Below, piece by piece: positions 1 through 64,000 of a stretch of 64,000 nt of DNA. The stretch is taken from positions 1,798,001-1,862,000 of the forward strand of contig BROI01000002.1 in assembly GCA_027923505.1 (NCBI GenBank), given 5' to 3'. Below the pieces are notes generated by a model. That model made no database searches. It was not told where the DNA came from and saw only the letters and a program-made list of their open reading frames with translations. Source of the stretch: Mayamaea pseudoterrestris. Lineage: Eukaryota > Bacillariophyta > Bacillariophyceae > Sellaphorales > Sellaphoraceae. The stretch's first letter is position 1, and each line of letters opens with the position of its first letter. Both the position numbers and the translations under genes were made by a program.

Positions 1-3000
1 TTACATTCATGTTTGTTGACATGATGGGCTAGGCATTTTGATACATGCACCTTATTATCCACACCATGGATGCTATAGGTGATACTTGGCAGATCCAACA
101 ACTTGTTGGATCTGCGAGCAGTGCACCTCAAGAGGCAAGCCAGACTGCCGGAATGACCCACAGAGCCTAGAATACAACAAACATGAAGTTTAATAGTGAA
201 TGGGACTGCTAGTTTTGTTGTTTTGGGTGTGGAACCCATCACCGTGCCAGGAGTTTCCGCACATTCAACAAATGGTTGAATGTGCCAGCAGTGCACCCTT
301 TTTGGCTACAGGGATCATCAGCATTGCCTGCTGAGCCCTCCAATCCCTTTCCATTCATGTTTGTTGACATGATGGGCTAGGCATTTTGACACATGCACCT
401 CATTATCCACACCATGGATGCTATTGGTGATACTTGGCAGATCCAGCAACTTGTTGGATCTGCGAGCAGTGCACCTCAAGAGGCAAGCCAGACTGCCGGA
501 ATGGCCCACAGAGCCTAGAATACAACTAACATGAAGTTTAATAGTGAATGGGACTGATTGTCTTGTTGTTTTGGGTGTGGAACCCATCACCATGCCAGGA
601 AACTCTGCACATTCAACCTATGGTTGAATGTGCCAGCAGTGCACCCTTTTTGGCTACAGGGATCATCAGCATTGCCTGCTGAGCCCTCCAATCCATTTCC
701 ACTCATGTTTGTTGACATGATGGGCTAGGCATTTTGACACATGCACCTCATTATCCACACCATGGATGCTATTGGTGATACTTGGCAGATCCAGCAACTT
801 GTTGGATCTGCGAGCAGTGCACCTCAAGAGGCAAGCCAGACTGCCGGAATGGCCCACAGAGCCTAGAATACAACTAACATGAAGTTTAATAGTGAATGGG
901 ACTGCTAGTCTTGTCGTTTTGGGTGTGGAACCCATCACCATGCCAGGAAACTCCGCACATTCAACAAATGGTTGAATGTGCCAGCAGTGCACCCTTTTTG
1001 GCTACAGGGATCATCAGCATTGCCTGCTGAGCCCTCCAATCCCTTTCCATTCATGTATGTTGACATGATGAGCTAGGCATTTTGACACATGCACCTCATT
1101 ATCCACACCATGGATGCTATGGGTGATACTTGGCAGATCCAGCAACTTGTTGGATCTGCGAGCAGTGCACCTCAAGAGGCAAGCCAGACGGCTGGAATGG
1201 CCCACATAGCCTAGAATACAACTAACATGAAGTTTAATAGTGAATAGGACTTATAGTCTTGTCATTTTGGGTGTGGAACACATCACCATGCCAGGAAACT
1301 CTGCACATTCAACAAATGGTTGAATGTGCCAGCAGTGCACCCTTTTTGGCTACAGGGATCATCAGCATTGCCTGCTGAGCCCTCCAATCCCTTTCCATTC
1401 ATGTTTGTTGACATGATGGGCTAGGCATTTTGACACATGCACCTCATTATCCATCACCATGGATGCTATTGGTGATACTTGGCAGATCCAGCAACTTGTT
1501 GGATCTGCGAGCAGTGCACCTCAAGAGGCAAGCCAGACTGCCGGAATGGCCCACATAGCCTAGAATACAACTAACATGAAGTTTAATAGTGAATGGGACT
1601 GATAGTCTTGTCGTTTTGGGTGTGGAACCCATCACCATGCCAGGAAACTCCGCACATTCAACAAATGGTTGAATGTGCCAGCAGTGCACCCTTTTTGGCT
1701 ACAGGGATCATCAGCATTGCCTGCTGAGCCCTCCAATCCCTTTCCATTCATGTTTGTTGACATGATGGGCTAGGCATTTTGACACATGCACCTCATTATC
1801 CACACCATGGATGCTATTGGTAATACTTGGCAGATCCAGCAACATGTTGGGTCTGCGAGCAGCGCACCTCAAAAGGCAAGCCAGAATGCCGGAATGGCAC
1901 ACAGACCCTAGAATACAACTATCATGAAGTTTAATAGTGAATGGGACCAATAGTCTTGTCGTTTTGGGTGTGGAACCCATCACCATGCCAGGAAACTCCG
2001 CACATTCAACAAATGGTTGAATGTGCCAGCAGTGCACCCTTTTTGGCTACAGGGATCATCAGCATTGCCTGCTGAGCCCTCCAATCCCTTTCCATTCATG
2101 TTTGTTGACATGATGGGCTAGGCATCTTGACACATGCACCTTATTATCCATTACCATGGATGCTATTGGTGATACTTGGCAGATCCAGCAACTTGTTGGA
2201 TCTGCGAGCAGTGCACCTCAAGAGGCAAGCCGGACTGCCGGAATGGCCCACCGACCCTAGAATCCAACTAATAAGATTTTTAAGAGTGAATGGGACTGAT
2301 AGTCTTGTCGTTTTGGGTGTGGAACCCATCACCATGCCAGGAGACTCCGCACATTCAACAAATGGTTGAATGTGCCAGCAGTGCACCCTTTTTGGCCACA
2401 GGGATCATCAGCATTGCCTGCTGAGCCCTCCAATCCCTTTCCATACCTGTTTGTTGACATGATGGGCTAGGCATTTTGACACATGCACCTCATTATCCAC
2501 ACCATGGATGGTATTGGTGATACTTGGCAGATCCAGCAACTTGTTGGATCTGCAAGCAGTGCACCTCAAGAGGCAAGCCAGACTGCCGGAATGGCCCACA
2601 TAGCCTAGAACACACCTAACATGAAGTTAAATAGTGAATGAGACCAATAGTCTTGTTGTTTTGGGTGTGGAACCCAGCATCATGCCAGGAGACTCCGCAC
2701 ATTCAACAAATGGTTTAATGTGCCAGCAGTGCACCCTTTTTGGCTGCAGGGATCATCAGCATTGCCTGCACAGCCCTCCAATTTTTTTTCATTCATGTTT
2801 GTTGACATGATGGGCTAGGCATTTTGACACATGCATTTTCATTATCCACACCATGGATGGTATTGGTGATACTTGGCAGATCCAGCAACTTGTTGGATCT
2901 GCAAGCAGTGCACCTCAAGAGGCAAGCCAGACGGCTGGAATGGCCCACCGACCCTAGAATATAACAATCATGGATCTTAACATTGACTGTGAATGGGACT

Positions 3001-3025
3001 GATAGTTTTGTCATTGATGGTGTGA
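1..3025. repeat. Satellite A: tandem array of a 348-bp unit, nine copies
   Basis: The landmark TGTTGACATGATG recurs at 14, 362, 710, 1059, 1406, 1755, 2103, 2452 and 2800, giving a period of 347 to 349 bp. Copies are highly alike; the last one (from about 2760) is the most diverged and fades out near 3025, about 240 bp before the first gene. Each unit holds two strong inverted repeats, for example 90-114 and 259-285. The minus strand of several units has a recurrent open frame of about 108 codons; because 348 is a multiple of three this is expected from repetition, and it resembles no known family. The array begins before the window. Confidence 0.97.
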
Positions 3026-3262
3026 AAACTTTTGACTCAAACTGAAGAGCAGCTGAATTTTGGTCATCCTCGAGTTTGTCGTACTGGTTACTTTAAGCCA
3101 CTGCGACGGCTTGGATCTCGAGGCGCGCCGTTCGTCTCGTTTTGATCCACCATGAGATGCTGTTCCAGAGCTTGCAGCAATCGCAAAATAAGCTGCTCGG
3201 GGCTATCAAACACTCCATGCGCGAGTAAGACTCTCCCAGCTCATTCTTAAGACTAAGCCAAC

Positions 3263-5092
3263 ATGAATCGATTCGGCCGAAACGCTCGTGAGGATCCTCG
3301 ACGAGCCATGACGCAGCGCATGCAAGCTCACTCCGTCCAGCTGCGCAAGCGCCGCAAGGAGGAGCGTCTGACGGCGAGACGGCTACTTGGAACAACTGTC
3401 ATGAATGATGATATAGCTGCAGCTGCAAACGATGGGTCAAATGCCATGATATTGGCTCCATCTCTGATCATTCGATACTTTTTGGAACATCCCTTTGACT
3501 TGCAGCATTTTGCGAATCTACAAGAGCTTGTCGCAAGTCAACAGGGAAGGGAATATCTACTGCAAATGATTGCAGACAATGCTGATATTTGCAAAAATGT
3601 TGTTTCGCAGCTCTCAGCAAGTCTACAAAAGCCGGCATACCAACGAATCGTATTGACGATTCTTCAAGAAATTGCCATGATGACGAAGAACTTTGCGTCT
3701 TTAACCGAAGACTACTACGGACGGCAACCACTTTCTTGGCAAATTCTCATGACACGAGATTCACTGCTGCTGCCATCACTACTCTCGCTTCCAACTGATT
3801 CTGGAGATCCTCAAACAAGTCTCCAAACAGCCGCACTAACAACGCTTGGCATGTTGGTGCAGCAGCAATCATCTTCGAGTGCCGCTATTGCGTTTTGTTT
3901 GAACCATTGGGTAGACTACTTGCTGCAAGCATTGCCGAGCTCGAGTTTTTGCTGCGCCGCAGTGCTGCGGCAGGATGCAACGACCTACGGCATGCAGTTT
4001 TTTTCAGAGCCGTTTCAAAACGCAAACTATTTGATGGCGTTGTTTCAATGCCAAGGGAATGATTCTGATGACTCTGAACAAAATTCCCGAACCATTGTCC
4101 ATGCGGCATGGATGCTGCAGGGATTATCGTTTCGAGAGGATGCCGTCGTTGACTTTATTTGTCGCGATGCTGCCCTTTTTGACACGGTCCTCCAGGCCTT
4201 TAATCATGCGACTATCAATGACGACCAACAACTGTCAGTTCCACTGTTACAAGCCTTTTGCAATCTGGCCACGGCCTGCCATGGGAAGTACGTGAGCTTG
4301 TTCTTATCGCGACCTGATTTTGTCGAGTCACTGTCGCGACTACTTTACGAAGGAAGAATAATGGATTCAGTTCCCATGGCGGGTAGCCTGCTCGTGGATT
4401 ACGGACTGGAGCAGCATCCATCGACAACGATTGCAGGTCCAGCCCTGTTGCCGGGGCTGGTGCAAGCTCTGCTGCATGTCAAGTATGATTGGAGAGCGCA
4501 GGCAGTGGCGGCCATTGCGACGGCATTTGATGTATCGACGCTGCAGCCACCCGACCATGTTCCTCTTACATTGCCGCAGTCACCGACACCAGCCTACAAC
4601 CTGAAAATCATTTATGCGGCCGCCGAGCAAGTACTATGGCGAACTGCCTCCTTGCGAGTTCCAATACTCGAGTCAATCGCAACCTTGATACGACCCAACG
4701 ACATGAACGCAACTTTTGGTGCGCTTGCCGTGCTGGACTTGCTGTTTCAGTGCCTCCTCGAAAGCCGCGTATTGTTTGAAAGCGTTCAAGGCCCTCGCCG
4801 GCTGGATGAGCTTTGCAATCATTACGGCAGTGGTGAGTCGCTTGGATCTGATCTAGCCGAAGCGCAAGCCATTGCGGCACATTTGCTCGACCTCTATTTT
4901 AACGACTCGGAGGATGAGGATGACAATGAGGACAATTATGATGGCTCAACGAAGCAGACGGCGATGAACAGTCAATTTACCTTTGATTTGACACCGGTTA
5001 ATAACTTTTCGATGCAACAGTCATTCAACGAACCTACGGCGTCAGCTCAAGGGCGTGGTCGCGGTCGCACCTTGCCTGCCTGGATGCAATAA
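3263..5092 (+). CDS. Importin-alpha-like ARM-repeat protein
   Basis: Single exon, 609 residues. A basic N-terminal stretch (residues 8-45, with QLRKRRKEERLTARR) resembles the importin-beta-binding domain of importin alpha. It is followed by helical ARM-type repeats over about residues 60-530; HAAWMLQGLS and LLQAFCNLATA echo the importin-alpha repeat core. The C-terminus has an acidic patch (DSEDEDDNEDNYDG) and a short RGRGRGR stretch. Importin alpha links nuclear-localisation signals to importin beta, but the regular Trp/Asn ladder is not clear here, so this is a divergent relative or another ARM adaptor. The start ATG at 3263 (context CCAACATGAA) is the first in frame and begins the basic domain. 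It lies between satellite A and a convergent neighbour. Confidence 0.65.
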   Translation: MNRFGRNAREDPRRAMTQRMQAHSVQLRKRRKEERLTARRLLGTTVMNDDIAAAANDGSNAMILAPSLIIRYFLEHPFDLQHFANLQELVASQQGREYLLQMIADNADICKNVVSQLSASLQKPAYQRIVLTILQEIAMMTKNFASLTEDYYGRQPLSWQILMTRDSLLLPSLLSLPTDSGDPQTSLQTAALTTLGMLVQQQSSSSAAIAFCLNHWVDYLLQALPSSSFCCAAVLRQDATTYGMQFFSEPFQNANYLMALFQCQGNDSDDSEQNSRTIVHAAWMLQGLSFREDAVVDFICRDAALFDTVLQAFNHATINDDQQLSVPLLQAFCNLATACHGKYVSLFLSRPDFVESLSRLLYEGRIMDSVPMAGSLLVDYGLEQHPSTTIAGPALLPGLVQALLHVKYDWRAQAVAAIATAFDVSTLQPPDHVPLTLPQSPTPAYNLKIIYAAAEQVLWRTASLRVPILESIATLIRPNDMNATFGALAVLDLLFQCLLESRVLFESVQGPRRLDELCNHYGSGESLGSDLAEAQAIAAHLLDLYFNDSEDEDDNEDNYDGSTKQTAMNSQFTFDLTPVNNFSMQQSFNEPTASAQGRGRGRTLPAWMQ

Positions 5093-5355
5093 TAAGAACC
5101 CAATCAATGCAAAACGGTAGACGATATATTTTCACATAGAGCTACTAAATAACTGGTGGCCTATATATAACCTCATACTAATGCCATTACATTCATCACA
5201 TACATCACAAATAGCAGCGACAGAACCCAGCATGGTTCATGCACCAGTCGTTCCGTTGACTGGTTGTTGCATTTTCACATTTGTCTACACATCACAGTTC
5301 CTACAATACCGTTTCACTCCGCCTAACAAGTGGATCATGCACCATCATGTGTGCA
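5093..5355. other. Short intergenic region between convergent genes
   Basis: The region between the stops of the ARM-repeat gene (plus) and the EDR2-C gene (minus) is AT-rich and should hold both 3' UTRs. I see no conserved open frame or RNA gene. Confidence 0.6.
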
Positions 5356-6753
5356 TCATCTCGAAATATGCCACGCCTTTAATGGATCCGGTCCATGAAT
5401 CCGAATTGACCCAAGCATTTGCTCCGGCAGCTCTTCCGGCGTGTCGCCCTGAATCACCAAACCAATGTCCACCGTCAGTGCGCTCATGTAGCGCCGGCAA
5501 ACGCTGACAATGCGCTTGGCCGTCGCACTGCCCGAACCAATGTCCAGTGTGCTCATTATTAATGGCTGCTGCTCATGCAAATGACCATTCGCAGCAACAC
5601 TTGGATGCAACACATGCTGCACCGGCAACTTCTTTCCAATAATCGCCGGCGTTCCCGTCACCAACTTGCGGACCACCCATGGTCCTTCTGCGACCAATGG
5701 AATGAGCTTGAGTCGCTCATTCTTGTAGTCGTCATTGCCCATGAGCCACTTGGCCAGCGTTCGTTCGGCAGTCGAAAGCTTGGCGTCAAGCTTGATTGGT
5801 GTGGCACACATGTAGGGAGCGAGCTTCGTTGGAACATGCCAGTAGAGCACCATGACACCCCACGGAAACTGAAAGTTGATTGCCAAGGTTGGTTCGGATC
5901 GCAAACGTCCCTCCAAAACCAAGTGGAGTCTGATTGGAAGAAGGTAAACAAGGCATAACGTTAGTATTCCTGATGCAGCGAACAGAGACATTCGCAACCC
6001 GCTTTCTACTGTATCACTTTCATAAACTCACTTGTCATGAATCATGGACAATCGTCCTCCCCCAGTTTCCTCCGGCGCACCATGCGTGTTCAGCAGCAGC
6101 AAGTCGCATCCCCGCGCCGTGAGCATGAAGGGACCACTCGTCGTTTTTTGGCGCCCATTCGTCAAATAGTGTTCCGAGCGCACCTTGAAGAGGCTAATGG
6201 GCGGCTCGCTCCAGCAGTTGCGGTTGCGCGTCGCCGAGACGGGAAAGCGAGGAAAGGTTGGCAGTGGAGCAACGTCCGTGGTAGTGGCGCCACTAGACGT
6301 GACTGACTTGTTGGACGCGGCAACGTCAACTTGCTGCTGCTGCGTCATCCAGAATCGTTTCGAGTCATTGTCATCAATGCCATTGCTGTCGTCGTTGTCA
6401 TCATCATCCTGCTCCTGCGCGTCAAACGGATCACTCATGGCGCGTTGGTGCAGGCGGTGCTTGAGCGACTTGATTGACGATGAATCCGAGCAAGACGTGG
6501 TTGTTGACGTGGTGGTTGGAGAAGAGCTGCGATCTTGAATAGCCTTATCCAAGACAATGTCACGGTGACTTTCATTTTGAGACGCTCGCTCCTGCGATCG
6601 AGCCCTTGGTGGCGGCGAGTTGATGTGATGTTCGGCCCGACGCGAAACGGAGGCGCGAAACATATTGCCCGTCTGCTGCTTGTCGTCGTCTTCGTTAACG
6701 CTGTGATCGACAGTTCCACAGGCAAAGCAACTCAATGAATCGAGTGCAGTCAT
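5356..6753 (-). CDS. EDR2 C-terminal (DUF1336) domain protein, two exons
   Basis: Exons (minus strand) 6753-6032 and 5929-5356 are joined across a 102-bp GT-AG intron (5930-6031, donor GTGAGTTT, acceptor AATCAG). The join keeps frame through IHDKLHLVLEG and gives 431 residues. The second half matches the plant EDR2 C-terminal domain: CWSEPP, VRSEHYL, a DLLLLNT segment, NFQFPWG, LIPLVAEGPWVVRK, DIGSGSATA and PEELPEQMLGSIR. The first half is low-complexity (Ser/Thr, acidic run DDDDNDDSNGIDDND) and probably disordered. In plant EDR2 this domain follows PH and START lipid-binding domains; neither is seen here. The start chosen is the ATG at 6753 (MTALDSL); an in-frame ATG at 6879 would add 42 residues that look like leader sequence. 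Function is unknown, perhaps membrane or lipid linked. Confidence 0.85.
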
Positions 6754-7239
6754 GTATGTATACGTGCAGTTGCTTATTCCTTGAAAAAGCTTATTGGCAC
6801 GACTTGTATAAATCGATGTCTTTCGCAGAACAAATTGATGGATGGATGAATCGATGAAGATGAAACAGCTTTCGATCAATCAGCCTCCACTTCTAGCCAA
6901 CCCAGATTCTATTAAGCTTAACAGCAGCAACTGATGCAAGAGTTTAAGAGCTACTGTGTATAAAAACTTGGCTTGCGTTTCCATGCAAGGACTTTGGAAG
7001 AGGCGCGCCGCAAGCGATGCGTTGGAGGGAAATTGTGTGTGCGACACGCGCGAAATTTCACCTCGCCGCAAAATCGCTCAATCGTGACGTCACAATGACT
7101 CATTTAGAACCGCTAAGACTTGCAAAGAGTGTCGCAGGATCCCAGTCGACCACCATGGCGCTCGGTCCACACAAAACGCTGCTCTGCTAGTTAATTGCAG
7201 CAGCGCGTCTCTCTGATTCTGGCTAGCGTACAAATAGAC
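6754..7239. promoter_or_regulatory. Shared upstream region of the EDR2-C gene and LSM4
   Basis: These 486 bp separate two divergent starts. A perfect palindrome TGACGTCA lies at 7085-7092 and TGACTCA, within ATGACTCAT, at 7096-7102, only three bases apart. These are classical bZIP (CRE and AP-1) sites; algal aureochromes and other bZIPs recognise TGACGT. Use in vivo is inferred. Confidence 0.55.
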
Positions 7240-7918
7240 ATGGTGAGTAAGCCATTGAATTATGTTTGCGTCAGAGTGCTTGTAGCTGGATTATTCACTT
7301 CTACATAATGAACCTCTTTTTCTCGCTCTCATTCACTCTCACTCTCGTTCCACTTCACACACACAGCTCCCACTCACTCTACTGAAAGCAGCTACTGGCT
7401 CTCCCATTCTCGTCGAACTCAAGGACGGCGACACATACAATGGTCGCCTGCAGTCGTGTGACGCGTGGATGAACATGAATCTGGGTGGCGGCGCCGACGT
7501 GATTTGCACCAGCTCCTCGGGCGAATCCTTCACCAAGCTTCCGCAAGGAATTTATATCAGAGGATCGAGCATTAAGTACTTGAGACTGCCGCCAACGGTA
7601 CTGGAGCAAGCGGCGCAACTGGAAGTGACGCAGCAGCAAGAGTATCAAGCGGGAAGAAGTAGTGGACGAGGATCAAGAGGTGGTGGACGACAGTTTGGCG
7701 GTCGAAGTAGTAGTAACAATCGAGATGGAGGAGGAGGACGCGGAGGAAGGGAAGGCGGTCGCGGAGGGAGAGATGGAGGTGGGCGTGGAAGAGGAAGTGG
7801 CGGACGAGGGAGGAGTAGCGATGGCGGCGGTCGAGGCGGACGTGGGGGAAGCAGCAGTCGAGGTGGAGGACGAGGCGGACGAACCTCCGAGTCGGGACGA
7901 ACGCTTGCGCCGTCATGA
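7240..7918 (+). CDS. LSM4: U6 snRNA-associated Sm-like protein LSm4
   Basis: Exon 1 is the start codon alone (7240-7242). A 124-bp GT-AG intron (7243-7366, donor GTGAGT, pyrimidine-rich ending CACACACAG) follows, then exon 2 7367-7918; the product is 184 residues. It begins MLPLTLLKAATGSPILVELK, very close to LSm4 of other eukaryotes. The Sm fold is complete: Sm1 with ELKDGDTYNGRLQSCDAWMN, Sm2 with IYIRGSSIKYLRLP (ends near residue 75). LSm4 belongs to the LSm2-8 ring (U6 snRNA, splicing) and the LSm1-7 ring (mRNA decapping). The last 90 or so residues are almost only Gly, Arg and Ser, an RGG tail as in other LSm4 proteins. The ATG-only exon is required: without it the frame lacks the conserved first residue. 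Confidence 0.96.
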
Positions 7919-8317
7919 TGTGACAATTTGTAATTCATTAATTATTGATAGCATATATGATGATTATATGATATGCATTTTTATGTTATCTTCTACATTC
8001 GACACATTAATCCATATCGTTCTTCCGCATGGCGATGTAGGTATTGTATTCCCACTCGCCGCTTACGAAATCTGCATGCTGCAAAGGAAACTTGTTAAAC
8101 CTTTGTTCCCCATCCATTCTATTGTTGATTCAAATCTATTACTCGAATTATGATGTACGCATAGCCATCGCTACGATCAACTTCGTTTAGCTGAGATGCA
8201 AACTCATAAATGCAAAATCACATCAATATGATATACCTAACGCAAGCAAAGCAGACTAGTAGAATGTTTTAAAGTATATATGCAAGACAAGAAACAAGAA
8301 AATGCTGCGCAAAGCAA

Positions 8318-10166
8318 CTAAAAGTACTCGTCCGAGGGACGAATGGCAGCAGTACTCTTGCTTCGCGGCGACATTTCCCTTGGTGGCTTGTAGTCGCTGC
8401 TGCTGGCGCGCTTGCTGGATAAACTCTTGGAACTGCTGCGACTCTTGCTGCGAGACGACTTGCGGCCCTCCGACTTGGATCGAGACGACCGAAAGACGCC
8501 GTCGCCAGCCTTGTGACTCTTGCGCGACTTGCGGCTTCTGCCTCCATCGTCGTCGTCATCCGTAAGCAGCCGTCGGCTTCGAGACGTTTCTCGATATCGT
8601 GATCTTCGTGCCACGGCAAACGCCAGAAAGGTTGCCACAAACAGCAAAAACGATGCCGTCAGTGCAACGTTTGCAAGAAGCTTTTGAATTGCCGATTCTT
8701 GCGGCGCGGCCGAGTAGCCCGTCGCCGTTGAAGTAACCGTTCCAGAGTAAAAGCCCGAAATTGTCTTGCCAAAGGTTGTATCTCCATACTTGACCTGCAG
8801 AATGGTTCCTTGCGCATGAGCCAATGAAATGCATTCCGCCTCGCATGTGTAAGAGTCGTGCGAGTAAAACTTCCAGCACTGGTTGATCAAGTCTTCGTCG
8901 TCCTTTCCATCGTCTCCGATAAAGTAACCATCCTGGTAGGTCGGATAGTCGACGCAGGACGTGCAGTACTTGAAATCCTCGTAGACATCGTTCAGTTGCG
9001 TGAGCGTGTATTCCTGCGTATCATACCACCAGTCATAGGCCCAGCTGTAGGAATTGTCGTCATCCGTATTGTCCTTGCTTCCCAAGTCAATGTCGCTCTG
9101 CATGCCAAAGTCGTCATACGTCATGCCCGACGACGTGTCTGGCGTAATGCAGTACTCATCCGTGTAGAGACCCATTTGGAACTTGGCGTAGGCCGTTGGC
9201 ATGACTCCAGCATATAGTGTATTGCCACTGCTGTCGTAACCAATCTGCCGGCAGTCCTCGTCCGTCATGTACGAGAGTCCAGCGAGTGCAACAACGTACT
9301 CGTACTCATCAATAGCCCAAACGTGCTTTGAGATTTGCTCAATGTACTGGTAAAACTCTTGCCGGTAAACGCCAAGCAACACCCATTCAGTGTCTGGATT
9401 GTGACAATCCAACATGCTCGCTGGATCATCTCCATAGTACTCGTCGTACTCGCCGCCTTGGTAGTTTGGATTGACGTACTGCACAAAGAGGGAGATGGAG
9501 TATAATTGAGTAAAAGGACAATAGCAAGTCTCATGTGTATCGCGCATTAACAGGAACGATGATACTCACAGCAGCCCAAAGCATCCACCTTGAACAAGCC
9601 TGTCCATCATTTCCATTCTTATCATTGGAATGCGAATCCTCTTTATCGTGATCGCAGTCGACAAAGCCTCCAAGCATGCGATACGCTTGCGCCCACTTGT
9701 CGTAGTCCGCACTGGGATCCGCCAAGTAATTGGCAGAATGCGTCATGCTACTCGATCCGCCACTGGAGAACCAACTGAGATTGCGACTGCGCAGCGTCTC
9801 CAGCTGCGTTTCCGACAGCTGCTCCAATTGACTCGCCGGAGGCTTGATGGAGCGCTTCTGCAGCCACTCGCGCGCCTTGACGCGGCGCTCCTGCATGCGC
9901 CGCTTGCGCGCCTCCACCTCAAACGTCACCTCCACTTCGGCAATGCGAAACTGATTCGTCGCATTGCTATGCTTGTCAAAGGTTTCCATGGTTCCAGACT
10001 GACTGAGAAGAGTATTGGAGCGTGGTAGCGGCTTGTGTAAATGGTTTCGTTGAAGGCTTGCTGCAGCAGCACCTTCCGGATAGATACTGCTTGCTGCAGC
10101 AGATACATTCACTGCGACGAGCAGCAGCAGTATTATTGATGATTGAAGAGCTATGCAAGTCGTCAT
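8318..10166 (-). CDS. Secreted/type I membrane protein with Tyr/Asp-rich lumenal part and Ser/Arg-rich tail
   Basis: Exons (minus) 10166-9570 and 9478-8318 flank a 91-bp GT-AG intron (9479-9569); the join reads WMLWAAYVNPNYQGG. The product has 585 residues. From the ATG at 10166 there is a clear signal peptide (hydrophobic IILLLLVAVNVSAAAS); an in-frame ATG at 10271 would bury it. A basic coiled segment (ARKRRMQERRVKAREW) follows, then a domain of about 300 residues rich in Tyr, Asp and Cys. Near the C-terminus is one transmembrane helix (NVALTASFLLFVATFLAFAV), then a basic tail full of SR/KS pairs. This predicts a type I protein with an acidic lumenal or outer domain and a positively charged cytosolic tail. 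I do not recognise the family; it resembles uncharacterised stramenopile membrane proteins only in general design. Confidence 0.85.
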
Positions 10167-10271
10167 GATGGTAGCCGTCAATGGCAAGCGAGAAGACGGT
10201 CGAGACGAACAGTCGCTCTCACTGCCGAACGTGTGGTTGCAGTCTCTGCAGCGTGATGGCAAGTCCGCCAT

Positions 10272-10569
10272 GGTCGAAACGCTGTGTGTGGTCGATGCAC
10301 GCCGCGTGAACCCTCGTTTGGTTCGCCGATGCGGCGTCCGTTGAGTTCGGCGAGGAAAGGTATCTTTGGCGTCTCTCGACGCGTGGTGTCGAGGTCTGTC
10401 CGTGGCTAGAAACCAAATCGTACCGTTACTGACATTTGCAACGACATGACGTAAACAAGGTTGGGTGCTCCCGTCGGCACTGACTTTGAAGTTGGGTGAA
10501 AGGTTGGAATATCAGTGGGCTGCTGAGATGTATGAAATACTGCTAACTTTACCAATTGCAAAGCGTTTA
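10272..10569. other. Upstream region of the membrane-protein gene; no gene seen
   Basis: Non-repetitive DNA between the membrane-protein gene and the first satellite B copy. Short open frames exist on both strands but none has coding character or a recognisable domain. Confidence 0.5.
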
Positions 10570-13078
10570 AGAAGCTGAACCCCAATCTGCCTGCCAGCCA
10601 CCACCACCAACCCCACCCAACCCCGGTCATTTTACTAAAGGGTTTGAAGGTATACCATTAAATTGCATATCCTGCATCCTTTATACATGCCTAGTAACCG
10701 CAGAGACTCAGTTTGAAGCTGGCTGGCACATTCCTATGGCTTTTGAGTGTGTTTGTTTTGAATAGCTGAAACCATGGCTGAACCCAACCCCGGTCATTTT
10801 ACTGGAGGGTTTGAAGATATACCATTGAATGGATTGCAGATCCTGCATCCTTTGAGCATTCCTAGCAACCGCAGTGCCCCATATTGAAGCTGGATGGCCC
10901 ATGGCTATGGCTATTGAGTGTGTTTGTAATTGAGTAGCTGAAACCATTGCTGAACCAACCCTGGTCATTTTCCTGGAGGGTTTGAAGGTATACCATTGAA
11001 TGGATTGCACATCCTGCATCTTTAATTCATGCCTAGCAATCATAGAGACTCAGAAGACTCATATTGAAGCCGGCTGGCTCATGGCTATGGCTACTGAGTG
11101 TGTCTGTATTTAATTATAGCTGAAATTATTGCTGAACCCAACCCTGGTCATTTTACTGGAGGGTTTGAAGGTATACGGATGAATGGATTGCACATCCTGG
11201 ATCTTTAATCCATGCCTAGCAACCGCAAAGACTCATATTGAAGCTGGATGGCCCGTGGCTATGGCTATTGAGTGTGTTTGAATAGCTGTAACCCATGAGC
11301 CTGCCAGCCACCACAAATCCCCACCCAACCCCGGTCATTTTACTGGAGGGTTTGAAGGTATACCATTGAATGGATTGCACATCCTGGATCTTTAATCCAT
11401 GCCTAGCAACCGCAGAGACTCATATTGAAGCAGGCTGGCTCATGGCTATGGCTATTGAGTGTGTTTATATTTGAGTAGCTGAAACCATGGCTGAACCCAA
11501 CCCCGGTCATTTTATTGGAGGGTTTGAAGGTATACCAATGAATGGATTGCACATCCTGCATCCTTTATTCGTGCCTAGCAACCGCAGAGACTCAGATTAA
11601 AGCTGACTGGTACATGCCTACAATATGGCTATTGAGTGTGTTTATATTTGAGTATCTGGACCCATGCCAAACCCAACCCCGGTCATGTTACTGCAGGAGT
11701 TGTAGGTATACCATTGAATGGATTGCACATCCTGCATCCTTCAAGCATTCCTAGCAACCGCAGAGACTCATATTGAAGCTGGATGGCCCAAGGCTATGGC
11801 TATTGAGTGTGTTTGAATAGCTGAAACCATGTGTCTGCCAGACACCACCAAACCCCACACAACCCCTGTCATTTTACTGGAGGGTGTGAAGGTAAACCAT
11901 TGAACGGATTGCAAATCCTACATCCATTATCCTTGCCTTGCAACTGCAGAGACTCATATTGAAGCAGACTGGCTCATGGCTCTGGCTATTGAGTGTGTTT
12001 GTATCTGAATAGCTGAAACCATGGCTGAACCCAACCCCGGTCATTTTACTGGAGGGTTTGCAGGTATACCATTGAATGGATTGCACATCCTGCATCCTTT
12101 ATGCATGCCTAGCAACCGCAGAGACTCGTATTGAAGCTGGCTGGCACATGGCTATGGCTATTGAGTGTGTTTGAATAGCTGAAACCCATGTGCCTGCCAG
12201 CCACCACCAAACCCCACCCAACCCCGGTCATTTTACTGGAGGGTGTGAAGGTAAACCATTGAACGGATTGCACATCCTACATCCATAATCCATGCCTTGC
12301 AACTGCAGAGACTCATATTGAAGCTGGATGGCCCGAGGATAGGACTATTGAGTGTGTTTGTATTTTAATAGCTGAAACCATTGATGAACCCAACCCCAAT
12401 CATTTTACTGGAGGGTTTGAAGGTATACCATTGCATGGATTGCACATTCTGCATTCTTTATGCATGCTTAGCAACAGCAGATTCAGATTGAAGCTGGCTG
12501 GCACATGGTTATGTCTGTTGAGTGTGTTTATATTTGAGGAGCTGGACCCATGCCGAACCCAACCCCGGTCCTTTTCCTGGAGGAGTTGTAGGTATACCAT
12601 TGCATGGATTGCACATCCTGCATCCTTAATGCGTGCCTAGCAACCGCAGAGACACATATTTAAGCTGGCTGGCCCGTGGCTAGGGCTATTGAGTGTGTTT
12701 GTATCTGAGTAGCTGAAACCCATGCTGAAACTAACCCCGGTCATTTTCCTGGAGGGTTTGTAGGAAAAAATTTGAATGGATTGCACATCCTGCATCTTTA
12801 ATCCATGCCTAGCAACCGCAGAGACTCATATTGAAGCAGGCTGGCTCATGGCTATGGCTATTGAGTGTGTTTGTATTTGAGTAGCTGGACCCACGGCTGT
12901 ACCCAACCCCGTTCATTTTACTGGAGGGTTTGAAGGTATACCATTGAAAGGATTGCACATCCTGCATCCTTAAAGTATTTCTAGCAGCCGCAGGGACTCA
13001 TATTGAAGCTAGATGGCCCATGGCTATGGCTATTGAGTGTGTTTGACAGTGAATAGCTGAAACCCAGGTGCCTGCCAG
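10570..13078. repeat. Satellite B, left block: about 14 copies of a roughly 175-bp unit
   Basis: The landmark CCTAGCAAC (or close variant) recurs at about 10861, 11032, 11215, 11402, 11574 and 11750, a spacing of 171 to 187 bp. Units share GGTATACCATTGAATGG and ACTGGAGGGTTTGAAGG. Two variants alternate irregularly: one with a short spacer ending GAATAGCTGAAACC, and one with an inserted CCTGCCAGCCACCACCAAAC segment, which explains the length spread. The block ends abruptly at 13078, where satellite C begins. Confidence 0.95.
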
Positions 13079-15648
13079 CCAGCTCAGCGTCGTGGTCTGA
13101 CAAGCCCAAGGCTACAGAGACTCATTCCGAAATCAAAAGATCAGACTCATGCAACTTGAAAGTAACCTTGCAAAAACTTGGCTGCTCCAACAAGAAGCTC
13201 ATGCATGCTGTAATGTGCTCCACAAAGTTGATCTTTGATCAAGCTCAGCGCAGTATCTGGCAGGCTCCAAGGCTACAGGCACTTATTCTAGGAATCAAAA
13301 GATCCATCTCATGCATCATGAAAGTGACCTTGCAAGAGATGGCTGCTCCAACAAGGATCTCATGCATGCTGTAATGTGCTCCACAAAGTTTGATCAATGA
13401 TCAAGCTCAGTGCAGTGGTCTGGCAGGCTCCAAGGCTACAGACACTCATTCCGGGAACCAAAAGATCAGTCTCATGCAACACAAAAGCAACCTTGGAAGA
13501 CTTGGCTGCTCCAACAAGAAGCTCATGCATGCTGTAATGTGCTCCACAAAGTTGATCTATGATCAAGCTCAACTCAGTGGCCTGGCAGGCTCCAAGGATA
13601 CAGTCACTCATTCCGGGAATCAAAAGATCAGTCTCATGCAACATGAAAGTGACCTTGCAAAAACTTGGCTGCTCCAACAATGAGCTCATGCATGCTGTAG
13701 ATGCGCTCCACAAAGTTGATCTTTGATCAAGCTCAGCGCCTTGGTCTGACAACCCCAATGCTAAAGACACTCACTCCGGGAATCAAAATATCATTTTCTT
13801 GCAACTCGAAAGTAACCTTGCAAAAACTTGGCTGCTCCAACAAGGATCTCATGCATGCTGTAATGTGCTCCACAAAGGTAATTTTATGATCAAGCTCAGC
13901 GCCTTGGTCTGGCAGGCTCTAAGGATAAAGTCACTCAATCCGGGAATCAAACGATCTATTTTATGCAACATGAAAGTGACCTTGCAAGATTTGGCTGCTC
14001 CAACAAGGATCTCACACATGCTCTAAATGTGCTCCACAAACTTAATCCCTGATCAAGCTCAGTGCCTTGGTCTGACAACCCGAATGCTAAAGACACTCAT
14101 TCCAGGAATCAAAATATCAGTTTCATGCCACTTGCGCACAGACTCACTCACTCACTCACACACACGTAAAACTTTTAACTCACTGAGCCCATTCTGGGTC
14201 TGTGATATCACTTTCATGCAACATGTAAGTGACCTTGCAAGAGATGGCTGCTTCAACAAGGATCTCATGCATGCTGTTATGCGCTCCACAAACTTAATCC
14301 CTGATCAGGCTCAGCGCCTTGGTCTGGCAGGCTCCAATGCTACAAACACTCATTCCGGGAATCAAAAGATCAGTCTCATGCAACATGAAAGTGACCTTGC
14401 AAAACCTTGGCTGCTCCAACAAGGAGCTCATGCATGCTGTAAATGCGCTCCACAAAGTTAATCCATGATAAAGCTCAGCGTCATGGTCTGACAAGCCCAA
14501 GGCTACAGACACTCATTCCGGGAATCAAAAGATCATTTTCATGCAACATGAAAGTGACCTTGCAAAACCTTGGCTGCTCCAACAAGGAGCTCATGCATGC
14601 TGTAAATGCGCTCCACAAAGTTAATCCATGATAAAGCTCAGCGTTGTGGTTTGACAAGCCCAAGGCTACAGACACTCATTCTGGGAATCAAAAGATCAGA
14701 CTCATGCAACATGAAAGCAACCTTGCAAGACTTGGCTGGTCTAACAAGGAGCTCATGCATGCTGTTATGCGCTCCACTAAGTTTATTCATGATCAAGCTC
14801 AGCGCAGTGGTCTGGCAGGCTCTAATGCTACAGTCACTCATTCCGGGAATCAAAAGATCCATCTCATGCAACATGAAAGTGACCTTGCAAGAGATGGCTG
14901 CTTCAACAAGGATCTCATGCATGCTGTAATGTGCTCCACAAACTTAATCTATGTTCAAGCTCAGCGCAGTGGTCTGGCAGGCTCCAAGGATACAGTCACT
15001 CATTCCGGGAATCAAAAGATCCATCTTTTGCAACATGAAAGTGACCTTGCAAGACTTGGCTGCTTCATCAAGGAGCTCATGCATGCTGTAAATGCGCTCC
15101 ACGAAGTTAATCCCTGATCAGGCTCAGCGCCTTAATCTGACAACCCCAATGCTAAAGACACTCATTCCGGGTTTCAAAATATCAGTTTCATGCAACTTGA
15201 AAGTAACCTTGCAAAAACTTGGCTGCTCCAACAAGGATCTCAAGCATGCTGTTATGCGCACCACTAGGTTTATTCATGATCAAGCTCAGCACCTTGGTCT
15301 GGCGGGCTCCACGGCTACAGACACTCATTACAAGAATCAAAATATCAGTTTTATGCACTTGAAAGTAACCTTGCAAAAACTTGGCTGCTCCAACAAGGAT
15401 CTCATGCATGCTCTTGAGGTGCTCCACAAACTTAATCCCTGATCATGCTCAGTGCCTTGGTCTGACAACCCCAATGCTAAAGACTCTCATTCTGGGAATC
15501 ATAAATCAGTTTCATGCCACTTGAGGTAACCTTGCAAAAACGTGGCTGGTCCAACAAAGATCTCATGCATGCTGTTATGCGCTCCACTAAGTTGATCAAT
15601 GATCAAGCTCAGCGCAGTGGTCTGGCAGGCTCCAAGGCTAGAGACACT
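13079..15648. repeat. Satellite C, left segment: 161/162-bp units
   Basis: About 16 diverged copies of the unit containing AAGCTCATGCATGCTGTAAT and CATTCCGGGAATCAAAAGAT. Near 14137-14212 the array holds a roughly 75-bp non-satellite insert with ACTCACTCACTCACACACAC. Copies vary more here than in the central part of the array. The segment is interrupted at 15648 by an LTR element. Confidence 0.93.
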
Positions 15649-16539
15649 CATTATGACACGATGCAGCTCCAGTTCGTACGGCTGCAACGATTCCTCACCC
15701 TCTGTAGTCGGTTTCCAAGTGAGCGGGATGATCAGTCCTTTACCTTGGTTTATCCTACAGGGGTCTTATCCTACAAAACGCTAGTTGATTAAGCAGTTCT
15801 CTAGAAAGTGAGTTGATTTACGATCGGTCGAGAAAGAGCGATTGATCAGATGGCTCTTTCAAGACCATTCACGATAGTGAATACTAATCTTGTTTAATCG
15901 TGCCTGCGGCTGGCACACATGCAATATTTCAATGACGTAGTTGTGAGTAGATGTCTTTTCTGGTACCGCAACGGAGGTTCGAGTACTATGCTCGTGCGCC
16001 CCCGGCGACGTCTAGGTTCGCGTCAAGCGACTGGACTAGATCGTCATTGTGACACTCCCCTTGTAGGTGTGCCAGGACAGGTGTAAGCTCAATGAGCTCC
16101 CCTGGAGTCGGCTCCCCTTGAGGCAGTGACGGGTCCATAAGGTAGAATTCGAGTTCTCCAGGATCCAAGGTTTCGCCACGCCAGAACAGTAATGGTTTGA
16201 GTAGGGGCCATGCGTCGATGTAGGGTAGGTATTTGGTAAGCGCGTCGGAAGCGTTTTCCTTGCCAGCAATCTTGACGAACTTGATAATTCGGCTGCTACA
16301 CACACGGATACGGTGATATGCGAGGGCATTGTGGCGCTTGGTGAGTGTGGATGTAGGCACTGTACACTGCGTGATGACTGATTGGTTATCACCGAGTAGC
16401 CATGATGAGGACTCGATGGGAACACCCATTGCCATGAGTGACGCGCGTATGCCTAGGATATGGTCGGTTGCAACGCGTCCGCTCATGAGTTCAGAGCCAA
16501 AGGTCGCGTGTTCGACGGTATCTTGAAGTTTGGCAAAGT

Positions 16540-17150
16540 GTGCTCAACTTGTTGATCTCGCCATGCTGTAATCACGCTCCACAAAGAGTTGATCTATATG
16601 ATCAAGCTCAAGCGCAGTCGGTCTGGCGGGCTCCAAAGCTACAGAACAATCATTCCATCAAAAGATCAAACTCTTGCATGCGAGTGACACAAGACTTGAG
16701 TTGGTCCTACAAGCTCATGCATGCTGTAATGTGCTCCACCGAAGTGGATCAGTGGTCAATCTCAGCTGAGTGGTCTGGCAGGCTCCAAGGCTGAACATCA
16801 TTCAGGATCAAAGAAACAAACTCTTGCAACATAAGAAGATGACCTTACAGACTTGGCTGCTGCAACAAAGGAGCTATGCATGTGCTGTAATGCAGCTCTA
16901 AAGTTGATCTATGAAGTCAAGCTCGGCCAGTGGTCTGGCAGACTCAAGCTGACAATCATTCCAGGAATCGATCAAACCCAACAACCTAACTTGGCTGCTC
17001 AAACAACTTATGCCTCGTGCGCCGCAAGTTGATCCTATGATCATGCTGAGCGAAACGCCTTGAGCAACAACCAAGGCTACAGACAAATCATTCGGGAATT
17101 AAAAGATCAAACACATGCAACTTGTAAGTGACCTTGCAAGACTTGGCTGC
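16540..17150. repeat. Degraded satellite C sequence within the LTR fossil
   Basis: Several satellite C units can be followed (CTCATGCATGCTGTAATG, TGGTCTGGCAGGCTCC), but with many small indels compared with the neighbouring array. They lie between copia-derived segments, so satellite and retroelement are interleaved. Either real rearrangement or a poor consensus could explain this. Confidence 0.75.
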
Positions 17151-17569
17151 TGCACAACTCGCCCGGGCATTTCTTGGCGAAAGGCGTCGTTCCAGCGAGC
17201 GATTCGACAACCACTTCTTGCGCGTCGCGTCGGGGACTGTTTACGCCGTATATCTCCGTCCGACAAGGCATTCTCAAGTGAACCGCGGTGCTCTACGTTG
17301 CTGTGATCGTTCGTCAGTTTCGTATGCGAACTCGACTGGCTACGCTGCGCTCTTGCGCTTTCAGCGTTCTTCCCGTCAAGTACATCGTGTGCATTTCCTT
17401 GAAGCATTCGTGGGCCGACCCGTCCTTGTAACGCGAATGATCGGGGATGCAGTTGGCGACTTTGCAGTATAGTGATGATGTCGAATGCTGTGGCTTCTTG
17501 CGCTTTGAATACCTCGGGAGATCTTGGTGGCTTGTCCAGGTTGAAATCGATCGAAGACTTCGATCCTTG

Positions 17570-17990
17570 TTCTGACAGCCCAATGCTAAGACACTCATTC
17601 AGGAATCAAAACATCAGTTTTCATGCCACTTGCGCACAGACTCACTCACTCACTCACACACGTAAAACTTTTAACTCACTGGGCCCATTCTGGTCTGTGA
17701 CACTCATGCAACATTAAGTGACCTGCAAAGATGGCTGCTTCAACAGGATCTCATGTATGTATTATCATGAAAGCTCCACAAACTTAATCCCTGATCAGGC
17801 TCAGCGCCTTGGTCTGGCAGCTCCAATACTGCAAACACTCATTCGGGAATCAAAAAAGATCCGTCTCATGCAACATGAAAGTGACCTTGCAAAACCTTGG
17901 CTGCTCCAACAAGGAGCTCATGCATGCTGTAAATGCGCTCCACAAAGTTAATCCATGATAAAGCTCAGCGCCTTGGTTTGACAACCCACG
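17570..17990. repeat. Second copy of the 14.05-14.45 kb satellite C segment
   Basis: This stretch repeats the 14045-14455 region, including its unusual insert with ACTCACTCACTCACACACGT. The insert is otherwise absent from the array, so the two stretches are one segmental duplication rather than independent satellite units. The copy here is slightly shortened by scattered small gaps. Confidence 0.8.
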
Positions 17991-18509
17991 GACTTCCAAA
18001 TGTGTAGATTGAAGCCTCGGACGGAAATGAACGCGAGGATGTCCGCTGCCAATGTAGTGTCAACGAAAGGGAGAGTGGTCGTCACCAGCGCCCGAGAGAG
18101 TTGATTGTAAAGACCAAGACTGTGTGATCTGACACGATGCAGCTCCAGTTCGTACGGCTGCAACGATTCCTCACCCTCTGTAGTCGGTTTCCAAGTGAGC
18201 GGGATGATCAGTCCTTTACCTTGGTTTATCCTACAGGGGTCTTATCCTACAAAACGCTAGTTGATTAAGCAGTTCTCTAGAAAGTGAGTTGATTTACGAT
18301 CGGTCGAGAAAGAGCGATTGATCAGATGGCTCTTTCAAGACCATTCACGATAGTGAATACTAATCTTGTTTAAGCTTGCCTGCTGGCTGGCACATGCAAT
18401 ATTTCAATGACGTAGTTGTGAGTAGATGTCTTTTCTCCATGATCGAAAGCTCAGCGCAGTGGTCTGGCGGCTCCAAGCGACTGGACTAGATCGTCATTGT
18501 GACACATTA

Positions 18510-19676
18510 CAGGAATCAAAAGATCCATCTTATGCAACATGAAACTGACCTTGCAAATACTTGGCTGCTCCAACAAGGAGATCATGCATGCTGTAAATGC
18601 GCTCCACAAAGTTAATCCCTGATCAGGCTCAGCACCTTGGTCTGACAACCCCAAGGCTAAAGACACTCATTCCGGGAATCAAAAGATCAGTTTCATGCAA
18701 CATGAAAGTGACCTTGCAAAACCTTGGCTGCTCCAACAAGGAGCTCATGCATGCTGTAAATGCGCTCCACAAAGTTAATCCATGATAAAGCTCAGCGTCG
18801 TGGTCTGACAAGCCCAAGGCTACAGACACTCATTCCGGGAATCAAAAGAGCAGACTCATGCAACATGAAAGCAACCTTGCAAGACTTGGCTGGTCCAACA
18901 AGGAGCTCATGCATGCTGTTATGCGCTCCACTAATTTTATTCATGATCAAGATTAGCGCAGTGGTCTGGCAGGCTCTAATGCTACAGACACTCAATCAGG
19001 TATTCAAAAGATCAGTCTCATGCAACACCAAAGTGACCTTGCAAGACTTGGCTGCTCCAACAAGAAGCTCATGCATGCTGTAATATGCTCCACAAAATTG
19101 ATCTCTGATCAAGCTCAGCGCAGTGTCTGGCAGGCTCCAAGGCTACAGTCACTCATTCCGGGAATCAAAAGATCCATCTTCTGCAACATGAAAGTGACCT
19201 TGCAAGAGATGGCTGCTCCAACAAGGACCTCATGCATGCTGTAATGTGCTCCACAAAGTTTGATCAATGATCAAGGTCAGCGTAGTGGTCTGGCAGGCTC
19301 CAAGGCTACAGACACTCATTCCGGGAATCAAAAGATCAGTCTCATGCAACACAAAAGTGACCTTACAAGACTTGGCTGCTCCAACAAGAAGCTCATGCAT
19401 GCTGTAGATGTGCTCCACAAAGTTATTCTATGATCAAGCTCAGCGCAATGGTCTGGCAGGCTCCAAGGCTACAGACACTCATACCGGGAATCAAAAGATC
19501 AGTCTTATGCAACATGATAGTGACCTTGCAAGACTTAGTTGCTCCAACAAGAAGCTCATGCATGCTGTAAATGCGCTCCACTAAGTTTTTTCATGATCAG
19601 GCTCAGCGCCTTGGTCTGGCAGGCTCCAATGCTAAAGTCATTCATTCTGGGAATCAAAAGATCAGTCTCATGCAAC
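18510..19676. repeat. Satellite C segment between the LTR fossil and the LINE
   Basis: About seven 161/162-bp units in the same orientation as the flanking segments. The last unit is cut after AGTCTCATGCAAC, which is the target duplication of the LINE that follows. Confidence 0.92.
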
Positions 19677-22600
19677 CCGGTCCTCCTCATGGCAACAGGA
19701 GCAACCATAATTCTTGCCATTTACGCTATAGTATACCGCTTGTTTAATGTTTATACCTACAACAGTGTTGTAAAGAGACCATTTATAGTCCAGTAAGTGG
19801 TCCCGCCACGTTCCTTTCGGCCCCGGCCGCTTCGTCGAAACAACACTCCCCAGCGCTCGATTTGGTGAGCGACTGCCATGAGCAACGGCGGAGGCCGTTT
19901 CGATGGACAGCAGGTCTCGATCAACCTCGGCACGTATAACATTCAATCCGGACGTGCTGGCAGGCTGGAGAGCGCATTGCGCGTGATGCAACAGATGAAT
20001 TTGGACATTGGCATCCTTACGGAGGCCAAGCTCACTGGTGGTATACACACGCGGTTCTCGTCAGGGTACCATGTGTACGCCACTGAGGCACGTTCACCTC
20101 ATCAAGGGGGCGTCGCTTTGGTCTTTCGAGATTCGGATTATTGGCAAGTCGAATCGGTTCTTAAACACGGTCCTAATGTTATCAGCTGTGAACTGGTAAC
20201 AGGTCGACGACGAATTCCCCTCGTCGGTGTTTATCTTCCGCCCGACGATGTCACAACTATTGAATATCTTCAAGCTGCATTGGACCGGTTTCCCAATGGA
20301 AACCCAATTGTGCTGGGCGACTTAAATGTTGCCCTTGCGTCCCCGAGGGACGCCCACGGTGCCGACATCGCGGGTACAGTCAGTGCCAATGGACTCGAGG
20401 ATATGCTGCCGCATTTCAAGTCGCGCCCGTCTTTTCGACATGGCAAGACTTGGAGCATGATACGCAATGGGTGTCGTATAGACTCCCGTTGCGATTATAT
20501 TTTGGGCCATGACCGTCGCATGTTTATGAACGTGCAGATCAAGGATCCAAGATGCTTCAGCTTGGACCATTTCATGGTTTGGGCTCAGATGCTGTCGGCT
20601 CCGCAACGGAGCCATCGACACTACCTACAAGGTAGAAAGCAATTTCCACTGCGGCCGCAAAGGCCGCAGCCGAAGGCGGATGTCTGGTTTGGGGAGCTGG
20701 CGAAGGAAAAGATGGTCATCACTCGGGAGACTCGGGTGCGGACATCATGGATTTCTGATGCTACCTGGCAGTTAATTGACACGCGAGCCTCGCTCCGACG
20801 TCAACCAAACTGCGATCAGACAGAAGCTAGGAGACTGGCACGGCAAATACGCGCTGGCATTAAAGCCGACCGTAAAGCCCGGGTGAGGTCAGCTGGTGCT
20901 GACATTGAAGCTCGGCTTGCCGCCAAGGATCCTAAGGGGGCATGGGAGCGAATCAAGGCATGGTATAACCATGCTGGAGACCGCCCCAGCAAACCCTCTC
21001 GTCTCGATGTGCAGACCGTCTCGCGCGAATTTGCTGATTTATATCGGCAGGTGCCTCCTCCAGGTGATCCAATTCCTGTGATGATTGCACCATTTCGCGT
21101 TCGCGACCATCTGCCTTCCGAGAAGGAAATTGCGTCGGCCGTCACATGCCTTCGAGCTGGCAAATCGCCAGGTCCGTCCGGGCTGCGTGCAGAGGACCTC
21201 AAGGAGTGGCTTGCAGCATCACAAAGGGAAGAATTCCCAAGCCGGCGTAACTGGGACAAGGTAATTGGCCTAGTTCAACACGCATTTATGACGGGTGAAA
21301 TCCCTGAAGAAATGACGTGGTCCGTTTTGGTTCTCATCCCAAAGGGCAGCGGAGGCCATCGGGGGATTGGACTATTGGACGTTATTTGGAAAGTGATCTC
21401 AAGCATTATTAATGCTCGGCTCAACTCGGCAATTAGCTTCCATGACTCTCTCCACGGGTTTCGACCTAAACGTGGCACAACTACCGCTATCCTAGAAGCA
21501 AAGCTCCTCCAGCAACTTGCTGCAATTGAGCAGTCGCCGCTTTACGAGATCTTCATTGACCTCCAAAAAGCATACGACACGCTGGATCGCAACAGAACAT
21601 TGGAGATACTGAAAGGATATGGAGTTGGACCGCAGGTGTGCCAGTTGCTCCGTAACTTTTGGGACCGGCAGCAGGTGGTGGCGAGGCTAGGTGGATTTCA
21701 TGGGGAGCCGTTCGCGGCTCGCCGTGGCGTCACACAAGGGGATATTGTCTCGCCTACCATTTTCAATATTGTGGTCGATGCAGTTGTCCGGTATTGGCTT
21801 TCGCTGATTTCGGACAATAATGACGATGTTTTGGAGGGTCTTGTGCAGGGCTTTTGCAGACGATGGCCTCCTAGCATCACGCTCGCATGAATTTCTACAG
21901 GCGGCTTTTAGCTGCTTGGTGGAATTATTTGAGCACATCGGACTTAAAACGAACACAAAAAAAAACCAAAGTGATGACTTGCTACCCTGGCTACATTAGT
22001 GGTCAAATTTCCGATCTTGCGTACAAGAGACGAATGACAGGGGAGGGAGATTCTTTTCGCGATCGGCTACGCCGACGCGTGAGCTGCCCGGAGTGCAGCA
22101 AGGATCTCTCTGCAGGTTCACTCCAACAGCATATGCGGACGCAGCATGGAATGGAAGGTGTCTTCTTTGAGGATCCACCCGCCCATGGCCCTCCTGCTGA
22201 ATACCGCATTAGCTTCCCACGGTACGCCACAAAAGTCCACTGCCCGGTGGACGGATGTGCTGGGACAGCTACGACGCGATCCAATCTCCGCTGCCATTTT
22301 CAGTACAAACATGTCACTGACAGGATTGTTATCCTGGAGGAAGGCTCCACTGCGCTACCACGCTGTGAACTCTGCGACATGTTTGTGCCATATTCCGCTC
22401 TGAACACCGGCCACCAAACCACAGCATGCTGTCGGGAGGGTGCTGTCCGGAAACAGCAGCGGCACGCAGCTGAGGATGCCCGCCGCGCACGTGAAGTTGT
22501 CTTCACCCTGCTGTAGTCGGTTCCGTAATTTCATTGTGTACTTGGGCCGCCCATTGAACAGTTTGCCTAGTGGGATTGAAGTCAGCGCTGCACAACCCAA

Positions 22601-22956
22601 GCCAATCGTTTTTGCCAGGCTGTGCAATCGTTTGAATCGTGGAAGGATCATCAGTCGAAGCTAGGCTTGTCATGGCTTGGTCTTGATGTTCAATAATTTA
22701 AACTCTGGCGTGATGCCTGGGGGTGCCGATGGAGAGCATGCATTCCGCATACCAGGCCTGTCTTTGAATTAATCGCGAGCGTGTCATCTCGCAACACCTG
22801 CAGCGCCTGGCAATGGCCATCCAGGGTTAGTTTAGGATAGACATAAAACAAGTACTATAAGCGTCAGAGCCTAGGAAGGGGGAAGGCCGCTGAAGCGAGG
22901 TTGATACCTCACGATCTTCAAGCCTCGCCCTTCTGGAGGCCAGTTAAACAACAACA
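19677..22956 (+). mobile_element. APE-type LINE (non-LTR retrotransposon) inserted in satellite C
   Basis: The insert of about 3.28 kb is flanked by the 13-bp duplication AGTCTCATGCAAC (19664-19676 and 22957-22969) and ends with an AAC-rich tail (TTAAACAACAACA), as expected for target-primed reverse transcription. It splits one satellite C unit. It codes for an apurinic-type endonuclease and reverse transcriptase (19878-21890), then a shifted continuation to about 22516 with Cys/His fingers. The first 200 bp are non-coding. The perfect target duplication implies recent insertion, but the coding region is already shifted twice, so this copy is probably inactive. The clade is not settled. Confidence 0.95.
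19878..22516 (+). pseudogene. LINE polyprotein: endonuclease, reverse transcriptase, C2H2-like fingers; frame-shifted
   Basis: The main frame 19878-21890 (670 codons) starts with an endonuclease-exonuclease-phosphatase domain: GTYNIQSGR (Asn 21), LTEAKL (Glu 49), VGVYLPP, VLGDLNVA, DYILGHD and SLDHFMV keep the usual catalytic Asn, Glu, Asp and His. The reverse transcriptase follows (LVLIPKG, LHGFRPKRGT, FIDLQKAYDT, RRGVTQGDIVSP). The frame is lost just before the FADD box: GCAGACGATGGC at about 21857 encodes ADDG only in another frame. A second shift occurs at the A-run 21957-21965, after which the frame 21887-22516 continues. That part has Cys/His pairs (CPECSKDL with HMRTQH; CPVDGC with HFQYKH; CELCDMF). 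A YLGRPL motif, common after LINE reverse transcriptases, appears at about 22540 in yet another frame. Confidence 0.9.
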
Positions 22957-25900
22957 AGTCTCATGCAACATGAAAGTGACCTTGCAAAAACATAGCTGCT
23001 CCAACAAGGAGCTCATGCATGCTGTAAATGCGCTCCACAAAGTTAATCCATGATAAAGCTCAGTGTCATGGTCTGACAAGCCCAAGGCTACAGATCCTCA
23101 TTCCGGGAATCAAAAGATCAATCTCATGCAACATGAAAGTGACCTTGCAAGACTTGGCTGCTCCAACAAGGAGCTCATGCATGCTGTAATGCGCTCCACA
23201 AAGTTGATCTATGATCAAGCTCAGCGCAGTGGTCTGACAAGCCCAAGGCTACAGATCCTCATTCCGGGAAATAAAAGATCCATCTCATGCAACATGAAAG
23301 TGACCTTGCAAGACTTGGCTGCTCCAACAAGGAGCTCATGCATGCTGTAATGTGCTCCACAAAGTTGATCTATGATCAAGCTCAGCGCAGTGGTCTGGCA
23401 GGCTCCCAAAGTTGATCTATGATCAAGCTCAGCGCAGTGGTCTGGCAGGCTCCAAGGCTACAGACAATCATTCCGGGAATCAAAAGATCAGTCTCATGCA
23501 ACATGAAAGTGACCTTGCAAGACTTGGCTGCTCCAACAAGAAGCTCATGCATGCTGTAGATGTGCTCCACAAAGTTTGATCAATGATCAAGCTCAGCGCA
23601 GTGGTCTGGCAGGCTCCAAGGATACAGTCACTCATTCCGGGAACCAAAAGATCAGTCTCATGCAACACGAAAGCAACCTTGGAAGACTTGGCTGCGTCAA
23701 CAAGAAGCTCATGCATGCTGTAATGTGCTCCATAAGGTGATCTATGATCAAGCTCAGCCTTGGTCTGGCAGGCTCCAATGCTAAAGACACTCATTCCGGG
23801 AATCAAAAGATCAGTTTCATGCAACATGAAAGTGACCTTGCAAGACTTGGCTGCTCCAACAAGGAGCTCATGCATGCTGTAATGCGCTCCAGAAAGTTGA
23901 ACCATGATAAAGCTCAGTGTCATGGTCTGACAACCCGAAGGCTACAGACAATCATTCCGGGGTGCAAAAGATCAACCTCATGCAACATGGAAGTGACCTT
24001 GCCAGACTTGGTTGCTCCAACAAGGAGCTCATGCATGCTGTAATGCGCTCCACAAAGTTGATCTATGATCAAGCTCAGCGCAGTGGTCTGACAAGCCCAA
24101 GGCTACAGATCCTCATTCCGGGAAATAAAAGATCCATCTCATGCAACATGAAAGTGACCTTGCAAGACTTGGCTGCTCCAACAAGGAGCTCATGCATGCT
24201 GTAATGTGCTCCACAAAGTTGATCTATGATCAAGCTCAGCGCAGTGGTCTGGCAGGATCCGAGGCTACAGACAATCATTCCGGGAATCAAAAGATCACAC
24301 TCATGCAACATGAAAGTGACCTTGCAAGACTTGGCTGCTCCAACAAGGAGCTCATGCATGCTGTAATGCGCTCCACAAAGTTGATCTATGATCAAGCTCA
24401 GCGCAGTGGTCTGGCAGGCTCCAAGGCTACAGACAATCATTCCGGGAATCAAAAGATCCACCTCATGCAACATGAAAGTGACCTTGCAAGACTTGGCTGC
24501 TCCAACAAGGAGCTCATGCATGTTGTAATGTGCTCCACAAAGTTGATCTATGATCAAGCTGAGTGCCTTGGTCTGACAAGCCCAAGGCTACATAATCTCA
24601 TTCCGGGAAATAAAAGATCCATCTCATGCAACATGAAAGTGACCTTGCAAGACTTGGCTGCTCCAACAAGGAGCTCTTTGATGCTGTAATGTGCTCCACA
24701 AAGTTGATCTATGATCAAGCTCAGCATCTTGGTCTGACAAGCCCAAGGCTACAGATCCTCATTCCGGGAAATAAAAGATCCATCTCATGCAACATGAAAG
24801 TGACCTTGCAAGACTTGGCTGCTCCAACAAGGAGCTCATGCATGCTGTAATGCGCTCCACAAAGTTGATCTATGATCAAGCTCAGCGCAGTGGTCTGACA
24901 AGCCCAAGGCTACAGATCCTCATTCCGGGAAATAAAAGATCCATCTCATGCAACATGAAAGTGACCTTGCAAGACTTGGCTGCTCCAACAAGGAGCTCAT
25001 GCATGCTGTAATGTGCTCCACAAAGTTGATCTATGATCAAGCTCAAAACAGTGGTCTGGCAGGCTCCAAGGCTACATATCCTCTTTCCAGGAAATAAAAG
25101 ATCCATCTCATGCAACATGAAAGTGACCTTGCAAGACTTGGCTGCTCCAACAAGGAGCTCATGCATGCTGTAATGCGCTCCACAAAGTTGATCTATGATC
25201 AAGCTGAGCGCCTTGGTCTGACAAGCCCAAGGCTACAGACAATCATTCCGGGAAATAAAAGATCCATCTCATGCAACATGAAAGTGACCTTGCAAGACTT
25301 GGCTGCTCCAACAAGGAGCTCATGCATGCTGTAATGTGCTCCACAAAGTTGATCTATGATCAAGCTGAGCGCCTTGGTCTGACAAGCCCAAGGCTACAGA
25401 CAATCATTCCGGGAATCAAAAGATCAACCTCATGCAACATGAAAGTGACCTTGCAAGACTTGGCTGCTCCAACAAGGAGCTCATGCATGCTGTAATGTGC
25501 TCCACAAAGTTAATCTATGATCAAGCTGAGTGCCTTGGCCTGGCAGGCTCCATGGCTACAGACAATCATTCCAGAAATCATAAGATCCATCTCATGCAAC
25601 ATGAAAGTGACCTTGCAAGACTTGGCTGCTCCAACAAGGAGCTCATGCATGCTGTAATGCGCTCCACAAAGTTGATCTATGATCAAGCTCAGCGCAGTGG
25701 TCTAGCAGGCTCCGAGGCTACAGATCCTCATTCCGGGAAATAAAAGATCCATCTCATGCAACATGAAAGTGACCTTGCAAGACTTGGCTGCTCCAACAAG
25801 GAGCTCATGCATGCTGTAATGTGCTCCACAAAGTTGATCTATGATCAAGCTCAGCGCAGTGGTCTGGCAGGCTCCAAGGCTACAGACAATCATTCCGGGA

Positions 25901-28900
25901 ATCAAAAGATCCATCTCATGCAACATGAAAGTGACCTTGCAAGACTTGGCTGCTCCAACAAGGAGCTCATGCATGCTGTAATGTGCTCCACAAAGTTGAT
26001 CTATGATCAAGCTCAGCGCAGTGGTCTGGCAGGCTCAAAGGATACAGTTACTCATTCCAGGAATCAAAAGATCCATCTCATGCAACATGAAAGTGACCTT
26101 GCAAGACTTGGCTGCTCCAACAAGGAGCTCATGCATGCTGTAATGTGCTCCACAAAGTTAATCTATGATCAAGCTGAGCGCCTTGGCCTGGCAGGCTCCA
26201 TGGCTACAGACAATCATTCCGGGAATCAAAAGATCACACTCATGCAACATGAAAGTGACCTTGCAAGACTTGGTTGCTCCAACAAGGAGCTCATGCATGC
26301 TGTAATGCGCTCCACAAAGTTGATCTATGATCAAGCTCAGCGCAGTGGTCTGACAAGCCCAAGGCTACAGATCCTCATTCCGGGAATCAAAAGATCAAAC
26401 TCATGCAACATGAAAGTGACCTTGAAAAACTTGGCTGGTCCAACAAGGAGCTCATGCATGCTGTTATGCGCTCCACAAAGTTTATCTATGATCAAGCTCA
26501 GCGCAGTGGTCTGGCAGGCTCCAAGGCCACAAACAGTCATTCCGGGAATCAAAAGATCCATCACATGCAACATGAAAGTGATCTTGCAAGACTTGGCTGC
26601 TTCTACGAGGAGCTCATGCATGCTGTAATGTGCTCCACAAAGTTGATCTATGATCAAGCTGAGTGCCTTGGTCTGACAAGCCCAAGGCTACATAATCTCA
26701 TTCCGGGAAATAAAAGATCCATCTCATGCAACATGAAAGTGACCTTGCAAGACTTGGCTGCTCCAACAAGGAGCTCATGCATGCTGTAATGTGCTCCACA
26801 AAGTTGATCTATGATCAAGCTCAGCGCAGTGGTCTGGCAGGCTCCAAGGCTACAGACAATCATTCCGGGAATCAAAAGATCCATCTCATGCAACATGAAA
26901 GTGACCTTGCAAGACTTGGCTGCTCCAACAAGGAGCTCATGCATGCTGTAATGCGCTCCACAAAGTTGATCTATGATCAAGCTCAGCGCAGTGGTCTGAC
27001 AAGCCCAAGGCTACAGACAATCATTCCGGGAATCAAAAGATCCATCTCAGGCAACATGAAAGTGACCTTGCAAGACTTGGCTGCGGCAACAAGGAGCTCA
27101 TGCATGCTGTAATGCGCTCCACAAAGTTTATCTATGATCAAGCTCAGCATCTTGGTCTGGCAGGCTCCAAGGCTACAGACAATCATTCCGGGAATCAAAA
27201 GATCAAACTCATGCAACATGAAAGTGACCTTGAAAAACTTGGCTGGTCCAACAAGGAGCTCATGCATGCTGTTATGCGCTCCACAAAGTTAATCCATGAT
27301 AAAGCTCAGTGTCATGGTCTGACAAGCCGAAGGCTACAAACACTCATTCCGGGAATCATAAAGATCAGTTTCATGCAACATGAAAGTGACCTTGCTAAAA
27401 TGTAGCTGCTCCAACAAGGAGCTCTTTGATGCTGTAATGTGCTCCACAAAGTTAATCTATGATCAAGCTCAGCATCTTGGTCTGACAAGCCCAAGGCTAC
27501 AGATCCTCATTCCGGGAATCAAAAGATCCATCTCATGCAACATGAAAGAAACCTTGCAAGACTTGGTTGCTCCAACAAGGAGCTCATGCATGCTGTTATG
27601 TGCTCCACTAGGTTTATTCATGATCAAGCTCAGCGCAGTGGTCTGGCAGGCTCCAAGGCTACAGACACTCATTCCGGGAATCAAAAGATCAGTCTCATGC
27701 AACACCAAAGTGACCTTGCAAGACTTGGCTGCTCCAACAAGAAGCTCATGCATGCTGTTAATGTGCTCCACAAAAGATTCATAATGCTCAGCGCAGAGGT
27801 CTGGCAGGCTCCAAGGCTACAAACACTCATTCCAGGAATCAAAAGATCAGTCTCATGCATCATGATAGTGACCTTGCTAAAACATAGCTGCTCCAACAAG
27901 AATCTCATGCATGCTGTGAATGCGCTTCACAAAGTTGATCCATGATCAAGCTCAGCGCAGTGGTCTGACAAGCCCAAGGCTACAGACACTCATTCCGGGA
28001 ATCAAAAGATCCATCTCATGCAACATGAAAGTGACCTTGCAAGACTTGGCTGCTCCAACAAGGAGCTCATGCATGCTGTAATGTGCTCCAGAAATATGAT
28101 CTATGATCAAGCTCAGCGCAGTGGTCTGGCAGGCTCCAAGGCTACAGACAATCATTCCGGGAATCAAAAGATCCACCTCATGCAACATGAAAGTGACCTT
28201 GCAAGACTTGGCTGCTCCAACAAGGAGCTCATGCATGCTGTAATGCGCTCCACAAAGTGTTCTATGATCAAGCTCAGCATCTCGGTCTGGCAGGCTCCAA
28301 GGCTACAGACAATCATTCCGGGAATCAAAAGATCAAACTCATGCAACATGAAAGTGACCTTGCAAGACTTGGCTGCTCCAACAAGGAGCTCATGCATGCT
28401 GTAATGCGCTCCACAAAGTTGATCTATGATCAAGCTCAGCGCCTTGGTCTGGCAGGCTCCGAGGCTACAGACAATCATTCCGGGAATCAAAAGATCAATC
28501 TCATGCAACATGAAAGTGACCTTGCAAGACTTGGCTGCTCCAACAAGGAGCTTATGCATGCTGTAATGCGCTCCAGAAAGTTAATCTATGATCAAGCTCA
28601 GCATCTTGGTCTGACAAGCCCAAGGCTACAGATCCTCATTCCGGGAATCAAAAGATCCATCTCATACAACATGAAAGTGACCTTGCAAGACTTGGGTTGC
28701 TCCAACAAGGAGCTCTTTGATGCTGTAATGTGCTCCACAAAGTTGATCTATGATCAAGCTGAGCGCCTTGGTCTGACAAGCCCAAGGCTACAGATCTTCA
28801 TTCCGGGAAATAAAAGATCCATCTCATGCAACATGAAAGTGACCTTGCAAGACTTGGCTGCTCCAACAAGGAGCTCATGCATGCTGTAATGTGCTCCAGA

Positions 28901-31900
28901 AATATGATCTATGATCAAGCTCAGCGCAGTGGTCTGGCAGGCTCTAATGCTACAGACACTCATTCCGGTATTCAAAAGATCAGTCTCATGCAACACCAAA
29001 GTGACCTTGCAAGACTTGGCTGCTCCAACAAGAAGCTCATGCATGCTGTAATATGCTCCACAAAGTTGATCTTTGATCAAGCTCAGTGCAGTGTCTGGCA
29101 GGCTCCAAGGCTACAGTCACTCATTCCGGGAACCAAAAGATCCATCTTATGCAACATGAAACCAACCTTGCAAATACTTGGCTGCTCCAACAAGGAGCTC
29201 ATGCACGCTGCTGTAATGTGCTCCACAAAGTTGATCTATGATCAAGCTGAGCGCCTTGGTCTGACAAGCCCAAGGCTACAGACAATCATTCCGGGAATCA
29301 AAAGATCCATCTCATGCAACATGAAAGTGACCTTGCAAGACTTGGCTGCTCCAACAAGGAGCTCATGCATGCTGTAATGCGCTCCACAAAGTTGATCTAT
29401 GATCAAGCTCAGCATCTTGGTCTGACAAGCCCAAGGCTACAGATCCTCATTCCGGGAATCAAAAGATCCATCTCATGCAACATGAAAGTGACCTTGCAAG
29501 ACTTGGCTGCTCCAACAAGGAGCTCATGCATGCTGTTATGCACTCCACTAGGTTTATTCATGATCAAGCTCAGCGCAGTGGTCTGGCAGGCTCCAAGGCT
29601 ACAGACACTCATTCCGGGAATCAAAAGATCAGTCTCATGCAACACCAAAGTGACCTTGCAAGACTTGGCTGCTCCAACAAGAAGCTCATGCATGCTGTAA
29701 TATGCTCCACAAAGTTGATCTTTGATCAAGCTCAGTGCAGTGTCTGGCAGGCTTTGAGGCTACAGTCACTCATTCCGGGAACCAAAAGATCCATCTTATG
29801 CACCATGAAACCGACCTTGCAAATACTTGGCTGCTCTAACAAGGAGCTCATGCACGCTGTAAATGCGCTCCACAAAGTTAATCCCTGATCAGGGCTCAGC
29901 ACCTTGGTCTGACAACCCCAAGGCTAAAGACACTCATTCCGGGAATCAAAAGATCAGTTTCATGCAACATGAAAGTGACCTTGCAAGACTTGGCTGCTCC
30001 AACAAGGAGCTCATGCATGCTGTAAATGCGCTCCACAAAGTTAATCCATGATAAAGCTCAGCGTCATGGTCTGACAAGCCCAAGGCTACAGACACTCATT
30101 CCGGGAATCAAAAGATCAGACTCATGCAACATGAAAGTGACCTTGCTAAAATGTAGCTGCTCCAACAAGGAGCTCATGCATGCTGTTATGCACTCCACTA
30201 AGTTTATTCATGATCAAGCTCAGCACAGTGGTCTGGCAGGCTCTAATGCTACAGACACTCATTCCGGTATTCAAAAGATCAGTCTCATGCAACACCAAAG
30301 TAACCTTGCAAGACTTGGCTGCTCCAACAAGAAGCTCATGCATGCTGTAATATGCTCCACAAAATTGATCTTTGATCAAGCTCAGCGCAGTGTCTGGCAG
30401 GCTCCAAGGCTACAGTCACTCATTCCGGGAATCAAAAGATCCATCTTATGCAACATGAAACCGACCTTGCAAGAGATGGCTGCTCCAACAAGGACCTCAT
30501 GCATGCTGTAGATGTGCTCCACAAAGTTTGATCAATGATCAAGCTCAGCGCAGTGGTCTGGCAGGCTCCAAGGCTACAGACACTCATTCCGGGAATCAAA
30601 AGATCAGTCTCATGCAACATGAAAGTGACCTTGCAAGACTTGGCTGCTCCAACAAGGAGCTCATTCATGCTGTAATATGCTCCACAAAGTTGATCTTTGA
30701 TCAAGCTCAGTGCAGTGTCTGGCAGGCTCCAAGGCTACAGTCACTCATTCCGGGAACCAAAAGATCCATCTTATGCAACATGAAACCAACCTTGCAAATA
30801 CTTGGCTGCTCCAACAAGGAGCTCATGCATGCTGTTAATTCGCTCCACAAAGTTAATCCCTGACCAGGCTCAGCACCTTGGTCTGACAAACCTAAGGCTA
30901 CAAACACACATTCCGGGAATCAAAAGTTCCATCTCTTGCAACATGAAGTGAATTTGCAAGACTTGGCTGCTCCAACAAGGATCTCACGCATGCTCTAAAT
31001 GTGCTCAGAACAAAGTTGTTCTATGATCAAGCTCAGCACCGTGGTCTGACAAGCCCAAGGCTACAGACACTCATTCCGGGAATCATAAGATCAGACTCAC
31101 GCAACATGAAAGCAACCTTGCAAGACTTGGCTGCTCCAACAAGGAGCTCATGCATGCTGTTATGCACTCCACTAGGTTTATTCATGATCAAGCTCAGCGC
31201 AGTGGTCTGGCAGGCTCTAATGCTACAGACACTCATTCCGGTATTCAAAAGATCAGTCTCATGCAACACCAAAGTGACCTTGCAAGACTTGGCTGCTCCA
31301 ACAAGAAGCTCATGCATGCTGTAATATGCTCCACAAAATTGATCTTTGATCAAGCTCAGCGCAGTGTCTGGCAGGCTCCAAGGCTACAGTCACTCATTCC
31401 GGGAATCAAAAGATCCATCTTATGCAACATGAAACCAACCTTGCAAGAGATGGCTGCTCCAACAAGGACCTCATGCATGCTGTAATGTGCTCCACAAAGT
31501 TTGATCAATGATCAAGGTCAGCGTAGTGGTCTGGCAGGCTCCAAGGCTACAGACACTCATTCCGGGAATCAAAAGATCAGTCTCATGCAACACAAAAGTG
31601 ACCTTACAAGACTTGGCTGCTCCAACAAAAAGCTCATACATGCTTTAGATGTGCTCCACAAAGTTATTCTATGATCAAGCTCAGCGCAATGGTCTGGCAG
31701 GCTCCAATGCTATAGACACTCATACCAGGAATCAAAAGATCAGTATCATGCAACATGATAGTGACCTTGCAAGACTTGGCTGCTCCAACAAGAAGCTCAT
31801 GCATGCTGTAATGTGCTCCATAAGGTGATCTATGATCAAGCTCAGCCTTGGTCTGGCAGGCTCCAATGCTAAAGACACTCATTCCGGGAATCAAAAGATC

Positions 31901-34150
31901 AGTCTCATGCAACATGAAAGTGACCTTGCAAAAACTTTGCTGCTCCAACAAGGAGCTCATGCATGCTGTAAATGCGCTCCACAAAGTTAATCCATGATAA
32001 AGCTCAGTGTCATGGTCTGACAAGCCGAAGGCTAAAGACACTCATTCCGGGGTGCAAAAGATCAGTCTCATGCAACATGATAGTGACCTTGCTAAAACAT
32101 AGCTGCTCCAACAAGGAGCTCATGCATGCTGTAAATGCGCTCCACAAAGTTAATCCATGATAAAGCTCAGCGTCGTGGTCTGACAAGCCCAAGGCTACAG
32201 ACACTCATTCCGGGAATCAAAAGATCCATCTCATGCAACATGAAAGCAACCTTGCAAGACTTGGCTGCTCCAACAAGGAGCTCATGCATGCTGTTATGTG
32301 CTCCACTAGGTTTATTCATGATCAAGCTCAGCGCAGTGGTCTGGCAGGCTCCAAGGCTACAGACACTCATTCCGGTATTCAAAAGATCAGTCTCATGCAA
32401 CACCAAAGTAACCTTGCAAGACTTGGCTGCTCCAACAAGAAGCTCATGCATGCTGTTAATGTGCTCCACAAAAGATTCATAATGCTCAGCGCAGAGGTCT
32501 GGCAGGCTCCAAGGCTACAAACACTCATTCCAGGAATCAAAAGATCAGTCTCATGCATCATGATAGTGACCTTGCTAAAACATAGCTGCTCCAACAAGGA
32601 TCTCATGCATGCTGTGAATGCGCTTCACAAAGTTGATCCATGATTAAGCTCAGCGCAGTGGTCTGACAAGCCCAAGGCTACAGACACTCATTCCGGGAAT
32701 CAAAAGATCAGTCTCATGCAACATGAAAGCAACCTTGCTAAAACATAGCTGCTCCAGCAATGATCTCATGCATGCTGTGAATGCGCTTCAAAAAGTTAAT
32801 CCATGATCAAGCTCAGCGCAGTGGTCTGACAAGCCCAAGGCTACAGACACTCATTTCGGGAATCAAAAGATCAGACTCATGCAACATGAAAGCAACCTTG
32901 CAAGACTTGGCTGCTCCAGCGGTATGATCACTCAAGTTGATTTGTGCACGTGGCACTGCATGCCAAAGATCAGTCAAAGACCTTTGCTAAAACTTGGCTG
33001 CTCAACAAGGTGCTCATGCTGTGAATGCACTCCACAAAGTTGATTCATGATGCTCAGCGCAGTGGTCTGGCAGGCTCCAAGGCTACAGACACTCATTCCG
33101 GGAACCAAAAGATCAGTCTCTTGCAACACCAAAGTGACCTTGCTAAAACATAGCTGCTCCAACAAGGATCTCATGCATGCTGTGAATGCGCTTCACAAAG
33201 TTAATCCATGATCAAGCTCAGCGCAGTGGTCTGACAAGCCCAAGGCTACAGACACTCATTCCGGGAATCAAAAGATCAGACTCATGCAACATGAAAGCAA
33301 CCTTGCAAGACTTGGCTGCTCCAACAAGGAGCTCATGCATGCTGTTATGCGCTCCACTAAGTTTATTCATGATCAAGCTCAGCGCAGTGGTCTGGCAGGC
33401 TCCAAGGCTACAGACACTCATTCCGGGAATCAAAAGATCAGTCTCATGCAACACCAAAGTGACCTTGCAAGACTTGGCTGCTCCAACAAGGAGCTCATGC
33501 ATGCTGTAAATGCGCTCCACAAAGTTAATCCATGATAAAGCTCAGTGTCATGGTCTGACAAGCCCAAGGCTACAAACACTCATTCCGGGAATCGAAAGAT
33601 CAGTTTCAAGCAACATGATAGTGACCTTGCTGAAACATAGCTGCTCCAACAAGGATCTCATGCATGCTGTGAATGCGCTCCACAAAGTTGATTCATGATC
33701 AAGCTCAACACCTTGGTCTGACAGGCTCTAAGGCTACAGACACTCATTCTGGGAATCAAAAGATCCATCTCATGCAACATGAAAGCAACCTTGCAAGACT
33801 TGGCTGCTCCAACAAGGAGCTCATGCATGCTGTTATGCGCTCCACAAAGTTAATCCCTGATCAAGCTCAGCGCCTTGGTCTTTTCATGATCAAGCTCAGC
33901 GTCATGGTCTGACAAGCCCAAGGCTACAGACACTCATTCCGGGAATCAAAAGATCAGACTCATGCAACATGAAAGCGACCTTGCAAGACTTGGCTGCTCC
34001 AACAAGAAGCTCATGCATGCTGTAATGTGCTCCACAAAGTTGATTCATAATGCTCAGCGCAGTGTCTAACAGGCTCCAAGGCTACAGTCACTTACTTCGG
34101 GAACTAAAAGATCCGTCTCATGCATCATGAAAGTGACCTTGCAGAGACTT
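22957..34150. repeat. Satellite C, main segment: about 70 units of 161 or 162 bp
   Basis: Unit starts advance by exactly 161 or 162 bp (for example 24626, 24787 and 25110, 25271, 25432). Two subtypes differ by one base at one place: TGGCAGGCTCC (162 bp) against TGACAAGCCC (161 bp). Between about 23060 and 29700 units are nearly identical; towards 34 kb they diverge again. A short dyad TTGATC-TAT-GATCAA lies in the consensus. Runs of 162-bp units keep long open frames on both strands, but these switch frame at every 161-bp unit and match no protein family. The array ends near 34150, followed by about 85 bp of unique sequence. Confidence 0.96.
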
Positions 34151-34234
34151 GCAAGGACAGCATGCGTGCAAGGCTCAGTTGACTATGAAGCTTTTCCAAC
34201 CCGGCTGTCTGTTGACATCCTACCTCCAGCATCA

Positions 34235-37200
34235 TGCGGAGGTATACCATTAAATGGATTGCATATCCTGCATCCTTTATGCATGCCTAGTAACCGCAGA
34301 GACTCAGATTGAAGCTGGCTGGTACATGCCTATGGCTATTGAGTGTATTGGTTTTGAATAGCTGAAACCATGGTTGAGCCCAACCCTGGTCATTTTACTG
34401 AAGGGTTTGAAGATATACCATTGAATGGATTGCATATCCTTTATCCTTTATGCATGCCTAGCAACCGCAGAGACTCACTGGCTGGCACATGGCTACCATT
34501 GAATGGATTGCATATCCTGCATCCTTTATGCATGCCTAGCAACCGCAGAGACTCAGATTGAAGCTGGCTGGCACATGCCTATGGCTATTGAGTGTGTTTG
34601 TTTTGAATAGCTGAAACCATTGATGAACCCAACCCCAGTCATTTTACCAGAGGGTTTGAAGGTATACCATTGAGTGGATTGCACATCCTGCATCCTTTAT
34701 GCATGCCTAGCAACCGCAGAGACTCATATTGAAGCTGGCTGGCACATGGCTATGGCTATTGAGTGTGTTTATATTTGAGTAGCTGGACCCATGCGAACCC
34801 AACCCCAGTCATTTTACTGGAGGGTTTGAAGGTATACCATTGAATGGATTGCACATCCTGCATCCTTTATGCATGCCTAGCAACTGCAAAGACTCAGATT
34901 GAAGCTGGCTGGCACATGGCCATTGAGTGTGTTTGTATTTGAGTAGCTGAAGTTATGGCTGAACCCAACCCTAGTCATTTGACTGGAGGGTTTGAAGGTA
35001 TACCATTGAATGGATTGCACATCCTGCATTCTTTATGCATGCCTAGCAACCGCAGAGCCTCACTGACTGGCACATGGCTATGGCTATTGAGTGTGTTTGT
35101 TTTGAATAGCTGAAACCATTGATGAACCCAACCCCAGTCATTTTACCAGAGGGTTTGAAGGTATACCATTGAGTGGATTGCACATCCTGCATCCTTTATG
35201 CATGCCTAACAACCGCAGAGCCTCACTGGCTGGCTCATGGCTATGGCTATTTAGTGTTTTTGTATTTGAATTAACCATGGCTGAACCCAACCCCGGTCAT
35301 TTTACTGGAGGGGTTGAAGGTATAACATTGAATGGATTGCACATCCTGCATTCTTTATACATGCCTAGCAACCGCAGAGACTCAGATTGAAGCTGGCTGG
35401 CACATGCCTATGGCTATTGAGTGTGTTTTTATTTGAGTAGCTGGACCCATGCCGAACCCAACCCCGGTCGTTTTCCTGGAGGAGTTGTAGGTATACCATT
35501 TAATGAATTGCACATCCTGCATTCTTTAACCTAGCAACCGAAGAGACTCATATTGAAGCTGAATGGCCCATGGATATGGCTATTGAGTGTGTTTGTATTT
35601 GAGTAGCTAAAACCCATGCTGAAACTAACCCTGGTCATTTCCTGGCGGGTTTGTAGGTAAACCATTTAATGAATTGCACATCCTGCATCCTTTAATCCAT
35701 GCCTAGCAACCAAAGAGACTCATATTGAAGCTGGCTGGCTCCTGGCTATGGCTATTGAGTGTGTTTGTATTTGAATAGCTGAAACCATTGATGAACCCAA
35801 CCCTAGTCAGTTTACTGGAGGGTTTGAAGGTATACCATTCATTGGATTGTACTTCCTGCATCCTTTAATTCATGCCTAGCAACTGCAGAGACTCATATTG
35901 AAGCAGGCTGGCTCATGGCTATGGCTATTGAGTGTGTTTAAATTTGAGTACTGAAACCCATTGCTGGAACCCAACCCGGTCATTTTACTGGAGGGTTTGA
36001 AGGTATACCATTGAATGGATTTGCACATCCTGCATCTTTTTATACATGCCTAGCAAACCGCAAGAGACTCATATTGAAGGATGGCTCATGGCTATGGCTA
36101 TTGAGTGTTTTTATTTGAATAGCTGAAACCCATGCTGACCCACCGTCATGCCCTGCAACGCACTCATATTGACTGGCGCTGTGTACCAACCACCATCTGT
36201 TTTGAATGGATTGCACATCTCCTTTATGCATGCCCTAGCCACCAGGCATATTGAAGCAGCTGGCTCATGGCTATGGCTATTGAGCGTGTTTTATTTGAAT
36301 AGCTGGAAACCATCAACCCAACGCTCATTTTTCCTGTGAGCTTTGTATAATTGAATGGATTGCACATCCTGCATATCCATCCTAGCAACCACAGAACTCA
36401 TTGTGAAGCAGCTGAGCTCATGGCTATGGCTTTGCGTGTGTTTGTATTTGAATAGCTGAAACCATTGCTGAACCCAACCTTTCCTGTTTTGTAGTAAAAT
36501 TGAATGGTGCACATCTTCCATGCCCTAGAACCAGAATTTGAAACAGCTGGCTCATGGCTATGGCTATTGGTGTGTTTGTTTAAACACTCAACCCCGTCAT
36601 TTTCCTGAAGGTTGTGGTATACCATTGAATGAACTCACCTGCATCTACACCCCAACTCAGCAATATTTTTGTTTGTATTTGAACTGAACCCAACCTCGTC
36701 ATGTTCCTGGAGGGTTTGTAGGTATGAATGGTTGCACACACATCCTTTATGCATGCACGGAACGCGTCATATTGAAGCAGCTGGCTGCTTGGCTTTTGTT
36801 GTTTTTTGATTCTACCAACCCTCATTTTCCTGGAGAGTTTGTAGGTATACCATTGAATGGTTTCCAATCCCTTTATACTTGCAACCGCAGAAGACACATA
36901 TTGAAGCTGTGGCGGGCTCTTGGCTGCTATTGAGTGTGTTTGTGTTATTTAAGTAGCTGAAACCATTGCTGAACCCACCCGTCATTTTCCTGGATGGTTT
37001 TGAAGACAACATTGAATTATGCATCCTGCATCCTTTAGCATGCCCTAGCAACCACAGGAGACTCAGATTGAAGCTGGCTGGCTCATGGCTATGGCTATTG
37101 GGTGTGTTTATATTTGGGGTAGCTGGACCCATCTGAACCATTTTTCCTGGAGTTGTATATGAATTGACTTCCTGCATCTTTTATCCATCCCTGCACCAAA

Positions 37201-39950
37201 CTCAGATTGAAGCTCTGGCTCATCTATCTTTTTTGTGATACTGACCTTGCCAAACCACGTTTGTAACCATTGAATGGATTGTATTCCTCTCTTCATGCCT
37301 AGCAACCGCAGGAGGAGAACTCATATTGAACTGGCTGGCTCATGACTATGGCTATTGAGTGTGTTTGTATTTGAACAGCTGAAACCATTGCTGAACCGTC
37401 ATTTTACTGGAGGTTTTTGAGTATACTATTGAATGGAATGCACATCCTGCATCCTTTATGCATGCCTCAACACGAGACTCATATTGAAGCCGGCTGATAC
37501 ATGCTATGGCTATTGTTGTTTTTTTTTTCTGAACCCTCGGTTGACTCCTGCATCTTTTGCACTGCCTCAAGGACCTCAGCTGCTGGCTTCTTTTTGTTGC
37601 TGGCCTAACCCTACTCATTTTGGGGTGATACTTGAATCAAGCGCATCTTTATCTCCTCAAGACTAGATGGATGCTGGTGTCCGCTTTTGCCCAACGTAGT
37701 TGAATGGATGCAACCTGCATCTTTTATTCATACCTAGCAACCGCAAACTCAAACTTTTGATGCAGCTGGCCGGTTGCTTCGAGTGTGTTTGTGGCATCCT
37801 GGAGGGGTTTGTAGTAAGATTCACCATCTTTTGCATGCCTAGCAACCGCAGAACTCATATTGAAGCAGATGGCTCATGCTATCTATTGATTGTTTGTATT
37901 GAATCTGAAACCTCTGCACACAACCCCGGTCATTTTACTGGATTTGAAGGTATACCATTGAATGGATTGCACATCCTGCATCCTTTACATGCCTAGCAAC
38001 CGCAGAGACTCAGATTGAGCTGGCTGGCACATGCTGCTATTGAGTGTGTTTGTTTTTGTACTGAACGAACCCAACCCGGTCATTTGACTGGAGGGTTTGA
38101 AGGTATACCATTGAATGGATTGCACATCCTGCATTCTTTATGCATGCCTAGCAACCGCAGAGCCTCACTGACTGGCACATGGCTATGGCTATTGAGTGTG
38201 TTTGTATTTGAATAGCTGAAACCATGGCTGAACCCAACCCTAGTCAGTTTACTGGAGGGTTTGAAGGTATACCATTGAATGGATTGCACATCCTGCATCC
38301 TTTATACATGCCTAGCAACCGCAGAGACTCATAATGAAGCTGGATGGCCCATGGCTACAGCTATTGAGTGTGTTTATATTTGAGTAGCTGGACCCATGCC
38401 GAACCCAACCCCAGTCATTTTCCTGGAGGCGTTGTAGGTATACCATTGAATGGATTGCACATCCTGCATCCTTTAAGCATTCCTAGCAACCGCAGAGCCT
38501 CATATTGAAGCTAGATGGCCCATGGATATGGCTATTGAGTGTGTTTGAATAGCTGAAACCCATGTGCCTGTCAGACACCACCAAAACCCACCCAACCCCA
38601 GTCATTTTACTGGAGGGTGTGAAAATAGACCATTGAACGGATTGCAAATCCTACTTCCATAATCCATGCCTTGCAACTGCAGAGACTCATATTGAAGCAG
38701 GCTGGCTCATGGCTATGGCTATTGAGCATGTTTGTATTTGAATAGCTGAAACCATTGATGAACCCAACCCCAGTCCTTTTACTGGTAGGTTTGAAGGTAT
38801 ACCATTGAATTGATTGCACATTCTGCATCCTTTATGCATGCCTAGCCACCGCCGAGACTCAGATTGAAGCTGGCTGGCACATGGCTATGTCTGTTGAGTG
38901 TGTTTATATTTGAGGAGCTGGACCCATGCCAAACCCAATCCCAGTCGTTTTCCTGGAGGAGCTGTAGGTATACCATTGAATGGATTGCACATCCTTCATC
39001 CTTACTGCGTGCCTAGCAACCACAGAGACTCATATTGCATCTGGCTGCCCCGTGGCTAGGACTATTGAGTGTGTTTGAATAGCTGAAGCCCATGTGCCTG
39101 CCAGCCACCACCAAACCCCACCCAACCCCACCCAACCCCGGTCATTTTACTGGAGGGTTTGAAGGTATATGGTTGAATGGATTGCACATCCTGGATCCTA
39201 TGTCCATGTCTAGCAACCGCAGAGACTCAGATTGAAGTTTGCTGGCACATGGCTATGGCTATTTAGTGTGTCTGAATAGCTGAAACCGTTGTGCCTGCCA
39301 GCCACCACCAAACCCCACCCAACCCCGGTCATTTTACTGGAGGGTGTGAAGATAAACCATTGAACTGATTGCAAATCCTACATCCTTTATGCATGCCTAG
39401 CAACCGCAGAGACTCATATTGAAGCAGGCCAGCTCATGGCAATTGAGTGTGTCTGTATTTGAATAGCTGAAAATGTTGCTGTACCCAACTCCAGTCATTT
39501 TTCTGGAGGGTTTGAAGGTACACCATTGATTAGATTACACATCCTGCATCCTATGGGCATGCCTAGCAACCGCAGAGACTCATATTGAAGCTGGATGGCC
39601 CGTGGCTATGGCTATTGAGTGTGTTTGAATAGCTGAAACCGTTGTGTCTGCCAGCCATTACCAAACCCCAGCCATTTTATTGGAGGAGTTGTAGGTATAA
39701 AATAATATCACATCCTTTATGTGTAGAGTATAAGTGACTCGCGAGTGTGTTTTTGTCGCACTGTCAGTGCAGCCGAAACCATGCTGACCCAACCCGTCAA
39801 ATTCCGGAGGAGTTGTAGGTATACCATTGAATAAATTGCACATCCTGCATCCCATGTCCATGCCTAGCAACCGCAGAGACTCAGATTGAAGCTGGCTGGC
39901 ACATGGCTAGGGCCATTGAGTGTGTTTTATTGACTGTAAATGTTTTCCCT
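34235..39950. repeat. Satellite B, right block: about 32 units of roughly 175 bp
   Basis: The same unit as at 10.6-13.1 kb returns in the same orientation (GGTATACCATTGAATGG, CATGCCTAGCAACCGCAGAG, GCTATTGAGTGTGTTTG). One short unit near 34490 has lost about half its length. The part 36000-37930 is full of small gaps relative to consensus, unlike the clean units on both sides. Both B variants, with and without the CCAGCCACCACCAAAC segment, occur. Confidence 0.95.
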
Positions 39951-40074
39951 GCCAGCCACCACCCAACTCAAACTTACCTTGGTGATTAGTGTAGAAGGAA
40001 CAGGTAGGTACTTGACTGTGAACTCACAATTTGCATCCAGGCTCAGATAGTGTAAGGTTGCTAAAACGATGATA

Positions 40075-41090
40075 GTGGCTACCGGTAGTACTTTTTGGCC
40101 AACATATTGGTTAGCTGTCACCAATCACATTGCAGTCTACTAAGGGACCAGCCAGGCAAATTTTCTTGTAGCGCACCTGCAATAAGGATGTTAGCACCAT
40201 TCTGGCTTGATTTGGGCATACACATGGCTCTAGGTAGGGCATTTGAAAATAACAGCATCTGCTGGCTGAGACTGGTGACAAGTTGTCAACAGTCACAATG
40301 CCGTCTACTGAGGGACCAGCCAGGCAGTTTTTTTGTAGCGCAGGCTGAATAATGATGTTGGCACCATTCTGGTGTAATTTGGGTGTATACAGGGCATTTT
40401 ATAGGGGCAATTATACGTCACAGCATCTGCGGGCTGAGACTGGTGAGAAGTTCTCAAAAGTCACATTGCAGTCTACTGAGACACCAGCCAGGTATGCCAT
40501 CTTGTAGCGCAGACTGAATAATGATGTTGGCACCATTCTGGTGTGATTTGGGCTTATACAGGGCATGTTATAGGGGCAATTGAATGTCACAGCATCTGCA
40601 GGCTGAGACTGGTGACAACCTGTCACCAATCACATTGCAGTTTACTGAGACACCAGCCAGGCATGCCATCCTATAGCGCAGACTGAATAATGATGTTGGC
40701 ACCACTCTGGTGGGATTTGGGCGTATACAGGGCATCTTACAGGGGCAACTGAATGTCACAGCATCTGCGGGCTGAGACTGGTGACAACTTGTCAATAATC
40801 ACATTGCAGTCTACTGAGACACCAGCCAGGCATGCCACCTTGTAGCGCAGACTAAATAATGATGTTGGCACCATTCTGGTCTGATTTGTGTGTATACAGG
40901 GCATGTTACAGGGGCGTTTGAATGTCACGGCATCTGCGGGCTGAGACTGGTGAGAAGTTCTCACCAAGCACATTTCAATCTACTGAGACACCAGCCAGGC
41001 ATGCCATCTTGTAGCGCAGACTGAATAATGATGTTGGCACCATTCAGGTGTGATTCGGGCTTATGCAGGGCATGTTATAGGGGCAATTCA
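40075..41090. repeat. Satellite D: six copies of a 168/169-bp unit
   Basis: The landmark CCAGCCAGG recurs at 40148, 40316, 40484, 40653, 40822 and 40991 (spacing 168 or 169). Units share AATGATGTTGGCACCATTCT and GCTGAGACTGGTGA. The unit has no visible similarity to satellites A, B or C. About 120 bp of non-repeat sequence separate it from satellite B. Confidence 0.94.
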
Positions 41091-41395
41091 CAAAGGAACC
41101 AGCTCCATGGTGCTACAGTGCATGGCCTTCCAAATTTACCCCCAATTGTAGTCTTACTCCATCAATCCTGTTTGGCTATGCTTGGGGACATGCTTGCGGT
41201 GAGATTGGTGCATAAAAATCATCCATAGCTGATTTTTAGCAGCTATGGTATGGGAGGGCATATAAGACATCCACACAGAAACCAGTTCCATGGTGCTATA
41301 GTGCATGGCCTTCCAAACCTACCCCCAATTGTAGTCCTGCTCCATCAATCCTGTTGGGCTATGCTTGGCACTGTGTGGATGTCTGCCCTACCAAA
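41091..41395. repeat. Two-copy repeat (about 183 bp apart) with internal inverted repeat
   Basis: CCAGCTCCATGGTGCTACAG at about 41099 and CCAGTTCCATGGTGCTATAG at about 41282 begin two similar segments that share CATGGCCTTCCAAA and CCATCAATCCTGTT. AGACATCCACACAG (41265-41278) is the exact reverse complement of CTGTGTGGATGTCT (41371-41384) and brackets the second copy. It may be a small miniature transposon or simply a partial tandem repeat. Confidence 0.7.
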
Positions 41396-42233
41396 CAACT
41401 GATGCTGCACGTGAGCTGGGAATGAGTGATACGCACCAATCTTCCTGCATATGTGTCCCCGAGCATAGCCAGATCAGAATTATGGAACAAAACTATTGGT
41501 GGTAGTCATTGATGGCCACAACCATGGTGGAGTAGATGGGTTGATAGAAAAAAACTCTGTTTAAGAATCCAAACTAATCAGACTATGGCTGTGATTGTCT
41601 TTTTACCCATTGCCACTTCATACAAGGTTTATTTGAGGTACTAAGACACATACAATGCTGGTGAACTCATGTTATCCCAACAAAACAAGAGTAGAAATGC
41701 TGTGTTCCATGCAACTGGACAAAATGCAGCAGAGCGGCAGATCCCAATTAGGCTACTTTAAGTATGGAGTCTGCCTGCTAACTGTAATTTGAAAAATACC
41801 TTTAAAGCCATCATCCTTTGGTACTTCAGAGCAGAGCGCACTCATTAACAACTAATCCAACCATATTCTGTTTATGTGTGATGGTCAAACTGTTGGTTCA
41901 ATCACAAGATTAAATATGATGACAAAGCTTCTGGCTAGCAGTAGCTAGCTGCTGTCGTATCACGACTCAACGGGACACGTCACGAGGCTCATCGAGATTG
42001 TTCGCAAGTTCCTTCGGATCTTGTTCGGCCTCGTCGGAGACGCCAACAAGCTGTCTCTTCAAGTGTCGACATCTACTAGTGCTGTAATAGCTTTGCACCT
42101 AGTAGTAGTGATATAGGAAGGGGCTGCTGGGAGGACTTGTTTCACAGAGACGCCAGCAGTTTGCCTGCGAAATATCGTTGCAAATTTGTTTTGGATTCAG
42201 ATTCCGGTCCGAGATTCTCCGACGGCAGCGACC
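41396..42233. other. Unique non-coding stretch at the edge of the satellite block
   Basis: About 840 bp without tandem repeats and without a convincing open frame; the upstream region of the HNH gene must lie in its right part. No RNA gene or transposon signature is recognised. Confidence 0.5.
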
Positions 42234-43402
42234 ATGACGAGCAACGGCATTTTCCTCCTAATGTCAATGATGAGTCTCCAATTATCAAGTCAAGGCATGG
42301 TGAACGCGTTTCAAGTGTCTCATAGCTCTCCGCGAGACGCTACATTGAAGCTGCTTGGTACGTTTCACTACCGTATTGCATCCGAAACGATTCCGACGCC
42401 AGGCACATTGAACTAACTGCATTTTTTCTTACTCTTGTTATTCAAGCAGCTCAATCAGCACTTCATAAAGACGATGAATCAAGTCCAGCTTCCGGTAAGC
42501 GTCCGTCTACGTCGTTGCCTCCTCGATCCAAAAAGAAGAATGGGCCAAAGAACAAGAAGAAATGGGTCGATTCATCCAATGCAGTAAATCCATCGGAAGA
42601 AGGATTTTCCGAGTTTCATGTTTCGCAATACTTGCGCGGATCTTCCAATTTGTTTCGAAAGATGAAAATGGAGGGCGACTTGAACGGGGCGGCTGCCTCA
42701 AGCACCTCTTGTACACGAGGCGCGCCGCAGAGCCTCGACGGCCGCACCGTTTTGGTATTGAACGCCGACTACCAACCAATGTCATATTTGCCACTGAGTC
42801 TTTGGCATTGGCAGGAAGCCGTCAAGGCTGTATTCGCGGAAAAGGTGACTGTCGTGGACGTGTATCCGAACATTACCATTCGATCCGCCAACGTTGCCGT
42901 GCGACTTCCATCGGTGATTGCCTTGCGCGACTATGTTCCAACGCAAAAGTATTTGCACAAGCATTCGCCGGCGTTTACGAAACGAAACGTCTTTTTGCGA
43001 GACGAGTATCGCTGCCAATACTGCAACGTTCAATTCAATAGCAAGGACCTTTCGCTGGATCATGTGTTGCCTCGATGCCTTGGTGGACGCTTGAACTGGG
43101 AGAATAGCGTCGCCTGCTGCAAACTTTGCAACGGACGCAAAGGCTCATTGACGCTCAAGGAGATTTCGCGCGTCGGCATGAAGCTTTCCCGGCCGCCGTT
43201 TGTGCCGTCGCAGTTTGAACTCTCGCGGATTGCCGCCAGCATGCTGCTTCCACGCAAAGTACATGCGACCTGGCATCCGTATCTGGGGATTATTCATGAA
43301 TCTGCTGCTGTCAACGAAAATAGCCATTGGCGGAGTCCAGCAAATGGTCCACCAGGCAATATGGCGCAAGTGCTGCTGTCGGATGAGGGATACGCGGCTT
43401 GA
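42234..43402 (+). CDS. Plastid-type HNH endonuclease family protein, two exons
   Basis: Exons 42234-42357 and 42450-43402 join across a 92-bp intron (donor GTACGT, acceptor AAGCAG); the product is 358 residues. Exon 1 encodes a signal-peptide-like start (MTSNGIFLLMSMMSLQLS) ending in VNAF|QVS, which fits the diatom plastid presequence rule (aromatic residue after the cleavage site), then a short basic stretch. The body begins VLVLNADYQPMSYLPLSLWH and matches the bacterial/cyanobacterial HNH family with this N-terminal extension. The HNH core has two zinc pairs, Cys230/Cys233 and Cys265/Cys268, and SLDHVLPRCLGG with His246; Asn269 follows the last Cys. It is probably a DNA endonuclease acting in the plastid; the target is unknown. 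The start at 42234 is chosen because it begins the hydrophobic segment; an in-frame ATG at 42186 would add 16 polar residues. Confidence 0.85.
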
Positions 43403-43613
43403 GCCAGCGTGAATGTCATGGAGTGGAGCAATTTCTTTGCCGAGCGTGGAACTCTTGAGACGTGAAATGTATATAATCAATAATTAGACTTGACTCTCTA
43501 TAATAATAAAAAGGTCAAATTAATCATACTATGGTCTACAAGAAGCAGCAATTCCGTTTCAATCTCATCCGAATCGTCTCGTACTCGCGTCACTTCAGCC
43601 AAGTGACATCCAT

Positions 43614-44503
43614 TTACAAGGCCGCCAATTCTGCTTCCAACGCCTTCATATCATCCTCCTCCTTCTTTGCAAGTTTTGGCATCTTCGAGTCGGGTACCGT
43701 CGGTAGCGTCTCCAATCCAGTCATTGGTGGCGCAAGTAGCTCAGCCTCCAGGTCGGCCGTCTCCAACGCATTGAGTTCCGCCATGAGCTCGTCCTCATCC
43801 GTCATGTCCACCGCTCCCGAAATGGCAAGATTAATTTCGCCCGCCAGCTCCATCTCCTCTCGCACGCCTTCCATAATATCTTCTGCTTGGTCAACGTCAA
43901 TTTCGGTTCTAATCTTTTGCATGGCACTCGTTCCCTGCGCCATGGCTTTAAAGGTTTCGGCGTTCTGAGCCGCCGACTCCAAGCCAATCACCTGCGTCTC
44001 CAATGTCATTTTAATGTTTTGAATCTTGTCATACTCGGCTTCAAACATTTTCTTGCGCTTCATGCATGCAAGAGCGCCTGTAGTAATAGTAGTGATATGG
44101 AGTCAGTCGCGTCCGTCAAACGCGCAGTGAAGATGAAGCGGTTAACAAAGCATCCAAATCATGCTGCAAATTCCAATGATTTTCTTTCCGTACCTTTCTT
44201 GTCTCCCTTGGCCATTTTCGCCTTGGCTTCCACGACGACCGTATCAATCTTGCGCTGAATATGCTCCTCCCTGATGGGCGATTGACGAGACATGAAAGTG
44301 CAAGCAAGCTCGTGAGTTGCAGCAAATTACATCACCGCCAACCATTCTCAATACAATCACTATTGTACTCACCGCTTTTCTTGATTGGAAATAGTTTCGC
44401 GCAGCTTGACAATGGTAACTTGAGGGTCCGACGTTCGAACGACCGAGGTAGCAGAGACGGTCGACGGTTCCGGAGCCTTTTTCTTTCCAAACACGTTCCA
44501 CAT
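43614..44503 (-). CDS. SNF7: ESCRT-III subunit SNF7/CHMP4 (VPS32), three exons
   Basis: Exons (minus) 44503-44373, 44270-44194 and 44077-43614 are separated by introns of 102 bp (44271-44372) and 116 bp (44078-44193), both GT-AG; the product is 223 residues. It begins MWNVFGKKKAPEPS, then the basic first helix (IVKLRETISNQEKREEHIQ), helix 2 with CMKRKKMFEAEYDKI, and a second half rich in Glu/Asp. The end (about residues 190-223, KMPKLAKKEEDDMKALEAEL) is acidic and helical, where SNF7/CHMP4 proteins carry the ALIX- and VPS4-binding region. SNF7 forms the membrane-severing ESCRT-III filament in endosome sorting, cytokinesis and membrane repair. Length and layout are normal for the family. It is divergent from the gene starting at 45022. 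Confidence 0.93.
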
Positions 44504-45021
44504 GCTGGCTATGTAACGAGGCGATTTTGCGTATGCGTACGCAAGCTAATATAATTGTAAACGCTATGTATATATTCTATCAAGAAGGAAGGAACCGCTT
44601 CGTCTCCTTCACAACGAGTCCATTGTCGCATCACGCGGAACAAGACAACGGTCGCACCGGCGATTTTCGCGTGGAGGGAAGACGACGTCAAGCCCACGTC
44701 ATAAGGCAATAGTGTAAAACGAGTGCCAGTGAAAAGTGCGTCAGAAGGCAATAGTACGAAACGAGTGCCAGTGAAAACTGAGTCATAAGGCAATATTATG
44801 AAACGAGTGCCAGTGTCAATTACGTCACTAGGCAATATTACGAAACGGATGCCAGTGTCAATTACGTCACAATACAATATTACAAAACGGGTGCCAGTGA
44901 AAACTACGTCATGCAGGCATTAGTACGAAACGAGTGCCAGTGAAAACTACGTCACCAGAAACTGTAACGACCATGGCCAACATCATCAGCCGATCAATCC
45001 ATCATCACCATCATTTGCACC
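44504..45021. promoter_or_regulatory. Shared upstream region of SNF7 and the Thr/Ser-rich membrane protein gene
   Basis: This divergent spacer of 518 bp contains the 42-bp minisatellite at 44690-44955. Each unit on the plus strand ends in an ACGTCA or GCGTCA type core (TGACGT or TGACGC on the minus strand), the motif bound by bZIP proteins. Confidence 0.5.
44690..44955. repeat. 42-bp minisatellite, six units, bZIP-core bearing
   Basis: GAGTGCCAGTG or a close variant recurs at 44721, 44763, 44805 and onward at 42-bp steps. Each unit holds AAGGCAATA, ACGAAACGAGTGCCAGTG and a GTCA core preceded by AC or GC. The same family, in reverse orientation, lies at 58634-59107. Confidence 0.93.
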
Positions 45022-45576
45022 ATGAGATTGACAAGGATACGACTGGCGCTGCTTTCCTCAATGGCGACTGCATGTTGCTGCTTGACAGTGAATGATGCGA
45101 TGGAATCTGAGCTTTCTCGTACGTCGAATGATCCGCGAGTGCCAATCGAGAAACACGACCACAACTTGATCATTGCTCCGTCTCCATCTACCGGTAGACG
45201 ATTGGAGGAGCTAACACCTACCATGTAAGCTCATACAAAGAAGAATGTTTTATAGTCAATAACGCATAGTATATAAGTTGTTGGTGTAAGGATTTCCATG
45301 AATTTTTTGTGTATGTCTCTCATGACATTCACTCGCTGCCTTCGACACTGACAATACAGACAGCCTACCACTACTTGGCGTCCAACGACGACTTGGTATC
45401 CGACGACGACTCCCTATCCAACTGTGAGACCCACGTTAAAGCAGCAGCAGCAGGAGCTTGACTACAAGCCCTACGAAAATACAGGCTACCATGAGCCTCG
45501 ATTGGTGCAGCCGACGACCATGGACGCTTCACCTTTTGCTTCCAAGCAGACGTCTACTACTACGACGACGGAACAA

Positions 45577-45622
<46 letters not shown>

Positions 45623-45969
45623 ACAACAGTCATACACCAAGCAGACATGGCGATGGCAATACTCCGGCGCGCGCCGTGGACGACGACGACACTGCTTCCG
45701 TCACTACGGCCTCCACTCGCACCGTGCAGCAACCTGCTTCGTCCGGCGGCGGAGGCTTTGGTCTTGGCGTTGGACTGCTGCTCGCCGTCTTTGTCGCGGC
45801 AGGACTCTTGTCGCATCATAACACGCGGCAACGAAACCAGCAGTTGCCAACCAGTGGTTTGGAACTGTTTGACGTGCCACAACGTTCCTCGCGAATGGGA
45901 TTTGGCGGCGGCTATTCGGATGTTCCAGAGGCGGACATACGAGGGCCAAATCGAGATTACAATATTTGA
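45022..45969 (+). CDS. Thr/Ser-rich single-pass membrane protein with signal peptide
   Basis: Exons 45022-45224 and 45360-45969 join across a 135-bp GT-AG intron (donor GTAAGC); the product is 270 residues. The N-terminus (MRLTRIRLALLSSMATACCC) is a signal peptide. After the intron comes the repeat TTTWRPTTTWYPTTTPYP, like Thr-rich O-glycosylated linkers. A Gln/Ser-rich stretch follows with a run of about a dozen Ser encoded by a CAG-phase microsatellite (45580-45626). One transmembrane helix (FGLGVGLLLAVFVAAGLL) then leads to a short cytosolic tail. A secreted-face stalk protein anchored in the plasma membrane or a vesicle is the simplest reading. I recognise no catalytic domain. Confidence 0.8.
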
Positions 45970-46536
45970 TACGTGAGGCATGATGAGAGCTAATACAGTA
46001 TCATACTGCCGGACATGCATGTTGCCGGGCGAGCGCCCTCATTGTCGCATAAAATCAATTTTGTTCCGTGTTTCGAGTGACAAGGGCCGTCGAGGCAGAT
46101 TGTGCTAGATCGGAGAGTACATGTAGCGTCGGCGGTCATCGTTAAAATTGTTGCAGTCGATAGTTCTTTGAATTCTGTGTACCTATCGTGCATCGTTTCT
46201 GGTAGCTAAAGCTCCCATGGCGGAAGATGATGGCTCCAGACCCAGCCACTAGTATCCCATTCATTTTTATATGATGCAGATGCTTGCCATGTACGACGCG
46301 AACATTGCAATTTGCATTCCGCCACATACTCGTACAAGGTTTCAAAATGGCAATACTGCGACACGCGACACTGAATCTACAAAGATTCTAAACGAACAAC
46401 AAGACTACTAAAAAATGACTTGATTGCTATTGCTAGCGTGATGGCTTTAACGTAATCACTTGATTGACATGCATAACAGAAAGCGCTTTTACCGAGTGAC
46501 TTTCATATTTCTTTAGTCGTACTTGTCACGTTCCAT
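45970..46536. other. Intergenic region between convergent genes
   Basis: About 570 bp, AT-rich, between the membrane-protein stop and the coiled-coil gene stop. Open frames on the minus strand (for example 46142-46345) lack coding character. No RNA gene is recognised. Confidence 0.5.
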
Positions 46537-46824
46537 TTAGAATCCAACATCAGAGTCATCACCGTCCTCCGCATCATCTTCCGCTCCCTGCATGGCGAGA
46601 TCATCAATGTTATCCACCTTGGCGCGAGGAGCGTTCGGATCAAAGCAATCGGCCAGTATCGCCTTGGCGGCATCCTCCGCTAGATTCTCCGTGACCATTT
46701 GACGAAGGCGGTCATTCTCCTCGCGCAACGCGTAGTAGTCGTTTCGGAGTGACTCGATGAGAAACTTGGTGCGGACGCCCGACTTTTTGATCTTGTCCTT
46801 CTTGGATTTCTTGTCTTCTGACAT
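46537..46824 (-). CDS. Small coiled-coil protein with acidic tail (95 residues)
   Basis: Single exon. The N-terminus is very basic (SEDKKSKKDKIKKSG); residues 17-55 form a predicted coiled coil or leucine-zipper-like helix (FLIESLRNDYYALREENDRL); and the end is acidic (DDLAMQGAEDDAEDGDDSDV). The asparagine and arginine placing in REENDRLRQMV recalls the zipper part of bZIP proteins, but the canonical basic region (N-x7-R) is absent. It could be a nuclear adaptor or chaperone-like peptide. The start codon at 46824 is the first ATG in frame. It is divergent from the poly(A) polymerase gene. I do not recognise a named family. Confidence 0.7.
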   Translation of the reverse strand: MSEDKKSKKDKIKKSGVRTKFLIESLRNDYYALREENDRLRQMVTENLAEDAAKAILADCFDPNAPRAKVDNIDDLAMQGAEDDAEDGDDSDVGF

Positions 46825-47517
46825 TGTAGTGTAGATGGAAGTAGAATGTAAGTGAGGAGACGAGTTGGTTGGTTGGTCGACTTGATTGGGTCACTTTCGA
46901 TGGAACGAAACTGATCGACGAGCGATGTGTGGTGTCAAGTGAGGCGAGGTTGAGGCGCGGATCCAGATCTTTTCCGGGTGATGGACTTTCTCCGACTAAA
47001 AAGAATATGTCATAGTCATGCAGAAAGTGCTTTGAATAGCCCGAACAAGGCCATTCGGGTAAGCATGTCATGTTTAAGAGTCATCATGACCTTTGATGAG
47101 TGTTTTCCAGTATTCAACCTACACTGGATAATGTCTGTAGCTATTGATAGTACTAATTGAGAAACATAGAATGCATAAAACAGTTTCAATGCATAATGGG
47201 GGCAGCTCCAGAAGCCTCCCCAATTATAGCCTGGTTAAAGGCAATAGCAAAAATAGTTCTGAATCAGTTCTCCACGTTCTTTTTCAGGATATAATCGGAA
47301 CGCAAAATGCCACTCGCACGACTGATCAGCCTCCCCGCTTCCGCACGCTTCCTCGTCGCGTCCTTTCGCGCACACTTTCGTCCCACACCTTCTTCGCTCA
47401 TAGCAATCGCCTTGGGTCTGTTACACTTTATCACAGTTGCAAAGCAAGCAGTATAATCGAATTGCAACGTTCTATAGCATCTGAAACGTTGCTCTCGTAG
47501 ACAGTAGACGTCGAGAG
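46825..47517. promoter_or_regulatory. Divergent spacer upstream of the coiled-coil gene and poly(A) polymerase
   Basis: These 693 bp separate two divergent starts. No tandem repeat or clear TATA box; short frames here have no domain. A GACGTC core lies near 47508, a few bases before the poly(A) polymerase start. Confidence 0.4.
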
Positions 47518-49524
47518 ATGCACAACGACAAGCTCGCGCAGTCTTCCACGCTCATTTCGCAAGCAACTCCTTCTACCGCCACAAAACTCCCGAGCCGCCG
47601 GAGCCTTCGAAGATTTCGATCCAGTCAAAGCAAGATAAACATGAATCAGCAACAGCAGCAGCATGGACGGCGACTGAATGCCAACGACTCTTTACGCGAA
47701 ACTCTGACGGAACTAAAATGTATGGAGGAGAATGATTCGCTTCGAATCAAGGCGCTCGACTGGTTGGAACGCATCCTTGCGAAATGGTCATTTGCATGCA
47801 GCAATGAGCGTCATCATGGAAACTCTACGAGCAGCAGTAAGCGAAACGATGAGGACGACGAAGACTCTGCGTCGCCATGCAAAAAGAAGGCGCGCGCTCC
47901 TGCAGTCATGGTCAACAATTGGCAGCGACCTCGACCGATTCTAATTACCTTTGGGTCATACCGCTTGGGCGTCCATCGGCCTTGCTCGGACCTTGACTTG
48001 CTGGTTCTAGCTCCCGCTCATTGCAGTCGCGACGACTTTTTCGGCTCGCTCGTGCAACTACTCCAGCAGCAGTCTGACTCCATCATTCGGCAGGTGCACC
48101 CCATTCCAACGGCGTACACTCCCGTCATTAAATTCACTCTCTACGGCATCTCGGTAGACTTGCTCTTTGCCAAGGGAAACTCGGCTGCAATGCAGCAGTA
48201 TCAATTGAAGCGACCGAATCCGCTACTGCTCGTCAACTCCAAGGAGAAGTGTTTCAACGACCATCGGTCGGACGAATACTTGATTCACGACGCCGACTTG
48301 GCGGACCAGGATGAAGCTGGCGTGCGCTCATTGAACGGCGCTCGCGTCAGTCAAATGATATTGGAAAAGGTGTCACCTCATTTACCAACCTTTCGCATCG
48401 TCTTGGCCGCTGTCAAGGAGTGGGCCATGGCCAAGGGCATTTACAGCAACGTGATGGGCTTTCTTGGCGGCATCAATTACGCCATTATGGTTGCCTACGT
48501 TTGCATTCACAATCCAGCGATTGCAAACGATCCAGTGGCACTACTCGAGTGCTTCTTCATTACCTTTGCCTCGTGGAAGTGGCCGGAACCAGTCATGATT
48601 GGTGAGCTGCAGTTGGTGCGACCGTCCAGCTGCAGTCTGCAACTCGCTGGTTGGAATCCACTCGTCAGTCGACGCGATGGCCTCCAAATTATGCCAATCA
48701 TTACGCCGGCCTATCCCTCCATGAACTCAGCCTACAATGTGGACGTTCCGCAGCTGCGGCAAATGAGGAACGAGTTTGTACTGGCGGCCAATTGGGTGGT
48801 CACAACCCACAAGTCCAAGCGCAATTGCTTTTTGCGTTTGCTGCGACCGTCTGATTTCTTTGCGAGTCATTCGCACTACTTGCAGGTGAAGATTACTAGC
48901 AAGACGCAGCAGGAGCATGTCGAGTGGTTGCGCTTGGTCGAGTCGCGATTGCGCCTATTGATTGGCAGCCTTGAAACGCCAGAGCTGCATGTTTGGCCGT
49001 TTGGCAAGCTCTTCCACAAGCCGCGAAGCATTGTGACGCAAGTCACTACCACTACTTCTGTGGGTGCCACGTCCAGCGTCATGGCGTTGGAGCAGCAGCA
49101 GCAAGGCTTGTTAGCGGACGCCAAGACTGATTGCGAGGACGAGGACGAGGACGACTTCGAATCCACCTTTTACATGGCCCTCCGTTTCGCTCGGGGCACG
49201 GAGCAGACCGACATTCGCCTACTTACGTCCGACTTTTGCCATCAAGTCTACGCATGGGAGAAGCGAACGTCGACCATGGACATGTCTCTTAATCATTTGA
49301 CAGCTGCGCAGCTGCCTGCCTACGTTGTGCCGCCATTGAAGCTTTTGGACGACGCGAGTACAGCGACGGCATCAAGCTCATGGGCATCATCGTCGGACGG
49401 CTATGAAGACGGAGACGATGATGATGGATTGGTGGAAACGGAAGCACTTGTCGACGAGTCACTTTTGGGATTGGAGAAGGAGAAGCGCGAAGGCTTGGTT
49501 GCGCATGAACAACGCCCTAACTAG
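47518..49524 (+). CDS. Nuclear poly(A) polymerase
   Basis: Single exon, 668 residues. It adds the poly(A) tail to cleaved pre-mRNA. The nucleotidyltransferase core is plain: FGSYRLGVHRPCSDLDLLVL with Gly-Ser near residue 146 and Asp158/Asp160, and the third carboxylate Asp214 in ISVDLLFA. The central domain has SLNGARVSQMIL, AVKEWAMAKGIYSNVMGFLG and MPIITPAYPSMNSAYNV, all signature stretches of canonical PAP. The RNA-binding domain (about 430-530) has FLRLLRPSDFFASHSHYLQV. The C-terminus is acidic and variable. A low-complexity segment with poly-Gln (about 42-47) precedes the core, and residues 100-130 (acidic plus KKKARAP) interrupt the usual N-terminal domain, a lineage-specific insertion that may act as a nuclear signal. 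The first ATG at 47518 is used; the ATG at 47641 (MNQQQQQ) is possible. Confidence 0.95.
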   Translation: MHNDKLAQSSTLISQATPSTATKLPSRRSLRRFRSSQSKINMNQQQQQHGRRLNANDSLRETLTELKCMEENDSLRIKALDWLERILAKWSFACSNERHHGNSTSSSKRNDEDDEDSASPCKKKARAPAVMVNNWQRPRPILITFGSYRLGVHRPCSDLDLLVLAPAHCSRDDFFGSLVQLLQQQSDSIIRQVHPIPTAYTPVIKFTLYGISVDLLFAKGNSAAMQQYQLKRPNPLLLVNSKEKCFNDHRSDEYLIHDADLADQDEAGVRSLNGARVSQMILEKVSPHLPTFRIVLAAVKEWAMAKGIYSNVMGFLGGINYAIMVAYVCIHNPAIANDPVALLECFFITFASWKWPEPVMIGELQLVRPSSCSLQLAGWNPLVSRRDGLQIMPIITPAYPSMNSAYNVDVPQLRQMRNEFVLAANWVVTTHKSKRNCFLRLLRPSDFFASHSHYLQVKITSKTQQEHVEWLRLVESRLRLLIGSLETPELHVWPFGKLFHKPRSIVTQVTTTTSVGATSSVMALEQQQQGLLADAKTDCEDEDEDDFESTFYMALRFARGTEQTDIRLLTSDFCHQVYAWEKRTSTMDMSLNHLTAAQLPAYVVPPLKLLDDASTATASSSWASSSDGYEDGDDDDGLVETEALVDESLLGLEKEKREGLVAHEQRPN

Positions 49525-50011
49525 GCGGAACCTTTGGCCAGTTTGCTCGCCGTCGAACAAGCGCCCTATTATGGCTGCAGCTATGCACTATGCATAGTTG
49601 CGCCTTGCATTTTACTTTATAATACATTGCGTCTGCCCAGGCGGCGAGCAAATGTTTGCTTTCCTTCTGCCTGTTGGTCGCATTCCTCATTGGAAAACGA
49701 CGCATTTACATTTTATAAAAAATTTACGTTATACATTTATAAATGTGTGTATCGTCTGTGCTAGTTCTTTCTTACAACCGTCAGAAGTATCGTTAATTCC
49801 GAGTCAGATCCAATTTGTCATGCTGCCTCCGGGGCTTTCTTCACCAAATACCTTGTCGGACACGCGCAGACAGCACGCATATGATGTTACGATACAAAAG
49901 TAGGCCCCGCAGAGCTGCAACTATTGAGCATGCCTAACTGTAAAACCGGCATACGTGCAGTATTTAAACACCTTGATGACGTGCCACACTTTCATTCATG
50001 CATCTGTTCAT
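49525..50011. other. Intergenic region between convergent genes
   Basis: About 490 bp, AT-rich, holding the 3' ends of poly(A) polymerase and the oxygenase gene. Overlapping short frames on the plus strand look non-coding. Confidence 0.5.
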
Positions 50012-50863
50012 TTACTCGCTGAACACTAAGTCCGTCCGAAACACATATTTGATTCCCTTTTCAACAAGATCGCCTGCATGCGGCAAGCAGTCATCGCCAT
50101 GCAAGTGAAGCAGCATGCTTCCAATCTTCGGAACATAGACTATATCCTTGCCGCTGCCATGCGGACGTTCGAACCGCGTCGCTCCGCCCTTGCATTCCGA
50201 AAGATAAATCAGTACCGTGACACGCGTATAGGTCGGATTACCGTTGCTTCCTTGAAGCGGCGGCACAGTGTCAGTGACATCCACGTGCATGCCAAACTTG
50301 TGTCCCGGAATGTACTTGTAGAGTCGAATGTTTGGATTGCAGCCAAGGGCAGCTGTTTCGAGGGGCAGTATCTGCAGCAGCGACGCTGGAAAGCGCTCAA
50401 AGATCTTTTGTGCAACGTCGGGGTCGTCCTTGCGTAGCTCGAAACACTCGCGGTGCGCCATGTAGCGAGTCGCTCGTTGCTTGTTGTGTTGCATCAAATG
50501 CGACTCCTTCTCCATGTGTTCGATCCAATTCCGACATTCCGTTGGTGAAAGAACGTCATTGACTGTCCAAATGTAGTCCTGAAGGATGGTCTTGTACTTT
50601 TCCGGAGCCTTGTGAGTGTTGGAGAAGAGCGTCAATGGAAAGGCCGACGTTTGAGGACGCGGCATGGTATTCTTCCTCTTGGCGGAAAGAGCGGTTGTTG
50701 TCAAGGAGACTGACGCTTGGCTCGGCTTTGATGCTAATGTAATCTTTACCATATTCTTTCCGTTGCAAAACAAGATGGACGACAGGGCTGCTAGTTTGTA
50801 CATACGAATAAGGAAGTGGAAGGAACGTTTTGTGTGAGGAAAACGATGAGCGAAACCACGCAT
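50012..50863 (-). CDS. 2OG-Fe(II) oxygenase (prolyl-4-hydroxylase-like)
   Basis: Single exon, 283 residues from the ATG at 50863; the frame stays open upstream to 50923 but has no earlier ATG. The N-terminus (MRGFAHRFPHTKRSFHFLIR) is basic, without acidic residues, so could direct the protein to mitochondria. The double-stranded beta-helix has the iron ligands His193 and Asp195 (GMHVDVTD), distal His262 (LPHAG) and Arg276 for 2-oxoglutarate (KYVFRTDLVF). NPNIRLYKYIPGHKFG and VTVLIYLSECKGGATRF fit the P4Hc group. Such enzymes hydroxylate protein or small-molecule substrates; the substrate cannot be told here. Confidence 0.9.
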   Translation of the reverse strand: MRGFAHRFPHTKRSFHFLIRMYKLAALSSILFCNGKNMVKITLASKPSQASVSLTTTALSAKRKNTMPRPQTSAFPLTLFSNTHKAPEKYKTILQDYIWTVNDVLSPTECRNWIEHMEKESHLMQHNKQRATRYMAHRECFELRKDDPDVAQKIFERFPASLLQILPLETAALGCNPNIRLYKYIPGHKFGMHVDVTDTVPPLQGSNGNPTYTRVTVLIYLSECKGGATRFERPHGSGKDIVYVPKIGSMLLHLHGDDCLPHAGDLVEKGIKYVFRTDLVFSE

Positions 50864-51160
50864 TGCCGCATGCCGATAAGAAGAGGAAAGAAGTTGCGTG
50901 ACAGACGTCGTAGCGCTACTCAAAGACGTCCAAGCTACCCGTAGTAGCTCAAAGCTACGATGTGTTCCGCTCCAATGTTGGTTTCTTTCGACGCAATAAT
51001 AGGCAGTGTATAGTATAATATTGTGCTATTGTTAGTTAATGACATGAATCAGCTTGTTTGCCGCTCTCCCCGATCCAATTCCAAGGTTAATTTAGCCAAG
51101 CTTCGTTCTCTAAACATCGCCACATCCTTAATTATCAAGCTCCACTTCCCTCTTGACTCC
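50864..51160. other. Spacer upstream of the oxygenase gene
   Basis: About 300 bp. It contains the 26-bp element at 50900-50926 (core CGTAGCGCTACTCAAAG), which recurs with three mismatches at 51812-51837. No gene is seen. Confidence 0.45.
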
Positions 51161-51682
51161 CTAATGCGGCTTTGGGACATGCCCATCCACATAAAAGTTT
51201 CTCGTCGCTTTGGGTAACTCCAATACTGCATTCTCCATTTCCGGCGTGACAATGACCTGACACCCAAGTCGACTTGTTTCAGTCAATCCAAATGCCATGT
51301 CCAGCATGTCTTCTTCATCTTCTGATGGTTCCGGTAGCTGATCGTAAATACTTGCTGGGAATATCAAGTGGCAGGTGCTGCAGGCACAAACACCTTCGCA
51401 GGCGCCTTCCAAGTCCACGTCATGGCGGTGTGCCGTTTGTAGCAGTGACTCACCGATCCGAGCGTCGACTGTTTTGATTGAGTCATCGGCAAGTCTAAAA
51501 GAGACTGTGATGGTGGGAGCATCGGCTCCAGGCCCGCCTCCGTGCCATCGAATGAAATGAACTGATGGTGATGGTGATGGTAGTCGTGATCGTGATGTAC
51601 GAGAGACGATGACGTTTGATCTTTGCATGGACTGTTGCAGACATCTGCTAGAAGTTATTCTGATTCTATGTATAGCTTGCAT
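51161..51682 (-). CDS. Mitochondrial [2Fe-2S] ferredoxin (adrenodoxin/Yah1 type)
   Basis: Single exon, 173 residues. An N-terminal presequence rich in Arg and Ser without acidic residues (about 1-45) is typical of mitochondrial import. The ferredoxin fold follows, with cluster ligands Cys95, Cys101, Cys104 (CEGVCACSTCHLIF) and Cys141 (LGCQV), and the family stretch PEPSEDEEDMLDMAFGL, the acidic helix that docks with ferredoxin reductase. It ends with YVDGHVPKPH. It donates electrons in Fe-S cluster assembly and heme A or steroid-type hydroxylation. An extra Cys99 lies between ligands. It is divergent from the helicase gene across 400 bp. Confidence 0.95.
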   Translation of the reverse strand: MQAIHRIRITSSRCLQQSMQRSNVIVSRTSRSRLPSPSPSVHFIRWHGGGPGADAPTITVSFRLADDSIKTVDARIGESLLQTAHRHDVDLEGACEGVCACSTCHLIFPASIYDQLPEPSEDEEDMLDMAFGLTETSRLGCQVIVTPEMENAVLELPKATRNFYVDGHVPKPH

Positions 51683-52082
51683 CGTCGCTGTATGTCACTG
51701 GTAATTATTGGTTGTAATCAGGGTGCGTAAGAACGGGCGGCTGATGAGCACTCATTTTACGTGGCCATGGTCAAGTTGATTCGTCATCGTTCATGCGATT
51801 GAGTACCGTTCCGACATACATCGTAGCGTTACTCAAAGTCTAACAAGGAAACGTGATGTAGTATCGCTCCGACTTTCAATTCGTCAGTTTTTGTCGGCAC
51901 TCGTTTTTCACCATGATGATCATCCACCCTTTATATTTGTCTTTACCAATACCCGAACCACTAACAAGCCTCCCCGAGACGAGCTTGAATAAACAGGGAT
52001 TTGATTACTGACTATCGCCTCATTTTCTCGCTCCAAAATTTCAGTTCGTTCATAATTCGTCATTCATCAGCGCCCGTCAACA
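51683..52082. promoter_or_regulatory. Shared upstream region of ferredoxin and FANCM-type helicase genes
   Basis: This 400-bp divergent spacer holds the second copy of the 26-bp element (51812-51837, CGTAGCGTTACTCAAAG core). No other obvious motif. Confidence 0.4.
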
Positions 52083-55000
52083 ATGTCATTTGGATGGACC
52101 TGCTCCAACTGCACCTACAAGCACCATGCTCCCTGCGAGCGATGCGCCATGTGCAATGAGATGCGTGTTACCAAGAAACAAATGGCTGACTTTGTCCTGG
52201 GAGTTCCAATTCCAAAGACTGTCAATGCTGCTGCGCCTGCAAGTCCAGCGCCGTTGCAAGGAGCACCAGCAGCTATCAAGCAAGTCACTCTTGACGCTGT
52301 TTTTGGAGGTGCAAGCGGAACAATGAGTCAAATCAATAGTTCAACAGCAAAAGTAGTGACATCGAGTACAGCTAGTGCACCTGTTGCAGCAGCAGCAGCA
52401 ACAGCGGTGTCAAAGCCAAAGGCGGCGACAATAACGCACAATCCATACGCCAAGAAACGACCTGCGTCGGCCATGAAGAATCACAGCAATCAGCAATCTA
52501 CTACTAGTAGCAGCGCGACTGTAGCTTCTAGTATTTCGATAATGGCGGGCGCTCGAACAGACCAGGCGGACGCAAGTGCACGCGGCGCGACAGCAGACGC
52601 AGGAATAGTGGCATCGAGCAATGGCCAAAATATACACGTCAATAGAACGGCTCCACATTTGGACAGTACCGATAAGAACTTGATGCAGCCGCCTCCATCA
52701 TCGTGGGCGACTGCGTCTGTTTCAGCCGCTGCTAGTCATGCAGTTACCACTCGAAACGAGGCACCGACTGTTAACAACGCCATACATTCGGCGCAATCTG
52801 CCATTACCACCGCCGCTGTTAACGACAATCCACCACCTGTGAATACGTTAAACACGTCAAATGGTCCTCAGCCATCTACATTAGCCAAGTATCATCGACC
52901 TGGGGTCTCGCTGCAAGGAAAGTCAGCGACATCAAAGACCAAGCGCCCAAATGAAGCGGAAGACAAAAATAAGATCAGTCGCCAGTATGGCATGGTTCGA
53001 CCACCGTATTCGCCAGGGCCAGTTCCAATTGACCCAAGCACGGCTCATGATTGGATTTATCCGCAAAATCCCGATTACCCGACTCGTCTATACCAACTCG
53101 AAATGTCCTCCACTGCCATTTTCCACAATACACTCGTCTCGCTACCAACCGGGCTCGGCAAGACGCTGATTGCTGCCGTTGTCATGTACAACTACCATCG
53201 CTGGTTTCCAACTGGCAAGGTGGTATTCATGGCGCCAACCTTGCCACTCGTTCAGCAACAAATCAAAGCTTGCTACCAAATCATGGGCATCCCAACCTAC
53301 GTTACGGCCATGCTGACTGGCAAGGTGTCGCAGGAGAAGCGATTGGCTATTTGGCAGGAGCGCAGCGTCTTTTTCTGTACGCCGCAAACAGTGCAAAAGG
53401 ATTTGGAGCATGGAACGTGTCCGGCGCAGGATGTCGTTTGCGTCGTGTTGGATGAGGCGCACCGCGCTGCTGGCAACTACGCTTACGTGAATGTTGTTCA
53501 ATACTTGGAACATTCTGGAGCAAAATTCCGCGTACTGGGTCTGAGTGCAACGCCTGGTGCTAACATCAAGGCGATTCAAAAGGTGATTGACGTGCTTGGT
53601 ATCAACCGCATTGAGGCGCGCAATGAGTCGGACCCGTCGGTCTCGCAGTACACGCACACTCGCACATCAGAGATTATCGTTGTACCACAAGTAGCTGCTT
53701 CAAAAGGGATCGAAGTGGCACTTAACGCAATAATAGACCCCCTTATTAGTCGTTTGCGGAACGCTGGTTGCTTTCAGCGATTTGGAACCAACAATTCCAT
53801 TTCATGTTATAATATCATGAAGGAGAGTGAAGCCTACAAGGAGCGAACGCAAGATTCCGCCATGTCGGGTTTCTTTTTTGCAGCACAAAAGTTTGTGCAA
53901 ATACGGGACTTTTTACACAAGCAAGGAGTCGGCATGGTACGCACCAAGATTAACGAATTGCGCATAGGACGTCCGAATGGCATGGTTGCCAAGATTGTCA
54001 AGGGGCCCGAATTTGTCAAACTTTGGGACGAAATATCGCGAGCTGCCTGCGATCCGAATGCGCATGAAACGGATGCCCGCGATCGGTTACACAACAATCC
54101 AAAACTTGCCAAGCTGTGCGAAATCTTGCAGGAACACTTTGAACGAGCGAGAGCGTGTGGCAAGTCGTCGAGAGCAATTGTCTTTTCGCAGTTTCGCGAT
54201 TCAGTTTCGGAGATTGTCGCCGTGCTCGACCCTCACAAACCCACAATCCGATCGAGGCACTTTATTGGGCAAGGCAAGGGAGCAAAGGTAAAGAAAGATG
54301 ATTCAAACCCAGGACAGCAGCTGCAAGGAATGAACCAAACTGAGCAACACAACGTAATCCGCGAATTCCGCAATGACGTCTACAACGTCCTTGTGGTAAG
54401 TCATAATTGCCGAAGATTGACACATATCTGTGCCGTTGAACTTGTGTATTAATTCTGCTTAAATTTTGTTGCAACAGTGTACTTGCATTGGTGAAGAAGG
54501 GCTTGATATTGGCGAGGTTGACTTGATTGTAAATTTTGACACACTCAGCAGTCCGATACGCAGTCTACAGCGCATTGGTCGCACCGGACGTAAGCGAGAA
54601 GGGCGCGTTGTTTGTCTTGTATCGGAAGGAGCGGAGGAAAAGACTATGAATTCGTCCAAGCAGAAGGAACGTACCTTGCAGCATGCGCTCAAGAATCCAA
54701 AAGCATTTACAACCTTACCTACAGTACCAATGTTTGAGGTTGAACCTGAGCAGTCAAGAGTTGCTATGAACTTCTCGCAAAATTTTCGTGAATCGCAAGT
54801 AGAAGGGATTGGAGGAGCCAACCGCAAAGACAAAACGATAGTCGCGAGCTTTACACGCTGGAAACTGACCGAAGATGAGAATGCGCAGCGGCTGAACATA
54901 CTACGACAATACGCTAGGGTACAGCTATCAGTGGAAGGAACAGGCATGACGAGTTTACGGCGACGATTATTGTCAGGCAGGAAGCTTAAAACAGTCACTG

Positions 55001-57033
55001 AAAGCATGAAGGAAAATTATTCTGGACGTACGGTGGCGTTTCTTTGCAAGCTGGAGGCTTCGAATGATGTAGCGAATGAAGCAGTATCTGGTGTAACTCG
55101 CAGTCGAGGCTTCCGAGGCAGCAACGACGAAGCGCTCGACACTCTTTTCCCGCTAGTAGTTGACAATTCTCGGGGCGAATGGGGAGTTGAGATGAAGCGC
55201 ATCGTCCCAAATGAACAGGTGGTCGATTCGTCCACTGTAGATGCACCTCTGGAAGTAATACCGACGGCTAATTATGATGCAGATGCAACACTAACAGTAG
55301 GCAACTCGATAGCACATGCGAAGCCGACTCTGCCCGAAACAAGTGTCTGTCGACCTTCACCATCCAGAAACGTCGCGGCGATTGGTATGGGACTGCCGAG
55401 GGAGCAGCATGCTGCGTCACTAGCATCACAGGCACAGTTTGAAGACTTTTGTCTTCCTCCAGATTGTGAATCATCCAGTGATGACGATGAGCATTTGGAT
55501 GATGATTCAGTGTCGAACGTGCCTGGGGAAAGTGACTGCGCCGAGGGTGGTGGGTCTAGCAATGATGTCCTAAACGTTCACATAAATACTAATCTACCCA
55601 ACACTCCACCTGCGAAAGCCGTGCTTGATGAATTTCGCCTACCGACGCCAGCGTCTAGTTCGGACGAAAGCGATGATGAGTCAGTCGCATTTGTGGAAAT
55701 GAAAGCCATTGACGACGTATCAAAGGACCTTCCGATGGGCAGCGACAGAACGATACTGAAAGCATCAACGCATCCTTCGGAGCAATCTGATAAGTCGTCT
55801 AATGCAAAGCTTCAAGAAAGTCAAACTGACTCCAGCCGAGTGTACTCCAGAAGTAATGAAGCGAAAAACAATTCACACTTGGCTGTCAATAATGATAGTC
55901 CAGAAAGTGAAGCATCCATCCGTCACATGGTGAAGAAGTCCAAGAAAAACTTTCTTGTCATTCAAGACTCACCGGAGGTACAGATTGTGAATCCTTACGT
56001 CACACGCAAGCGAAAGTCTTTGGGGTCGCTCTCTTGCGACTTGACCAACACCCAAGACGAACCAATGGACACACAATGCAGCAGCAGTCATCCTGGAGAT
56101 GCAGATGACATCATTTGCGCCGTTTGTAGGTTAGGGCATAGTCCGGATGAGAATCCTATCATACTGTGCGATGGCGAGCGTTCGCCCGGGCGTTGTTGTG
56201 ACTTGGCGGTGCATGTGTCCTGCTATTCGGTTCGCACACCTCTGATGCCGGACGAGGACTGGTTTTGTGACCCATGTCTTTCGCGAAATAAAGGACTGAA
56301 AGGCTCATTCGAATGCGTCGAGTGCCATGTTGGAGAACATGGAGGAGCCTTGAAGCAGGGCGTTGGGAGTTTGTGGCGACATGTGAAGTGTCATGGCAGC
56401 CGCGATAAACCGCAACGACTAAAAAAGATTAGAGGGAAGAAGAGTAAAAAGCCACCAACACATCGTAAATCAATTCAAGAGGCAAATCGTTGTCCGCTGT
56501 TGGACCTGTCCGCCAACGCCGAAACACATGAAAGCGATTCGACCCGAAAACGGCGACGCCAGCATCATCTGCGGCGTTTTGTCCAGGAGGAAGCTGACTG
56601 TGACTCGGACGAGGATATTGATGGAGACGGTGACGAAGAGGATGCTATTCGGGCGATTGAAGAGGAGGAAGCTCTGGCAGCTGGCGGCTTTATCAACGAC
56701 ACGTCTCAGCTGGATTACACGCAAGATATATTAGACCAAGTGGATCCGGATGCTGCGAACGACGATACTATACACCGGGAACTAGATTACGAGCGAGCGC
56801 GCCATGAAGAGTTTGCAACACCATGTTTGGGTCGCCGCTTCCTGAAAGATAAACAGCAGCTTTCTTCCAATACGCCGGCGTCCATGCCAAGTTCCGAAAA
56901 GTGCTTGGGCAAAATGCATTTCATACGGAGTGTTTTGGAGCACCATCGCCAAGGTGGCGATACGGAAGATATCGAACAAGCTTACAATGATTTGGAGACT
57001 CATGGTACCCAGGCTGCGTTTTCGCAATGGTAA
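52083..57033 (+). CDS. FANCM/Mph1-type DEAH helicase with N-terminal NZF and C-terminal PHD fingers
   Basis: Exons 52083-54395 and 54478-57033 join across an 82-bp GT-AG intron inside the helicase (join NVLV|CTCIGEEGLDIG); the product is 1622 residues. Domains: a RanBP2/NZF zinc finger at 4-28 (WTCSNC...CERCAMC); a disordered Ala/Ser/Thr-rich linker; SF2 helicase lobe 1 with motif I PTGLGKT (about 354-361), DEAH at 457-460 and GLSATPG; an inserted helical region typical of the Mph1/FANCM/Hef group; lobe 2 ending IGRTGRKREGRVVCL. A long acidic linker follows, then a PHD-type cluster at about 1315-1412 (ICAVCRLGH, ILCDG, DWFCDPCL, FECVECHVG, HVKCHG). No ERCC4-type nuclease is visible. FANCM remodels stalled forks and D-loops; the added fingers suggest ubiquitin and histone binding (inference). 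Confidence 0.92.
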
Positions 57034-57179
57034 AGCTACCTATGCTCGTCCATTAATTTGTCAGCTAAAAATTAATAATTAGAGTTCACAAACGACTAAT
57101 GTGCCAGCGCTTTACAAAACAGCGTCATGCATAACAGTAATGAAGATAGCGCGGGCACTACCCGCGTTGCTCCCCACAT
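57034..57179. other. Shared 3' region of convergent genes with a small GC hairpin
   Basis: Only 146 bp separate the stops of the helicase and protease genes. CGCGGG (57150-57155) and CCCGCG (57161-57166) form a perfect 6-bp stem with a 5-base loop. Confidence 0.5.
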
Positions 57180-58514
57180 CTATTGTAGAATTGTTATTGT
57201 TGGCTGCGAGTTGCCTTTGAAAGACAGTCGACAGATGGACGACCGCATGAGCGCATCCACGCCGAGTATACCACCTACGCCATAGCTGGCTAGTGCTCCA
57301 AACAATGGCAAATTACCAATGTCAACAGTCAGCCGACGATCATCACCCGCCAGCGAAACACCCGGTTGCGACTCGTCATTACTCAATCGAAACGTACTGC
57401 CCACCCGAATCCGATGCGTCATGTCGACCACAACCTTGTCCAGTCCCAATGAGCCCGTCGGATTAGGTACCCGCTGGACAAACTTGTCGTTACTTGCATC
57501 CAAACCCAAATCGTCCAAGCCCTTGAAACTCAGGATAGTCGACGACGACCCCGAGTCAACAAGCATGTTGACGGGTCCTCGATCGCCAAACCAAACGGGA
57601 GCATACAATATACCACCAGCCTGCGACGATAGCCTTGTCATTTTGGCTTCTGTGAGCAACGTTTGCGACGGCATTATCTTTGGAACCTTGTCTTTGTACA
57701 TGATGAGTTGCTTGTTGCCAAAGTCCAAGTCCACGGCTGCAAAGTCTTGCAGAAAGCTCAATCCAATAATGCCATCAATTCTAGTATCCGTAATAACATC
57801 CAAGTCTTGTATTACAATTGGATACATCTTGTCGCGAAAGTGGTGACCGCCTAGTCTAAAGTCCGTTAGCTCTGCAACGTCCGTCATTTGCTTCTTCAAT
57901 TGATCGCCCGCGGCTGATCCAGCCGCCATGACAGTGACTGGCTTTTGAAAGACGCCCAGCTTGCATTTTTGTATCGCCGATGGTCGAAACAAAAGGCCAG
58001 TGGCGGCAGTGTCGAGTAGCAGCGTGACATTTTCCTGATTGATGGTTAGCTGCAATGTGGCGTAGGCAGTGTCTGACAGAATGGTCACGCCGCCCTGCAT
58101 GTTGGAGGCTGCCACGCGGGAACCAACGTCCAGGTAAATCATGTGAATTGGAGCCTTGATAATGTTCGAATCGTCACTATCAGTCGTTTCGGTCGATGCT
58201 GCATTGGAGAATGACGCAGCAGTAGCTTCGTCAATCGTTCCATTGTCATTTTGTTCTTGGAGAGCTTGCATATACCGAGCCACCAGTTCCTCCTTTTCAA
58301 AGACGTCAGCCGATGAAACTTTCAATTTACTCAACTCCATTTTCAGTACTTTCACTGACATGCTGCGAACCTGCTCCTCATCCAATGTACTGGATTGCAG
58401 GCGTGACAAGGAAGAATATGCCGACGCGTGCCGACGTTGCTGCTGCGAATGAACGACGAAGCCTGCGACTCGAGACACCTGCACCGATAGCATGAGTGCA
58501 ATCAATTTTTTCAT
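57180..58514 (-). CDS. Bilobed retropepsin-like aspartic protease with plastid-type presequence
   Basis: Single exon, 444 residues. It starts with a signal peptide (MKKLIALMLSVQVSRVAG) and a VAGF|VVHS cleavage site with Phe at +1, then a basic Ser-rich segment (QQQRRHASAYSSLSR), the pattern of diatom plastid proteins. Residues 52-85 form a SAP-like helical motif (MSVKVLKMELSKLKVSS...EKEELVARYM). Two protease lobes follow: LLLDTAATG (Asp168) with DGIIGLSFL, and MLVDSGSSSTIL (Asp320) with GGILGVDAL. The first active-site motif is DTA instead of DTG, a known variant. This is a host gene, not a transposon remnant: it is intact, intron-less, has its own targeting and sits among host genes. It probably processes or degrades plastid proteins. 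Confidence 0.88.
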   Translation of the reverse strand: MKKLIALMLSVQVSRVAGFVVHSQQQRRHASAYSSLSRLQSSTLDEEQVRSMSVKVLKMELSKLKVSSADVFEKEELVARYMQALQEQNDNGTIDEATAASFSNAASTETTDSDDSNIIKAPIHMIYLDVGSRVAASNMQGGVTILSDTAYATLQLTINQENVTLLLDTAATGLLFRPSAIQKCKLGVFQKPVTVMAAGSAAGDQLKKQMTDVAELTDFRLGGHHFRDKMYPIVIQDLDVITDTRIDGIIGLSFLQDFAAVDLDFGNKQLIMYKDKVPKIMPSQTLLTEAKMTRLSSQAGGILYAPVWFGDRGPVNMLVDSGSSSTILSFKGLDDLGLDASNDKFVQRVPNPTGSLGLDKVVVDMTHRIRVGSTFRLSNDESQPGVSLAGDDRRLTVDIGNLPLFGALASYGVGGILGVDALMRSSICRLSFKGNSQPTITILQ

Positions 58515-59213
58515 CGTGTAGGTAATTGAATGCTATAATGTGATCTCATCCCTCGCAGCAGCTGTTTATGGACTTGATCATGAGAGCGAAGACTCTCGCT
58601 TCTTCGGCGTCGTCAAGGTGCAGGAAACGACAGATGCCTTGTGACGTAGTTTTCACTGGCACTCGTTTCGTACTATTGCCTTTGTGACGTAGTTTTCACT
58701 GGCACTCGTTTCATATTATTGCCTCCGTGACGTAATTGACACTGGCATTCGTTTCACAATAGTGCCCTCGTGACGCAGTTTTCACTGGCACCCGTTTCGG
58801 AATATTGCCTTGTGACGCAATTGACACTGGCATTCGTTTCGTACTATTGCCTAATGACGTAATTGACACTGGCACTCGTTTCGTACTATTGCCTGATGAC
58901 GTAATTGACACTGGCACTCGTTTCACAATAGTGCCCTCGTGATGCAGTTTTCACTTTCACCCGTTTCGGAATATTGCCTTGTGACGCAATTGACACTGGC
59001 ACTCGTTTCGTACTATTGCCTAATGACGTAATTGACACTGGAATTCGTTTCGTACTATTGCCTGATGACGTAATTGACACTGGCACTCGTTTCGTACTAT
59101 TGCCTTGGGATGAAAAATAGTTGCGAGGCAGCCCGGGTTGATTGCATTATTCCTGTGTGACCACCGACAGTCCAGCAATCGTCCTTAACAACTCACTTGA
59201 ATCTATATCACCA
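58515..59213. promoter_or_regulatory. Shared upstream region of the protease and MYND genes
   Basis: These 699 bp separate two divergent starts and are mostly filled by the 42-bp minisatellite (58634-59107), in reverse orientation to the one at 44.7 kb. Confidence 0.5.
58634..59107. repeat. 42-bp minisatellite, eleven units, TGACGT/TGACGC cores
   Basis: Each unit reads from a TGACGT(A) or TGACGC(A) core through CACTGGCACTCGTTTCG to ATTGCCT. Two core contexts alternate: AGTTTTCACTGG and AATTGACACTGG. Units 3 to 6 (about 58726-58893) and 7 to 10 repeat the same order of variants, so a four-unit block of about 168 bp was duplicated. Minus-strand open frames here are by-products of the 14-codon period. 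Confidence 0.94.
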
Positions 59214-60836
59214 ATGTCTGCTGTTCAAGTACACGCTGGAGATTATGTCGAGATTGCAGCTCCGCATCCAGAGAAAGGCAAGAGAGGGTTTGTTCGTTTC
59301 GAGCCATTCGATCAAGACGATGCAAATGCCAACTTTGGAGTAGTCATTGACGAATATAAAAGCCGTCCTATCCACCAAGACGATAAACCTCAACCGCACG
59401 CTAGAACCATTTTCGTACCATGCAATCAAGTTGAGCTGGTTCGGCAGCACGAAAAAGTAGTGACGACACGAATCGCCGACTTTCGATCCTCCACCTTTCC
59501 TTGCTTTGGCAAGATTGGTTCATCCTTTGCCCAGGCAGAGCTTTTGATTGATCCGGAGTCACCTCATGGAAAGCTAGCTCGCCCACCGGCGCAAGATCTC
59601 TCTGGACAGCCGCCATTCGATTCGTTTTTCAAAACAGTGGAGGCGGAAGCCTTGTACAATGACATTTATGCTGGCAACTTTATCGCAAAGTGGAGTCATT
59701 CCTTCCAGCACCCACTCGACAAAACATATCCTCCTTTTATGTTCGATCTGCCATGCCCTGCGTTATGTATTCATGTTTACGAAATGTCTGAAGCCGACCA
59801 AAAGATTGCGAGTTTTCACTACTTTCAAAACGCGGAACTCCAAGGCATGCATTACGAGTCCAAGTGGAAATTTGAGGGCATGACGCAAGACCAGGAGGAA
59901 TTTTTAATTATGCGAGTTCTGCACCATGTTTTGAGGATCGCTGGATGCGACTTTGGTTTGAATTTTTTGTTCAACGCACGCGGGACAACCTCAAGCGGAT
60001 ATATAGCCTGGGAAATGTGGAAAGATGTACTTGACCTTGCTATTGTGTTGGCTGATATTATGGTCCAGACTAGTCAGCCTAGAGATTGTCAACAATACTA
60101 CCTGATAAATGTTGGCGCGGCGTTGGAGCTTGGCAGAAAGTATGCTGCCGCGATTGACATTTATGATTGGGCTGGCCGCAACTTATCGGACAATGCGTTA
60201 CGAGCTTTTTCGCTTTCTCGCCAATGCAATGCCTATGTTCGAAATAACGATGGACCACGAGCAGAAATGGCATGCTTAAGCGGACTTCGCGCGCTCTTTG
60301 AGATTGCCGACGAAAGCAACGCATTTGGTGAAAAGTCCCTCGAAGGTTTAATCATACAATTGATGAGTCTATACTCTGTTGGTAGTGTATCATCAAACAA
60401 GACTCCAGCGCCATTTATCGCCATGAGCAACGTCGCTGGCTTTACCGCCGTAAAGGTTTCCCCTTTGATTCTAAAGGCACCCTATCGTAACATTGGCGCA
60501 GCAAAGTCAGCTCTAGCGAAAGCCTTTCGGACGCCTTCTCTCAAAAAATTCAACACTGTGGTACATTCATGGATTGCGCGTGGAGTGTCTTATAATTACA
60601 CACCACCAAGTGACCTTGAAAAACTGCGCGAGGAAATTGACATTCGAAAAGCTACGCGCCTTCAATATTTAGGAGTAGACTTAAATTGCAACAATCCAGC
60701 ATGCTCGGCAAAAGCTTTGATTCATGATAGCAAGCTATTTCGGTGCTCTCGATGCAAGGACGCTCGATATTGCTCGACTGCGTGTCAGAAAGCGCACTGG
60801 AAATTGCACAAGCCCAAGTGTACGCCTGCGCCTTGA
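59214..60836 (+). CDS. MYND zinc-finger protein
   Basis: Single exon, 540 residues from the ATG at 59214 (context CACCAATGTC); the open frame extends to 59142 without an earlier ATG. The N-terminus (about 5-75) is a beta-rich segment with VHAGDYVEIAAPHPEKGKR and a possible SH3-like fold. The middle is helical and tetratricopeptide-like (for example YYLINVGAALELGRKYAAAI), without a SET domain. The C-terminus (about 495-537) is a clear MYND finger: CNNPACSAKA, CSRCKDARYCSTACQKAHW and HKPKC give the Cys/His zinc ligands. MYND fingers bind proline-rich partners, so a protein-protein adaptor is likely. The exact role is unknown. Confidence 0.88.
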   Translation: MSAVQVHAGDYVEIAAPHPEKGKRGFVRFEPFDQDDANANFGVVIDEYKSRPIHQDDKPQPHARTIFVPCNQVELVRQHEKVVTTRIADFRSSTFPCFGKIGSSFAQAELLIDPESPHGKLARPPAQDLSGQPPFDSFFKTVEAEALYNDIYAGNFIAKWSHSFQHPLDKTYPPFMFDLPCPALCIHVYEMSEADQKIASFHYFQNAELQGMHYESKWKFEGMTQDQEEFLIMRVLHHVLRIAGCDFGLNFLFNARGTTSSGYIAWEMWKDVLDLAIVLADIMVQTSQPRDCQQYYLINVGAALELGRKYAAAIDIYDWAGRNLSDNALRAFSLSRQCNAYVRNNDGPRAEMACLSGLRALFEIADESNAFGEKSLEGLIIQLMSLYSVGSVSSNKTPAPFIAMSNVAGFTAVKVSPLILKAPYRNIGAAKSALAKAFRTPSLKKFNTVVHSWIARGVSYNYTPPSDLEKLREEIDIRKATRLQYLGVDLNCNNPACSAKALIHDSKLFRCSRCKDARYCSTACQKAHWKLHKPKCTPAP

Positions 60837-61126
60837 ACTAGCAGGAGTTTTTTTTCATGGACACGCTGTTGTACGAGTATACATATGATTAGATGCATGG
60901 AACATTGCCCAGAACTCTGCTACCGGTAGAATTGTAGTTGCCTTTCGCCTGATTGTCGGAACATGGGCATACGTATTGGAAAGGCGAGATAGCTATAACA
61001 TAGCTACCTAATCGCATCGGTACTCATTTGTGCCATTTTTTCGTCCCTCTGTCCGATCTTTATTTTTTTGCTTCATCATCATCCATTGCTCGAGTAGTAA
61101 TCGGCCAAGTCTGTTTGCCCCATTAC
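60837..61126. other. Spacer between two plus-strand genes
   Basis: About 290 bp with T-rich runs just upstream of the methyltransferase start. The frame of the next gene is open back to 61028 but contains no ATG there. Nothing else is seen. Confidence 0.5.
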
Positions 61127-62119
61127 ATGACTAGTCACGTTGCAGAAGACAGTGGTAGAGATGACGAGCAATCTGTCGATCCGGCCGAAGACATGCTGCA
61201 ACGAGGGAGTCGCCTGCGACAGCTTCGATTGATGGAGCAAGAGGATGAAGCTGCTCGAAGAAATCTTGCACAGCAAGACGAGGATGATGAACTAGGAAAT
61301 GAAATGAATGACGGCGATGAGTCAGAATCCATCGTCTTTTTGCGCGACCAGAGCAGCTTGCTCAAGTACGAATCTTTTCTCCGCCATCAACGCGTCTACG
61401 ACGACCTCAAGCACGTTGACTACAAGTATATTGATTATTCTAATGACTGCTACTCGTTAATCGTGGAGCAAGACAAGTCACTTGGAAAGGGAGGTTTCTG
61501 CTGGGATGCTGCCTACATTTTGGGCGAGTACTTGTCCTCGCAGCAGAACGGAAATGTACTGCACGATTTACGGCGTGACGCCAAGTCGGGCGAGCGGCGA
61601 CTCGACATTGTTGAACTCGGCGCAGGAACTGGCCTCTGCGGAATGATGGTTGCAAAAGCATTAGATGATGTGCGCGTCACCTTGACGGATTTGGACTTGC
61701 TCATGCCGCTGCTGAACCGCAATTTGTCGCGCAACTTTGCTGCTTCCAACGAGGAGACGACACACTCGTCGACTGCTCTTCTAGACTACATGGCAGCCAG
61801 CAAGCACGACAAGTCCTCCAAAGGCTCGATATCGTCTGCCACTTTGGACTGGGACCAAAAGAGTCACAATGCCAGCTACGATCTTGTAATTGCCGCCGAC
61901 GTGGTTGCCACCCTCTACGATCCTTCCGCGCTCGCTCGAACGATTCATTCACTGGCAAACGTGGCAGTGATTAGCTTCAAGGAGCGGCTGTCGAGCGTCC
62001 ATCGCGAGTTTGAAGCTCAAATGGCTTACTACTACGAGTCCATTGAAATCATGCAGCCGACTGGCTGCCGGAATTTGAACACTGCAGTGAAAATTCTTGT
62101 CGCAAAGGAACGCATGTAG
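61127..62119 (+). CDS. METTL21-like (Methyltransferase family 16) protein methyltransferase
   Basis: Single exon, 330 residues from the ATG at 61127. An N-terminal acidic coiled segment (about 10-80, QLRLMEQEDEAARRNLAQQD) precedes a Rossmann methyltransferase. Motif I is VELGAGTGLCGMMVAKAL, the acidic residue after strand 2 is in VTLTDLDLL, LDW and YDLVIAADVV match the post-I and motif II positions of the family, and VISFKER is near the end. GGFCWDAAYILGEYL matches the pre-motif-I tryptophan segment where family members have W-x-A/S...LA. These enzymes methylate lysines of chaperones and translation factors with S-adenosylmethionine; the substrate here is unknown. In METTL21 the motif near DVVY has Tyr; here the residue after DVV is Ala. 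Confidence 0.88.
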   Translation: MTSHVAEDSGRDDEQSVDPAEDMLQRGSRLRQLRLMEQEDEAARRNLAQQDEDDELGNEMNDGDESESIVFLRDQSSLLKYESFLRHQRVYDDLKHVDYKYIDYSNDCYSLIVEQDKSLGKGGFCWDAAYILGEYLSSQQNGNVLHDLRRDAKSGERRLDIVELGAGTGLCGMMVAKALDDVRVTLTDLDLLMPLLNRNLSRNFAASNEETTHSSTALLDYMAASKHDKSSKGSISSATLDWDQKSHNASYDLVIAADVVATLYDPSALARTIHSLANVAVISFKERLSSVHREFEAQMAYYYESIEIMQPTGCRNLNTAVKILVAKERM

Positions 62120-62269
62120 AATGCCAGTAGCGACACACTGTACACTATTTTGAACAAAGATTGCGCTACTGATATTGTATGTGTAGTTTTATTAGTATTT
62201 TCACAAGCCGTAAACGTGTCTGTATGCTCTAGTAGCGTAGTCTCAACATGCGGATGCATCCTCGTGACT

Positions 62270-64000
62270 TTAAAAGGCAGCATCAGCATCATCCTGACTC
62301 ATCATGGTGGTCGCCGTGTCTCCAATGAGCTCTCGCGCCTTTTGATCGTCACCTCGCAATAGGCACTCCAGCGCCAAGACGTGACGCATGGTTGGCCGAC
62401 CGTGTGGACAGTTCCATGGATGCTCGACATCCTGCAACCGCCTGACGATCCGGTCCATGTCCTTTTGCGAAAGCGCTTGACCTATCATGATACTTCCGCG
62501 ACACGCACGACTTGCAAACATGGCAATCGCTTTTGGTAAGCGAACTATAACCTTTTCCGCTGGATCAATGCCTCTCGATCCACTAGTGTACCGGCGAACA
62601 GCATTGTTGCCGTACAATCCATTTCCATCCGCTCCGGTTCCAGTTCCGGCTGCTCCATCGTGCGACGCTGACGACTCGTCGACGCCCAATATATGACAGA
62701 GCGCGGATACATCCTCCTTTCCAAATTGAACAGCCTTGCGTCCGTCGGGTGCGCCACTGTGTGGAAGCGCCGTCAGTGACAATCGATGGCGCGGCTGCTT
62801 GTCCCAATCCACCTTGAATCGAAACCCATTCTTCTCAAAAATCTCCATATTGTCCATAATGCATGACTCCTCGGCAGGCATAAGCTCCAGTGGCATTGGC
62901 GAAATGAGGCGCTGCTCCGTAATGATCGTCTCGGCCATAAGCTTTTCGAAGTTGAACTTTTCATCGCATGCGTGCTGGTCCAAGATCCATAAATTGCAGT
63001 CCTGGCTCACGGCGAGTAGAAAGCCTAAATTGAATTGACCAATGACACGCATGGAGCTAAAATCTTCCTTTGAAAGACTGATAATGTCAGTCTGCACCTC
63101 TGGGTGATCAAGCGACACTGCCGTGTTCTCGTAGCGTAATCTACGATCACGTAATGCTAACCGTTCCCGACGCGACATCAAAACGGCGTCATCAGTCCCA
63201 GTAAACGCATCGAAAACAATTGATGAAGTCTCGCGCTGTGGATGATCTTGCGTCGGCAGTGCAGGTTGAGTGACATCATCGTCGTCATCGTCGCCATCTT
63301 CTTGTTCATCGTCATCGGCCGACGAGGGAGGGCTCCGGCAGCGATCCAGCGATACGCGACGTTGCTCTGCTTTCGCTTCATCCCCGCCATCGCCAGTTGT
63401 TACAGCCGTTCTATTTACAAGGTCAGACTGTGCCGTTGAATTCAAGGCAGACCTCCGCTGACGCTTGGAGTGTAAACCAGACATTGACGCATCGGAGTTA
63501 CGCTTTATTGTGAATTGTTCAACTTCTTCCAAAGACTGGACTGACACAGTCTGGGAGCTACTACGCATAGATGCGAATCCATAACGATCCAAGCCAGCCT
63601 GCGAACCTCCAAGTTCATGTGCGCCATTCCGATAACGATCAAACGAATTCGCCATCATACCAACACGCTCCACAGCCGTCTCACCTGATCTCTGCAGAAT
63701 TCCCGATCGCCTCGTCTCACTTGGAAGCATCCGTCTATGCAAACTTGATGGAGCTACAGAACCAATACGAATATCATCAAGCGCCTCGCCTCCCTTGTGG
63801 TCGTCAGCGTGTGGCGTAATATGAGCAATTCCAGTCAGACCACCACTGACAGCGTTGATTGCGGCTTCTTCAATTTCATCATCAAAAAACTCTTGCTCAT
63901 GAGCTGGTCGAAGAGCCAGCTTTGGAATGACCTCGTCGTCACTCGAGTCATCTGCATCGTCAGCCATTTCCGCCATGACCTCCTTCTTACGAGCTTCCTC
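62270..64000 (-). CDS. PMS2: PMS2/Pms1-type MutL mismatch-repair endonuclease, C-terminal part
   Basis: Partial: the frame is open to the window end, so the N-terminal GHKL ATPase domain lies outside; 576 residues are visible. The first 300 or so are a low-complexity linker (acidic and Ser-rich) as in all MutL-alpha subunits. The C-terminal dimerisation/endonuclease domain is complete: FNLGFLLAV, WILDQHACDEKFNFEKL (the DQHA-x2-E-x4-E metal site), MFASRACRGSIMIG (ACR) and WNCPHGRPTMRH (CPHGRP). These motifs mark PMS2/yeast Pms1, which nicks the new strand when activated by PCNA. The middle (about 480-495, AGTGTGADGNGLYG) carries a Gly-rich insertion. The stop lies at 62270; 150 bp separate it from the convergent methyltransferase gene. 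Confidence 0.95.
   Translation of the reverse strand, partial: EEARKKEVMAEMADDADDSSDDEVIPKLALRPAHEQEFFDDEIEEAAINAVSGGLTGIAHITPHADDHKGGEALDDIRIGSVAPSSLHRRMLPSETRRSGILQRSGETAVERVGMMANSFDRYRNGAHELGGSQAGLDRYGFASMRSSSQTVSVQSLEEVEQFTIKRNSDASMSGLHSKRQRRSALNSTAQSDLVNRTAVTTGDGGDEAKAEQRRVSLDRCRSPPSSADDDEQEDGDDDDDDVTQPALPTQDHPQRETSSIVFDAFTGTDDAVLMSRRERLALRDRRLRYENTAVSLDHPEVQTDIISLSKEDFSSMRVIGQFNLGFLLAVSQDCNLWILDQHACDEKFNFEKLMAETIITEQRLISPMPLELMPAEESCIMDNMEIFEKNGFRFKVDWDKQPRHRLSLTALPHSGAPDGRKAVQFGKEDVSALCHILGVDESSASHDGAAGTGTGADGNGLYGNNAVRRYTSGSRGIDPAEKVIVRLPKAIAMFASRACRGSIMIGQALSQKDMDRIVRRLQDVEHPWNCPHGRPTMRHVLALECLLRGDDQKARELIGDTATTMMSQDDADAAF

Follow-up and report, generated by a model that had tools for sequence, protein, structure and literature searches.

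A FANCM-type helicase gene of the diatom Mayamaea pseudoterrestris that encodes an NZF-like finger and a PHD finger

Within 64,000 nucleotides of the genome of the diatom Mayamaea pseudoterrestris (contig BROI01000002.1, positions 1,798,001 to 1,862,000; hereafter the window), we find an intact gene for a FANCM-type helicase that carries an NZF-like zinc finger at its N terminus and a PHD finger towards its C terminus. Animals have ZRANB3 and FANCM as two distinct enzymes, of which ZRANB3 reads ubiquitylated PCNA through its NZF. A FANCM with two readers would be an unusual build, and it may locate stalled replication forks through the chemical marks on them. No description of a FANCM with either an NZF or a PHD was found in the literature searched (titles and the starts of abstracts among the matches listed). 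Table 2 of PMC4647503 gives FANCM identifiers from six diatoms. The initial annotation proposed a distinct architecture, a proposal that rests on one genome and on this lack of mention.

Gene structure and helicase motor

The features of the gene, in window coordinates, are as follows.

52083..54395, + strand: exon 1 (aa 1-771), an open frame ending at the splice junction, the same in a second genomic copy
52095..52166, + strand: NZF/RanBP2-type zinc finger (aa 5-28), from phmmer matches to PDB NZFs and shuffle tests
52281..52304, + strand: PIP-like motif Q67-V-T-L-D-A-V-F74, from a motif scan and shuffles
53055..54699 (intron inside), + strand: FANCM-type SF2 motor (aa 325-845), from phmmer and Pfam DEAD, ResIII and Helicase_C
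54396..54477, + strand: intron of 82 bp, GTAAGT...CAG, GT..AG type
54478..57033, + strand: exon 2 (aa 772-1622 and stop)
55441..55485, + strand: short motif [DE]xFxLP..SSSD, first copy (aa 1093-1107), from sequence
55627..55674, + strand: the same short motif, second copy (aa 1155-1170), from sequence
56116..56277, + strand: PHD finger (aa 1318-1371), from Pfam PF00628 and PDB BRPF1, BRD1, AF10 and BAZ2A
56314..56391, + strand: zinc knuckle as in PZP modules (C1384, C1387, H1406, C1409), aligned with BRPF1 and AF10 chains
56401..56466, + strand: basic tract at the place of the second PHD of PZP modules (aa 1413-1434), from sequence and charge count
56683..56721, + strand: GGFINDTSQLDYT (aa 1507-1519), part of the acidic tail at the C terminus, no informative family match

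The predicted product has 1,622 residues, and its spliced translation contains no internal stops. Removal of the 82-bp intron restores FANCM motif V across the junction, and in both genomic copies the ATG is preceded ten codons upstream by an in-frame TAA. Over the gene, the second copy shows about 96% identity; it retains both exons intact and has an intron of 83 bp, and on direct comparison it is collinear, with gaps, to window positions 40805-64000. Window positions 21000-21800, used to probe how far this copy extends, hit a dispersed repeat. Two long open exons, an in-frame GT-AG junction and the repetition of this structure in the second copy support the single gene with one intron that had been predicted. 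The reading as separate genes was dropped because the gene is intact in two copies.

The helicase motifs lie at residues 355 (PTGLGKT), 457 (DEAH), 488 (SATPG), 775 (IGEEGLDIGEVD) and 802 (QRIGRTGR). In phmmer searches the motor matches human FANCM best (9el5; 386 bits, E 2.6e-114, about 520 residues aligned), followed by PDB 1wp9, which we take to be archaeal Hef (229 bits); among the best 60 of 157 matches, those below these two score at most 94 bits, with LGP2/RIG-I at about 91. By these scores the motor is nearer to FANCM/Hef than to RIG-I/Dicer, and the Mph1/FANCM/Hef assignment made earlier from its motifs holds. The NCBIfam Hef model gives 364.6 bits, under its cut-off of 610. The best Pfam families for the motor are ResIII, DEAD and Helicase_C, with SWI2_SNF2 far under its cut-off, which argues against a motor of SNF2 type; PHROGs returned generic helicase matches only. 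Pattern matches to the exon-1 motor in viral (1) and prokaryote (31) contigs yielded no confirmed relative.

A Pfam scan of the 1622-aa protein found no ERCC4 domain, in line with the earlier view that such an end is lacking here, and the three ERCC4 places in the genome all lie on other contigs. A reading as a Hef-like nuclease was dropped for want of this domain. Nor did Pfam match the MHF-binding region (PF16783) in the protein, a model that may be too narrow. We read the gene as a candidate for the diatom's FANCM, which would be an ATP-driven DNA translocase.

Zinc fingers and PIP-like motif

The N-terminal finger (W5, C7, C10, T11, Y12, H14, C21, M23, C24) fits the pattern W-x-C-x2-C-x10-C-x2-C, which turned up once among 20000 whole-protein shuffles and never among 20000 shuffles of the first 40 residues, the pattern having been picked only after it was seen in the protein. 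Against the PDB, these 40 residues returned 24 sequences at E<=10 by phmmer, mainly NZFs; TAB3 (E=0.0028), YAF2, HOIP, TRABID, TAB2 and RYBP are the best NZF matches, and most of these NZFs are ubiquitin binders. Pfam zf-RanBP (PF00641) did not report the finger at its cut-off in scans of the whole protein or of segments. With a profile of nine other NZFs from the genome, HMMER with bias correction ranked only shuffles among its 11 best matches and the FANCM finger was not among them; with the correction off, the FANCM finger came first, at 17.2 bits against 7.4 for the best shuffle. A simple score matrix places it at 27.1, just under the 27.4-39.9 of the nine genomic NZFs. Single-sequence structure prediction gave a mean pLDDT of 61.9, and the model is not usable. 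At the level of sequence, pattern and PDB matches uphold the NZF class that the initial annotation assigned, for a finger divergent enough to be missed by zf-RanBP.

Mutational work on ZRANB3 bears on what this finger could do. There, W625A, Y632A and N634A abolished binding to K63-polyUb PCNA and T631A lowered it, M643A compromised affinity for oligomeric ubiquitin while K63-polyUb binding was kept, and I633A and E642A had no effect (PMC12841045). Four of the five critical residues are kept at equal spacing in the window protein (W5, T11, Y12 and M23), and N634 is replaced by H14. The finger is a probable ubiquitin-binding zinc finger.

A feature that the initial annotation had not mentioned is the stretch Q67-F74, which begins 43 residues past the last Cys of the NZF, lies before the motor and resembles a PIP box. 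In the second copy it reads QGTLDAVF. No strict PIP (Q-x-x-[VILM]-x-x-[FY]-[FY]) occurs in the protein, QVTLDAVF having V instead of an aromatic at the seventh position, and about 5% of 2000 shuffles of the whole protein contain a match to the looser pattern that it fits. The motif scan found no APIM pattern in the protein.

The C-terminal cluster (aa 1318-1409) had been described as PHD or extended PHD, and of this the PHD stands. It scores 29.0 bits with PF00628 in a 140-aa segment, over the cut-off of 24 (16.4 bits in the whole-protein scan), and PHD and knuckle together match BRPF1 (E 4.5e-8) and AF10 (E 1.3e-6) in the PDB; we consider this sequence-derived assignment solid. The extended module does not stand: only a PHD and the first knuckle are present, Pfam matched no second PHD in the C-terminal segment or the tail, and the full PZP reading was dropped as that PHD is missing. 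Single-sequence prediction of the PHD (mean pLDDT 37.4) also gave no usable model.

Between the two copies, the NZF shows 0 non-synonymous and 3 synonymous differences, the motor 0 and 12, the PHD 0 and 1, and the N-terminal linker 14 and 9. For the PHD, selection is not demonstrable because a single synonymous difference is too few.

Fork recruitment and competing readings

Our leading interpretation, advanced tentatively, is a FANCM remodeler of forks and D-loops with ZRANB3-like recruitment through PCNA and ubiquitin and a histone-tail reader as a hold. The motor would act as a remodeler at stalled forks and D-loops, with the MHF1-MHF2 histone-fold pair as its probable partner, and the readers added at both ends would bring it to its substrate. 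Ubiquitin would be the ligand of the NZF and PCNA that of the PIP-like motif, so that ubiquitylated PCNA at stalled forks would be favoured, following the logic of ZRANB3. The PHD and zinc knuckle would contact an H3 tail, and the basic tract that follows them would contact DNA, which would keep the motor attached to nucleosomal DNA close to the fork. We infer all of these binding activities, and the order of recruitment.

The same genome contains candidates for several partners: CENP-S/MHF1 (64.5 bits; PDB CENP-S E 6.8e-9), CENP-X/MHF2 (54.3 and 44.4 bits) and RMI1 (37 bits). HIRAN domains are also found. The genome further gives 53 matches to light-harvesting proteins, as fits a photosynthetic eukaryote, and one of these retrieves 2 LHCI chains from the PDB at E<=1e-40. 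FANCL_C matched in three places, none over the cut-off, and FANCD2 gave no match in the genome, where the control search matched nowhere either. A RecQ5-like helicase has an NZF right after Met-Ser, then a QxTL-type motif and then its motor. It is doubtful, though conceivable, that this FANCM has adopted the fork-finding of ZRANB3 (NZF and PIP, for ubiquitylated PCNA), with a PHD and knuckle anchoring its other end to chromatin, as one case of a lineage-wide NZF-tagging of repair enzymes, which would take in FANCM, the RecQ5-like helicase, a CtIP/SAE2-like protein, a WLM protease and a SNF2-bromodomain gene.

The NZFs of RYBP and YAF2 bind ubiquitylated H2A. Since both are among the best matches of the finger and the PHD is of BRPF1/AF10 type, the protein might be a FANCM orthologue whose fingers read chromatin only, the NZF a mono-ubiquitylated histone and the PHD the H3 tail, and therefore both on one nucleosome, with no special role for PCNA. 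We consider this unlikely: the PIP-like motif 43 residues past the NZF lies N-terminal of the motor, like the PIP-box of human FANCM (PMC6743340).

It is similarly improbable that the finger binds no ubiquitin, being instead a nucleic-acid or other protein contact or a decayed remnant, with the PHD a structural or protein-protein module. The H14 replacement, the silence of Pfam and the matrix score below all nine genomic NZFs favour such a reading, but four ubiquitin-site residues (W, T, Y and M) are kept and the NZF copies differ only synonymously. RNA-binding RanBP2 fingers have an arginine/asparagine pattern, and this is absent from the window finger. An annotation artefact, whether from a frame error or from the joining of two or three adjacent genes into one model, is very improbable given the two long open exons, the in-frame junction that restores motif V and the second copy.

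A single protein that unites a FANCM motor with readers of ubiquitin and of histones would link fork remodeling directly to the ubiquitylation of the fork and to the state of chromatin. It would also point to an exchange of recruitment modules between repair motors in algae.

Comparison with known systems

The window protein shares with human FANCM an SF2 DEAH motor, and its PIP-like motif lies N-terminal of the motor, as does the PIP-box of human FANCM, which spans aa 5-12 (PMC6743340) and is non-canonical (PMC6116012). Human FANCM has ERCC4 and HhH ends and MM1-MM3, and its listed domains include neither an NZF nor a PHD (PMC6743340); the window protein has an NZF-like finger and a PHD, and no Pfam match to ERCC4. 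With archaeal Hef the likeness lies in the motor, and the difference in the missing ERCC4 match. The Hef nuclease is of XPF/ERCC4 type, and the motor of ZRANB3 belongs to the SNF2 family. Both helicase and endonuclease activities are described for Hef (PMC11061109). ZRANB3, a fork remodeler recruited to K63-ubiquitylated PCNA by its PIP and NZF, resembles the window protein in these predicted recruitment elements but carries an HNH nuclease and an APIM (PMC12841045); the window protein has a FANCM motor and no APIM pattern. The PZP modules of BRPF1, AF10 and JADE have the same PHD1 and first zinc knuckle, followed by a second PHD where the window protein has its basic tract. The RecQ5-like helicase of the same genome is alike in its order of N-terminal NZF, QxTL-type motif and motor; it differs in a RecQ motor, one additional residue in the NZF spacing and a motif, QQTLFGKK, without the last PIP aromatics.

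Motor and gene structure

After intron removal, the reading frame of the FANCM gene (52083-57033) is stop-free and translates into 1,622 residues.

52083-54395 and 54478-57033, forward strand: exons of the FANCM gene
54396-54477, forward strand: its intron, 82 bp, GT..AG

Splicing restores motif V across the exon junction, where NVLV is followed by CTCIGEEGLDIGEVD. Both here and in a second copy of the gene on contig C17, the frame has a stop codon ten codons 5' of the ATG. Among the best 60 of the 157 PDB sequences at E<=0.001 (phmmer), the motor matched human FANCM most closely (9el5, E 2.6e-114, 386 bits), followed by 1wp9 (archaeal Hef; 229 bits), by AncD1D2 (an ancestral Dicer; 94 bits) and by LGP2 and RIG-I chains (<=91 bits). 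This ranking bears out the FANCM-type helicase core of the initial annotation. The NCBIfam Hef model scored 364.6 bits on the protein, under its cut-off of 610. Pfam found no ERCC4 match in the protein, and the three ERCC4 places in the genome are all on other contigs. Given the FANCM-best ranking and the missing ERCC4 match, the motor is therefore of the FANCM family and without a nuclease-like end.

Zinc modules and short motifs

The N-terminal finger (residues 5-28), initially assigned to the RanBP2/NZF class, has exact NZF spacing (W5-x-C7-x2-C10-x10-C21-x2-C24), and the first 40 residues gave 24 PDB matches at E<=10, the best being TAB3, YAF2, HOIP, TRABID and TAB2 (E 0.003-0.05). Pfam zf-RanBP did not report the finger in protein scans, nor was it among the 16 places (seven over cut-off) found by a whole-genome search with that family. 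With a profile built from nine other NZFs of the same genome, the best 11 rows under HMMER composition correction were all shuffles and the finger was absent from them; with the correction off, it ranked first of 1,000 sequences, at 17.2 bits compared with 7.4 for the highest of the 999 shuffles. Scored with a simple matrix, it reached 27.1, against a maximum of 16.4 among 2,000 shuffles and slightly below the 27.4-39.9 of the other nine, each left out in turn. On spacing, PDB matches, the Pfam miss and these mixed scores, the finger is, as judged by sequence, a divergent NZF; the class assignment thus holds, although not through Pfam.

Behind the finger lies a motif resembling the PCNA-binding PIP, Q67-V-T-L-D-A-V-F74 (QGTLDAVF in the C17 copy), whose position 7 is not aromatic; a motif scan found no strict PIP anywhere in the protein. 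For a looser pattern, picked after the motif had been seen, shuffling predicts 0.051 matches per whole protein and 0.0022 per N-terminal 330 residues. Excerpts of two papers place the human FANCM PIP-box at residues 5-12 (PMC6743340) and class it as non-canonical (PMC6116012). Q67-F74 may be the counterpart of this box, compared by position and description only, displaced by the NZF in front.

The C-terminal cluster (residues 1318-1409) presents the PHD pattern C1318, C1321, C1335, C1345 (alternatively C1344), H1350, C1353, C1368 and C1371. Pfam PHD scored 29.0 bits on a 140-residue segment (cut-off 24) and 16.4, under cut-off, in the whole protein. PDB alignments to BRPF1 (E 4.5e-8) and AF10 (E 1.3e-6) extend past the PHD via C1384 and C1387 as far as C1409, a stretch corresponding to the first zinc knuckle of PHD-zinc knuckle-PHD (PZP) modules. 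Of the proposed PHD or extended PHD, the first PHD and knuckle of these modules are thus matched, but a Pfam scan found no second PHD after the knuckle, where a basic tract follows instead. PHDs that bind H3K4me3 typically carry a tryptophan, at whose position this PHD has alanine; BRPF1 and BAZ2A read unmodified H3K4. From the alanine and these nearest relatives we infer, by analogy, that the PHD might read unmodified H3K4.

The acidic linker contains the short motif [DE]xFxLP..SSSD twice (55441-55485 and 55627-55674). None of 20,000 linker shuffles held even one copy of this pattern, picked post hoc; it is a possible partner-binding motif. The acidic C-terminal tail includes GGFINDTSQLDYT (56683-56721); a Pfam scan of the C-terminal part returned no informative family match for the tail, and GGFINDTSQLDYT may represent a motif conserved in FANCM tails.

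The second copy

40805-64000, matching G000:C17:104520-127996 with gaps: collinear second copy, main blocks 86-96% identical

The C17 copy, about 96% identical across the FANCM gene, represents either the alternative haplotype or a large duplication of recent date. Non-synonymous and synonymous differences, respectively, number 0 and 12 in the motor (residues 325-845), 0 and 3 in the NZF, 0 and 1 in the PHD-knuckle, 0 and 0 in the basic stretch, 14 and 9 in the N-terminal linker, 5 and 1 in the mid linker, and 2 and 1 in the C-terminal tail. Motor and NZF look constrained, the latter from small numbers, and the linkers loose; for the PHD, the differences are too few for judging constraint. The copies diverge more in exon 1 than in exon 2, a pattern that would fit a recombination or conversion breakpoint within the gene.

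Genomic setting and likely function

Profile searches of the genome found candidates for MHF1, MHF2, RMI1 and HIRAN proteins; FANCL_C gave three places, none over cut-off, and a FANCD2 search gave no match, with an uninformative control. Eight regions holding nine of the 16 zf-RanBP places were surveyed, with Pfam run on seven (all except the C21 gene, which has two NZFs).

G000:C24:11000-19000, 2153-4603, forward strand: RecQ5-like helicase, beginning Met-Ser-NZF, then a QQTLFGKK motif
G000:C12:497000-505000, 2293-4725, reverse strand: protein with internal NZF and CtIP/SAE2 C-terminus (Pfam match)
G000:C25:153500-163400, 1222-4157, reverse strand: adjoining frames with SNF2 domain, bromodomain and C-terminal NZF; HIRAN matches just past

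The RecQ5-like helicase equals FANCM in N-terminal layout, with the NZF at the very start and a Q-TL motif behind. The SNF2, bromodomain and last-exon NZF frames are possibly one gene, if their exons are linked. Further NZF carriers by Pfam are one WLM-domain protein, two RING proteins and one large protein that weakly matches PH. With NZFs predicted on RecQ5-like, CtIP/SAE2-like and other repair proteins, the FANCM NZF thus fits a habit of this genome, although other proteins carry them too. Elsewhere, the genome has 53 light-harvesting protein matches, so its source is probably a photosynthetic eukaryote, in keeping with a diatom. A recent dispersed repeat (21000-21800) has an 801-bp C12 copy at 100% identity, plus weaker ones on further contigs.

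A meiotic gene survey records FANCM in six diatoms, its architecture not being described in the portion available (PMC4647503). Excerpts of further studies report Fancm as upregulated in sexual Seminavis robusta and not differentially expressed in Skeletonema marinoi (PMC6678668), and fancm mutants as cisplatin-sensitive in Chlamydomonas, but not in Arabidopsis (PMC9110296). The role of the protein is most likely fork and D-loop remodeling together with crossover control, and the added readers, if they bind as proposed, would steer the motor to ubiquitylated and nucleosomal sites. The main doubt about ubiquitin binding arises from ZRANB3, a fork remodeler whose NZF residues are tabulated in the accessible part of a mutagenesis study (PMC12841045): because its essential N is H14 here, binding is in question, whereas the W, T, Y and M tested in ZRANB3 are all kept in the FANCM NZF.
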